46,398 nt of DNA from an uncultured bacterium. Lineage in GTDB: Bacteria > Desulfobacterota > BSN033 > UBA1163. The notes beneath the pieces are model-generated. The model was not told the origin of the DNA. It ran no database searches and was given only the letters and a program-made list of their open reading frames with translations. Shown one piece after another: positions 1 to 46,398 of this stretch. Position 1 is the first letter of the stretch. The number at the start of each line of letters is the position of its first letter. The DNA lies in contig CALLAL010000047.1 in NCBI GenBank assembly GCA_938002255.1, positions 1 to 46,398 on the forward strand, written 5' to 3'. The position numbers and the translations under genes were made by a program.

Positions 1-12
1 AGGAGGTCTATG

Positions 13-300
13 ATGAAACGGGTCCTAATCGTAGTCGGTCTGTTGTTGGTGGTAGTGGCATTTGCCTTTGCTCGGGCTCCGAAAAGCGATTATCAGTGGA
101 CCGGCACGGTCCTGGAGGCGGACGGAGATCACCTGATTGTACAAAAAGGCGAAGAGAAATGGGAATTTGCTTATGATAAAGACACCAAGGTTACAGGAGA
201 GTTAAAAGCAGGAACAAAGGTCACGGTAAAGTATTTGATGAAGGCGACCAGCATCGAGGTGAAAGAGGCTCCTGCGAAGGCTGCACCTAAAAAGAAATAA
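13..300 (+). CDS. small secreted protein, DUF5666/OB-like
   Basis: A short exported protein of unknown function. Residues 1-20 form a signal peptide (MKR, then a long Leu/Val core ending AFAFA). The mature part holds a compact beta-rich unit (GTVLEADGDHLIVQ... TKVTGELKAGTKVTVKYL...TSIEV), which resembles the small OB-like DUF5666 fold. The tail is Lys/Ala/Pro-rich. AGGAGG lies at 1-6. The ATG at 13 has 6-nt spacing and the one at 10 only 3 nt, so 13 is preferred. The gene is convergent with fabH, with only 12 bp between the stops, and its upstream context is outside the window. The fold assignment is by pattern only. Confidence 0.7.
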   Translation: MKRVLIVVGLLLVVVAFAFARAPKSDYQWTGTVLEADGDHLIVQKGEEKWEFAYDKDTKVTGELKAGTKVTVKYLMKATSIEVKEAPAKAAPKKK

Positions 301-312
301 TCCCATTTCAGA

Positions 313-1308
313 TTAAAAACGAAAGAGCGTGGCTCCCCAGGTAAGGCCGGCGCCAAAGGAGTTTGCCAAAACAAGATCTCCCTTTCGAATCTTACCTTCC
401 CGCACCGCCTCATCAAGAGCCACAGGGATCGAAGCCGCAGAGGTGTTCCCATACTTATGGACGGTGACGATCACTTTCTCGGACGGGATTCCCAATCGCT
501 CCGCCACGACATCCATAATTCGAATATTGGCCTGATGGGGAATGAACCAGTCGATCTCATCGCTGGTGATTCCCTGTTGGGACATGATCTTTTTTGCGGA
601 ATCGACCATCGTTCGAATGGCATGTTTAAAGACCTCGTTACCCTGCATCTTCACATACTGAAGTCCCTCATTGATCATCTCATGAGAGGCAGGGAGCCGT
701 GATCCGCCGCCAGGAACATGGATGAGGTGCCAGAGGTCTCCATCAGACTCGATGTCCGTTGAAAGGATCTCCCCGTCCCCCAATCCATTCCCATGCCCGA
801 GGACGACCGCGCCAGCCCCATCCCCGAAAAGGACACAGGTGGAGCGATCCTTGAAATCGAGACGGTTTGAAACGATCTCTCCTCCCACCACCAGGGCTTT
901 CTGATAGGTTCCATCCTGCATGAACTTCTGAGCAACCGCTAAACCGTAGATAAACGCCGGACAGGCGGCATTCACATCAAAGGCAACCGCCTTCTTTGCT
1001 CCCAACCGGTGTTGGACCAGGCAGCCGGTGGAGGGGCTGAGCATGTCCGCCGTTGAGGTTCCAATGATGATCAAGTCCAATTCTTCGGCAGAGATATCTG
1101 CCATTTGTAGGGCGGAGGCGGAAGCAAGGGTAGCCAGATCCGACATGGCTTGGCCCTTTTCAATCATGCGTCTCTCTTTAATCCCTGTTCGGGTGGTAAT
1201 CCACTCATCGCTCGTATCAACAATCTTTTCAAAATAAGAATTTGGAACCACTCGTTCCGGCATATAGGAACCTGTTCCTTTTATAGTCACTTTCTTCAAG
1301 AACGTCAT
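313..1308 (-). CDS. fabH: beta-ketoacyl-ACP synthase III (FabH)
   Basis: Starts fatty-acid synthesis by condensing an acyl-CoA with malonyl-ACP in the cytoplasm. The 331-aa length is typical. The catalytic triad is visible: Cys116 in NAACPAF, His258 in IPHQAN and Asn288 in KYGNTSAAS. The C-terminal GAGLTWGA glycine-rich motif is intact. An AGGAGG precedes the ATG. It is the last gene of the leftward run DUF4197-AsmA-DUF748-mscL-yihY-fabH, 82 bp after yihY, so it is probably co-transcribed with envelope genes. No other fab genes are nearby, so a specialised chain-priming role cannot be excluded. Confidence 0.95.
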   Translation of the reverse strand: MTFLKKVTIKGTGSYMPERVVPNSYFEKIVDTSDEWITTRTGIKERRMIEKGQAMSDLATLASASALQMADISAEELDLIIIGTSTADMLSPSTGCLVQHRLGAKKAVAFDVNAACPAFIYGLAVAQKFMQDGTYQKALVVGGEIVSNRLDFKDRSTCVLFGDGAGAVVLGHGNGLGDGEILSTDIESDGDLWHLIHVPGGGSRLPASHEMINEGLQYVKMQGNEVFKHAIRTMVDSAKKIMSQQGITSDEIDWFIPHQANIRIMDVVAERLGIPSEKVIVTVHKYGNTSAASIPVALDEAVREGKIRKGDLVLANSFGAGLTWGATLFRF

Positions 1309-1390
1309 TTCCTCCTGTAAGGTTTTCGTCCTATCACGGATAGACCTGTTTTATAGCCCATTTTTTTTAAATTTTCCATCTGAGTCGATT

Positions 1391-2641
1391 TTATATTTTA
1401 TCCGTAGGAGAGAGACTCTCATAAACAATGCCACGGCGCTCATAGGCTTTGAGCACTTCGTCAGCGTTCAGGTGTTCAATCGACCGGGCGGGTTGAAAAG
1501 CAATCTGATGTTTTTTCCCGACTGTCGTCTCCGCCACCAATCCAATTTCCATCAACCCCTGAAGGATCTGGCGCACGAGTTGGACTGGAATTTCCAGTTG
1601 TTCTGAAATCTGAGATTCGGTTAAAGCCTCTTCCCCTTGGGAAAACCGTTTGGCGATCAATTGAAAGATGTTGAGGGCAAGGGCCTTTTGGGTTGCAAAA
1701 CTGAGCCGGGAATAATCCGGGTGAAATCCAAAGGTCTCATAATGTTCATTGGCATGAGACATCTCTGCTCCAAAAAGGACAATCATCCAGCTCATTTGGA
1801 GCATTGCCAAAAAGAGAGGAAGGGCTGCAAAGCTTCCGTAAATCGCGCCATAACTGGACGCTCCAATCTGGAATTTAACGTAGAGCGACTGAACGACTTG
1901 AGCAATCGTCCCTGCTGTGACACCTCCTAAGATAGCAGATTTTAGAGGGATGCGCGTATTAGGCAAGACGAGATAGACCAGGGTCAATAACACCCAGATC
2001 GACACATAGGGCAGGAGGTTTAAAAGGAAGAGGAACAATGAACTCAAGAGTCCCAGAAAGGCAAATTTATTCATGACCACTTTCACCTGGCTGGCGACCA
2101 GAACAGTTGCGCTACTGGAGATGATTAAAAGAACCGGAGCAAAAACCATGATGGCAATGTAATCACTGAACTTCCGGACGATAGACCGTGATCGTTTGAC
2201 TTCCCAAATTTCATTCAGGGAGACTTCGATCTTGCCCAGAATAGAAACCACAGTCCAGAAAAGCAAGAGGACCCCTATCCCCGCAATGACGCCTCCTTTG
2301 GCCTGATCGAGGAGCCGGTGAGAAAACGTAAGAAGTTGACTGGTGAGGTCTGCCTGCCAGTTGGCTTTTTCTGCCATTTGAAGGATCTGTTTTTCAATCA
2401 TCTTTTCAAGACCAAATCCTTTCGAAATGGCAAAAGCAACGGCTACGATCGGAACAATGTTGAGGAGAGAATAGTAGGTTAAAACCGCTGCGGTTCTTTG
2501 ACAGCGATGCCTCAAGAATCCTTGGGCAGCCAGGAGGATCACTCGCAGATATTTAATCAAAAAAGCCTTGGGGAAAGGAGTTTCTTTTAATCGAATCTCC
2601 CAGATGCCCCGGGTGAAGAAACGAATGATGGAAGAAATCAT
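1391..2641 (-). CDS. YihY/BrkB-family membrane protein with C-terminal winged helix
   Basis: A polytopic inner-membrane protein of the YihY/virulence factor BrkB family (once mislabelled RNase BN). Its transport substrate is unknown. Residues about 35-300 contain the family core, including RCQRTAAVLTYYSLLNIVPIVAVAF near the first helix and several later hydrophobic segments. The C-terminal ~110 residues are soluble and look like a winged-helix unit (LTESQISEQLEIPVQLVRQILQGLMEIGLV), which is a common extension in this family. An AGGTAGG precedes the ATG. The gene lies between mscL and fabH on the same strand. Confidence 0.85.
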   Translation of the reverse strand: MISSIIRFFTRGIWEIRLKETPFPKAFLIKYLRVILLAAQGFLRHRCQRTAAVLTYYSLLNIVPIVAVAFAISKGFGLEKMIEKQILQMAEKANWQADLTSQLLTFSHRLLDQAKGGVIAGIGVLLLFWTVVSILGKIEVSLNEIWEVKRSRSIVRKFSDYIAIMVFAPVLLIISSSATVLVASQVKVVMNKFAFLGLLSSLFLFLLNLLPYVSIWVLLTLVYLVLPNTRIPLKSAILGGVTAGTIAQVVQSLYVKFQIGASSYGAIYGSFAALPLFLAMLQMSWMIVLFGAEMSHANEHYETFGFHPDYSRLSFATQKALALNIFQLIAKRFSQGEEALTESQISEQLEIPVQLVRQILQGLMEIGLVAETTVGKKHQIAFQPARSIEHLNADEVLKAYERRGIVYESLSPTDKI

Positions 2642-2712
2642 AACCTACCTTCCTTACGTTCCGATCGAAGCGAAACGCCTTATGGTATCACGCGACTGAA
2701 ACAATCTCCCTC

Positions 2713-3171
2713 CTAAGAGCCCCCCTTCAATTCAGAGGTACAATGGGGACACCGGGTCGCCTTGATGGGGATCGCAGAAAAACAGTAGATACAGTCCTTG
2801 GTCGAGGGGGCGGGAGGGGGAGCTTGCTCCTGACGCCTTAATTGGTTAACCGCCCGAACAAGAAGAAACACGGCAAAACTGACGATCAGGAAACTGATGA
2901 TCGTATTGATAAACACACCAAGGTTGATCGTCACGGCACCAGCCGATTTAGCTGCTGCTAAAGAAGCATAAGGACCGGCCACCTTCCCCTCCTTGAGAAC
3001 CAAAAAAAGATTGGAAAAATCCACATTCCCAAGAAGCAAACCAATGGGCGGCATGATGACATCTTGAACAAGTGAATTGACAATGGTTCCAAAGGCCGCA
3101 CCGATGATAATGCCGACAGCCATATCCAACACATTCCCCCGCATCGCAAACTCTTTGAAGTCTTTTAGCAT
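2713..3171 (-). CDS. mscL: large-conductance mechanosensitive channel MscL with zinc ribbon
   Basis: A homopentameric inner-membrane channel that opens under high membrane tension during hypo-osmotic shock. The canonical N-terminus ([36 protein letters not shown]) and TM2 ([26 protein letters not shown]) are present. The usual C-terminal bundle is replaced or extended by a Pro-rich linker and a zinc-ribbon-like module with Cys127-x2-Cys130 and Cys141-x2-Cys144. At 152 aa it is slightly longer than the ~136-aa E. coli protein. GGAGGAG lies upstream of the ATG. It sits 26 bp after the DUF748 gene. Confidence 0.95.
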
Positions 3172-3197
3172 ACCCGTCTCCTCCTCCCTGAAGCGAT

Positions 3198-6100
3198 CTA
3201 TTTTAATTTCAATTCGACCCGGCTGTCTTTGAGTTTCTCCTTCTTTTCCGGCCCAAGCGATCTGGGTTCAAGAATGAAGATCCTTTCCGGCTCCACCGGA
3301 CCCGATTTAACGATCGCTTCTTTAACGGCCATTGCCCGCTGGGAGGCAAGCATCCTCAGATCTCCATCGGTAATCTCTAAATGGGTCAGGATCAACTTCT
3401 CCATTTCAGGAGCCGGGATATCTTTGGCCAGACCGAGAATATTTTTGGGCTTGGGAAACTTCTCTTCTTTATAGGCTAACTTGAGATATTTCTCGTATTC
3501 TTGCTTTTCGATCTTCACGTCATCCACAGCAATGGCTGGCTGTCCTTTTTTGACCATCTCCTTCAGTTTCTGAGCCTTCAGCTTTCGCTGAAAAAAGAGT
3601 TGCTTCAATCCTTCCCGGTCTTTTTCCAAATCCACATGTCCCTGAATGTCCAATTTAAGGGCAGGTCGGTCGGTCAGGGCTTTGGCCATAGCGTTAAGCT
3701 TCTTCATGTTGGGTTCGGTAAGAGCAGGGCTTCCATAATCAAACTCGATAAAACTGAGTTCTTCTCCTCCTCCCACGATCGCACCCAGAAGGGCAAAAGG
3801 CGAGGTCGCCGCTTTGGCAATCAAATTGATTAGGATCTTCAGGATGATTCCCCAGATACTGAATTTGGGATCATCAAGGCTTCCGCTCACCGGGATATCG
3901 AGCTTAATCTCTCCCTTCCGGTCTTTGAGAAGGGCAATGGCCAATTTAACAGGCAACTTGGTCGCTTCCGGGCTCTCCACTTTTTCGCCGAGGTTGAACT
4001 GATCTAAGAAAATCTGGTTCTTCGCATCCAGCTTTCTCTTATCAATCAAATAGCTTAAATCAAATGAAAGTTTTCCTTTCTCAACGGTGTATCCCACATA
4101 TTTCCCCGCATAGGGAGTCAGGGGACTCAGTTCCATATCTTTAAATCTTGCTTTAAGGTCCACATAAAGATCCTCTTTCAGGGGGTTCATCTTCCCTGTG
4201 ATTTCGAGAGGGGCGAAGTTGTCCAGTTTTGTACGAAGTTCCAGATCTGCCAGGGAGGTTTCCTCGGAAGAAAGCCCTGAGATTCTCCCCCCGATCTCGA
4301 CCAGCGATGCAGAATATTCAGGTTTTACGGAACGATCCAAAAAGTCCACCCGACCTCCCTGTAAGGTGACCGTCCCGATCTTAATCGCCTTGGGAGATTC
4401 TGCGGTTTTCTTTTCGGTTTTCTTGTCCGTCTTCTTTTCAGGAGGAGGAGTGGGGGAACTCTCCTTTTGGGAAGGCGGCTCCTTCTTCATCTCCTCTGTC
4501 CCGAAGACTTGCTGGAGATTGAGAAGCCCATCCGGATGGATCACCACACGAGCATAAAAGTTATTTAAGGCAACTCCTTCAACGTTTAAAGAAAATGGTT
4601 CCGAGGCGAAAACCAGATTTTCGAGCGAGAGGGATTCCAATTTGAGGAAATCCTCAGCATTCTTTTTGTCGATGGAGGTCAATCGAATTAAAGAGGCTTT
4701 TCCGGAGTATGCGGCTTTGAACTCTTTCTTATCGGACATCCCCAGGATGAAATGACCAGTGGTGTTGAGTGCCCCGTCCGTAACCGTTATCTTGATCCTA
4801 TCTGTAAAATAAGGCTGAAAAGGCTTGATCTCTATCTCTTTTAACCCCACTTTTAGGTTTGCGGAAAGGGGATGGAGTCCTATGGTGCCCTCTGTGGAGA
4901 GAGTGCCTTTCTGATTCAAACGTAGAGCAAGGACAGCCGTACCTTTCTGGCCTTCTGCCGTGGAAAGATTTTCCCCTCTCAGGCGAAATTCATCGATCAC
5001 CAGCTTGACAGGCTCTAAGGGAGTTTGGTCTTCGGCCGTGATTGTATAGTCCTCCACCCATACCTTTCCCACTTTGACCAACCAGGGTTTTTCTGGAGGC
5101 ATGGTTTTCCCCTGAGAGGGTCTTTCCGCGGGTTGGCCTGTTTTTCCTTTTGTTGGGGGTGCTTCCGGGAAAAGTGTCATCAGATTGATCTTTCCATCTT
5201 TGAGTCGGCGTACCACGAAAGCCCCCCTGGCCGTCGAAAACTCACCAACAGAGATCTCTTTTTGATTGAGGTCCATGGAGGTATGTTTAACCGTTAGGGA
5301 AGGAATGCCCACAAGAATCTCATCTTCTCCTTTTCGCTTCAACTTGAGATTCCTTAAGGATGCAGCTAACCCTGAGAGCTTCGTAAGGGACTCTTTTTCT
5401 GCCTGACTGTATTGATATCGGGTTGAGAGATCAAACTCCCCCTCAGCGATTTTGAAAAGGACCTGATCCTGATAGTAAGGGGCATACCGATTTAAAACGA
5501 TACGGTTGATTTCTAAAGAACCTTCCATTCGAAGAGGGTCCATCCCGATTGTATTTTGGGTCGAAAGGGTTGTGACCTTATCGAGCAGGAGAGTAAGGGA
5601 GAGTTTCCCTAAAGCATTCTTTGCCGTGGAGAGGTTTTCACCTTTGAGGGTAATCTTTTCAGCATAAAGTGCCGTGGGTTCAGAAGGAGTCTGATCGTTC
5701 ATGGTAACAGTATATTCATCAACGGAAAGGCGATTGAGGGTGATGACCCAAGGTTTCTCCTCTTCTTTCTTTTTGTCTGGTTCGGCGGGAGTCTTTTCAG
5801 GCGGAGGGGTAGCCAGAAGTTTTGTGAGGTCGATCTCTCCATTCTTTAAGCGATGAAAGGTAAGAGCTCCCTTTTCGGTCGCAAACAAACCAATGGTCAA
5901 CTTTTTGGGGTTCACCTCCACAAGAGTATCCTTGACGGCAAGAAGGGGGATCCTCAGAAAATCCTCCTTTTCCTCCGGTTTTTTGAGCCTCAGGGATTTC
6001 AGAAGGATAGCCAATGCCGACAACGTGATGTCCGCTTCCTTTTCCCCTTTGACGTATCGATAGCGGGTGGAAAAATTCAACTGACCCTCCTCAAGGTTGA

Positions 6101-7502
6101 AGAGGATTCGATCCTGGTAATAGGGAGCATACTTTTTCAGGGGAACGGACTGGATCTCCAGTAAGCCTTCTGCCCATAAAGGTTCAACTGAAAGTTGACC
6201 TTTCAGGTTGATCGTTTCCTTCGCTTCTGAAACAAGGGTAAGAGCGTAGTCTGTTTTTTTCTCTTGAGCGTTGCTAAAATGATCCACCTTCAACGCGATA
6301 GGAGTCCATACAGTCTTAAAGGGTTTTGGGGTGGATAGGTCTGAAAAAGTTATCTTACCGTCTATCAACTGGACTTCATCAATCTCAAGAGAAAGAAGAT
6401 CTCCATCTTTCTTCTCCTCGGCTGAAGAGGCGGGTTGACCCGCTTTCTTTTCCGGGAATAAGGCTTCAATATTCAGAACTCCTTCAGGACTGCGCCGGAT
6501 CTCCACCTCCGGGGACTGGATGGAAATCTTCGAGAGATGAAACGCCGACCGGAGGGGTTCGGTCGGTGCAATCCCAACTTGAAGCAGAGGAAGCCTGAAT
6601 AAAGGTTTTTTATCCTGGTTGTCCAGAGCCACCTGTCTCAGAGCGAGATTCCCGGTCACCGTCAGGGTGGGTTTTCCGTTCTGGGGCTGAAGAAATGAAA
6701 TCTGGGTCTGGACATCGAGGAAGGCAGAAACGATCTTAAAATTCAATTTCATGGGAAGATAAGCGAGATAGTAAGGAAGATCAAGGTCATTGATCGTGAT
6801 ATCAAAAACGGTTTCAAGGGTGTTCTGGAAGGGCTTGGTCTTGCCTCTTAGCTCATAGGGGGTGTCATTGATTCTGGCAGAGAAGAGGGGCTGAACAAAG
6901 ACGTCAACATAGGAGGGAATGGTGGAGAGGAAAGGAAGGCCAATGTTCAATTCTCTCACGGTATGTTTGGTCTGTTTCGGCCCATCCCAAAAATCGATGC
7001 TTCCATTTTCGATACGAATGTTGTTGAGGGAAAATCTCAACGGTTTCGGCTTTTCAGCCGGTTTTTCCACCGGTTGGGCCTCCCGTTTCTCAAGGAGGTC
7101 AGAAAAATTATATGTTTCATCCTCATTGCGGTGGATTTTAACATACGGTCCTTTGAGTCGAATCTCTTTAAAGATAAGTGCCATTCTCAGGGCAGAAAGG
7201 CTTTGAAGGTTTACATAGAGCTCTTCAAAGGACAAAAATGTTTCTGAACTCTGGCGATCCTTCATCTGAAAACCTCTGACGGTCAAAGAGAGTGCATAGG
7301 GATTAAATTTGATCTGCTGGATCGCCACTTCCCGGTGGAGATTTTCAGAAAGTTTTTTCACCAGAATTGATTTTAAGATGGGAGGAATCACAAAAAAGCC
7401 AACAAGGGTGAAGACCACAAAGAAAAGCACGACCCCGATGAGGATCTTCTTGAGACGGGTCTTCACCTTCTTCTCATATAGCTGAATGATCTTCTGGATC
7501 AC
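3198..7502 (-). CDS. giant DUF748 / AsmA-like envelope protein
   Basis: A 1434-aa protein anchored by one N-terminal transmembrane helix (about residues 18-42), with the rest expected in the periplasm. DUF748/AsmA-like repeats run through the chain. The module '...APYYQD+ILF-I-EG-L+-STRY-Y-+-EKE' recurs around residues 460, 665 and 905, separated by Lys/Glu/Pro-rich linkers. The C-terminus has the DUF748-type segment [14 protein letters not shown]...LDIQGHVD. Proteins of this superfamily are proposed to bridge inner and outer membranes for lipid transfer. The start is GTG behind AGGGGGG. It is 54 bp downstream of a second AsmA-like gene, and the two probably work together. Substrate is unknown. 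Confidence 0.85.
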
Positions 7503-7556
7503 AGGATCACCCCCCTTTTGAATAAAGCGGAAGAGTCAAACCACGGGATCTGACGT

Positions 7557-9131
7557 CTACTTCCTTCTTTGAAAAAGCCTCTGTTGGAGGTCTCGGGTAA
7601 TATCCGGGACGATCTGTTTAATCAATCTCTCCGTATCAATGGTGACGTCAGGTTTTTCAGTGGTCCCTTTAATCTTAAGAGGAAGGACCATCCATCCCTG
7701 ATCATCCGTTGCGAACTTCCATTTCGCCAATCCTCTCGAAAGGCTTTTGCTGAGCTCTGGAGACAGTTTCAATTCCGCCGGAATATCGAGCCTCTGGTTA
7801 AAACCCAAATAACCTTTGGGAGAAAGCCTAAACAGGGCCGAACGGATAAACCCATCCATGAAAATCTTCTCCTCCTTGATGTCAAAACGGAAGGATCCCT
7901 CCTCCACAACCGGCTCCCTCAGGGCTTGAAGTCCCGTGAGAGAGGAAATGGCGTTGAAAATCTTTGAGTCTTTGATCACCCCTTGGCCCAGTTTTAAATC
8001 CGCATCTCCCTTCAGGGTCTCTTGTGGTCTGAGGCTGGAGAGCTGAAGCTTCCCACTTAAAGTCCCATCGGTTTTATAAACATCCCCCCCGGAAAACTGG
8101 AGCCCGAGGGGTTCTACGACTAAGTTTCCATTGAAATATTTGTAGCCCACCTTTAAATGGCTGAGGGTATATCCCTGATATCTTGCTTTATCGACTTTCA
8201 CCTCACCGGAGGCTTTTAGCTTGAGGTCCATCCCGACTGCAGGCTGTCGGCTTCCCTTCTCTTTGGGGGGACCCGGTTCTCTGGAAACGGTTTTTGAAGG
8301 CCTCTTTTTCTCGCCCCCGATGGCCATCCATTGATCGAGATCCAGTTCTTTCGCATAGAAGCTGGCAGTCACTTCTGGCGTCTTGAGATAGTCTTTAACC
8401 GTTGCGGTGAGATCCAGACTCTCTTTTCCAAAAACTGTTTTAAGGTTCGCTCGAATGGTCTGTTCATCTAAGTTGATCTTTCCTGTAGAGAGGATCTCCG
8501 CCCCCTGAAGAACGGTTTTGATTTCCTTCACTGAGATCTCACCGGATTTCAACTTTGGAGTTCCATCCCGCCCGATTGATCCGGTAAAAATCATATCCAA
8601 CCTGGCGGAAACATCTGGCAGGGCCTTCTCCTCGTCTATAAACTTAATTTGCAAATCTTTAACAAAGAGTCTATCCGTGACGATAGCGACAGGGAGTCCC
8701 TGGCTTTTGGGCTCTGAGGGCTCTGAAGGTTTCTGCGAAGCCTTTTCGAGGATACTGCTGAAATTATACGTTCCATGCCGGTCTTTCAGGACGGTCACAG
8801 AGGGAGAAATGATTTCGATCTTGTTGATGATGAACTGTTTCTGGAGGAGAGGCAAAAGCCGGTAGGAGAGGACGAATTCCTTCAACTTCAGAAAATCCTT
8901 CTGGCCATCCATCTCTTTCACGCTTAACCCTCTGGCCACCACCCCTTTAAAAAGGGAGACGCTGACTTCCTCTAAGTGGACCTTTCTTCCTGTTAAAGCC
9001 TCTGCCTGCGGAAGGATCATCGCCTTCAACCTTTCGCTGGAGAGGTAGCTCTTAACGAAGATATTGAGCCCGATGAGAAGGAGGACAATAACCCCGATGA
9101 CAACCACCCCTACTTTCATCCATTTCTTCAT
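7557..9131 (-). CDS. AsmA-family protein
   Basis: A 524-aa envelope protein with an N-terminal TM anchor (residues about 5-27) and an AsmA-like periplasmic chain. The N-terminal domain pattern is clear: MILPQAEALTGRKVHLEEVSVSLF..., then IEIISPSVTVLKDRHGTYNFSSIL. The C-terminal AsmA_2-like part contains LTGLQALREPVVEEGSFRFDI...MDGFIRSALFRLSPKGYLGF. AsmA proteins affect outer-membrane assembly and phospholipid transport. A strong GGGAGGAGG precedes the ATG. It follows the DUF4197 gene by 14 bp and precedes the DUF748 gene, so an operon is likely. Confidence 0.85.
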   Translation of the reverse strand: MKKWMKVGVVVIGVIVLLLIGLNIFVKSYLSSERLKAMILPQAEALTGRKVHLEEVSVSLFKGVVARGLSVKEMDGQKDFLKLKEFVLSYRLLPLLQKQFIINKIEIISPSVTVLKDRHGTYNFSSILEKASQKPSEPSEPKSQGLPVAIVTDRLFVKDLQIKFIDEEKALPDVSARLDMIFTGSIGRDGTPKLKSGEISVKEIKTVLQGAEILSTGKINLDEQTIRANLKTVFGKESLDLTATVKDYLKTPEVTASFYAKELDLDQWMAIGGEKKRPSKTVSREPGPPKEKGSRQPAVGMDLKLKASGEVKVDKARYQGYTLSHLKVGYKYFNGNLVVEPLGLQFSGGDVYKTDGTLSGKLQLSSLRPQETLKGDADLKLGQGVIKDSKIFNAISSLTGLQALREPVVEEGSFRFDIKEEKIFMDGFIRSALFRLSPKGYLGFNQRLDIPAELKLSPELSKSLSRGLAKWKFATDDQGWMVLPLKIKGTTEKPDVTIDTERLIKQIVPDITRDLQQRLFQRRK

Positions 9132-9145
9132 GATTCCTCCTCCCT

Positions 9146-9859
9146 CTATTTGCCAAATACTTCTTTAAGAAGGTCGGTCGTTCGAGCTACAGGGTTGGTG
9201 CGAATTTTTTTCTCTTCTTCGCCAAGCACATGAAACAACCCATCGAGCGCTTTGGTGACGACATATTGATCAAGGTCAAACGTCTCTTTCTTGACAAAAG
9301 GGATGGATTCGTAACGACCTACCAGTTCCTTATATTGGCGGGTGACTCCCACTTCGTTCATCGCTCGATCGACGATGGGTTTGAAGAGGGCGGTCAGTTT
9401 GTCCGATGTCTTTCCTTTAAAATATTCGGTGGCAGCAGTCTCATGGCCTGAATAGATCTTCCTCACATCCTCAAAGGTCATTTCCCCAATCGCATCCCAG
9501 AAGATCTGTTTGGCAAAAGGGGCTGCCTTTTCAGCGGCTCGGTTCATGCTCAGGACAAACTCATCCACCTGTGGGCCATATCCCACCGCTCGCAATCCCT
9601 TCTCCAGAGTCCTCAGTTTTTCAGGCATCAAGATTTTAATCGCCTGGTTGAGGAAATAGCCATCCGTTTTTCCGGTAAGATTGACCGTATTTTCTGTGCC
9701 CACTTTAAGGGCCTCTTTCAACCCTTCGCCGATTTTCACATCACTCAATCCTTTCTGCCCACTGAGGCCTATCCCTTTCAGCAACCGGTCGAACTGTGCT
9801 GATGCCGGTTGGGCAAGGAACAAAAACAACAACCCCATCCATAGCATCCGAAGAATCAT
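9146..9859 (-). CDS. DUF4197 exported protein
   Basis: A 237-aa protein of unknown function with an N-terminal signal peptide ([21 protein letters not shown], cleavage after ASA). The body matches the DUF4197 pattern: [41 protein letters not shown], then ...[28 protein letters not shown] and [43 protein letters not shown]. The reading frame stays open upstream into a repeat element, but ATG 9859 has AAAGGAG and begins the signal peptide, so it is taken as the start. It is the first gene of the leftward envelope operon. Confidence 0.85.
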
Positions 9860-9893
9860 CCTGGTACTCCTTTCGAAATAATTTCTGTTATTT

Positions 9894-9922
9894 ATCCTAC
9901 TCCTATCCCAACACAATTTCAA
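9894..9922 (-). promoter_or_regulatory. sigma70-like promoter for the DUF4197-AsmA operon
   Basis: On the minus strand, TTGAAA (9922-9917), a 17-bp spacer and TAGGAT (9899-9894) lie 35 bp upstream of the DUF4197 start. The match is by eye and no transcription start is known. Confidence 0.5.
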
Positions 9923-9942
9923 ACAAAAAAATCGTCGTAACC

Positions 9943-10168
9943 GTAATCCCTCAGTTAAAGAAAATAAGAAAGGGTCGGGAGGTTGCTTCGGAAAAACCTT
10001 GTAGCGAAACCTCTGTTCGCCAAACGACCCAATCTGATTTAAAAAAATCCGATTCAAAGGGCATGAGGGCCCCGATGAGGGTAACCTTTTATAACCGCTA
10101 TTCAAGGTTTTGGAGGAGGAACGTTCCAACCCTTTTAAACCGAAAACACCCCATCACTGAGGGATGAC
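9943..10168 (+). mobile_element. IS66-type MITE, copy A (226 bp)
   Basis: Full-length copy of an interspersed element. It begins GTAATCCCTCAGT and ends ACTGAGGGATGAC; the inner arms ATCCCTCAGT/ACTGAGGGAT are perfectly inverted. The interior is over 85% identical by eye to copies B and C. It can fold as GGGTCG...CGACCC around a GAGGTT-GCTTC stem, then AATC-GATTT/AAATC-GATT, then AACCTT/AAGGTT, then GGAACGTTCC. No flanking 8-bp duplication is visible here, so it may be the oldest copy. Compared with the other copies, one arm has C to T and the other the matching G to A, so pairing is kept. It sits between the divergent DUF4197 and rsmG genes. Confidence 0.8.
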
Positions 10169-10213
10169 CTCCTCCATAGCCAAAATCATTCTTCTATGAT
10201 ATAAGGATGTCCT

Positions 10214-10870
10214 ATGAAAACGGAAAACAGGTCCCTTCTCATTGAAGGGGCTAAGAGCTTTGGAATGGACTTAACCGAAGAAAACCTCTTAGCCTTTGAG
10301 CGCTATCTCAGAGAACTTCTGAAATGGAATCAGAAGATGAGCCTAACGTCCATCCATCAGGAACACGAGATCATTCTCAAACACTTTCTGGACTCGCTTT
10401 CCGTGGTTCCCCATCTCACCGGGGTTTCCTCTCTCCTGGATATCGGATCCGGAGCGGGTTTTCCCGGTATTCCCATAAAAATAGTTTTACCCTCTCTGGA
10501 AATAACGCTCATCGATTCTGTTCTAAAAAAGGTGGATTTCGAAAGCCATATCATCCGAACCCTTGCGCTCAAAAAAATAAAAGTGATTCACGGACGGGTT
10601 CAGGACAAAGAGATCATTGAGACGTTGAGAGAAGGGTTTGATGCGGTCATTGCAAGGGCTTTCTCAAATCTCGAAACCCTTCTCAGGCTTGGTGTCCCCT
10701 TTCTGAAGCCAAAGGGAATCCTATTGGCCATGAAGGGAAAAACCATGGAAGGAGAATTAAAACAGTTAACACAGCTATCCCCCCTTCCGTATCGGCTGAT
10801 TAAAACCTTCCGGTTCTTGCTTCCTTTCAGTTCTATCCACCGTTCCATCCTGCTTTTTGAGAAGGTTTAA
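10214..10870 (+). CDS. rsmG: 16S rRNA (guanine-N7) methyltransferase RsmG
   Basis: Methylates N7 of G527 (E. coli numbering) in 16S rRNA using SAM. The 218-aa length is typical. The N-terminal helices (LLKWNQKMSLTSI) are followed by the SAM-binding motif LLDIGSGAGFPGIPIKI at residues 74-90. Later family motifs include VIHGRVQD and VIARAFSNLETLL. It heads the rightward rsmG-parA-parB-bactofilin run, an arrangement common near replication origins, although no origin is seen here. A weak AAGGA lies about 8 nt before the ATG. Confidence 0.95.
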   Translation: MKTENRSLLIEGAKSFGMDLTEENLLAFERYLRELLKWNQKMSLTSIHQEHEIILKHFLDSLSVVPHLTGVSSLLDIGSGAGFPGIPIKIVLPSLEITLIDSVLKKVDFESHIIRTLALKKIKVIHGRVQDKEIIETLREGFDAVIARAFSNLETLLRLGVPFLKPKGILLAMKGKTMEGELKQLTQLSPLPYRLIKTFRFLLPFSSIHRSILLFEKV

Positions 10871-10926
10871 CTTAGGTCTTTTCCTCATTCCCTTTTTTAT
10901 GCTATAAAGAACACTGTGAAAAGTTA

Positions 10927-11039
10927 GAGGAACGTTCCCCTTCGGAAAACTTGAGGCAGAACATAACCTCTTTGCCTCAAACGTCAATCGAAAGGAATCC
11001 TCCCGCGGTCGGGTCCAGCCGGCAAGTGAAACGTTCCTC
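10927..11039 (+). ncRNA. structured leader upstream of parA
   Basis: A gene-free 181-bp gap holding nested inverted repeats. GAGGAACGTT (10927-10936) pairs perfectly with AACGTTCCTC (11030-11039). Inside are TTGAGGCA (10951-10958)/TGCCTCAA (10973-10980) and CCCG-CGGT-CGGG. The stretch TTCGGAAAACTTGAGGCAGAAC (10941-10962, split here as TTCGGAAAAC + TTGAGGCAGAAC) resembles the core of the MITE interior and of two other intergenic elements. Whether it is a 5' UTR of parA, a small RNA or a DNA site is unknown. Confidence 0.4.
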
Positions 11040-11051
11040 GTATGTTTCCCT

Positions 11052-11828
11052 ATGGCGAGAGTCATCTGTATTGCCAATCAAAAAGGGGGCGTTGGGAAAA
11101 CAACCACCGCAGTTAATCTTTCTGCCTCCATTGCTGTGGCAGAAAAGAGAGTCTTACTCATAGACATCGATCCCCAGGGAAACTCCACCAGTGGGGTCGG
11201 TCTCAGCAAAGAGCAAACCCATGGAACCATCTATCCAGCCTTGCTTCAGGGTTCAGGCCTTCGGGAGGTCATTCAAAAGACGTCTCTTGCCTTTCTCGAT
11301 CTGGTCACCTCCAACACAGATTTGATTGGCGCAGAAATCGAACTTCTCCAGGAGAAGGACCGGGAAAGAAGGTTGGCCAGCCTCATTCATGAGGTTGAGC
11401 AAGACTATGATTATATCTTCATTGATTGTCCCCCCTCCCTTGGGCTCTTAACGATCAACTCTTTGACCGCCGCCCATACGGTTTTGATCCCTTTGCAATG
11501 CGAATATTATGCCCTCGAAGGCTTGGGGCAGCTTCTTAAGACGATCCGTCTGATCAAACAGTCCTTTAATCCGAAGTTAGAGATTGAGGGGATTCTTCTC
11601 ACCATGTTTGATATCCGGAACAATCTTTCCCACCAGGTAGCGGAGGAGGTCAGGAATCATTTCAAAGAAAAGGTTTTCCAAACGGTCATCCCGAGAAATG
11701 TCCGGTTGAGCGAAGCTCCCAGTCATGGAAAGCCTGTTCTTCTCTATGACATTCACTCCAAGGGAGCGGAAAGTTATTTTCACCTTGCCAAAGAAATCAT
11801 GGCCAACGGGAAAAAAGATGGTAACTAA
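11052..11828 (+). CDS. parA: chromosome partitioning ATPase ParA/Soj
   Basis: A Walker-type ATPase that works with ParB in chromosome segregation and origin positioning. The deviant Walker A is at residues 11-18 (KGGVGKTT) with the early signature lysine. DIDPQGN follows around residue 38, and the Walker B-like [16 protein letters not shown] lies in the middle. Its 258-aa length fits short chromosomal Soj proteins without an N-terminal DNA-binding domain. No Shine-Dalgarno is evident before the ATG, and the 5' region is strongly structured. parB overlaps its 3' end by 11 bp, indicating coupling. Confidence 0.95.
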
Positions 11829-12681
11829 AAGGATGGCATTGGGCAAAGGTCTCGGAGCGTTAATCCCCGAACCTGAAGAGAAAGAGGAAAGGAGGTTCTT
11901 CTCCTGCGGCATTGAAGAGATCCGACCCCATCGGGCTCAACCCCGGAAGTATTTCGATGAGTCAAAGCTCCTCGAGCTCGCTGAAACGATTAAGGAGAAA
12001 GGGATCCTTGATCCCTTGATCGTAAGAAGAGTCGAAGACGGATATGAGCTGATTGCAGGGGAACGCCGGTGGCGGGCAGCCCAGAAAGCCGGATTGAAAG
12101 AAGTGCCTGTGATGGTCCGGGAAGCGGATGATCGTGAGGTGTTAGAACTCTCCCTCATCGAAAATCTCCAGAGGGAAGACCTTAACCCGGTGGAGGAGGC
12201 AGAAGGCTTCAAGGAGCTGATTGAAAAATTTAATGTGAGTCACGAGGAGCTCAGTAAACGGGTGGGAAAGGATCGAACAACGATCACCAATGCCCTCCGG
12301 CTGTTAAAACTTTCCCCTGAAATCAAGAACCTCCTCATCCAAAATCAAATCACCGCCGGCCATGCCCGGGCTATCCTCAGCTTGGAAACCCAGGAGAAAC
12401 AGAAAGAACTCTCTGAGATCATCCTCAAGAAGGACCTCTCTGTAAGAGAGGCAGAGGCACTGGCGAAACGATGGTCTGAAAAATCGAGGAAACGGCTGGC
12501 GACCGGAAAGAAGAAGGACGAACTTTTTGCTCAACTTCAGAGCCTTCAGGACGCTCTCAGACAACATCTTGGAACAAAGGTTAGGATCCAATCGAAGGGG
12601 AAAAAAGGAAAGATTGAAATTGAATACTACTCTTCTGATGATTTGGAGAGAATCGTGGAAACGATCCTAAAACACGGATAG
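11818..12681 (+). CDS. parB: chromosome partitioning protein ParB/Spo0J
   Basis: Binds parS and spreads as a CTP-dependent clamp, and stimulates ParA. The ATG at 11818 gives [18 protein letters not shown], the usual ParA-interacting N-terminus, so it is preferred over upstream in-frame starts inside parA. Landmarks are GERRWRAA (81-88, CTP-binding box), [17 protein letters not shown] (115-131), the helix-turn-helix around 140-165 ([23 protein letters not shown]) and a C-terminal dimer domain ending [16 protein letters not shown]. Length is 287 aa. No parS-like site was found in the window. Confidence 0.95.
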
Positions 12682-12690
12682 TGATTTTAA

Positions 12691-12777
12691 AAGTCTTATC
12701 GTCAAATGGTCTGATCGTCTCATCATCGCAATGGTTCATCCACCATAAGACCGAACAGCCATTTGATTAAATGACTT
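12691..12777. other. long imperfect hairpin between parB and bactofilin gene
   Basis: AAGTC (12691-12695) and CAAATGG (12703-12709) pair with CCATTTG (12759-12765) and GACTT (12773-12777). An inner TCT/AGA and ATGG/CCAT extend the fold. No T-tract follows, so it is not a simple terminator. It could be an mRNA processing or stability element between the segregation genes and bactofilin. Confidence 0.4.
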
Positions 12778-12787
12778 CTTATTCGCC

Positions 12788-12815
12788 ATGCTCTTTGCGC
12801 TAAGCGCTATGCGAT
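12788..12815. repeat. GCGCTATGC-type short repeat R1
   Basis: ATGCTCTTTGCGCTAAGCGCTATGCG lies just before the bactofilin ribosome-binding site (tract given in two parts: ATGCTCTTTGCGC + TAAGCGCTATGCG). Related tracts occur near 17873, 18794, 38664 and 42488. Confidence 0.5.
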
Positions 12816-12833
12816 GATTAAAAGGAGTGACCC

Positions 12834-13271
12834 ATGTCAGGAAAATCATTCTTTACCAAAGGCAGTTCGACCCCCTCCTCATCGGCAGAGGAGATCAGTG
12901 CCTTTCTCGGAAAAGAGACATCTTTTGAGGGGAAGATGACCTTTCAAGGAGTTTTTCGCCTCGACGGAAAGTTTGAGGGGGAGATCTTTGAAAGTGGGTA
13001 TTTAATTGTTGGAGAATCTGCTCAGATTAAAGGAAAGATAGAAGTCAAAACCATTGTCATCAATGGCCATGTGGAGGGAGAGCTGGTGGCTAAAGACCGG
13101 GTTGAAATCCATTCCACAGGCAATTTTACAGGTACCCTCGCCACCTCATCACTCATCATTCATGAAGGAGGGGTCATCAATGGCTATTGCAGGATGGGAA
13201 AAGAAGCCTCTGTGGAGCAAGCACTTCATCTGAATCTTTCTTCTGCAGACCGACCCATCTCTATTTCATAA
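12834..13271 (+). CDS. bactofilin
   Basis: A 145-aa polymer-forming cytoskeletal protein. Bactofilins assemble into filaments at the membrane and guide cell shape, chromosome-segregation proteins or wall enzymes. The central beta-helix (about residues 28-120) shows the repeated short hydrophobic rungs: TFEGKMTFQGVFRLDGKFEG..., LIVGESAQIKGKIEVKTIVINGHVEGELVAKDRVEIHSTGNFTGTL. Flexible tails flank it. AAAAGGAG precedes the ATG. The parAB-bactofilin linkage matches deltaproteobacterial chromosomes, where bactofilin can position ParA/ParB. Confidence 0.92.
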   Translation: MSGKSFFTKGSSTPSSSAEEISAFLGKETSFEGKMTFQGVFRLDGKFEGEIFESGYLIVGESAQIKGKIEVKTIVINGHVEGELVAKDRVEIHSTGNFTGTLATSSLIIHEGGVINGYCRMGKEASVEQALHLNLSSADRPISIS

Positions 13272-13383
13272 ATAATTTCTATGAGTTATAATGATTTCAC
13301 TCTCCTTTTGTTCCCTGAAATCACTCTTCCGATGAAAGTAAGAATTCCCATTTTTTAAGAAGATGCTTTCTGTGAGGAGAGCT

Positions 13384-13472
13384 GCAACCCCTCAGTGATG
13401 GGGGTGTTTTCGGTTTAAAAAGGTTGGAAAGTTCCCCCCAACCCTTTTTTATTTCTTTAACTGAGGGGTTGC
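13384..13472 (-). mobile_element. IS66-type MITE, internally deleted copy D (89 bp)
   Basis: Starts GCAACCCCTCAGTGATGGG and ends TTAACTGAGGGGTTGC, reading in reverse relative to copies A-C. It consists of one element end joined directly to the other: the first ~50 nt match the reverse complement of the right end of A, and the rest match the left end. About 137 bp of the interior is missing. Flanks GGAGAGCT (13376-13383) and GGAGAGTT (13473-13480) match at 7 of 8 positions, as expected for an 8-bp target duplication. The product is almost a single hairpin and abuts the atp promoter. Confidence 0.75.
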
Positions 13473-13491
13473 GGAGAGTTTAAAAAATTGA

Positions 13492-13520
13492 TTGACAATG
13501 CATTTGAGGTATGTTACAGA
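13492..13520 (+). promoter_or_regulatory. candidate promoter of the atp operon
   Basis: TTGACA (13492-13497), 17-bp spacer, TACAGA (13515-13520), 23 bp before the first atp start. The -35 box is perfect and the -10 weak. It begins 20 bp after MITE copy D. Confidence 0.5.
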
Positions 13521-13542
13521 ATTCACGATTTGTGACCCGCCT

Positions 13543-13773
13543 ATGCCCCAAGACCGGAAACCTGAAAAGCTTATGAAAGATTGGTTTAAGTATGGGGGCC
13601 TCGGGGTGGAAATGTTGGCGGCGGTCTGTATCGGGACTTTGGGGGGATATGGTTTAGATTATCTTTTGAACTCCCGTCCCTGGTTGATGATCGTGGGATT
13701 CATCCTTGGATCGGTAGCCGGCTTTCGAAACCTCTTGCGGTTGATCAATCAGGAGAAGGATAAAAAAGATTAA
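13543..13773 (+). CDS. atpZ: AtpZ/AtpI-family ATP synthase accessory protein
   Basis: A 76-aa protein with two TM helices (residues about 17-36 and 44-65), a charged loop and a charged tail (RLINQEKDKKD). This is the AtpZ (ATPase_gene1) pattern: WFKYGGLGVEMLAAVCIGTLGGYGLDYLL...PWLMIVGFILGSVAGFRNLLRL. It may assist c-ring assembly or act as an Mg/Ca channel with AtpI. The frame extends upstream to a TTG at 13492, but that codon lies in the -35 box, so the ATG at 13543 is chosen. The next gene starts 1 bp after its stop. Confidence 0.85.
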   Translation: MPQDRKPEKLMKDWFKYGGLGVEMLAAVCIGTLGGYGLDYLLNSRPWLMIVGFILGSVAGFRNLLRLINQEKDKKD

Positions 13774-13774
13774 A

Positions 13775-14086
13775 ATGACTCTCTGGTTCTTAAGCGTTTC
13801 GGTTGGAATTCTGTTAGCTGTGATCGATTTTTTTATCTCCACCTATTATTCTTCCAAAGTTACCATGGCTTCCAAAGTCACCTCTGTTCTAATGACTCTG
13901 ATTGGTTTCGTCGTGAGACTTAGCTTGCTTGGCCTCATCTTCTATGCACTGGCTCAGGTAAAATCCATCCATTTTCCGTTTACCCTTCTCACCTTTGCTC
14001 TCTGTTTTACGTTCTGTCTGTTGATCAAAACGGTGTTTTTCTATCGGAGATTGAAATCGATTCGACAAAAACCATTCATGGAATAA
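13775..14086 (+). CDS. atpI: ATP synthase protein I
   Basis: A 103-aa hydrophobic protein with four predicted TM segments (residues about 3-24, 30-50, 55-72, 74-92) and a basic C-terminus. Position between atpZ and atpB, and the FxLLIKTVFFYRR ending, match ATP synthase I, an assembly chaperone for the c ring. It starts 1 bp after the atpZ stop, so translational coupling is likely. Confidence 0.8.
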   Translation: MTLWFLSVSVGILLAVIDFFISTYYSSKVTMASKVTSVLMTLIGFVVRLSLLGLIFYALAQVKSIHFPFTLLTFALCFTFCLLIKTVFFYRRLKSIRQKPFME

Positions 14087-14096
14087 GGATAACCTT

Positions 14097-14840
14097 ATGG
14101 AAGATATTCATTTGATGGAACATTTACAACCCCATATCCTCTATCCTCTAAAGATCGCCGGCATCGATCTCTCGATCAGCAATGCGGTGGTCATGATCTG
14201 GATCGCTTCAGCACTGGTTTTCATCACCCTTGTGCTCGCCGGCAGGATGGGAAGGCTGGTGCCAAAAGGCCTTCAGAATGTGATGGAATCGATGGTCTCT
14301 TATCTGAAACAGACCTTCGTCACGGAAATCCTCGGAGAGGAGAACGCAGGTTGGTTTCCCTTTGTCGCAACGCTCTTCTTTTTCATCCTTTATTGTAATC
14401 TTCTCGGCTTGATCCCGAAGATGTTCACCGCCACCTCCAATATCAATGTGACAGCCTCGCTGGCCATTGTCGTTTTTCTCTGCACCCAAGCCGTGGGCAT
14501 TTACAAGCATGGCCTTTTCGGATATCTGAAGAGATTTGCTCCCAAGGGAATCCACCCGGCTATTCTGGTCATCATGGTTCCCATTGAAATCATCAGCCAG
14601 TTCGCCAAACCCTTTGCCCTGGCGATCCGACTTTTTGCCAATATGACGGCAGGGCATTTGGTCATCCTGGTCTTTATCGGAATGATTATCATGTTTAAAA
14701 ACGTCCTCATTGCTCCTTTCCCCTTAGCCATGGCCGTTGCGATGATGGCTTTTGAGATTTTTGTCTCGCTCATTCAGGCCTTCATTTTCTCGATTCTTGC
14801 AACCATGTATATTGCTGAAGCCTCTCACGCGGAACATTAA
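14097..14840 (+). CDS. atpB: F0F1 ATP synthase subunit a
   Basis: The membrane stator subunit that carries the proton half-channels. The 247-aa chain has 5-6 TM helices. The essential arginine lies in the helix FAKPFALAIRLFANMTAGH, the family signature. The preceding PIEIISQFAKP and the last helix (EIFVSLIQAFIFSILATMYIAEA) also match. Loop GILGEENAGWFPFVATLFFFILYCNLLGLIP is typical of bacterial AtpB. AAGGATAACCTT precedes the ATG. Confidence 0.96.
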   Translation: MEDIHLMEHLQPHILYPLKIAGIDLSISNAVVMIWIASALVFITLVLAGRMGRLVPKGLQNVMESMVSYLKQTFVTEILGEENAGWFPFVATLFFFILYCNLLGLIPKMFTATSNINVTASLAIVVFLCTQAVGIYKHGLFGYLKRFAPKGIHPAILVIMVPIEIISQFAKPFALAIRLFANMTAGHLVILVFIGMIIMFKNVLIAPFPLAMAVAMMAFEIFVSLIQAFIFSILATMYIAEASHAEH

Positions 14841-14847
14841 AGAAGGC

Positions 14848-14910
14848 TCCCTCGCCCATCCCTTTTCTCTGTCTCATGGCGGGTCTTGAAGAAGAGGGAT
14901 GAGGGGGAGG
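14848..14910 (+). other. C-rich hairpin between atpB and atpE
   Basis: CTCCCTCGCCCATCCCTTTT (14848-14867) pairs with the purine-rich AGAAGAGGGATGAGGGGGAG (14890-14909), with a few bulges. No T-run follows. It could stabilise or mark processing of the atp mRNA upstream of atpE. Confidence 0.5.
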
Positions 14911-14914
14911 GTAA

Positions 14915-15172
<258 letters not shown>

Positions 15173-15178
15173 ACCCTA

Positions 15179-15266
15179 CGTCTGAATAACTTCCCTCCTC
15201 TTCTCCTTCTACACTGAAGGGAGAAACCAGACGCATTGGGAGGAGGCTTCTTCCCACGTCCGAGCA
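15179..15266 (+). other. hairpins between atpE and atpF
   Basis: The 113-bp gap holds TTCTCCTTC (15201-15209) facing GAAGGGAGAA (15216-15225). CGTCTG/CAGACG and CCTCC/GGAGG form outer pairings. No terminator T-run is present. With the 14848 hairpin it brackets atpE. Confidence 0.45.
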
Positions 15267-15303
15267 AGGGAGAAGAGCAGAGGGGATGAAGAAGGAGCAG
15301 ACC

Positions 15304-15798
15304 ATGTTTAAGGCAGAACCCGGATTAATCATTTGGACATTGATCTCGTTCTTCCTTCTCCTCATCCTTCTGGCGAAATTAGCCTATCCTCAAATCCTGA
15401 AGGGACTGAAGAAAAGGGAAGAGACCATTCAACAACAGCTGGAAGAAGCCAAAAAAACCAAACAGGAAGCGGCTGCGCTTTTGGAGGATTATCGACGCCA
15501 GCTTGCCGAGGCCCGGGCAGAGGCGCAGAAGATCATCAATGAGGGAAAAGAACTGGGAGAGAGTATGCGCAAAGAGATCATCCAGAAGGCCCAGCAAGAA
15601 TCGAATCAGATGGTTAAAAGAGCCCAGGAGGAGATTGAACTTCAGAAGCAGAAAGCCATCCTCGAGCTCCAAGAGAAGATGGCTGATCTTTCCATTTTGG
15701 CTGCCTCAAAAATCATTCAGAAGTCCCTTAATACCGAAGACCATCGCCGTCTTGTCGAGGAGTATGTCTCAAAGGTAGGAGAACTCTATGGCAAGTGA
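15304..15798 (+). CDS. atpF: F0F1 ATP synthase subunit b
   Basis: The peripheral-stalk subunit: one N-terminal TM helix (PGLIIWTLISFFLLLILLAKLAYP, residues ~6-28), then a long charged coiled coil (KKREETIQQQLEEAKKTKQEAAALL...), ending in the delta-binding region ([32 protein letters not shown]). ATG 15304 follows AAGGAG at good spacing and is preferred over the in-frame ATG at 15286. Only one b-type gene is present; many related bacteria carry b and b'. It overlaps atpH by 11 bp. Confidence 0.94.
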   Translation: MFKAEPGLIIWTLISFFLLLILLAKLAYPQILKGLKKREETIQQQLEEAKKTKQEAAALLEDYRRQLAEARAEAQKIINEGKELGESMRKEIIQKAQQESNQMVKRAQEEIELQKQKAILELQEKMADLSILAASKIIQKSLNTEDHRRLVEEYVSKVGELYGK

Positions 15799-16330
15799 TC
15801 CTGTCGTCCAAAGTTATGCAGAAGCCTTCTTTCATGTGGCCCGGGCAGAAAATGCTCTGGACCGGGTTGAAGAAGAGTTGACCCGGCTAAAAATCAGCCT
15901 GGAATCGAGTGCGGAAATCAAAGAATTTTTAAGTAACTTGCAGATTTCTCCTGAAGGGAAAAAAAGCGCCATGCTCCAAATTTTTGGAGGGAAAGTCTCA
16001 CCGCTTACGCTCAATCTCATCAACCTGGTGATCGATCAGGACCGTCAGAGGAAACTTCCTAACATCATTGAAACCTTCTTTGCTCTTGCTCAGGAATCAC
16101 GTGAAAAGGTGACCGCAGAAGTGATCACTTCAGTTCCTCTTCCGGAGGACCTCCTTGAACCACTTGCCAAAGCATTATCGAGGGCATCGAAAAAACACGT
16201 CTTTCTAAAACCCATGGTGGACGAGTCGATTCTTGGAGGCGTGATTGTCAAAATGGAGAATAAGATCATCGATGGAAGCCTTAAACACCGTCTCGAGGAA
16301 ATGAAACAGGAGATGGTCAAAACCTATTGA
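15788..16330 (+). CDS. atpH: F0F1 ATP synthase subunit delta
   Basis: A 180-aa stator subunit linking subunit b to the top of the F1 hexamer. The N-terminal helical domain starts [26 protein letters not shown]. The C-terminal signature is [32 protein letters not shown]. The start overlaps the atpF stop (11 bp) and the stop lies 11 bp before the atpA GTG, so the stalk and F1 genes are tightly coupled. Confidence 0.95.
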
Positions 16331-16341
16331 GGGGTGAAACC

Positions 16342-17859
16342 GTGGAATTGAAGATCAAGCCGGAAGAAATATCCAACATCCTGAAGCGCCATATCGAACA
16401 GTATCAAATTAAAATGGAAGCCGAAGAGATCGGAGAGGTGATCGAGGCAGGAGATGGAATTGCCCGCATCAAAGGCCTTCCAGGCTGCATGGCTTCAGAA
16501 ATGCTCGAATTCCCGGGGGGCATTTATGGCATGGCCCTCAACCTTGAAGAGGATAACATCGGTGCCATGATCCTCGGTGACTTTTCTCACATCGAACAGG
16601 GAGATCCCGTTCGAAGAACAGGGAAGGTGCTTTCGGTTCCTGTAGGAGACGCCCTGATTGGGAGGATTGTCAATGCCGTGGGTCAGCCCATTGATGGAAA
16701 GGGCCCGATTCATACGGAAAAGCTCCGTCTCATCGAGGGAACAGCGCCGAACGTGGTCGAAAGGCAACCGGTGAAGGAACCCTTACAGACTGGACTGAAA
16801 TGTATCGATTCCATGATTCCTATCGGAAGAGGTCAACGGGAATTGATTATCGGTGATCGACAGACCGGTAAGACCGCGATTGCCGTGGATACCATTCTCA
16901 ACCAGAAAGGTGGAGACGTCATCTGTATCTATGTCGCCATTGGCCAGAAGCAGTCCACCGTGGCGTCCGTGGTGAACACGCTTCAAGAATATGGAGCTAT
17001 GGAATATACCATCGTCGTTTCCGCTACCGCGAGTGATCCCGCTCCCATGCAATATGTGGCTCCCTATGCGGGTTGTGCCATGGGAGAAGAATTTCGGGAC
17101 AGTGGACGCCATGCCCTCATTATCTATGATGATCTATGGAAACATGCCGTTGCCTATCGCCAGGTGTCCTTACTTCTCAGAAGACCTCCTGGCAGGGAAG
17201 CCTTCCCAGGGGACATCTTCAACCTCCACTCGCGACTCCTTGAAAGAGCCGCCAAACTGAACGATGAACTTGGAGGCGGATCGTTGACCGCTCTTCCCAT
17301 TGTGGAAACCCAAGCAGGAGATTATTCAGCCTATATTCCCACCAATGTCATTTCGATCACCGATGGTCAGATCTATCTCGAAAGCGATCTCTTCTACGCA
17401 GGCGTTCGACCGGCAGTCTCTGTGGGACTTTCGGTATCACGGGTGGGAGGAAACGCCCAGATTAAGGCCATGAAGAAAGTGGCAGGGATGCTTCGCCTCG
17501 ATCTGGCTCAATACCGGGAATTGGTCACGTTTGCCAAATTTGGTTCGGAACTGGATAAGGCCACCCAGGCTCAGATCACCCGTGGTGAACGTCTGGTTGA
17601 AATTCTAAAACAACCTCAATATCAACCGATGCCGGTTGAAAACCAGGTGATGATTATTTTTGTGGCGGAAAATGGTTACCTCGATGACCTCCCGGTGGAA
17701 AGGGTGAAAGATTTTGAGGCAGGATTCTATCCCTTCGTGCGGGAGAAATATCCACAAATTCCCAAGGCCATTCGAGAAGAGAAAGTGCTTTCCGACGAGA
17801 TGGAAAGACTTCTCCATCAGGCCGCTCAGGATTACAAGAAAAATTTTGTCACAACCTAA
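16342..17859 (+). CDS. atpA: F0F1 ATP synthase subunit alpha
   Basis: The non-catalytic nucleotide-binding subunit of F1 (505 aa from the GTG). The N-terminus [16 protein letters not shown] is canonical. The P-loop GDRQTGKTA and the ...[35 protein letters not shown] stretch are intact. The signature [14 protein letters not shown] is complete. The GTG at 16342 follows GAGGGGTG and starts at the usual family position. The longer in-frame TTG at 16327 overlaps the atpH stop and lacks a ribosome-binding site. Confidence 0.96.
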
Positions 17860-17872
17860 TCAACATTGACGT

Positions 17873-17904
17873 GCATCCGCTTAATGCGATGCGCATAGCC
17901 TGAT
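17873..17904. repeat. GCGCTATGC-type short repeat R2
   Basis: In the atpA-atpG gap, CCGCTTAATGCGATGCGCATAGCC is the reverse orientation of the R1-type tract (two parts: CCGCTTAATGCG + ATGCGCATAGCC). It can form GCTATGCGCAT/ATGCG pairings. Confidence 0.45.
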
Positions 17905-17914
17905 ATTTAGAAAG

Positions 17915-18793
17915 ATGCCTGGAACCAAAGAGATCAGACGAAGAATCCGAAGCGTCATCAGCATCCAGCAGATCACCCGTGCGATGGAGATGATTGCGGT
18001 CTCTCGTCTCAAAAAGGCTGAAGATAGGCTCCGTTCGGCCAGGCCCTATGCAGAAAAAATTCGAGAACTGATGGAAAGTCTGGCTCCCTGCCTTCCCCGT
18101 GTGGATCATCCCCTTCTGGTAAAACGTGAGGTCAAAAAGATCGGCCTCGTTTTAATCACATCGGACAAGGGCCTCTGTGGGGGATACAATGCTAATGCCA
18201 TCTCCCGGGCAACCCAGTTTATTCAGGCTCATCCTGATCAGGAAGTTCGTCTTCTCCTGGTTGGAAGAAAGGGGTATGATTTTTTTAGAAGAAAGGGTTA
18301 TCCCATCGACTTCACCTTACTTCAGCTCTCCAAGGAGATCTCCCTTCAAGAGGTGAAAGGGATCTCAGGGGCGATCATCAAGGGATTTGAAAAAGCCTCT
18401 TATGATGAGGTTTACCTGATTTACACCCAATTCCAATCTCCGATGGTGACACGGCCAATCCTGATGAAACTATTACCGCTGGAAAGCTCAGAGGTATTGA
18501 AAAAGGAACCGGGGATAGCCGGAGAACCGATCTTTGAGCCTTCGGCGGAAGAGATCATGGCTCTCCTTCTCCCCAAATACCTTGAAGCACAAATCTATAA
18601 AGGTCTCGTCGAATCTGTGGCCAGTGAACAAGGGGCACGAATGGTCTCCATGAAATCGGCCACCGAAAATGCAGAGGAGATGATTTCAACTCTTACCCTC
18701 AGTTTTAATAAAGCCCGACAGGCGTCGATTACAAAGGAGCTCCTGGAGGTGACGACAGGAGCAGAAGCCTTGCGGTATTCGCAAAAGAAATAG
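17915..18793 (+). CDS. atpG: F0F1 ATP synthase subunit gamma
   Basis: The central rotary shaft (292 aa). Both terminal helices are canonical: KEIRRRIRSVISIQQITRAMEMIAVSRLKKAE at the N-terminus and VASEQGARMVSMKSATENAEEMISTLTLSFNKARQASITKELLEVTTGAEAL at the C-terminus. The Rossmann-like middle includes LVLITSDKGLCGGYNANAI. The ribosome-binding site is weak. It follows atpA by 55 bp containing repeat R2. Confidence 0.96.
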   Translation: MPGTKEIRRRIRSVISIQQITRAMEMIAVSRLKKAEDRLRSARPYAEKIRELMESLAPCLPRVDHPLLVKREVKKIGLVLITSDKGLCGGYNANAISRATQFIQAHPDQEVRLLLVGRKGYDFFRRKGYPIDFTLLQLSKEISLQEVKGISGAIIKGFEKASYDEVYLIYTQFQSPMVTRPILMKLLPLESSEVLKKEPGIAGEPIFEPSAEEIMALLLPKYLEAQIYKGLVESVASEQGARMVSMKSATENAEEMISTLTLSFNKARQASITKELLEVTTGAEALRYSQKK

Positions 18794-20256
<1,463 letters not shown>

Positions 20257-20296
20257 ACCCAAAGGTTAAAACTCGGATTTAGAGAAAACGATTAAG

Positions 20297-20707
20297 ATGG
20301 AATCTCAACCTTTTACCCTCGATGTGGTCACCCTTAAGAGAGTGGTTTTCAGTGAGCCGATCCAATCTGTGGTCGCTCCGGGCACAGTCGGATACTTCGG
20401 CATTCTCGCTGGCCACACGCCGTTTGTTTCAAGTCTTCAGACCGGTATTACAAAGATCAACAAATCGAATGGAGAAAAATTGAACCTTTTCACCAGCGGT
20501 GGGTTTCTCATGACCGATGGGAAGAAGGTGATTCTTCTCGCAGAGGCAGCAGAACGGCCTGAGGAGATTGATGTGGCACGCGCACAGAGAGCAAAAGAGA
20601 GAGCCGAAAGGCGACTGGCCGAGCGATCTCCAGATATCGATATTGATCGGGCAAAGGCGGCGCTGCTTCGCGCCGTCACCCGCCTCAAACTCTCCGGTAG
20701 CCAATAA
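20297..20707 (+). CDS. atpC: F0F1 ATP synthase subunit epsilon
   Basis: The 136-aa regulatory subunit of the F1 rotor. The N-terminal beta-barrel (FTLDVVTLKRVVFSEPIQSVVAPGTVGYFGILAGHTPFVSSLQTG) and the C-terminal two-helix domain (EEIDVARAQRAKERAERRLAER...RAKAALLRAVTRLKL) are both complete. It is the last gene of the atp operon. MITE copy B starts 26 bp after its stop. Confidence 0.95.
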   Translation: MESQPFTLDVVTLKRVVFSEPIQSVVAPGTVGYFGILAGHTPFVSSLQTGITKINKSNGEKLNLFTSGGFLMTDGKKVILLAEAAERPEEIDVARAQRAKERAERRLAERSPDIDIDRAKAALLRAVTRLKLSGSQ

Positions 20708-20732
20708 AAGTCCCCACCTTCACTCCTCATTC

Positions 20733-20957
20733 GTAACCCCTCAGGTAGAGAAATAAAAAAGGGGTTGGAGGTTGCTTCGGAAAAACCTTGAAGCGAAACT
20801 TCGGTTGGTCAAACGACCCAATCTGATTTAAAAAAAACCGATTCAAAGGGCAGGAGGGCTTCGATGAGGATAACCTTTTATCACTGCTATTCAAGGTTTT
20901 GGAGGAGGAACGTTCCAACCCTTTTAAACCGAAAACGCCACATCACTGAGGGGTTCC
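20733..20957 (+). mobile_element. IS66-type MITE, copy B (225 bp)
   Basis: Begins GTAACCCCTCAGG and ends CTGAGGGGTTCC; AACCCCTCAG/CTGAGGGGTT are inverted. Flanks CCTCATTC (20725-20732) and CCTCATTT (20958-20965) match at 7 of 8, consistent with an 8-bp target duplication. The interior matches copies A and C with scattered substitutions, and the GGGTTG/CGACCC closing stem is kept by wobble pairing. It fills most of the 344-bp gap between atpC and the coiled-coil gene. No other gene is seen in the gap. Confidence 0.85.
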
Positions 20958-21051
20958 CCTCATTTATTTAAACTCCTTGACTAAACCGGTGATTTATGCC
21001 ATCTTTAAATCACTTTGCTGGAACGGGATTCCATAAAAAAGGCAATAAACA

Positions 21052-21588
21052 ATGGTTGCTCGAAAGAACGGAACGATTAAAAAAGAGCTTGAGGCCTTTA
21101 AAGAGGAAATCATTCAACAATTCCATCTGATCTCTGAGGGGTTGATCGACCAACTGAAGCTTTTGGCTGAGGGTCATGGTGGAATTATACAAAGGCTCGA
21201 CCGAGTCGACACGAGACTCGATGGAGTTGAGACGAGGCTCGACCGGGTCGACACGAGACTCGATGGAGTTGAGACGAGGCTCGACCGGGTTGAAACAAGA
21301 CTCGATGGAGTTGAGACAAGGCTCGACCGGGTTGAAACAAGACTCGATGGAGTTGAGACAAGGCTCGACCGAGTTGAAACAAGACTCGATGGAGTTGAGA
21401 CAAGGCTTAATGGAGTCGATATGAGGCTCGACCATTTGGAAAAAGAAAACGAACGTCAGCATTTAGAGACTCGGGCTCTGGTGAAGATTTCCTTCTCAGA
21501 GCTGGACAGGAGACTTTCAGACCTCGAGTCGCAAATGAAAGAAATCCAAGAGTGGAGAAAACAGGTTCAGACAAGGCTTCAAACTTAG
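21052..21588 (+). CDS. heptad-repeat coiled-coil protein, function unknown
   Basis: A 178-aa soluble protein dominated by a perfect heptad array. Residues 48-131 are twelve consecutive 7-mers of the form RLD(G/R)V(E/D)T. The N-terminal 47 residues are helical (KKELEAFKEEIIQQFHLISEGLIDQLKLLAEGHGGIIQ) and the C-terminal 45 continue as a coiled coil (SFSELDRRLSDLESQMKEIQEW). No signal peptide, TM or catalytic motif is seen. It is likely a rod-like scaffold or oligomerisation protein. An intrinsic terminator follows. No family name is assigned. Confidence 0.8.
   Translation: MVARKNGTIKKELEAFKEEIIQQFHLISEGLIDQLKLLAEGHGGIIQRLDRVDTRLDGVETRLDRVDTRLDGVETRLDRVETRLDGVETRLDRVETRLDGVETRLDRVETRLDGVETRLNGVDMRLDHLEKENERQHLETRALVKISFSELDRRLSDLESQMKEIQEWRKQVQTRLQT
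21193..21444 (+). repeat. 21/42-bp coding minisatellite
   Basis: Twelve tandem 21-bp units, mostly paired into a 42-bp unit (ACGAGACTCGATGGAGTTGA + GACGAGGCTCGACCGGGT...), encode the RLDGVET/RLDRVET heptads. Units are nearly identical at DNA level, so copy number should vary between strains. Because the unit is a multiple of 3, other frames stay open across it and produce spurious ORFs on both strands. Confidence 0.85.
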
Positions 21589-21626
21589 CCCTCCTCCAAA
21601 TATCCTAATCCATTGAACGAATCCAT

Positions 21627-21671
21627 GAGGGACATCTTCTATTCTATTTTCGAGATGTCCCTCTTATTTTT
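21627..21671 (+). terminator. intrinsic terminator of the coiled-coil gene
   Basis: GAGGGACATCT (21627-21637) pairs perfectly over 11 bp with AGATGTCCCTC (21653-21663); a TTATTTTTT tract follows. Confidence 0.85.
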
Positions 21672-21704
21672 ACCTTAACATTTCAAAAAATTGAAACAAA
21701 GGGA

Positions 21705-21860
21705 CATGGGTGAACCGTTCGGAAACGATTCGAGGCGAACCTTCAGACCCATGAGCACTCACATGGCTAACCCATACTGGAATTCACCCTTGGTGAAGTC
21801 CAGCCATTCCTTTAAGACATCCGGTTAACCGCCATTTGAAGCGTTAGAGAGCGGTTGACC
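21705..21860 (+). ncRNA. three-hairpin intergenic element
   Basis: A highly structured non-coding stretch. Stem 1 is CATGGGT (21705-21711)/ACCCATG (21747-21753) enclosing the core GGAAACGA + TTCGAGGCGAACCTT (21721-21743). Stem 2 is ATGG...CTGGA-TTCACC-CTT-GGTGAA-TCCAG-CCAT (21763-21807). Stem 3 is GGTTAACCGC (21823-21832)/GCGGTTGACC (21851-21860). The core recurs on the opposite strand at 37670-37648 and, more diverged, before parA and in the MITEs. It lies between convergent genes. Expression is unproven; it could equally be a DNA-level palindrome. Confidence 0.5.
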
Positions 21861-21886
21861 CATGGCCCTTTAGGCACCTGCAAGGT

Positions 21887-22474
21887 TTATTTTGTTTTTT
21901 TGTGTTTGATCTTGCCGGTGAGCCCACCGATCCAGTCCATCACACGATCGACGACTGAAGGACCTTTGACTTCCAATTTTGTCTCAGCGGTGAGGGAGGA
22001 CATCATGCTGGTCACTTTCACCGTATAAACCCCTTCTGGAATAGGAGGCTGGCTGATGACCACGACCGGTTCAAACTTCTCATTGGGCACAATATCTGCC
22101 TTTAAAATCTCCATTGCTTTGGTCAATTTCGCCATAGTAGACTTACCCAGCTCTGCCCTGAAAGTGCCATCCGGTTTAATGGGAGCCTCGGCCACAATCG
22201 CCTTCGTGTCCTCAGGCCCAAGCAGAGTGATGAAGATGGAGTCTCCGGGTTTAAATCCAGAGCCTTCAAACACAATGATTGTGTCCATCAACTTAGCAAC
22301 TCCAAGACGAATGGACTCCGGGTTCACAATGACCTGCGGTCCAGCAAGTGAAGGGTCGAGTTTTTTGGGCGTGCTGGCGCATCCCGGAGAAATAAAGATA
22401 CTTCCTGCAACGATCAACATCAAACATAACCAAACCATGAATGTCCATGACCCACCTTTCCTCTGCCTTTCCAT
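21887..22474 (-). CDS. lipoprotein with IPT-like domain
   Basis: A 195-aa predicted lipoprotein. A signal peptide precedes the lipobox ISPGC, with Cys32 as the lipidated residue. The mature part contains an Ig-like/IPT-type pattern (DTIIVFEGSGFKPGDSIFITLLG) and ends with a basic tail (GKIKHKKTK). GGGGAAGGAG precedes the ATG. It starts 24 bp downstream of the gcvT-glyA stop and is probably co-transcribed, although a link to one-carbon metabolism is not obvious. Function unknown. Confidence 0.75.
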   Translation of the reverse strand: MERQRKGGSWTFMVWLCLMLIVAGSIFISPGCASTPKKLDPSLAGPQVIVNPESIRLGVAKLMDTIIVFEGSGFKPGDSIFITLLGPEDTKAIVAEAPIKPDGTFRAELGKSTMAKLTKAMEILKADIVPNEKFEPVVVISQPPIPEGVYTVKVTSMMSSLTAETKLEVKGPSVVDRVMDWIGGLTGKIKHKKTK

Positions 22475-22498
22475 CTCCTTCCCCCCTTATGCGTATTT

Positions 22499-25213
22499 TT
22501 AAATGATCGCTTCCAGCAATCCTTCGACCATGGTCTTCGCCTCTGCTTGACCCAGACAGTATTTCATCTCCCTGAACCTCTCCCGGAATCGAATGATCTC
22601 TTTTGCCACAGATCGGCCACGAAGGATAATCTCGGCCATGTATTCGGCTAACTGCCCGAAGTCCTCCTCCTTCATTCCAAAGCGGGTCATTTCCTGAACA
22701 CCCATCCTCAGACAACTGGCGGCTGTAAAGGCTTCATCATCCGGAGCGGCCTGGTAGTTTACGATGATATTGTTCTCCTCCAATTGCTCAGCCACCACCG
22801 GACCCTTCCCATAGCCCACTCTGACGATCACCTGATGGGTCTCTGTATAGCCAAGTCGTGGGTCCCCCTCAACCATCAGTCCTTGCTCTTTCAAAGCACG
22901 GGCAAAGGCTTTTGCGTTAGAGATCACAGCTTTCTGATATTCAGACTTATAGGCGTTCATCTCATAGGTAGCCAGGAGCAATCCCAGGAGCGTTCCCAGA
23001 TGATGATTGCTGACACTTCCTGGAAAGACCCTTCTAACAATGGCTTCCCAGAGATCCTCACAAGGAGTTCCCTCTGCCATATTGCTTCCGATCACACCCC
23101 TCTGGGGACCGAAAAACGTTTTATGGGTAGACCCGGTAACAAGGTCTGCTCCCTCCTGAAAGGGCTCCTGGAAATAGGGCCCGATCAATCCCAATACGTG
23201 AGCCATATCATAGTGAAGGATCGGCCTGGGTTTCATGGTAGACGTTATCTGGGCAATCTCCTTCACAGGTTCTTTATAAATGACCATGCTCTTGCCAAGA
23301 ATGATCAATTCAGGTTTATGGATTTCGAGAAGTTCTTCGGTTTTGGAAAGATCAATCTGATAGAGATCGTCCTTCAACACAGGAAAGGGAACCACCGATG
23401 GTCTTTCGGTCACGGGATCTATGGCGATAAAGTCCCTGAGGGCGCCCATGGGTTGGGCACTGAGGTGCCCTCCCCTGCCAAGATGATGATTCATCACTTT
23501 TCTGATCCTTCGAGGCTCGCTTTTCCGGTCGAGTCGATTGAGATAGTCCATCAGACCGCTGAACACAGCTGTATTAGCCATCTGGCCGCTAATTACCCTT
23601 GTTTCTACTTCGGAGCACCCTAAATAACTCCGCATTTCCTCCGCAAGGAGAGCTTCCACCTCTGCAATCATTTTAGTCCCTTGATAATAGAAAATATCCT
23701 TCTCTCCAAGAGCTTTGACCACCCGGTGTTCCGCATAGCGATGGGATGGATCCATAATGGTCAGGAGCCTTACCAGAGAAGATGGGGTCTGCTCTGAAGG
23801 AATGAGATTTATGGTTTCCCTCTGTCTCCAGTGAGTATTCTGAATGGCTTGTTCAATCAATTTTGTGGCCTGATTTTTTAACCCCCTGACGGGGGCGCCC
23901 TTTCTTATCCCCTTCTCCTGGTACAGGATAGGACGCGCGTAGGGTGGCGCTTCCCCGGACAGATGCTTTTCTACGATGATCCCTTCGATCATCTTTCCTC
24001 TTTGCTGAATTTCAATCCTTTGTCCTGCTTCAAAATCAGAATCGAGATAAGCTAATCCAATCGCTCTCCTCCCTCGTTCATCCGTTGGTTTAGAAAGGAT
24101 TCCTTCATCCGAAAAATGCCAGTAAGGGATCATGGTTCCACTGGTCACATAACCGACGTTCTTCCCATCCACAAAGACTTCATAACCCTGCCTGGCAATC
24201 GCCTGACCCCCTTGCCCCTGAAGCACGGCAACAGGAACAATCCTTCTCGGAATCGCCTGTTTCTCTTTCGGTGGCAGAGGTGTACCATCCGCCCTTGCTT
24301 TCAACTCTTCAAACTGCCTCCGTAAGGCGTCTTTCCCTATGTAATCTCCTTTCAAGGGAGAAAAACTCACTGCTAATCCAGCAGAATAGACTGCAAAGAT
24401 GGGAATCTCCTTTCCCTCCTGATCCATCCCCAATTCGTGGCCATAGAGAGGAAGCCCAGCCTCTATCCTCAATGTGTCTCTTGCTCCCAGCCCAACAGGA
24501 ACGATGCCTTCTCCCTCACCGACGCTCAGGATCGCTTCCCAGATCATCCGCATTTTCCCCTGATCCGAAAAGAGCTCAAAGCAGATGGGTTCTCCTGTAT
24601 ATCCGGTTCTGGAGATGGTGACCGCCACTCGAACACCTTCAATCTCGCACACCCTCAGACGATTCCTCCAGGGATCGGGGAGTTTAGAATGGCTTTCGAT
24701 GACGATTTTCTCCAGCACCCTTTTCGTTGAAGGGCCCTGCAGAGCAATCATCCCCATCTCTTCGCTTCGATCTTCGAGGACAAGGCCCCTGAATTTTCTT
24801 TTGTGCTCAATTAACCAATTCCAGTCTCTCTCTTTGTTGGCGGCGTTGACCACAAGAAGGTATCTCGATTCAGAAGGAAGGTTTCCCAGATCCAGTCGAT
24901 AGAGATAAGCATCATCAATCGCCTCTCCCCATTCGTTTTGAATCAGGGTGTACTGCGCCATGCCATGCTCTAAAGCCAGAACATTATTCGTGAGAACCTG
25001 CTGTAAAAAGGGAATGGCTTCCTCTCCATAAATCAGGAAACGTCCCATGTGGGAGATATCAAAGAGGCCACCAAATTTTCTGGTGGCCAGATGTTCCTCG
25101 ATGATCCCTCTGGAGTAAGAGACGGGCATCTCCCAGCCTGCAAACTCTACCATCTGGGCTCCATGCTCCTGATGCCAGGAATAAAGCGCAGTTTGTTTTA
25201 AGCCCTTGGACAT
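22499..25213 (-). CDS. GcvT-GlyA fusion: aminomethyltransferase / serine hydroxymethyltransferase
   Basis: A 904-aa protein joining two one-carbon enzymes. Residues 1-430 are a T protein: EFAGWEMPVSY, FDISHMGRF, catalytic-region Asp100-Asp101 in GEAIDD, RTGYTGE and GLGARDTLRIEAGLPLYGHE. Residues ~445-860 are an SHMT: NLIPSEQTPS (479 region), SHRYAEHR, HYDMAHVLG (670s) and the PLP lysine 698 in TGSTHKTFFGPQRG. A helical tail follows. T releases CH2-THF and ammonia from the lipoyl-bound intermediate; SHMT uses CH2-THF and glycine to make serine. The SHMT half has unusual variants (IPSEQ for IASEN; AEHR for AEGYPG). The frame is continuous, with no stop or restart at the join. Confidence 0.9.
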   Translation of the reverse strand: MSKGLKQTALYSWHQEHGAQMVEFAGWEMPVSYSRGIIEEHLATRKFGGLFDISHMGRFLIYGEEAIPFLQQVLTNNVLALEHGMAQYTLIQNEWGEAIDDAYLYRLDLGNLPSESRYLLVVNAANKERDWNWLIEHKRKFRGLVLEDRSEEMGMIALQGPSTKRVLEKIVIESHSKLPDPWRNRLRVCEIEGVRVAVTISRTGYTGEPICFELFSDQGKMRMIWEAILSVGEGEGIVPVGLGARDTLRIEAGLPLYGHELGMDQEGKEIPIFAVYSAGLAVSFSPLKGDYIGKDALRRQFEELKARADGTPLPPKEKQAIPRRIVPVAVLQGQGGQAIARQGYEVFVDGKNVGYVTSGTMIPYWHFSDEGILSKPTDERGRRAIGLAYLDSDFEAGQRIEIQQRGKMIEGIIVEKHLSGEAPPYARPILYQEKGIRKGAPVRGLKNQATKLIEQAIQNTHWRQRETINLIPSEQTPSSLVRLLTIMDPSHRYAEHRVVKALGEKDIFYYQGTKMIAEVEALLAEEMRSYLGCSEVETRVISGQMANTAVFSGLMDYLNRLDRKSEPRRIRKVMNHHLGRGGHLSAQPMGALRDFIAIDPVTERPSVVPFPVLKDDLYQIDLSKTEELLEIHKPELIILGKSMVIYKEPVKEIAQITSTMKPRPILHYDMAHVLGLIGPYFQEPFQEGADLVTGSTHKTFFGPQRGVIGSNMAEGTPCEDLWEAIVRRVFPGSVSNHHLGTLLGLLLATYEMNAYKSEYQKAVISNAKAFARALKEQGLMVEGDPRLGYTETHQVIVRVGYGKGPVVAEQLEENNIIVNYQAAPDDEAFTAASCLRMGVQEMTRFGMKEEDFGQLAEYMAEIILRGRSVAKEIIRFRERFREMKYCLGQAEAKTMVEGLLEAII

Positions 25214-25409
25214 GTCACCCCTCCCTTTTTGATTTCTCTCCTCTCCCCTTTTAACACATTCTGAGATGGATTGGAAAGCAATTGCCCTGGGGGTTGTCTT
25301 TTGAACCCGACGAATTGGGGGGCAAGGATGTGGAAAACCTCAATGACAAGAGCCTTAGGGAATAACAGATCTATTTCGAGACGCTTAATCAAACACGCAT
25401 GAGGTGATC

Positions 25410-25826
25410 TTATTCTCCGATAATCTTGACGAGAACTCTTTTTCTTCTTCTTCCGTCGAACTCGCCGTAAAAGATCTGCTCCCAGGGGCCAAAGTCGAGC
25501 TTTCCGCCGGTGACCGCCACAACGACTTCTCTGCCCATCACTTGACGTTTCAGATGGGCATCGGCATTATCTTCCCCAACATTGTGGCGGTACTGGCGAA
25601 CCGGCTCGTGTGGAGCGAGCTTTTCAAGCCAAACCTCAAAATCATGATGAAGGCCTGATTCATCGTCATTAATAAAAACAGAGGCAGTGATGTGCATGGC
25701 GTTGACAAGAACCAGCCCCTCCCGAATGCCACTCTCCTTAAGACATTTTTCCACCTCAGGCGTGATATTGATAAAAGCCCGACGAGTGGGCACCTCAAAC
25801 CAGAGTTCTTTCCGATAGGATTTCAT
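25410..25826 (-). CDS. YjbQ/UPF0047 family protein
   Basis: A 138-aa YjbQ-family protein, a fold with reported weak thiamine-phosphate synthase activity in some members; the physiological role is unsettled. Family motifs are present: [77 protein letters not shown]. The Asp/His cluster likely binds metal. Its start overlaps the patatin-gene stop by 4 bp, so the two are translationally coupled. Confidence 0.9.
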
Positions 25827-26728
25827 TCTATTCTCCCATCAAGTCTGAGTTGGGAAAGGAGTTCTGTGACTCTTGGAAGGACTTCAGCGGCCGCTTTTTC
25901 TCCCTCAAGAACTGCTTCATGCCTTTTTGAAAAATCAGCCGCTCCAATAAAGCCTACTTTAGGCCGGATCACGATATCCGCTTGCTTGAGTTGAATGGCA
26001 GCAAGTTGCGAATACATAATGTCGATGGATTGAAGAAGCGTTTCAATCGTATTTCCTGGAGGAGTCCGCTCTAGGCTGGCTGAGATATCCACCGCAATGA
26101 CCACATCCGCTCCCAATCGTTTGGCAGCTCCTACAGCCACAGGGCTGACCACTCCTCCATCAACATAGACTTTGTCTCCAATTTTTACCGGTCTAAAAAC
26201 GCCGGGAATGGAACAACTGGCTCTCACCGCCTGCCCTGTGTTCCCCCTTCCAAAGAGAGTCTCCTGTCCATTCTGAATTTCGGTTGCAACGGCATAAAAC
26301 GGAAGTTTCAGCTTTTCCATGGGCGTATGCTTCACAATCTTATTGACAAACTCCTCCAGTTTCTCTCCTTTAATGAAACCATTGTCCGGGAGGGTGAGGT
26401 CCACAATATCCTTTTGCTCGATGGAGAAAGACAAACGTTGAAGTTCAAAGGCATTGAGTCCATAGGCATAAAAACTCCCCACCACACTGCCCACGCTTGT
26501 CCCCACGATCATATGAACCGGGATTTTGTTTGTCTCAAGAATTTTGAGCACTCCGATATGGGCAAATCCCTTTGACGCCCCCGCCCCTAACACCAGCGCA
26601 ATCTTTGCAGGTTTGGGCGGAGGTTGAACCGGAGGTTGGACAACAGGTGGGAGCGGAGTCTCCTTGAGGGAGCAGGAAGCAAGGAGCATAAGAAGAACAA
26701 AGGTGCAAATGACTCTGTGAAGATCCAT
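25823..26728 (-). CDS. patatin-like phospholipase lipoprotein (RssA-like)
   Basis: A 301-aa predicted serine hydrolase of the patatin/RssA family, exported as a lipoprotein (lipobox LLASC, Cys19). Motifs are the glycine-rich [15 protein letters not shown] (48-61), nucleophile Ser78 in GTSVGS and catalytic Asp190 in DGG. This Ser-Asp dyad hydrolyses lipid esters. ATG 26728 follows AGGATC and begins the signal peptide; the longer ORF start is rejected because it runs over the promoter. A Pro-rich linker (residues 24-42) separates the anchor from the domain. Confidence 0.9.
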
Positions 26729-26765
26729 TGATTTGATCCTGAATGGACTCACGTTATGATTGATA

Positions 26766-26794
26766 AATCTATCAAATCCCTGAAGAAAGGTCAA
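26766..26794 (-). promoter_or_regulatory. sigma70-like promoter of patatin-yjbQ
   Basis: Minus strand TTGACC (26794-26789), 17-bp spacer, TAGATT (26771-26766), 38 bp before the patatin ATG. Confidence 0.6.
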
Positions 26795-26850
26795 TTGAGA
26801 TTGTTATGTTAATCTAAAAATCCAAAATATAGACGGTTCACAAAAATTTA

Positions 26851-26878
26851 TTTGAATAACATGAATAATTGTTATAAT
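26851..26878 (+). promoter_or_regulatory. extended -10 promoter of the polysaccharide cluster
   Basis: TTTGAA (26851-26856), 16-bp spacer, perfect TATAAT (26873-26878) preceded by TG one base upstream (extended -10). It lies 45 bp before the first glycosyltransferase gene, in an AT-rich stretch. Confidence 0.6.
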
Positions 26879-26922
26879 CTTGCTGTCATCATTCTTAAAT
26901 TCTCTTCAAGAAAAGAGGCCGG

Positions 26923-28404
26923 ATGGCTCAAAAAAGAATCTGGATGTTCGTCATGTTCTGCCTTCTGGGACTCTCCCTGGTCGGTCTTACAACAGAATTA
27001 TATTTAGGGGATGAGATCATTCATTTTCGTTTTGCCAAAGACATAGTCAGGGCCGAAAAGAGGGTGACGGTCGACTCCCTTTATGGAAAGGATTTCAGCC
27101 GGCAAATCCACTATATGTTCTCTCCGCTCTGGCATCTCCTCCTCGCTTATCTGTGGAAGATCACAGGGGGAATCTCCTTTGCGGTTGCCCAGATCTATCA
27201 TCTCTTCTACTACGCCTTATTGCTTGTTTCCACCTACCTCCTCGGAAAAGAGCTCTACGGAAAAGAAGAAGGGTGGTACTCAATGGTCCTGGTCGCTTCC
27301 CTCCCGATGGTGGTCAGTTTCGGGATTTTGTTCTATGTGGACGTGCCCCTGGCCGCACTAACTACTTTAACCTTTTTGCTCCTTTTGAAAAAGAGAGTCA
27401 TCCTCGCAGGGTTTGGATTTGGGCTCATGTATTTCATAAAAATGAATGGATTGATCTTTGGAATCCCTTTTTTCTTAACCATACTCTTTAAGAATGCCCG
27501 GGACCGTTGGTGGGCCAGGTTATTGGGTTTCTCTCTGGCTGCTCTTATTGTCATCCTTCCAGATATCTACTGGAGGGAGAAGAATGTGCTGGAAGAAGCC
27601 TGGCTGGGAAGCAACCAGAAGATCGTCAATGTGTTTGTGACAGAGGTGTCCAAAAATTTAAAAGGATGGACCGATCCGAGCGTTTGGGAAAAAACCCTGG
27701 CCCTCAAAGCCCCAAAATTTGGCCATGACTCGACCTTCCTGCGTCCAAAGGATCATATAAAGTATTTCGGACTTCCCCTGCTGCTTCTGTTGATCCTCTA
27801 TCTGATCAAGAGGCCTTTTTCCAAAAACGACCTTCTGCTCTGGATGCCCATCCTCTTTTATCTTTTATTTTTTCTCTCTTTTTTCAATATGGATGGAGAC
27901 ATCCGGTACCTCTTACCTATCTCCCCTTTCCTGAGCATCCTCGCCTCCAGGGCGATCTCCTCCTGGGACAAAAAGGGTGTGAAAGGGTTCATCGTCTTTA
28001 TCTGTCTGGTCCAATTGGTGAGCGTCCTCGTTTTTGTTTACATTCATCGGAGGATCCCTCCCGGGGTTCGAGAAGCTTTCCATTACATCAAAGAAAAAAC
28101 ACCTGATGATGCAATCATCATCTATGTGGACTATAATCTATCGGAATATACCGATCGCAGGATTTATTGGCATTGGGACCTTAAAACCCTCTTCTGGGAA
28201 GAGGAGGAAACGGTGAAGGCTTTTTTAAGTAAACGAAACCTTCGTTATCTTCTGGTCAAAAAAGAAAGAATCTATGACGATCAAAACGTCCGACACCTAA
28301 AAGGGTATCCGCTCTCTTTCATCCGTCGGTCGTCGACATTTGACTTTTCTGAGTTACTGTTAAATAATGACAGCGTCAGTTTGTGGAAGTTTCGCATCGA
28401 ATGA
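26923..28404 (+). CDS. GT39/ArnT-like membrane glycosyltransferase
   Basis: A 493-aa polytopic protein with about 10-12 TM helices, resembling the PMT/ArnT (GT39/GT83) families that use polyprenyl-phosphate sugars at the outer face of the inner membrane. The first loop has the acidic ELYLGDEIIHF motif expected to form the active site (Asp-Glu pair). A soluble C-terminal domain follows (residues ~370-493: REAFHYIKEKTPDDAIIIYVDYN...). It is the first gene of the rightward surface-polysaccharide cluster. Donor and acceptor are unknown. Confidence 0.8.
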   Translation: MAQKRIWMFVMFCLLGLSLVGLTTELYLGDEIIHFRFAKDIVRAEKRVTVDSLYGKDFSRQIHYMFSPLWHLLLAYLWKITGGISFAVAQIYHLFYYALLLVSTYLLGKELYGKEEGWYSMVLVASLPMVVSFGILFYVDVPLAALTTLTFLLLLKKRVILAGFGFGLMYFIKMNGLIFGIPFFLTILFKNARDRWWARLLGFSLAALIVILPDIYWREKNVLEEAWLGSNQKIVNVFVTEVSKNLKGWTDPSVWEKTLALKAPKFGHDSTFLRPKDHIKYFGLPLLLLLILYLIKRPFSKNDLLLWMPILFYLLFFLSFFNMDGDIRYLLPISPFLSILASRAISSWDKKGVKGFIVFICLVQLVSVLVFVYIHRRIPPGVREAFHYIKEKTPDDAIIIYVDYNLSEYTDRRIYWHWDLKTLFWEEEETVKAFLSKRNLRYLLVKKERIYDDQNVRHLKGYPLSFIRRSSTFDFSELLLNNDSVSLWKFRIE

Positions 28405-28427
28405 ACCCCTCTCTTCGGTAAAACGAA

Positions 28428-29483
28428 ATGGTGCAACCTAACATCTCTGTCATCCTCCCGGTCCACAATGCAGAAGGCAATCTCCTTCAATGCCTTTTAA
28501 GTTTATCTCAAACGAATCCTCCTCCTCATGAAATCATCGTCGTGGCAGATGGCTGCACCGATCGCACCGCCCAGCGCGCTCAAGAGGCAGGGGCCAGGGT
28601 GGTGTCCCTTCCCATAAGGAGAGGACCCGCCCATGCAAGGAACGAAGGGGCATCCTATGCCCAAGGCGACATTCTGTTCTTTGTGGATGCCGATATAATG
28701 ATTCCACCCGATGCTTTCGCAAAAATCAAAAGTGCGTTTCAACAAGATCCTTCATTAGTGGCTCTGTTTGGTTCCTACGACGATGAACCCGGAGAGAACA
28801 ATTTTCTGTCTCAATACAGGAATTTATTCCACCATTACGTTCACCAGATATCGCAGCAAGAGGCCTCCACGTTTTGGAGCGGTTGTGGCGCCATTCGCCG
28901 CCCGGTTTTCTGGGAATTGGGCGGCTTTCAGGAATCCTACCGCAAGCCCAGCATCGAAGATATCGAGCTTGGTTACCGCCTCAAACAGGCGGGATATCGG
29001 ATTCGACTCCTCAAGGAACTTCAGGTAAAACATTTAAAACATTGGGGGGTTAAAAGCTTAATAAAAACCGATTTTTTTGACCGCGCCATTCCTTGGACAG
29101 AATTGATTTTAAAAACCCGTAACTTCGTTAATGACCTGAATCTGAGACTCTCCAGTCGCCTGAGCGTCTTGCTCATCTATGGCTTGATCTTCATGCTGAT
29201 CGGGAGCGGGTGGCGGCGCGAATTCTTCGCCGTCGCCTGCTCCATGCTCTTTATGCTCCTGGTAATCAATGCACCCGTCTACCATTTTTTTATGAAAAAA
29301 CGTGGATTGGGATTCATGATGAAAACGATTCCTTGGCACTGGTTTTACTATTTTTACAGTGGACTGGCTTTTGGCATAGGCTTAAGCCGTTTTTTTCTCT
29401 CCAGGCATCGTTCCCCAAAGTCGAGTTTAACAGCTCCCCGAAAAGTTCATTCAGATCCCTCCCCGCTTTCGGAGTCTTGCTGA
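28428..29483 (+). CDS. family 2 glycosyltransferase with C-terminal membrane segments
   Basis: A 351-aa GT-A-fold transferase. The N-terminus ISVILPVHNAEGNLLQCLLSL and DGCTDRT bind the nucleotide sugar; the metal site is DADIMI (DxD), followed by the acceptor-side GGFQESYRKPSIEDIELGYRLKQAGY (ED motif). Two or three TM helices near residues 240-330 suggest action on a lipid-linked acceptor. Its stop overlaps the next ATG (TGATG), so translation of the FAD protein is coupled. Confidence 0.85.
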   Translation: MVQPNISVILPVHNAEGNLLQCLLSLSQTNPPPHEIIVVADGCTDRTAQRAQEAGARVVSLPIRRGPAHARNEGASYAQGDILFFVDADIMIPPDAFAKIKSAFQQDPSLVALFGSYDDEPGENNFLSQYRNLFHHYVHQISQQEASTFWSGCGAIRRPVFWELGGFQESYRKPSIEDIELGYRLKQAGYRIRLLKELQVKHLKHWGVKSLIKTDFFDRAIPWTELILKTRNFVNDLNLRLSSRLSVLLIYGLIFMLIGSGWRREFFAVACSMLFMLLVINAPVYHFFMKKRGLGFMMKTIPWHWFYYFYSGLAFGIGLSRFFLSRHRSPKSSLTAPRKVHSDPSPLSESC

Positions 29484-30907
29484 TGCTCTCTGGTCCTGTG
29501 GTCATCATCGGCGCTGGTCCCGCAGGTTTGACCGCTGCTTATGCTCTATCCAAGGTGGGGGGCGAATCTCTAATTCTTGAAAAAGAGCAGACAATTGGTG
29601 GACTCGCCAAGACACTCAATTATAAAGGTTTCTATTTTGATATAGGAGGACACCGGTTTTTCACGAAGGTTGAGCGGGTTGAAAAGATTTGGAAGGACGT
29701 GCTGGGAGAAGACTTACTTAGACGCCATCGGCTCTCAAGAATCTACTATAACAAGAGGTTCTTCTACTATCCTCTTCGACCTTTTAACACTTTGTTAGGG
29801 TTGGGAATAGGAAATAGCTTTCTCATTCTCTTTAGCTATCTTGCGGCTCGACTGTTCCCATCCCGAGAAGAGAGAGATTTTGAACAATGGGTTTCAAATC
29901 GGTTTGGGAAGCGCCTGTACCGAACCTTTTTTAAGACCTATACAGAAAAAGTCTGGGGGATCCCTTGCAAGGAGATTAGCGCCGATTGGGCCGCCCAAAG
30001 AGTGAAAGGCCTCTCCTTCATGGCGGCACTTAAAAATGCATTCCTTAAGGACCATCCCCTCCCCAAAAATAAAAAGAAAGTCATTAAAACACTCATTGAA
30101 GAGTTTGACTATCCAAAATATGGTCCTGGAATGATGTGGCGCGCAATGGCAGAGATCATCCAAAAGAACGGGTCCCAGATTGGTTTGGAGAAGGAGGTCG
30201 TAGGAATTCGTTGGTCTGAAAATAAAGTGGAAGCCCTTGAAGTCAAACAAGATGGGCAGATCGAAACGATTTCCGGTTTACATTTTATCTGCAGCCTGCC
30301 TCTTCGAGAGACCATACAAAAATTTAAGCCATCCGTTCCTAAAGAGGTATTAGAGGCATCGAATACTTTAAAATACAGAGACTTTTTGACAGTCATTCTG
30401 ATGATCAAAAAATCAGAATTATTTCCCGACACATGGATTTACATCCATGATCCTGGAGTGAAGGTGGGCAGAATCCAGAATTTCAAAAACTGGAGCCCCT
30501 TCATGGTGCCTGACCCCAAAAAGACCTGTTTGGGTCTGGAATATTTCTGTTTCGAAGGGGATGAGCTCTGGAACCTGTCCGATGATCAGTTGATAAAACT
30601 TGGAACAAGAGAGGTTTCTTTGTTAGGCTTGGCGAATTCAGAGGAGGTGGAAGATGGAACGGTCATCCGAATGCCGAAGGCGTATCCTGTCTATGATCTA
30701 ACCTATAAGAAAGCCCTCGATCAGATATGTTCTTTCCTTCGCCGGTTTGACAATTTCCAATTAGTTGGACGGAATGGAATGCATAAATATAATAATCAGG
30801 ACCACTCCATGCTGACGGCCCTGCTGGCTGTGGAGAATATCCTTGGAGCGCATCATGACCTATGGGCTGTCAATGTTGAAAAGGATTACCACGAAGAAAT
30901 GACCTAA
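29483..30907 (+). CDS. FAD-dependent oxidoreductase, UDP-galactopyranose-mutase-like
   Basis: A 474-aa flavoprotein. The FAD Rossmann motif VVIIGAGPAGLTAAYALSKVGG is at the extreme N-terminus, followed by LEKEQTIGGLAKTLNYKGFYFDIGGHRFF. This resembles the UDP-galactopyranose mutase/protoporphyrinogen-oxidase-like group often found in polysaccharide clusters. The expected role is remodelling of a nucleotide sugar or lipid-linked sugar; the substrate is unknown. ATG 29483 overlaps the upstream stop and starts right at the Rossmann strand; earlier in-frame starts lie inside the GT2 gene and are rejected. Confidence 0.8.
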   Translation: MLSGPVVIIGAGPAGLTAAYALSKVGGESLILEKEQTIGGLAKTLNYKGFYFDIGGHRFFTKVERVEKIWKDVLGEDLLRRHRLSRIYYNKRFFYYPLRPFNTLLGLGIGNSFLILFSYLAARLFPSREERDFEQWVSNRFGKRLYRTFFKTYTEKVWGIPCKEISADWAAQRVKGLSFMAALKNAFLKDHPLPKNKKKVIKTLIEEFDYPKYGPGMMWRAMAEIIQKNGSQIGLEKEVVGIRWSENKVEALEVKQDGQIETISGLHFICSLPLRETIQKFKPSVPKEVLEASNTLKYRDFLTVILMIKKSELFPDTWIYIHDPGVKVGRIQNFKNWSPFMVPDPKKTCLGLEYFCFEGDELWNLSDDQLIKLGTREVSLLGLANSEEVEDGTVIRMPKAYPVYDLTYKKALDQICSFLRRFDNFQLVGRNGMHKYNNQDHSMLTALLAVENILGAHHDLWAVNVEKDYHEEMT

Positions 30908-30912
30908 AACCC

Positions 30913-32103
30913 ATGTTATTTAGAAAAACAGTAAAAGTTTTGAAAGCCCTATTGACTCGAAAGTTGCGGATTGAGTGTGACCGCATTCCCTATGCGTTTG
31001 ACCCCGTCCCTCTCCGAAAGATCCTCAACTGGTTCCTGGTTGAAACCTCCATCTATTTCAAGCCGGTCAGCCCATGGGGCTGGCCGACCCATATGATGAT
31101 CGAACCCACCACCCGCTGTAATCTCAAATGTACCCTTTGTCCGGTCACAACGGGGATGGGCCGTGCCACTGGAGATATGGATTTAGGGATTTTTAAGAAG
31201 GTCATTGATGAGGTAGGGGATTATCTATTTCTGATCCTCCTTTGGGATTGGGGGGAGACTTTCCTTAATCCCTCCATCTATGAAATGATTTCTTATGCCA
31301 AGCAGAAGGGAATCAAATTGGTTTCGAGCACAAATGGTCATCTCTTTTCCCATCGGGAGCATACAGATAGGTTAATCCGGTCAGGACTCGATACTCTGAT
31401 TGTGGCCGTCGATGGCATGAGTCAACAAACCTATGAACGTTACAGAGCAGGAGGAAACCTCGATTCGGTTCTCAAGGGTGTCCGGATGATCGTAGAGAGA
31501 AAGAGGACCCTCCGCTCTAAAACACCTCTGATTAACCTTCGTTTCATTGTGATGAGGCATAATGAACATGAGATCCCCGACTTAAAGAGGGTGGCCAAGT
31601 CTCTGGGGGTTGACGTCCTCACATTAAAGACCCTCAATCCCTACTCTCAGGATCCCTATGCAGGTGATCATTCAGAAATGAAAGAGGATTATCTCGCCTT
31701 TGTCCCCCAGAATCCAAAATACCAGCGATTCAAATACCATCCGAATAGTCTCCATCGCATCAGACTCAAGCGGAATCCATGCAAAAATTTGTGGAACAAT
31801 CCGGCTATTCATTGGAACGGTATCGTATGTCCCTGTACATATGATCCCCAGGAGAAGCAGGTCCTCGGGAATCTACAGAACCATTCGTTTAGAGAGATCT
31901 GGTGGGGCATCTCCTATCGCTCAATGCGGCGGCAATTTCGTTCAAAGGGAAGCCAACCGTCCCTTTGTCGGGAATGCAGTTATGCCTATGAAGGGGGTAA
32001 TTGCTACAATCAGACGATTTCAGATGCCCTCTTCTTCAATACAGAAGATGGTGCTTGGGAGTATCCTATAACAGATCGGGATAAAACATTTTCCAATGGA
32101 TAA
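30913..32103 (+). CDS. radical SAM / SPASM domain protein
   Basis: A 396-aa iron-sulfur enzyme. Cys69, Cys73 and Cys76 (CNLKCTLC) bind the SAM-coupled 4Fe-4S cluster. A SPASM-type C-terminus has cysteines in PCKNLWNNPAIHWNGIVCPCTYD and LCRECSYAYEGGNC, likely binding auxiliary clusters. SPASM enzymes modify peptides, sugars or lipids; in this cluster a carbohydrate or lipid-linked substrate is the likeliest. It starts 5 bp after the FAD gene and overlaps the next gene by 8 bp. Confidence 0.85.
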   Translation: MLFRKTVKVLKALLTRKLRIECDRIPYAFDPVPLRKILNWFLVETSIYFKPVSPWGWPTHMMIEPTTRCNLKCTLCPVTTGMGRATGDMDLGIFKKVIDEVGDYLFLILLWDWGETFLNPSIYEMISYAKQKGIKLVSSTNGHLFSHREHTDRLIRSGLDTLIVAVDGMSQQTYERYRAGGNLDSVLKGVRMIVERKRTLRSKTPLINLRFIVMRHNEHEIPDLKRVAKSLGVDVLTLKTLNPYSQDPYAGDHSEMKEDYLAFVPQNPKYQRFKYHPNSLHRIRLKRNPCKNLWNNPAIHWNGIVCPCTYDPQEKQVLGNLQNHSFREIWWGISYRSMRRQFRSKGSQPSLCRECSYAYEGGNCYNQTISDALFFNTEDGAWEYPITDRDKTFSNG

Positions 32104-33001
32104 GAAGGACCCTGACCTCTCGGTAATTATTGCTTCCTACAACTCTGGGAACCTGTTAAAGGAATGTCTTGATTCATTACAGAATCAAAGAACAGAAAAA
32201 ACATATGAGGTCATTGTGGTCGACAGTTCCCCGAATGGCTTACCCCCGGGGATTAGAGAAAGATTTCCGAAGGTCAGGTGGTACTGGTTTCCAGAAAGAA
32301 AATTCTGCGGTGAGGCAAGAAATTTTGGGCTCTCGGTCAGCCGGGGAGAACTCATCGCTTTTATTGATGCAGATTGCAGGGCTGAACCGGACTGGATTGA
32401 CAACATTCTTGACGCTCATCAATCCCCTTATCTCGCCATTGGAGGTGCCATTGCCAATGGAAATCTAGACAGCCTCATTGGTTGGGGGGCTTACTTCTGT
32501 GAATTCAGCCAATGGATGCCAAACACCCCCTCCAAACCATTAAGAGACATCGCAGCAACCAATATGTCCTACAAACGAAAAGCATTTGAGATATTTGGAC
32601 CACTGATTGAAGGTACGTATTCCTCGGATACGGAATTTCACTGGCGTCTGGGGAGAAACGGGCATCAGTTACAGTTTCACCCTTCTTTGCGTGTCTCCCA
32701 TCATAATATTCAACACCTCTGGAAATTCTTGAAGCATGAATTTGAACATGGACGATCATTTGCAAAAGTCCGCATCTTCTACCAAGATTTTTCCAGATGG
32801 AGAAAGTGGCTCTACGGGACCTTTTCCTTTCTTATCCCTGGATGGTTATTTTTGAAGGTAGGGGTGAGGAATTTTAAAAATAGAATCTACTTCTCTTATT
32901 TTTTAAAATCCTGGCCCTTATTACTATTAGGTCTCATGGCTTGGTCATTGGGTGAAGGTTTTGGCTATTTGCTTCCCATAAAGGCTGACTTGAAAGAATG
33001 A
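32096..33001 (+). CDS. family 2 glycosyltransferase
   Basis: A 301-aa GT-A transferase: LSVIIASYNSGNLLKECLDSLQNQ, VVDSSPNG, EARNFGLSVSRGELIAFIDADCRAEPDWI (DxD as DAD) and an acceptor-side ATNMSYKRKAFEIFGPLIEGTYSSDTEFHWRLGRNGHQL. Two C-terminal hydrophobic stretches (LYGTFSFLIPGWLFLKVG, LLLLGLMAWSLGEGFGYLL) suggest membrane association. It overlaps the radical SAM gene by 8 bp. Confidence 0.85.
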   Translation: MDKKDPDLSVIIASYNSGNLLKECLDSLQNQRTEKTYEVIVVDSSPNGLPPGIRERFPKVRWYWFPERKFCGEARNFGLSVSRGELIAFIDADCRAEPDWIDNILDAHQSPYLAIGGAIANGNLDSLIGWGAYFCEFSQWMPNTPSKPLRDIAATNMSYKRKAFEIFGPLIEGTYSSDTEFHWRLGRNGHQLQFHPSLRVSHHNIQHLWKFLKHEFEHGRSFAKVRIFYQDFSRWRKWLYGTFSFLIPGWLFLKVGVRNFKNRIYFSYFLKSWPLLLLGLMAWSLGEGFGYLLPIKADLKE

Positions 33002-33031
33002 GATGGCCTTGCCATTCAGGAGATATGGCTA

Positions 33032-34078
33032 ATGCCTGCTCTTCGAATTGGATTGATGGGTTGTGGCCAGATTGCCCTGTCCACCCATCTTCCCGTATTG
33101 GCTCACCTGCCAGATGTTCAATTGGTCGCATTGGCGGAAACGGATTCCGGGTGTCTGAAAAAAGCCTCTGGTTTTGCCCCTAAGGCTCTAACGTTTGATC
33201 ATTACGAAAAACTTTTGCAGTTGGAGGAGATGGATGCTGTCGTGATCTGTCTGCCGAATCACCTCCATGCAGAGGCCGCTATGGCAGCGCTTCAGCGGGG
33301 TAAGCATGTCTACCTGGAAAAACCCCTGGCTACAAACCTCAAAGAAGGACAGAAAGTATTGACCTCATGGCAACAGGCTGGCACGGTAGGAATGATGGGC
33401 TTCAATTATAGATTCAACCCGGTTTATCTGGATTTGAAACAACAAATCTCCTCTGGGAAAATCGGCCCTTGGGTCTATGCACGCTCCGTATTTTCAACCC
33501 CACTTCGATCCATACTAGAATGGAAAAGATCCCGCCAAACTGGAGGGGGAGCTCTCCTGGACTTGGCCTCACATCATATTGACCTCGTTCGTTTCATCTT
33601 TCATCAAGAGATCATAGAGGTTTCTGCAAAGATCGACTCTATACAGACCGAGGATGACCAGGCCATCCTGGAGTTACGCCTTGCTAACGGATCGCGGGTC
33701 CAATCCTTCTTTTCCATTAGCTCGGTTGAGGAAGACAGATTGGAGGTCTACGGTCAATCGGGAAAGCTTTCAGTGAATCGTTATCTCTCCCCAGACGTTG
33801 AAATGAATGGTCCAACCCTCGAACGGATTCGTCTCAGGCAGTTGTGGCGCAGCTTAAAAGCATTGATCCATCTCCCCTATCTCTTCGATAAAATCCGTCA
33901 TTCTAACGGTGAGCCCTCTTATCGGAAGGCGTTAGTGCATTTTGTAGCTGCTGCAAAGGGAAACCGGCCAACGACTCCAGACTTTTATGATGGGTATCGG
34001 AGCTTAGAGATCGTGGCGGCTGCGGAAGAGTCAGCGAAAACAGGAAAAATGATTTCATTACCAGATGCTGTCAGGTAA
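33032..34078 (+). CDS. Gfo/Idh/MocA-family oxidoreductase
   Basis: A 348-aa NAD(P)-dependent sugar dehydrogenase. The Rossmann motif IGLMGCGQIALSTHLPVL is at the N-terminus, DAVVICLPNHLHAEAAMAALQRGKHVYLEKPLATN contains the EKP signature (Lys catalytic/cofactor contact), and GGGALLDLASHHIDLVRF is the usual substrate-side motif. It probably oxidises or epimerises a nucleotide sugar or sugar acid for the polysaccharide. No close tailoring partners (for example an aminotransferase) are adjacent. Confidence 0.88.
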   Translation: MPALRIGLMGCGQIALSTHLPVLAHLPDVQLVALAETDSGCLKKASGFAPKALTFDHYEKLLQLEEMDAVVICLPNHLHAEAAMAALQRGKHVYLEKPLATNLKEGQKVLTSWQQAGTVGMMGFNYRFNPVYLDLKQQISSGKIGPWVYARSVFSTPLRSILEWKRSRQTGGGALLDLASHHIDLVRFIFHQEIIEVSAKIDSIQTEDDQAILELRLANGSRVQSFFSISSVEEDRLEVYGQSGKLSVNRYLSPDVEMNGPTLERIRLRQLWRSLKALIHLPYLFDKIRHSNGEPSYRKALVHFVAAAKGNRPTTPDFYDGYRSLEIVAAAEESAKTGKMISLPDAVR

Positions 34079-34127
34079 GCATCCTGTAAACCGAAATGCT
34101 CTGTTTCCTATGGGAAAGGAATAGAAG

Positions 34128-35123
34128 ATGAACAATCATAATTTACCCGCATTGTCCGTCATTCTGGTCACTCCGGATCGGTATGAAACCATACGTGAAA
34201 CGATCAGACATCTCCGGGCACAGACTGTGAAAGATAAGCTGGAAATCGTTATCGTAGCACCGTCTCTCCAGCGTCTCGATATCAATAAATCAGAATTAAA
34301 TGAATTTCTGAGTTTTCGAGTTGTTGAATCCGGATCCATAAAGCATTTTGCCAACGCCAGGGCAACTGGCGTTCATGAAGCAAGAGCTCCGGTGGTCGTC
34401 TTTGTTGAGGATCATTCTTTTCCTGGTACAACCTGGGCCGAAGCGCTGATCAAAGCTCACAGGCAGCCATGGGCTGCAGTAGGACCCGTCATTTGTAATG
34501 CGAACCCGGGTAGTTTAATGAGTTGGACCAACCTTTTGATTGAGTACGGACCATGGCTTGATCCAACGGAAGCGGGTATGGTGGATCACTTACCCGGTCA
34601 CAACAGCAGTTACAAACGAAAGATTCTTCTCGACTACGGCCCTGCTCTGGAGGTCATGCTGGAAGCCGAAAGTATCCTTCACTGGGATTTACGTGCAAAA
34701 GGACATCAACTCTGCCTGGAACCAGCCGCAAAGACATACCACCTGAATTTTTCCTCGGTCGTGCCCTCCATCGGGCTAAGATTCAATGTTGGGCGGCTCT
34801 TTGGTTCGACTCGCAGTCGAAACTGGTCTTTTCTTCGTCGGTTCCTTTATGTCACCGGGGCACCGCTTATCCCCTTTGTGCGCCTGTCACGCCTCTGGCG
34901 GGAACTGCGCCGACCCGGACGACCGAAACGGTTAATGCCGCATATCCTGCCCATGGTGGTCGCAGCCCTTGTGGTAGATGGGTTTGGAGAAATGATAGGA
35001 TATGCCCTGGGGATGGGAAAAGCGGGAGAAAATATTTCCATCATGGAATCCCATCGCTATCATTACCTGAACAAGCAGGACAAAGAAAGTTTTGCAAGCA
35101 CCAATCTATCTCGGTCCCAATAG
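34128..35123 (+). CDS. GT2-like glycosyltransferase with altered DxD
   Basis: A 331-aa GT-A-fold protein starting LSVILVTPDRYETIRETIRHLRAQ. The expected DxD metal site is instead VVVFVEDHSFPG (E-D-H), and the first motif lacks the usual DxGSxD. The acceptor region GHNSSYKRKILLDYGPALEVMLEAESILHWDLRAKGH is present. It may use a different metal geometry or be inactive. AAGGAATAG precedes the ATG. C-terminal hydrophobic segments (LPMVVAALVVDGFGEMIGYALGMG) suggest membrane contact. Confidence 0.75.
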   Translation: MNNHNLPALSVILVTPDRYETIRETIRHLRAQTVKDKLEIVIVAPSLQRLDINKSELNEFLSFRVVESGSIKHFANARATGVHEARAPVVVFVEDHSFPGTTWAEALIKAHRQPWAAVGPVICNANPGSLMSWTNLLIEYGPWLDPTEAGMVDHLPGHNSSYKRKILLDYGPALEVMLEAESILHWDLRAKGHQLCLEPAAKTYHLNFSSVVPSIGLRFNVGRLFGSTRSRNWSFLRRFLYVTGAPLIPFVRLSRLWRELRRPGRPKRLMPHILPMVVAALVVDGFGEMIGYALGMGKAGENISIMESHRYHYLNKQDKESFASTNLSRSQ

Positions 35124-35132
35124 AGTGGCAAG

Positions 35133-36059
35133 GTGATCAAACAGAAGCATCCTCTCTTCTCTATAATCGTTCCAACTTACAATCGCCCGGGACAACTGAC
35201 AAGCTGTCTCGAGTCCATCGAGCGTCTCGAATATCCCCGGGAAGATTTTGAAGTAATCGTTGTCGATGACGGAAGCCGGTCCCCCCTGGAAGAAACTGTT
35301 GCTCCCTTCCGCACCCAGCTCAATATCAGTCTGATCATCCAGGAACATAGGGGTCCGGCTATGGCGCGTAATAGAGGTGCCGCACATGCGAAGGGAGTAT
35401 TCCTTGCTTTTACGGATGATGACTGTACCCTTGCTCCGGACTGGTTAAAGGCCCTGGGAGCCCGTTTCGATCAAACTCCTGACAGAATGATCGGTGGAAA
35501 GACGTTCAACATCGTTTCTGACAATCTCTATTCGGAGGCCGCCTCTCTTCTGATTGAGTACCTATACTCCTATTACAATAAGGACCCAGGGCAAGCACTT
35601 TTTTTCACCTCCAATAACTTTGCTTTGCCAGCAGTTAAATTCCGTACGATAAGTGGGTTTAACCCGTCCTTCCCTCTTGCAGCAGGGGAAGATCGTGAAT
35701 TATGCGAACGGTGGTTGCGTCATGGCTACTGGATGACTTATGCACCGGAGGTTAAGGTTTATCATCACCATGCCCTGGCTCTTTCTACCTTTTGCCGCCA
35801 GCACTTTAATTATGGAAGAGGGGCTTTTCGTTTCCACCGGATACGAGCAAGAAACCTTTCCGACCGTTTTCGGATCGAACCTCTCTCATTCTATATCAAC
35901 ATGCTAACTTATCCCTTTTCGTCCGGAAGAAAGAGAAGCCCATTTCTCTTTGTCGCATTGCTGATCGCGACCCAGGTCGCCAATGCCAGTGGTTTCTTAT
36001 GGGAATGGATAAACCAAAATTTGGAAAGATTCCGGTTGAAAAAAAGTCAATCATCATAG
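35133..36059 (+). CDS. family 2 glycosyltransferase
   Basis: A 308-aa GT-A transferase with all classic motifs: FSIIVPTYNRPGQLTSCLESIERLEYP, VIVVDDGSRSP and AFTDDDCTLAPDWL (DDD metal site), then FNPSFPLAAGEDRELCERWLRHGYWMTYAPEVKVYHHH (ED base region). The start is GTG (35133). Ten bp separate it from the preceding GT2 gene. Sugar donor unknown. Confidence 0.87.
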   Translation: MIKQKHPLFSIIVPTYNRPGQLTSCLESIERLEYPREDFEVIVVDDGSRSPLEETVAPFRTQLNISLIIQEHRGPAMARNRGAAHAKGVFLAFTDDDCTLAPDWLKALGARFDQTPDRMIGGKTFNIVSDNLYSEAASLLIEYLYSYYNKDPGQALFFTSNNFALPAVKFRTISGFNPSFPLAAGEDRELCERWLRHGYWMTYAPEVKVYHHHALALSTFCRQHFNYGRGAFRFHRIRARNLSDRFRIEPLSFYINMLTYPFSSGRKRSPFLFVALLIATQVANASGFLWEWINQNLERFRLKKSQSS

Positions 36060-36079
36060 AGTCCCTCCTGACTATCGTG

Positions 36080-37570
36080 ATGAACCAAGCTCAAGCCGCT
36101 GTTCGAAATGCAGGATTTCTTCTGATTCAAAGAGGGACGCATATTCTGGCGAGTCTCCTGTTCGCCATCTGGGTTCCTCGAATGATGGGCCCTGGCGACT
36201 ATGGACGATATGCGCTGATCAACTCTCTCTACATCTGGTTTGTGATCGCAAGTGACCCCGGCTTCACCCAAATCATGGGGCGATACGTCCCCCATTTTAT
36301 GTTTGAAGGAAAAAGAGAGGGTCTCCAAAAGCTCTTTGGCAACTTATTGGCGGTCAGTCTCTTGAGTGGCGCAATCGGCGCAGGTTTCTACCTATCCCTG
36401 ACCGGTCTTTGGTTAACCGATCTTGATTTTGTCTTATTTCTGATCGTCGCAGCAACGCTTATCGTGCGAGCAGGATCTCGACCTTTCTTCACCCTATTCT
36501 TGGGTCTCAACCAGGCTGCTCATTGGGGAATGGGGGAGACCCTCCGGCATTGGCTTGTCGTGGCCTTCGTCATCATGGGTTTCTATGTGGGCGGTCTTCG
36601 GGGGGCCTTCATGGGACTATTTCTGACGGAATGGATGGTGCTCTTCATCGGCCTCTGGTGGGGCAGATCCTATTTTTCCTGGAGGGAATGCCATCTGGAC
36701 ATACGTTTCCTTACTCCCTATCTCCAATTTGGTTCCATTTATCTCATCTTCAACCTGTTCTCCTCAACCTTTCAATATAGTGGAGAAGTGTTGGTCCGGT
36801 TATTCTATCCCGATTATGCGGAGGTCGGATACCTCGGGTTGGCCAACACTGTGTACTTCACGATTTCAATGGCCATACACCAGCTCATGATGGCCTTTGT
36901 CCCATTCATGATGACTCTGCAGGCCAGGGGAGAAACCGAAACTCTCAAGCAATGGATGGAGCATTTGCTCAATTGGCTGACCGCAGGAATGGTATTCGCA
37001 GTATGGGCGGTACTCCTGCTTGGAAATGACCTTGTGCCTCTCGTCTTGGGGGCAACCTACCAGCCTGTGGTAGCCAATTTATTGCTCCTCTCCCTGACGC
37101 TTTGTGTCCATGGCCTGAATCAGGTAGCTATCCTTCACACCCTTGTATATAATCGTCCTATGACAGCCGCAGTGGCAGCCGGGATGCGGCTTGCCGCAAT
37201 CTGGTCTTTAGGACCATTCCTCGTTGCCAAATGGGGAAGTCTGGGAGGTTGCTTTGCGCTTTTCGTAGCCACCATCATCTATTCAGTTTATTTAACATGG
37301 CGTATGAAAGAAGTGGTGGCCTATTCATTAAGAAAGTGGGCATGGATTATTGGTCTGGGTCTCATTTTCCTTCCACTGCTATGGCTGAAATCATCATGGA
37401 TAATCAATGCTCTTCTTTACGCAGTCTTCGGAGCAGGTTACTCTGTTCTTTTACTTCTTTTAAGAATTATTACATTCTCTGAAGCGGTTGCTGTAGGGCA
37501 AGCATTTCGCTCAAAAAATGTGATATTCAATGCGTCGAACAGTGCGAGGAAAGAATATCTTGATGTCTAA
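36080..37570 (+). CDS. oligosaccharide flippase (Wzx/MATE-like)
   Basis: A 496-aa integral membrane protein with about 12-14 TM helices. The N-terminus AAVRNAGFLLIQRGTHILASLLFAIWVPRMMGPGDYGRYALINSLY is the PST/Wzx pattern, and the rest is a string of hydrophobic helices with a central GEVLVRLFYPDYAEVGYLGLANTVYF. It should flip lipid-linked glycans across the inner membrane, closing the polysaccharide cluster. ATG 36080 fits the family start; earlier in-frame codons overlap the GT2 gene. Confidence 0.85.
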   Translation: MNQAQAAVRNAGFLLIQRGTHILASLLFAIWVPRMMGPGDYGRYALINSLYIWFVIASDPGFTQIMGRYVPHFMFEGKREGLQKLFGNLLAVSLLSGAIGAGFYLSLTGLWLTDLDFVLFLIVAATLIVRAGSRPFFTLFLGLNQAAHWGMGETLRHWLVVAFVIMGFYVGGLRGAFMGLFLTEWMVLFIGLWWGRSYFSWRECHLDIRFLTPYLQFGSIYLIFNLFSSTFQYSGEVLVRLFYPDYAEVGYLGLANTVYFTISMAIHQLMMAFVPFMMTLQARGETETLKQWMEHLLNWLTAGMVFAVWAVLLLGNDLVPLVLGATYQPVVANLLLLSLTLCVHGLNQVAILHTLVYNRPMTAAVAAGMRLAAIWSLGPFLVAKWGSLGGCFALFVATIIYSVYLTWRMKEVVAYSLRKWAWIIGLGLIFLPLLWLKSSWIINALLYAVFGAGYSVLLLLLRIITFSEAVAVGQAFRSKNVIFNASNSARKEYLDV

Positions 37571-37625
37571 AAACAGACATTTTCTAAAAATATTATCCGA
37601 AACATGTCAAGCGCAGGATCTACAG

Positions 37626-37715
37626 AGATGTTGTGCCGATACGGAAAAAGGTTCGCCTCGAAGCCTTTCCCAGCAGATCACCCTTGCCCATTTGAACAGA
37701 AATAATGCAACATCT
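37626..37715 (-). ncRNA. structured intergenic element sharing the 21.7-kb core
   Basis: AGATGTTG (37626-37633) and CAACATCT (37708-37715) form a perfect 8-bp closing stem. Inside, on the minus strand, GGAAAGGC + TTCGAGGCGAACCTT (37670-37648) matches the 21721-21743 core at 20 of 23 positions, and GGAAA-GG/CC-TTTCC can pair. It lies in the 174-bp gap between the convergent flippase and lipA genes. Function is unknown. Confidence 0.5.
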
Positions 37716-37744
37716 GGGTGAAGACGATCTATAACGATATTGAA

Positions 37745-38620
37745 TCAACGGCCATCAAACATCCGAGAGGCATGGAAGGAGCTTCGGACAAAAGGACCGG
37801 AGGCAACAGCTTTGAAACCCAACTTCAATCCAATCGCTTGGTACTTTTCGAATTCTTCGGGAGGAATATATCTCTCGACAGGCAGCCGGTCGGAACGGGG
37901 CTGGAGATATTGGCCAATGGTTAGAAAATCGCATCCCACCCCTTTAAGATCTTCCATAACCTTTAACACTTCTTCCTTCGTTTCACCCAGTCCGAGCATA
38001 AAACCTGATTTGGTATGAATCCGGGAATCATTTCGCTTTGACTCTTTAAGGAGATGAAGCGATCTCCTATAATCTGCTTGAGGTCGAACTTGAGGATATA
38101 AACGTTCGATGGTCTCTATGTTGTGATTGAGGACATCCGGAGACGCTTTGAGCACGATTTCAAGAGAAGAAAGGTCTCCCCTGAAGTCCGGTATCAGCAC
38201 TTCGATCTTGATGCCCTGATTCTCTTGGCGAATCGCTTCGATCGTCCTCGCAAAGAACGAGGCGCCCCCGTCGGGCAAATCGTCCCGTGTCACAGAGGTG
38301 ATGACCGCATAGTGAATGCCCATCTCTCTAAGGGCTCTCGCAATCTGCTCTGGCTCATCTTCTTCCGGTGGAGAAGGAACTCCATGCTGGACTGCACAGA
38401 ATCCGCAATGTCTCGTGCAAACTTCTCCAAGGATTAAAAAGGTCGCCGTGCCTTGTGAAAAGCACTCTCCAAGGTTGGGACATCGAGCCTCTTCGCAAAC
38501 GGTGTGAAGACCGGTCTTCTCTAAAAGGGTCTTCACTTTAAGGAGTTCCTGATACAGAGGTATTCGTTTTTTTAACCAAGGAGGTTTTGTCATAGTTTTT
38601 AAATCTTGATGGACAATCAT
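37745..38620 (-). CDS. lipA: lipoyl synthase LipA
   Basis: A radical SAM enzyme inserting two sulfurs into protein-bound octanoyl chains. Cys42, Cys47 and Cys53 (CEEARCPNLGEC) hold the auxiliary cluster; Cys68, Cys72 and Cys75 (CTRHCGFC) hold the SAM cluster. The C-terminal RSSFHA ligand motif is intact. At 291 aa it is full length. Start 38620 has only a weak ribosome-binding site; MTKPPWLKKR at 38593 is the alternative. It is the last gene of the glycine-riboswitch operon and matures the H protein encoded upstream. Confidence 0.94.
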   Translation of the reverse strand: MIVHQDLKTMTKPPWLKKRIPLYQELLKVKTLLEKTGLHTVCEEARCPNLGECFSQGTATFLILGEVCTRHCGFCAVQHGVPSPPEEDEPEQIARALREMGIHYAVITSVTRDDLPDGGASFFARTIEAIRQENQGIKIEVLIPDFRGDLSSLEIVLKASPDVLNHNIETIERLYPQVRPQADYRRSLHLLKESKRNDSRIHTKSGFMLGLGETKEEVLKVMEDLKGVGCDFLTIGQYLQPRSDRLPVERYIPPEEFEKYQAIGLKLGFKAVASGPFVRSSFHASRMFDGR

Positions 38621-38663
38621 TTTGTCAATTTTTCCCCACCCTCCCCAACGGAAACCTTTTAAC

Positions 38664-38700
38664 TCTATGCTCTCCGCACTTTGCCCTAAGCGCTTTTAAG
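38664..38700. repeat. GCGCTATGC-type short repeat R4
   Basis: CTATGCTCTCCGCACTTTGC + CCTAAGCGCTTTT straddle the lpdA stop; the repeat supplies the last codons (Lys-Ser-Ala-stop). Confidence 0.45.
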
Positions 38701-40092
38701 AGACCGTAGGGGCCTTGGAAGATGAATGGCCAAGCCATCGGCATCAAGACACGCCTCTTTGAGCGCCTCGGGAAGCGTGGGATGGGCCTGAATGAATCGT
38801 GCAAACTCCTTTAACTTATTCCCTATCATTGTTGAGGCGATGGAGATGAGGAGCGTTGCCTCAGGGCCGATGATGTGAACTCCCATGATCTCATCGTTCT
38901 TGCGATTCGCAATCACTTTGATTAAACCTTCGGTCTCCCCGGAAATCACCGCCTTCGGATTGGAGCGGAATGGAAAACGGCCAATCTTGACCTCTGCGGT
39001 TTTCTTGGCTTCGTTCTCCGTTAAACCAAGGGAAGCCACTTCAGGATGGCTGAAAATGCAGAGAGGAATGGGTGGCGATTTCCATTCCTGGTGAAGACCC
39101 ATAGCATTTTCCGCCGCAATGAGTCCATGTTCCATAGCCACATGGGCCAGCATGATTTCTCCGATGGCATCTCCAATGGCATAAATATTCGGGCATGTTG
39201 TCTCCATGCGGCGATTGACTTTGATCCCCTTCGGAGAGGTCTCAATGCCTGCTTTTGAAAAATCAAGATCTAAATGGGGCCCCCTGCCTACAGCCACTAA
39301 TAATTTTTCCGCAATGACTTCCTGGAGGCCCTGAGGGGTTTGAACGCTCAGCCTCAATCCCCCTTCACTCTCTTGAACCCCTTCGACGGAGGATTGGGTA
39401 AAAATTCTTATCCCATCCCTCTCTAAAAATCGTCGGAGATTTCGAACCAGTTCTCCTTCGAGACCGGGCAGTATATTTTCAAGGATTTCGACGACGGTGA
39501 CCTTTGACCCTAAAAGATGGAAGAGGGTAGCAATCTCGATGCCAATGTATCCTCCACCGATGATGACGATCTCTCTTGGTATTCTCTGAATCTCCAACGC
39601 ATGATCGCTGTTGATGACCCTTTTCCCGTCCAGAGGCAGATGAGCAAGGCTTTTTGGGATTGAACCTGGTGCAAGAATGATGGCATCGGCTTCAACGGTC
39701 TCGCTACAATCCTTTCCATCAGCGACAATCACCTGCTTGGGGCTGAGGAGATCGGCCCTCCCTTTTTTTATGGTGACCCGTTGGGATTCAAGCAACATCT
39801 CCACACCCTTTAGCAGCTCTTCAATCACCCTCTTCTTTCGATTCATCATGGATTCAAGAAGATGGGAAGGGTCGATAGAAACTCCTTGAAAAACAGGTGA
39901 CTTTTTGAGGGAATAAAACAGTCGGGCATCATGGAGAAGAGTCTTCGTAGGAATACATCCCCGATTGAGACAGGTTCCGCCGATCCGATCCCTCTCTATC
40001 AGGGTTACCTTGGCTCCTAATTGAGCTGCTCGTATCGCTGCCACATAACCCCCGGGACCACCACCAATGATTAGGATGTGTTTAGGATTCAT
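38686..40092 (-). CDS. lpdA: dihydrolipoyl dehydrogenase (L protein)
   Basis: Re-oxidises dihydrolipoyl-H with NAD+ in glycine cleavage. The 468-aa chain has the FAD motif ILIIGGGPGGYVAAIRAAQLGA, redox-active Cys41 and Cys46 (GGTCLNRGCIPTK), an NAD motif EIVIIGGGYIGIEIATLFHLLGSKVTVVE and the C-terminal HPTLPEA catalytic motif. AAGGAAAG precedes the ATG. Between lipB and lipA in the riboswitch operon, it is probably dedicated to the glycine system. Confidence 0.95.
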   Translation of the reverse strand: MNPKHILIIGGGPGGYVAAIRAAQLGAKVTLIERDRIGGTCLNRGCIPTKTLLHDARLFYSLKKSPVFQGVSIDPSHLLESMMNRKKRVIEELLKGVEMLLESQRVTIKKGRADLLSPKQVIVADGKDCSETVEADAIILAPGSIPKSLAHLPLDGKRVINSDHALEIQRIPREIVIIGGGYIGIEIATLFHLLGSKVTVVEILENILPGLEGELVRNLRRFLERDGIRIFTQSSVEGVQESEGGLRLSVQTPQGLQEVIAEKLLVAVGRGPHLDLDFSKAGIETSPKGIKVNRRMETTCPNIYAIGDAIGEIMLAHVAMEHGLIAAENAMGLHQEWKSPPIPLCIFSHPEVASLGLTENEAKKTAEVKIGRFPFRSNPKAVISGETEGLIKVIANRKNDEIMGVHIIGPEATLLISIASTMIGNKLKEFARFIQAHPTLPEALKEACLDADGLAIHLPRPLRSLKSA

Positions 40093-40173
40093 AGGCTTTC
40101 CTTAAAAACCTTATATCCTGAGCGGCACAGGCTGGAAGTCTGGACCACCATTTTTCTTGTTGGCCCCAATTGG

Positions 40174-40845
40174 CTACATCAATTCCTCCAGGCTTTTATC
40201 TTCCCATTCTCTTTCAAAAACTTTTTTAAACTGAAAGAGGACACGTTTAATCAATTCTTTTCTTGAAACCTTTTTCCCCAGGATCTTTTCCATTGAAGTC
40301 ATCCTCTTTCCTTCGAGGCCACAGGGATGGATCAGGTCAAAATATTTCAGGTCGGTTGCGTAATTCAAAGCCAACCCGTGAAAGGAAACCCAGCGTTTGA
40401 TGGCAACCCCGATAGAAGCAATCTTATCTCCACGAACCCAAACCCCTCGGTTGGAGGGATCCCTTGCCCCTTCAACTCCGAAATCCTTTAAGACAGAGAG
40501 AATGATCTCTTCCAGCTGGTTCACATATTGAATCAGGCGATACCCATAATCCTTGAGATTGAAAATCGGATAGACGATCAGTTGTCCCGGACCGTGATAA
40601 GTCACATCCCCTCCCCGTTCCGTATGGAAAAGGGGGATCTTCATCGCTTCCAAGATCTCCGTCGAGACAAGAAGGTGGCTTTGATTCCCCCGCCTCCCAA
40701 GGGTGATCACATGGGGATGTTCGAGAATCAGCAAAAGATCTGGCACGTTTTCTTCAACCCGCTTCAACCAGAGTCGATGTTGAAGGTCCAACGCTTTAGA
40801 GTAGTCCATCATGCCTATATCTATCATGTATGCACTTTTATTCAT
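40174..40845 (-). CDS. lipB: octanoyltransferase LipB
   Basis: Transfers octanoyl groups from ACP to lipoyl domains, upstream of LipA. At 223 aa it has HPHVITLGRRG, the ERGGDVTYHGPGQLIVYPI signature and the catalytic Cys in KYFDLIHPCGLEGKRMTSM with the paired Lys-containing loop VAIKRWVSFHGLALN. The ribosome-binding site is weak; an in-frame ATG at 40827 is a possible alternative start. It lies between gcvPB and lpdA in the glycine operon. Confidence 0.94.
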   Translation of the reverse strand: MNKSAYMIDIGMMDYSKALDLQHRLWLKRVEENVPDLLLILEHPHVITLGRRGNQSHLLVSTEILEAMKIPLFHTERGGDVTYHGPGQLIVYPIFNLKDYGYRLIQYVNQLEEIILSVLKDFGVEGARDPSNRGVWVRGDKIASIGVAIKRWVSFHGLALNYATDLKYFDLIHPCGLEGKRMTSMEKILGKKVSRKELIKRVLFQFKKVFEREWEDKSLEELM

Positions 40846-40865
40846 CGATCAATCTCTAAATCAGA

Positions 40866-40952
40866 ATGTCGAATATCGGAGTTCGAACCAATTTGAAAAA
40901 ACTTCTTAAACAATACGTTTGAAGCATTGAGATTTCGGATTGATATCGACAT
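40866..40952. other. inverted repeat between gcvPB and lipB
   Basis: ATGTCGAATATC (40866-40877) faces GATATCGACAT (40942-40952) with one bulge, and further partial pairings lie between (CTTC/GAAG). The 127-bp gap holds no gene. It could moderate readthrough from gcvPB to lipB; no T-run is seen. Confidence 0.4.
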
Positions 40953-40972
40953 CTGCGCTTCGGATTTCTATA

Positions 40973-42460
40973 TTATGTTTTTGGGGTCCATCTCAACTTT
41001 GGCTTCCGAGCGGCCAAAACCTCATCGAGTCGCCTCACCTTAACTTTGGAGGGAGCCTGGCGGAGAAGATCTGGGTTTTCCTTCGCCTCTCTGGCTATGG
41101 TGATCATGGTTTCGATAAACCGATCAAGTCCCTCTTTGCTCTCGGTCTCGGTTGGTTCCATCATCAGCGCTCCTTTGACGACCAGAGGAAAGTAGATCGT
41201 AGGGGGATGAAATCCATAATCAATCAATCGCTTGGCAATGTCCAGAGTCGAGACATGATGTTTCTCCTGATAACGATCGGTGAAAACACATTCATGCATG
41301 CAGGGTCGGTCATAAGGAAGGTAGTAGGTGTTTTTGAGTCTTTTCATGAGATAGTTTGCATTCAGCACTGCCATTTCACTCGCCCTCTTCAATCCCTCTG
41401 CCCCCATCGAAAGGATGTAGGCATAGGCTTTAAGGATGACCCCAAAATTGCCATAGAAAGCTTTGATTCGCCCGATACTGTTGGGCCGATCAAAATTGAA
41501 TCGATAGCCATTGCCCTCTTTCTCAATGACCGGGATGGGAAGAAAAGGGGCAAGTTCCTTTTTGACGGCTAAAGGACCAGCCCCCGGGCCTCCTCCGCCA
41601 TGGGGGGTCGCAAAGGTCTTATGGAGGTTGAGATGCACCATATCCACTCCGAGATCTCCCAACCTGACGATTCCCATTAAGGCATTGAGATTGGCTCCAT
41701 CGCAATAGACAAACCCTCCTTTGCGATGAACAATCTCAGCAATTTCTCCTAAATGCTCTTCAAAAAGACCAAGGGTATTGGGATTGGTCACCATGATGGC
41801 CGCCACCTCATGATCCATCACTTTTGCTACCTGATCCGGACTGATGATTCCCTGATCATTTGACTTAATCTCCACCATCTGATACGAGGCAATAGTGGAG
41901 GTTGAGCAGTTCGTTCCATGGGCCGTATCTGGAACGAGCACCTTTTTCCGCTTCTCTCCACGTAAATGAAGAGCGGCCCGGATCATCATCATTCCCGTCA
42001 GTTCTCCGTGAGCCCCTGCGGCTGGCTGAAGGGTAACTCGATCCATTCCCGTTATCTCACAGAGAAACCTTTCAAGTTCATACATCAGTTGAAGGATTCC
42101 CTGTACCAGATCTTCAGGTTGATACGGATGGGCTTGTGTAAATCCCTTCAATTTGACTACTTCTTCGTTGACTTTAGGGTTGTATTTCATCGTACAGGAA
42201 CCCAGAGGATAGAAGCCACTATCCACCCCGTAATTCCACTGGGAGAGCCGTGTAAAATGACGGACCACCTCTACTTCACTCAATTGAGGGAACCCCTCCA
42301 GCCCTTCTCTCAAAAGATGTGAAGGGATCGTTTTTGGGGGGTCTTCTTTCTCCACATCCCAGGCAGGAAGGGAATATCCTTTCCTCCCTTTTCCGCCCTG
42401 TTCAAAGAGGAGAGGCTCGTCTTGAAGGAGACCGTTATCTTTCATTTTTCCTTTCATCAT
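40973..42460 (-). CDS. gcvPB: glycine decarboxylase subunit 2 (GcvPB)
   Basis: The PLP-carrying subunit of the two-part P protein (495 aa). It decarboxylates glycine and passes the aminomethyl group to lipoyl-H. The PLP lysine is in NLHKTFATPHGGGGPGAGP. Supporting motifs are YPLGSCTMKYNPKVNEE, AGAHGELTGMMMIRAALH and VPDTAHGTNCSTSTIA. It needs GcvPA, encoded just upstream. In-frame ATGs at the start (MMKGKMKDN) leave the exact N-terminus open. Confidence 0.96.
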   Translation of the reverse strand: MMKGKMKDNGLLQDEPLLFEQGGKGRKGYSLPAWDVEKEDPPKTIPSHLLREGLEGFPQLSEVEVVRHFTRLSQWNYGVDSGFYPLGSCTMKYNPKVNEEVVKLKGFTQAHPYQPEDLVQGILQLMYELERFLCEITGMDRVTLQPAAGAHGELTGMMMIRAALHLRGEKRKKVLVPDTAHGTNCSTSTIASYQMVEIKSNDQGIISPDQVAKVMDHEVAAIMVTNPNTLGLFEEHLGEIAEIVHRKGGFVYCDGANLNALMGIVRLGDLGVDMVHLNLHKTFATPHGGGGPGAGPLAVKKELAPFLPIPVIEKEGNGYRFNFDRPNSIGRIKAFYGNFGVILKAYAYILSMGAEGLKRASEMAVLNANYLMKRLKNTYYLPYDRPCMHECVFTDRYQEKHHVSTLDIAKRLIDYGFHPPTIYFPLVVKGALMMEPTETESKEGLDRFIETMITIAREAKENPDLLRQAPSKVKVRRLDEVLAARKPKLRWTPKT

Positions 42461-42487
42461 GGTTCCCTACGATATCATCTTGGCAGA

Positions 42488-42562
42488 GGGCATGGAGCAT
42501 AGCATAGCGAATTTAAGGTTTTAATCCTATGCGCTTGGCGTTATGCTCTTTGCTAAAATCTC
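42488..42562. repeat. GCGCTATGC-type short repeat R5
   Basis: GGAGCATAGCATAGCG and CCTATGCGCTTGGCG + TTATGCTCTTTGC lie in the gcvPA-gcvPB gap and over the gcvPA 3' end, where the repeat encodes the last residues AKSITPSA and the stop. Confidence 0.45.
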
Positions 42563-43888
42563 GGCCCAACGGTCAATCTCCTCCCGGGTGTTCATCTCGG
42601 TAACGGTTACAAGAAGATGTTGATTCAGCTCAGGATAAAATCGAGCTAACTCTATTCCACCTAAAATCCCCTCTTGCCTCCAGCTCTCTAAAATCCTTTG
42701 AGGCTCTGTATCCACCTTCAAAACAAACTCATTAAAGGTGGGAGCAGAAAAAGCTAATCGAACCCCCTTTAACTCTGAAACCCTCTTCTTGGCATATTCC
42801 GCTTTGCTCAGGTTCATCCAGGCCAATTCTTTCAACCCTTCTTGACCAAGACAGGAGAGAAAAATGGTCGCCATCAGGGCACAAAGTCCTTCGTTGGTGC
42901 AGATATTGGAAGTGGCTTTCTCCCTTCGAATATGCTGTTCACGGGTTGCAAGCGTTAGAACAAATCCCCTCTTCCCCTCCAGATCAACCGTTTCACCCAC
43001 CAGTCTACCCGGCATACTCCGAACAAACTTCTCCCTGGTTGTAAAGATGCCCAGATAAGGACCTCCGAAAGAGAGAGGGATTCCGAGGCTCTGACCTTCT
43101 CCAGCAACTATATCAGCTCCATATTCACCTGGGGGTTTTAAAATCCCGTAGGCAATTGCTTCACTGAAGCAGACGATCAGAAGCCCCCCTGCGCGATGCA
43201 CGAGATCTCCAACCCTTGAAAGGTCCTCTACCACTCCAAAGAAGTTTGGACTTTGAAGGATAGTAGCACTGACCTCCTGATGAAGACACTGTGCCAGGTG
43301 ATGCTCGTCCGTTCTCCCGTCCTCTCTCAGATAGGGAATCCAAACAATCTCCTGCTCCTCGGGATTTATATAGGTTTCGATCACCTTACGATATTCAGGA
43401 TGGACCGACTCTGAGATCAGAACTCTCTTCTTTCCCGTAAGGCGATGAGCCATCAACACCGCTTCAGCCAGGCTTGAAGCCCCATCATACATCGAGGCAT
43501 TGGAGACCTCCATCCCCGTCAACTGGCACATCAGGGTCTGGTATTCAAAGATGGCTTGAAGCGTTCCCTGACTGATCTCGGGCTGATAGGGTGTGTAAGC
43601 GGTGTAAAATTCGGAGCGGGAAGTTAGATGGGAAACCACAGCAGGGATAAAATGAAAGTAAGCCCCGCCTCCGAGAAAAGAGGTATAGGTGGAGGGTTGA
43701 AGTCTTTGGAGATGACGGAGGAGATCGGTTTCTGAAAGAGGGGAGGGGAGGTTGAATCGTCCGGAGAGCCTATATCGCTGTGGAATGACTTCGAAGAGAT
43801 CCTCGACACGCCTGAGGCCAATCGCCTCAAGCATCTCTATGACCTCTTTCTCATTATGAGGAAGATAGCGAAGGTAGGAGTCTTCCAT
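42527..43888 (-). CDS. gcvPA: glycine decarboxylase subunit 1 (GcvPA)
   Basis: The partner subunit of GcvPB (453 aa). It begins RYLPHNEKEVIEMLEAIGLRRVEDLFEVIP and carries the family stretch FLGGGAYFHFIPAVVSHLTSRSEFYTAYTPYQPEISQGTLQAIFEYQTLMCQLTGMEVSNASMYDGASSLAEA. It lacks a PLP lysine, as expected for this subunit. The start codon overlaps the gcvH stop (TGATG), so translation is coupled. Confidence 0.96.
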   Translation of the reverse strand: MEDSYLRYLPHNEKEVIEMLEAIGLRRVEDLFEVIPQRYRLSGRFNLPSPLSETDLLRHLQRLQPSTYTSFLGGGAYFHFIPAVVSHLTSRSEFYTAYTPYQPEISQGTLQAIFEYQTLMCQLTGMEVSNASMYDGASSLAEAVLMAHRLTGKKRVLISESVHPEYRKVIETYINPEEQEIVWIPYLREDGRTDEHHLAQCLHQEVSATILQSPNFFGVVEDLSRVGDLVHRAGGLLIVCFSEAIAYGILKPPGEYGADIVAGEGQSLGIPLSFGGPYLGIFTTREKFVRSMPGRLVGETVDLEGKRGFVLTLATREQHIRREKATSNICTNEGLCALMATIFLSCLGQEGLKELAWMNLSKAEYAKKRVSELKGVRLAFSAPTFNEFVLKVDTEPQRILESWRQEGILGGIELARFYPELNQHLLVTVTEMNTREEIDRWAEILAKSITPSA

Positions 43889-44274
43889 CAGGATTCCTCA
43901 GAAATCAATCCCTGATAGGCGGTGGCTGAAAGAAGTTTCTTTAATTCCTCTTGGTCCTTCAATTCCATACGAAGGAACCAACCTTTTCCATAGGGTTCTG
44001 TATTGACCCATTCCGGATGGTCTCTTAGTTCGAGATTCTTCTCAATGACCTTTCCAGTCACCGGTGAGAAAATGTCCGCGGCGGTCTTGACCGACTCCAC
44101 AACACCCATAGTTTCTCCCTTTTTAAATTCGGAGCCTATCTCCGGAAGATCAACATAGACGATATCCTTCAACTGGCTTTGGGCAAAATCGGTGATCCCA
44201 ATCGTCACTCCATTTCCTTCAACCCTTACCCATTCATGACTTTCGGAATAAAGTAAATTTTCCGGAAATTGCAT
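43888..44274 (-). CDS. gcvH: glycine cleavage system H protein
   Basis: The 128-aa lipoyl carrier that shuttles the aminomethyl group among P, T and L. The lipoylated Lys63 lies in GVVESVKTAADIFSPVTGKV, and EWVNTEPYGKGWFLRMEL is the usual C-terminal signature. AAGGAGG precedes the ATG; the longer ORF start lies in a G/C-rich hairpin and is rejected. A hairpin lies just upstream of the ribosome-binding site. Confidence 0.96.
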   Translation of the reverse strand: MQFPENLLYSESHEWVRVEGNGVTIGITDFAQSQLKDIVYVDLPEIGSEFKKGETMGVVESVKTAADIFSPVTGKVIEKNLELRDHPEWVNTEPYGKGWFLRMELKDQEELKKLLSATAYQGLISEES

Positions 44275-44287
44275 TTGCCCCTCCTTG

Positions 44288-44338
44288 CTCCCCTCTCTAC
44301 CCTCCCCATCGAAGGGATAAGGGTAAGGGTGGGGGGAG
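44288..44338 (-). other. C-rich hairpin upstream of gcvH
   Basis: Minus-strand CTCCCCCCACCC... faces ...GGGTAGAGAGGGGAG, with ATCCCTT and GATGGGGA closing the centre. It resembles the atpB-atpE hairpin in composition and lies 14-64 nt before the gcvH start, near its ribosome-binding site. Confidence 0.45.
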
Positions 44339-44343
44339 TTCAA

Positions 44344-44832
44344 TTATTTTTTCAACTCCTCCAATGGGACATTAATAAAGGTCTCGATGCAGGAGATGTG
44401 CTTCAACTCTCCATCGATCATGATCATGTGCTTGGAGGTTTTAGGTTGCATTCTCTTTCCGCTCAACGCTGTTTCCAGAATCATCTCTTTTGTGACCACT
44501 TCGCCTTCCCGCCAGGGAACCACACAGATTTCAGGAGACTGATAGTCCACCATGATGACAGGGATCTTTCGGCAACCTATTCTTCTCAACGCATGAAGCC
44601 GATGATGCCCATCCAGAATGATATAGGTGCTCCGATCTACGGCGATGGGCATTTTCAGAATCCCATCAGAGAGGATTTCGTTCTTCAGCGCTTCCAGGTG
44701 GTCTGGCCTGATCTCTTCATGTTCTTTGAGTTCGGAGATACTGAGAAAGACAATATCATCTCTTTCCGTGAAACACAACTTCTGTTTACCAACTCTTTTC
44801 ACACCACGCTCAGGAGGTTTTCGCTTTCCCAT
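44344..44832 (-). CDS. SerK-like ParB-fold protein, candidate free serine kinase
   Basis: A 162-aa ParB/Srx-fold protein that is the first gene after the glycine riboswitch. It lacks the GERR box of partition ParB and instead has DGHHR at residues 74-78, HEE at 38-40 and PKTSKH at 130-135. These match, from memory, the archaeal ADP-dependent serine kinase SerK and staphylococcal SbnI, where a Glu in a PHE motif is catalytic and DGHHR binds the nucleotide. At ~160 aa it is shorter than SerK (~240 aa). The inferred reaction is L-serine to O-phosphoserine; a regulatory role remains possible. GGGGAAAGG precedes the ATG. Confidence 0.7.
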   Translation of the reverse strand: MGKRKPPERGVKRVGKQKLCFTERDDIVFLSISELKEHEEIRPDHLEALKNEILSDGILKMPIAVDRSTYIILDGHHRLHALRRIGCRKIPVIMVDYQSPEICVVPWREGEVVTKEMILETALSGKRMQPKTSKHMIMIDGELKHISCIETFINVPLEELKK

Positions 44833-44860
44833 ACCTTTCCCCTCTCCTCCGCCCTAAAGC

Positions 44861-44900
44861 AAAAAGAGGAAGGACGATCAAATTAGGATCGTCTCTTCCT
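44861..44900 (-). terminator. intrinsic terminator of the glycine riboswitch
   Basis: Minus strand AGGAAGAGACGATC (44900-44887), loop CTAATTT, GATCGTCCTTCCT (44879-44867), then CTTTTT. The 5' arm shares its first base with the 3' strand of the second aptamer's P1 stem, so ligand-dependent choice between P1 and terminator is plausible. Confidence 0.75.
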
Positions 44901-45107
44901 CCTGTCATTTGACCTGAGAGATTATCCTTTGCCAAGCTCAGGATTTATCCCCTTCGGTGTCCAAACCCCGTTCCCACACAATGTAGGAACAAAGAACGGA
45001 ACTTTCCAGGATGTGATTAAGCTACAGTCCTTTTGCCTGAGAGTTTCATCTCGCACCCGGCGGAATTTGCCCCTTCGGCGCCCCTTTAATACGGGGTCTC
45101 TCCTGTA
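44899..45107 (-). ncRNA. tandem glycine riboswitch
   Basis: Two aptamers in series on the minus strand. Aptamer 1 (45107-45022): P1 TACAG/CTGTA, GGAGAGAC entry, then GCGCCGAAGGGGCAAA and AACTCTCAGGCAAAAGGAC. Aptamer 2 (45013-44899): P1 TCCTG/CAGGA, then GGACACCGAAGGGGATAAATCC and AATCTCTCAGGTCAAATGAC. The CGAAGGGG and CTCTCAGG(C/T) motifs are glycine-aptamer hallmarks. Aptamer 2 enters with GGAAAG rather than GGAGAG. It precedes the SerK-like gene and the whole gcv/lip operon. Confidence 0.92.
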
Positions 45108-45117
45108 ACTTAAAAAA

Positions 45118-45146
45118 ATTTTGTTCTAAACAAAGAAAGATGTCAA
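45118..45146 (-). promoter_or_regulatory. promoter of the riboswitch operon
   Basis: Minus strand TTGACA (45146-45141), 17-bp spacer, CAAAAT (45123-45118), 11 bp before aptamer 1. Confidence 0.65.
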
Positions 45147-45157
45147 GAAGAAATTAC

Positions 45158-45399
45158 CACTTCGCGTAACCCCTCAGTGAAAGAAATAAAAAAGGGTTGG
45201 GAGGTTGCCTCGGAAAAACCTTGAAGCGAAACCTCTGTTCGTCAAAACGACCCAATCTGATTTAAAAAAATCCGATTCAAAGGGCATGAGGGCCCCGATG
45301 AGGGTAACCTTTTATAACCGCTATTCAAGGTTTTGGAGGGGGAACGTTCCAACCCTTTTAAACCGAAAACACCCCATAACTGAGAGATTACCACTTCGC
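45158..45399 (+). mobile_element. IS66-type MITE, copy C with perfect 8-bp target duplication
   Basis: The element spans 45166-45391 (226 bp), starting GTAACCCCTCAGTG and ending ACTGAGAGATTAC; the listed range includes both duplications CACTTCGC (45158-45165 and 45392-45399). The 13-bp arms match at 11 positions. The interior is nearly identical to copy A. It separates the response-regulator stop from the riboswitch promoter. The right end supplies the regulator's stop codon, though the pre-insertion sequence also read TGG-TAA, so the protein is unchanged. Confidence 0.88.
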
Positions 45400-45894
45400 A
45401 GAGGTGATTCGATCGAAATCTTCCCAGAAATGCTCCTCAGCCTTTCGCCAGTATTCCCCCCATCTGGCTTTGAAGTACCCTTCCAATTTCTTCATCAGGC
45501 GTTTCCATCCGGGTAAAAATTCATAACGAAAAACATCTTCTAAGAAAGGAACAACTTCTCCCAGTTTCTCTTTTGGAAGATAAGCCCTTGCTTTCATTTC
45601 GAAAGAGCGTTTTAAAGCCTCTGGGGTCAGGGCATGGGCTGTCAGCATCACCACGGGTAAATTCTTTTTTACCGCCAGTTCCAACAGGTCAAAGCCACGA
45701 ACTCCCATGATGTCGAGGATCACCACATCATAGGATTGAGACTCTAACTTCTGAACTGCTTCTTCGTAAGTGGAGGCTTTTTCGAAAATACTTTTAGGAG
45801 CTGCCCCCCGGATCTCTTCTTCTAAAATGAATAGGACATCGGGTTCATCATCCACCGCAAGAATCTTCTTACCATTTAAAATAGATTCTGCCAT
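45388..45894 (-). CDS. orphan response regulator (receiver domain plus helical tail)
   Basis: A 168-aa regulator. The receiver has Asp15-Asp16 (metal), phospho-acceptor Asp61 in VVILDIMG, Thr85 and Lys108. After ~residue 125 comes a ~45-aa charged, aromatic-rich tail (YEFLPGWKRLMKKLEGYFKARWGEYWRKAEEHFWEDFDR) with no known DNA-binding motif. No histidine kinase is adjacent. Output is unknown; it may act by protein contact. Its last codons are inside the MITE C duplication. Confidence 0.88.
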   Translation of the reverse strand: MAESILNGKKILAVDDEPDVLFILEEEIRGAAPKSIFEKASTYEEAVQKLESQSYDVVILDIMGVRGFDLLELAVKKNLPVVMLTAHALTPEALKRSFEMKARAYLPKEKLGEVVPFLEDVFRYEFLPGWKRLMKKLEGYFKARWGEYWRKAEEHFWEDFDRITSAKW

Positions 45895-45940
45895 ACCCTT
45901 TCCTCCTTGTTCGGGATGAAAGAACGTTGAATCAGTCAGG

Positions 45941-45985
45941 TTGCTTCTTCATGAAGCAAATATCACGAGACAACGTATAAGTCAA
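45941..45985 (-). promoter_or_regulatory. promoter with overlapping operator-like palindrome
   Basis: Minus strand TTGACT (45985-45980), 17-bp spacer, TATTTG (45962-45957). TTGCTTC-TTCAT-GAAGCAA (45941-45959) is a perfect 7-bp inverted repeat overlapping the -10 and start region of the response-regulator gene. Confidence 0.55.
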
Positions 45986-46041
45986 GTTATCCTAAAGGTC
46001 TGCTATTTAGACACCGGGGAGGTCTGGAAGGGGGCGTTTAA

Positions 46042-46398
46042 GTCTCAATCCCTTATTCATCAGGTCATTCTCTCACACAAATGACGAATTTAGTGAAAAT
46101 TCTACAAGGGGAGGTCTCAATCCCTTATTCATCAGGTCATTCTCTCACACAGTTTTCGCAAGTATTCCTCGTTTACCCTTGAATTCACCTTTGGTCTCAA
46201 TCCCTTATTCATCAGGTCATTCTCTCACACCGTAAACTTAGCATTAGAACGACATAACTCACGAAATACATGTCTCAATCCCTTATTCATCAGGTCATTC
46301 TCTCACACTTCTTGTTCGTCAAGAAGGATCCTTGCACTTTTCTGATCGGTCTCAATCCCTTATTCATCAGGTCATTCTCTCACACACTGCGAGCTAAA
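46042..46398 (-). CRISPR. CRISPR array, trailer end, five repeats in window
   Basis: Five identical 37-bp repeats at 46042-46078, 46114-46150, 46194-46230, 46272-46308 and 46349-46385, starting GTCTCAATCCCTTATTC and ending GTCATTCTCTCACAC. Spacers are 35, 43, 41 and 40 bp, and a fifth continues past the window edge. Read on the minus strand the repeat ends ATTGAGAC, like the crRNA 5' handle of many type I-B/III arrays. This suggests leftward transcription from a leader beyond the right edge. No cas gene is in the window. Confidence 0.95.

Follow-up and report, generated by a model that had tools for sequence, protein, structure and literature searches.

The first gene of a glycine riboswitch-led operon, located near one end of a 46,398-nt stretch of uncultured bacterial DNA (hereafter the window), encodes a short ParB-fold protein that is probably a compact, glycine-induced kinase of the SerK/SbnI type, predicted to phosphorylate free serine into a route leading to 3-phosphoglycerate. 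We place the probability of this reading at roughly two in three. The operon lies on the minus strand and comprises, in order, a tandem glycine riboswitch, a terminator, the SerK-like gene, gcvH, gcvPA, gcvPB, lipB, lpd and lipA (Table 1).

Table 1. Coordinates of the operon, of the GcvT-SHMT fusion gene in the window and of full-length SerK-like loci in other genomes (prefixed L)
Feature	Coordinates	Strand	Basis or remark
Sigma-70-like promoter candidate, TTGACA-17-CAAAAT	45118..45146	-	Consensus scan, 10/12 positions; directly 5' of riboswitch
Glycine riboswitch aptamer 1	45015..45115	-	Rfam RF00504, 74.9 bits, E 5.5e-14
Glycine riboswitch aptamer 2	44892..45019	-	RF00504, 48.3 bits
Expression platform: hairpin plus U run of an intrinsic terminator	44860..44903	-	RNA fold -23.2 kcal/mol, z -5.3
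Predicted free-serine kinase, 162 aa; short, SerK-like, with ParB fold	44344..44832	-	Sequence searches, orthologues, model
gcvH, glycine cleavage H protein	43888..44274	-	Pfam GCV_H E 1.3e-43; NCBIfam GcvH
gcvPA, glycine dehydrogenase subunit 1	42527..43888	-	Sequence recognition and conserved order
gcvPB, glycine dehydrogenase subunit 2	40973..42460	-	Sequence recognition and conserved order
lipB, octanoyltransferase	40174..40845	-	Sequence recognition and conserved order
lpd, dihydrolipoyl dehydrogenase	38686..40092	-	Sequence recognition and conserved order
lipA, lipoyl synthase; probable operon end	37745..38620	-	Sequence recognition
GcvT-serine hydroxymethyltransferase (SHMT) fusion, 904 aa	22499..25213	-	NCBIfam
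Full-length SerK relatives (examples)	L042 3803-4717; L039 5149-6030		
Gene group GcvT-SHMT / full-length SerK-like / ACT-ACT-HAD SerB-like	L042 982-5970; L039 2479-6549; L140-L167		Not all three genes everywhere

A tandem glycine riboswitch with a terminator-type expression platform

An earlier sequence-only reading of this DNA had described a tandem riboswitch ahead of the SerK-like gene. Two aptamers were indeed recovered above the Rfam RF00504 cut-off of 32 bits, and together they span 45115-44892, extending slightly past the interval 44344-45107 to which that reading referred. The promoter candidate upstream of them is a weak match, given that about 0.9 chance sites are expected in the region scanned. 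The terminator hairpin follows aptamer 2, precedes the first ATG and is retained in 10 orthologous loci, across which four of its base pairs are altered on both sides. When the fold omits the 3' arm of the terminator, the closing helix P1 of aptamer 2 forms by pairing of UCCUG (45011-45007) with CAGGA (44904-44900); once the 3' arm is included, CAGGA is captured by the terminator, whose 5' arm shares sequence with the 3' strand of P1. Because CAGGA is shared by both helices, P1 and the terminator are predicted to be mutually exclusive, and from the usual logic of such exclusion we infer a glycine ON switch, in which glycine on the tandem riboswitch would stabilise aptamer 2 P1, prevent the terminator from forming and turn the operon on.

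In its tandem aptamers ahead of glycine-cleavage genes and its terminator-type expression platform, the locus resembles known RF00504 gcv operons, but its first gene is SerK-like rather than gcvT, gcvH or a transporter gene. No description of a glycine riboswitch-SerK link was found in the open-access literature searched, in line with what the sequence-only reading had supposed, and neither riboswitches nor glycine cleavage come up in the main text of a 2025 survey of the ParB fold, which names SerK and SbnI as enzymes (PMC12704722).

The encoded protein resembles a shortened SerK

The open reading frame proved genuine, with gcvH directly downstream, and the three motifs previously reported for its product are present (HEE at residues 38-40, DGHHR at 74-78 and PKTSKH at 130-135). 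A sequence search against the PDB ranked SerK first (5x0b, E 1.2e-14), followed by SbnI (1.3e-07) and then by ParB proteins (0.0055 and worse), and a profile built from the 11 orthologues returned the identical ranking with SerK as the best match. SerK (TK0378 of Thermococcus kodakarensis, PDB 5X0B, 5X0E and 5X0J; 1VK1 in P. furiosus) is an ADP-dependent free-serine kinase with which the protein shares the catalytic glutamate, DGHHR and the PKT(T/S)(R/K)H segment. The glutamate, whose absence had been named beforehand as a ground for rejecting the assignment, is present: Glu39 aligns with SerK Glu30, a column fixed by the SerK mutant chains 5x0j (E30Q) and 5x0e (E30A). Likewise, DGHHR aligns with VDGHHR and PKTSKH with PKTTRH of SerK. 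The glutamate and both motifs are retained in 11/11 orthologues, and in a 13-sequence alignment of short, full-length bacterial and archaeal relatives the residues E39, D74, G75, H77, R78, K131 and H135 are invariant. Glu39 would act as the base in the phosphorylation of free serine, and DGHHR and PKTSKH would hold phosphate groups. The phosphate donor would be ADP or ATP; ParB folds are known to bind CTP, ATP or GTP, and their choice of nucleotide is not predictable from sequence (PMC12704722).

The protein is nevertheless about 80 residues shorter than SerK (162 versus 242 aa), a difference overlooked in the sequence-only reading. An internal segment is absent: query residue 108 aligns with SerK 103 and query residue 112 with SerK 202, so that some 98 SerK residues are replaced by three, and SerK residues ~104-201 are missing in all 11 orthologues. 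The NCBIfam SerK equivalog cut-off (NF053625) is not reached by the protein (70.1 versus 380 bits) or by the other orthologues (68-78 bits), nor does the protein reach the cut-offs for NCBIfam SbnI (NF033589; 38.1 versus 350 bits), Pfam ParB_N (25.4 versus 26.3 bits) or TIGR00180 ParB (26.9 versus 58.45 bits). The designation as a SerK-like serine kinase is thus upheld for the likeness and fails for a full SerK: as far as sequence can show, the protein is SerK-like, yet it is not SerK proper, and the lost internal segment, which is the chief ground for caution, points to a compact variant. The column of SerK Trp102, a residue that we take to have a role in serine recognition and to which we give no weight here, corresponds to position 107 here and holds Trp in 7/11 orthologues and His in the other four, that of L004 among them; since the column may be either, substrate recognition may vary among orthologues.

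Structure prediction and alignment with SerK and SbnI, proposed earlier as a check, matched the protein to the core folds of both families at Z 13-18. The AlphaFold model (pLDDT 84.5) superposes over residues 16-161 on SerK residues 8-242, covering both sides of the gap. SerK entries scored mostly Z 17-18, with 5x0g and 5x0b at about 14.5, and the four best SerK entries gave an rmsd of 2.0-3.7 over 130-136 residues. SbnI entries, which represent the 254-aa free-serine kinase for staphyloferrin B in Staphylococcus (PDB 5UJD, 5UJE and 6NR6), scored Z 13-16, and the next best fold Z 8.3. SbnI shares the catalytic-region motif and the C-terminal segment with the protein, but it has the internal segment and sits in a siderophore cluster.

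The model also bears on the alternative offered by the sequence-only reading, namely that the protein regulates the operon as a DNA-binding, ParB-like factor. Its near-threshold match to Pfam ParB_N is the point in favour of such a role, which we regard as improbable on the combined evidence of fold, length and context. The ordered chain (residues 25-162) is entirely covered by the SerK/SbnI core, and the SerK C-terminal segment closes the model, with no further helical domain after it and with neither a helix-turn-helix nor a dimerisation segment. ParB proteins match mainly its N-terminal part, and the operon is already under riboswitch control. A ParB regulator was therefore rejected on the grounds of fold and length. 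Sulfiredoxin, ParB and Noc all scored Z 7-8 against the model; sulfiredoxin and the ParB CTPases have the ParB/Srx core fold and one phosphate-binding motif in common with it, but lack the HEE motif and the PKTSKH segment. Sulfiredoxin was also rejected, on this low score and because the DGHHR motif of the protein is without the catalytic Cys.

The N-terminal residues 2-73 of the O-phosphoserine sulfhydrylase of Aeropyrum pernix (PDB 1wkv, 3vsc and 6l0p) were also seen to align with model residues 28-162 (70-71 residues aligned, Z 6.4-6.5, 24% identity). The sulfhydrylase, which uses phosphoserine, may thus carry a domain related to SerK, although a Z below 8 may mean a mere common arrangement.

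Conservation and riboswitch linkage within the family

The short form is found in 11 genomes, including that of the window, all belonging to one family of uncultured deltaproteobacterial genomes. Orthologues in the ten other genomes are 65-81% identical to the window's protein, and the one at L002 is shorter, at 140 aa. Among 395 genomes of the phylum, no other had an equally close relative. Purifying selection acts on the gene: pN/pS is 0.05-0.19, and in many pairs the synonymous sites are close to saturated. The missing SerK segment could in principle mark the gene as a degenerate, functionless remnant. This we consider highly implausible: the gene is intact in 11 genomes with all motifs kept, and the selection test contradicts it.

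The riboswitch-SerK linkage noted in the window recurs across the assessable members of the family, as the proposed survey within the phylum revealed: in every assessable carrier the riboswitch lies directly upstream of the gene and gcvH directly downstream, a count that leaves out contigs broken nearby (one begins inside the gene, in G015/L008, and those of G001 and G002, L003 and L006, end shortly after it). Genome G005 has the riboswitch and not the gene, its contig ending ~40 bases past the riboswitch, and neither element was found in G011, G012, G013 and G016. Two of these, G011 and G013, carry gcvPA all the same, and in the G011 operon a gene for an AMP-binding ligase occupies the position of riboswitch and gene, from which it appears that the two come and go as a unit.

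This constant place beside gcvH, together with the shortened protein and the report that ParB folds can bind without catalysis (PMC12704722), would also suit a SerK relative that is catalytically dead or senses nucleotides and that acts allosterically on the glycine cleavage or lipoylation proteins. We think a pseudokinase of this kind unlikely, given that a dead enzyme would have no need of the catalytic glutamate and phosphate-site motifs that all orthologues keep.

Other genes can occupy the slot behind a glycine riboswitch. In G006 the riboswitch is followed by an aminotransferase gene and a glyoxylate/hydroxypyruvate reductase-like gene, the SerK-like gene being absent, and in G018 by an aminotransferase gene that heads a gcv gene group; in G010, the riboswitch-SerK pair is immediately preceded by a gene for a relative of the G006 reductase (74% identity). 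The slot can be read as housing different solutions for removing serine made from glycine, either the non-phosphorylated route from serine through hydroxypyruvate to glycerate or the SerK route. Conversion of glycine to glyoxylate would account equally well for G006. Arrangements of this kind were seen at L072 (4055-6726), where the riboswitch leads an aminotransferase gene and a hydroxypyruvate/glyoxylate reductase-like gene, and at L073 (284-4348), where it leads an aminotransferase gene accompanied by transketolase/PDH-E1-like, lipB and gcv genes; L125 shows the same gene order, on a contig that begins inside the aminotransferase gene.

Full-length relatives in other families of the phylum

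A family profile search showed that other families of the phylum encode full-length SerK relatives, which are 293-319 aa long and share about 30% identity with the short form. In the order to which they belong, 27 of 85 genomes have one, at 28 loci in all. A GcvT-SHMT fusion gene lies directly upstream in 16 of the 28 loci, a SerB-like gene encoding two ACT domains and a HAD phosphatase lies alongside in 24, and every one of the 28 has the fusion, the SerB-like gene or both. The predicted full-length structure matches SerK and SbnI at Z 17-20 across the whole SerK length. These proteins share with the short form the SerK motifs and a coupling to glycine/serine genes; unlike it, they keep the internal segment and have GcvT-SHMT and SerB-like genes as neighbours, and no glycine riboswitch was found in the four full-length loci scanned. 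The genome of the window carries a GcvT-SHMT fusion of similar kind to that of the full-length loci. The SerB neighbour is puzzling, in that it would reverse the kinase reaction; its ACT domains may serve to switch a kinase/phosphatase pair.

With two divergent branches both linked to glycine/serine interconversion, the case for serine as the predicted substrate is stronger than either branch would make alone. The bacterial example of such a kinase, SbnI, belongs to a siderophore cluster, whereas the SerK-type proteins described here are associated with glycine/serine one-carbon genes in two separate bacterial lineages, in one of them under a glycine riboswitch. The broader proposal, to which we give somewhat better than even odds, is that a minimal bacterial serine kinase (~135-160 residues, with no internal segment) is induced through a glycine riboswitch and opens a route from glycine through serine and O-phosphoserine to 3-phosphoglycerate, and that the second lineage uses its full-length GcvT-SHMT/SerK/SerB cluster likewise.

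A further short and distant SerK-like protein, of 137 aa with a PYKTAKH motif and no Pfam match, is encoded in G091 (L040 6346-6759, minus strand), where it sits between nucleotidyltransferase genes in a cluster of surface-glycan type with NeuB-like and CMP-sugar synthetase-like genes. Among the weaker matches in the phylum, one of those inspected, in G320, is an ordinary ParA/ParB locus, so that matches near E 1e-8 are not all SerK-like.

The location of the G091 protein outside glycine metabolism, the missing segment and the Trp-to-His change in the SerK Trp102 column, which could shift specificity, bear on whether the substrate is serine at all. A minority possibility, though the foremost of the alternatives, is that the protein is a kinase with the SerK fold whose substrate is a different small hydroxy compound, such as glycerate, homoserine or threonine, or that it does phosphorylate serine but for another purpose, such as supplying cysteine or phospholipid precursors. 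The glycine-cleavage linkage of the short form and the SHMT/SerB linkage of its full-length relatives indicate serine, CysE is present in the genome, and SerK itself does not accept threonine or homoserine (PMC5120207).

A predicted route from glycine to 3-phosphoglycerate

In the genome of the window, SerA scores 685 bits, two proteins exceed the SerB cut-off, and CysE is present; among the other genomes, G001 and G015 gave no match to cysE. The sequence-only reading had allowed that O-phosphoserine might feed cysteine synthesis, a branch now disfavoured, since with CysE present O-phosphoserine is not needed for cysteine. A search for serine dehydratase, covering the Fe-S type, found none in the 17 genomes tested, as against 9 positives among 14 control genomes. 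With cysE, serA and serB present and no Fe-S serine dehydratase found, 3-phosphoglycerate is a more fitting destination for serine than cysteine. The dehydratase absence fits the route but is weak as a correlate, because it does not track the SerK-like gene: G011 and G013, members of the family, are without both.

We propose that the route would run as follows. The glycine cleavage system would convert one glycine to methylene-THF, which the GcvT-SHMT fusion would combine with a second glycine to yield serine. In the 904-aa fusion of the window, NCBIfam models match GcvT over residues 5-417 (E 3.7e-90) and a divergent SHMT over residues 452-880 (E 4.7e-74); the protein is predicted to be the source of both the T-protein and the glycine-to-serine step, and would link methylene-THF formation with serine synthesis within one chain. 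Once free serine had been phosphorylated by the SerK-like protein, O-phosphoserine would run backwards via phosphoserine aminotransferase and SerA to 3-phosphoglycerate, and glycine carbon would reach gluconeogenesis without a serine dehydratase. This suggests that surplus glycine, by way of serine, feeds sugar metabolism along a path not so far described from bacteria.

Makino et al. proposed that in Thermococcus SerK, phosphoserine aminotransferase and SerA carry serine, and via GlyA also glycine, to 3-phosphoglycerate (PMC5120207), and the route predicted here follows the same glycine-serine-phosphoserine-3-phosphoglycerate sequence. SerK was reported only from a few hyperthermophilic archaea, with clear-cut bacterial homologues absent, and serK of T. 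kodakarensis stands outside any operon (PMC5120207); the gene described here is bacterial and lies in a glycine-riboswitch gcv operon. Should the predicted activity hold true, the enzymes of bacterial serine biosynthesis can run in an assimilatory direction, and anaerobes that use amino acids gain a gluconeogenic exit for glycine. The protein also offers a testable case of whether a ParB fold of ~140 residues is sufficient for a metabolite kinase, and suggests a function for genes otherwise annotated as ParB-like.

Other features of the window

Two further features were observed in the window. At the contig end adjoining the operon (46041-46388) lies a CRISPR-type direct repeat, GTCTCAATCCCTTATTCATCAGGTCATTCTCTCACAC, of ~37 nt, in five copies with a spacing of 72-80. 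Between positions 21052 and 21588 there is a repetitive coding region, VETRLDRVDTRLDG..., which probably encodes a coiled-coil repeat protein and in which an overlapping minus-strand frame is open too.
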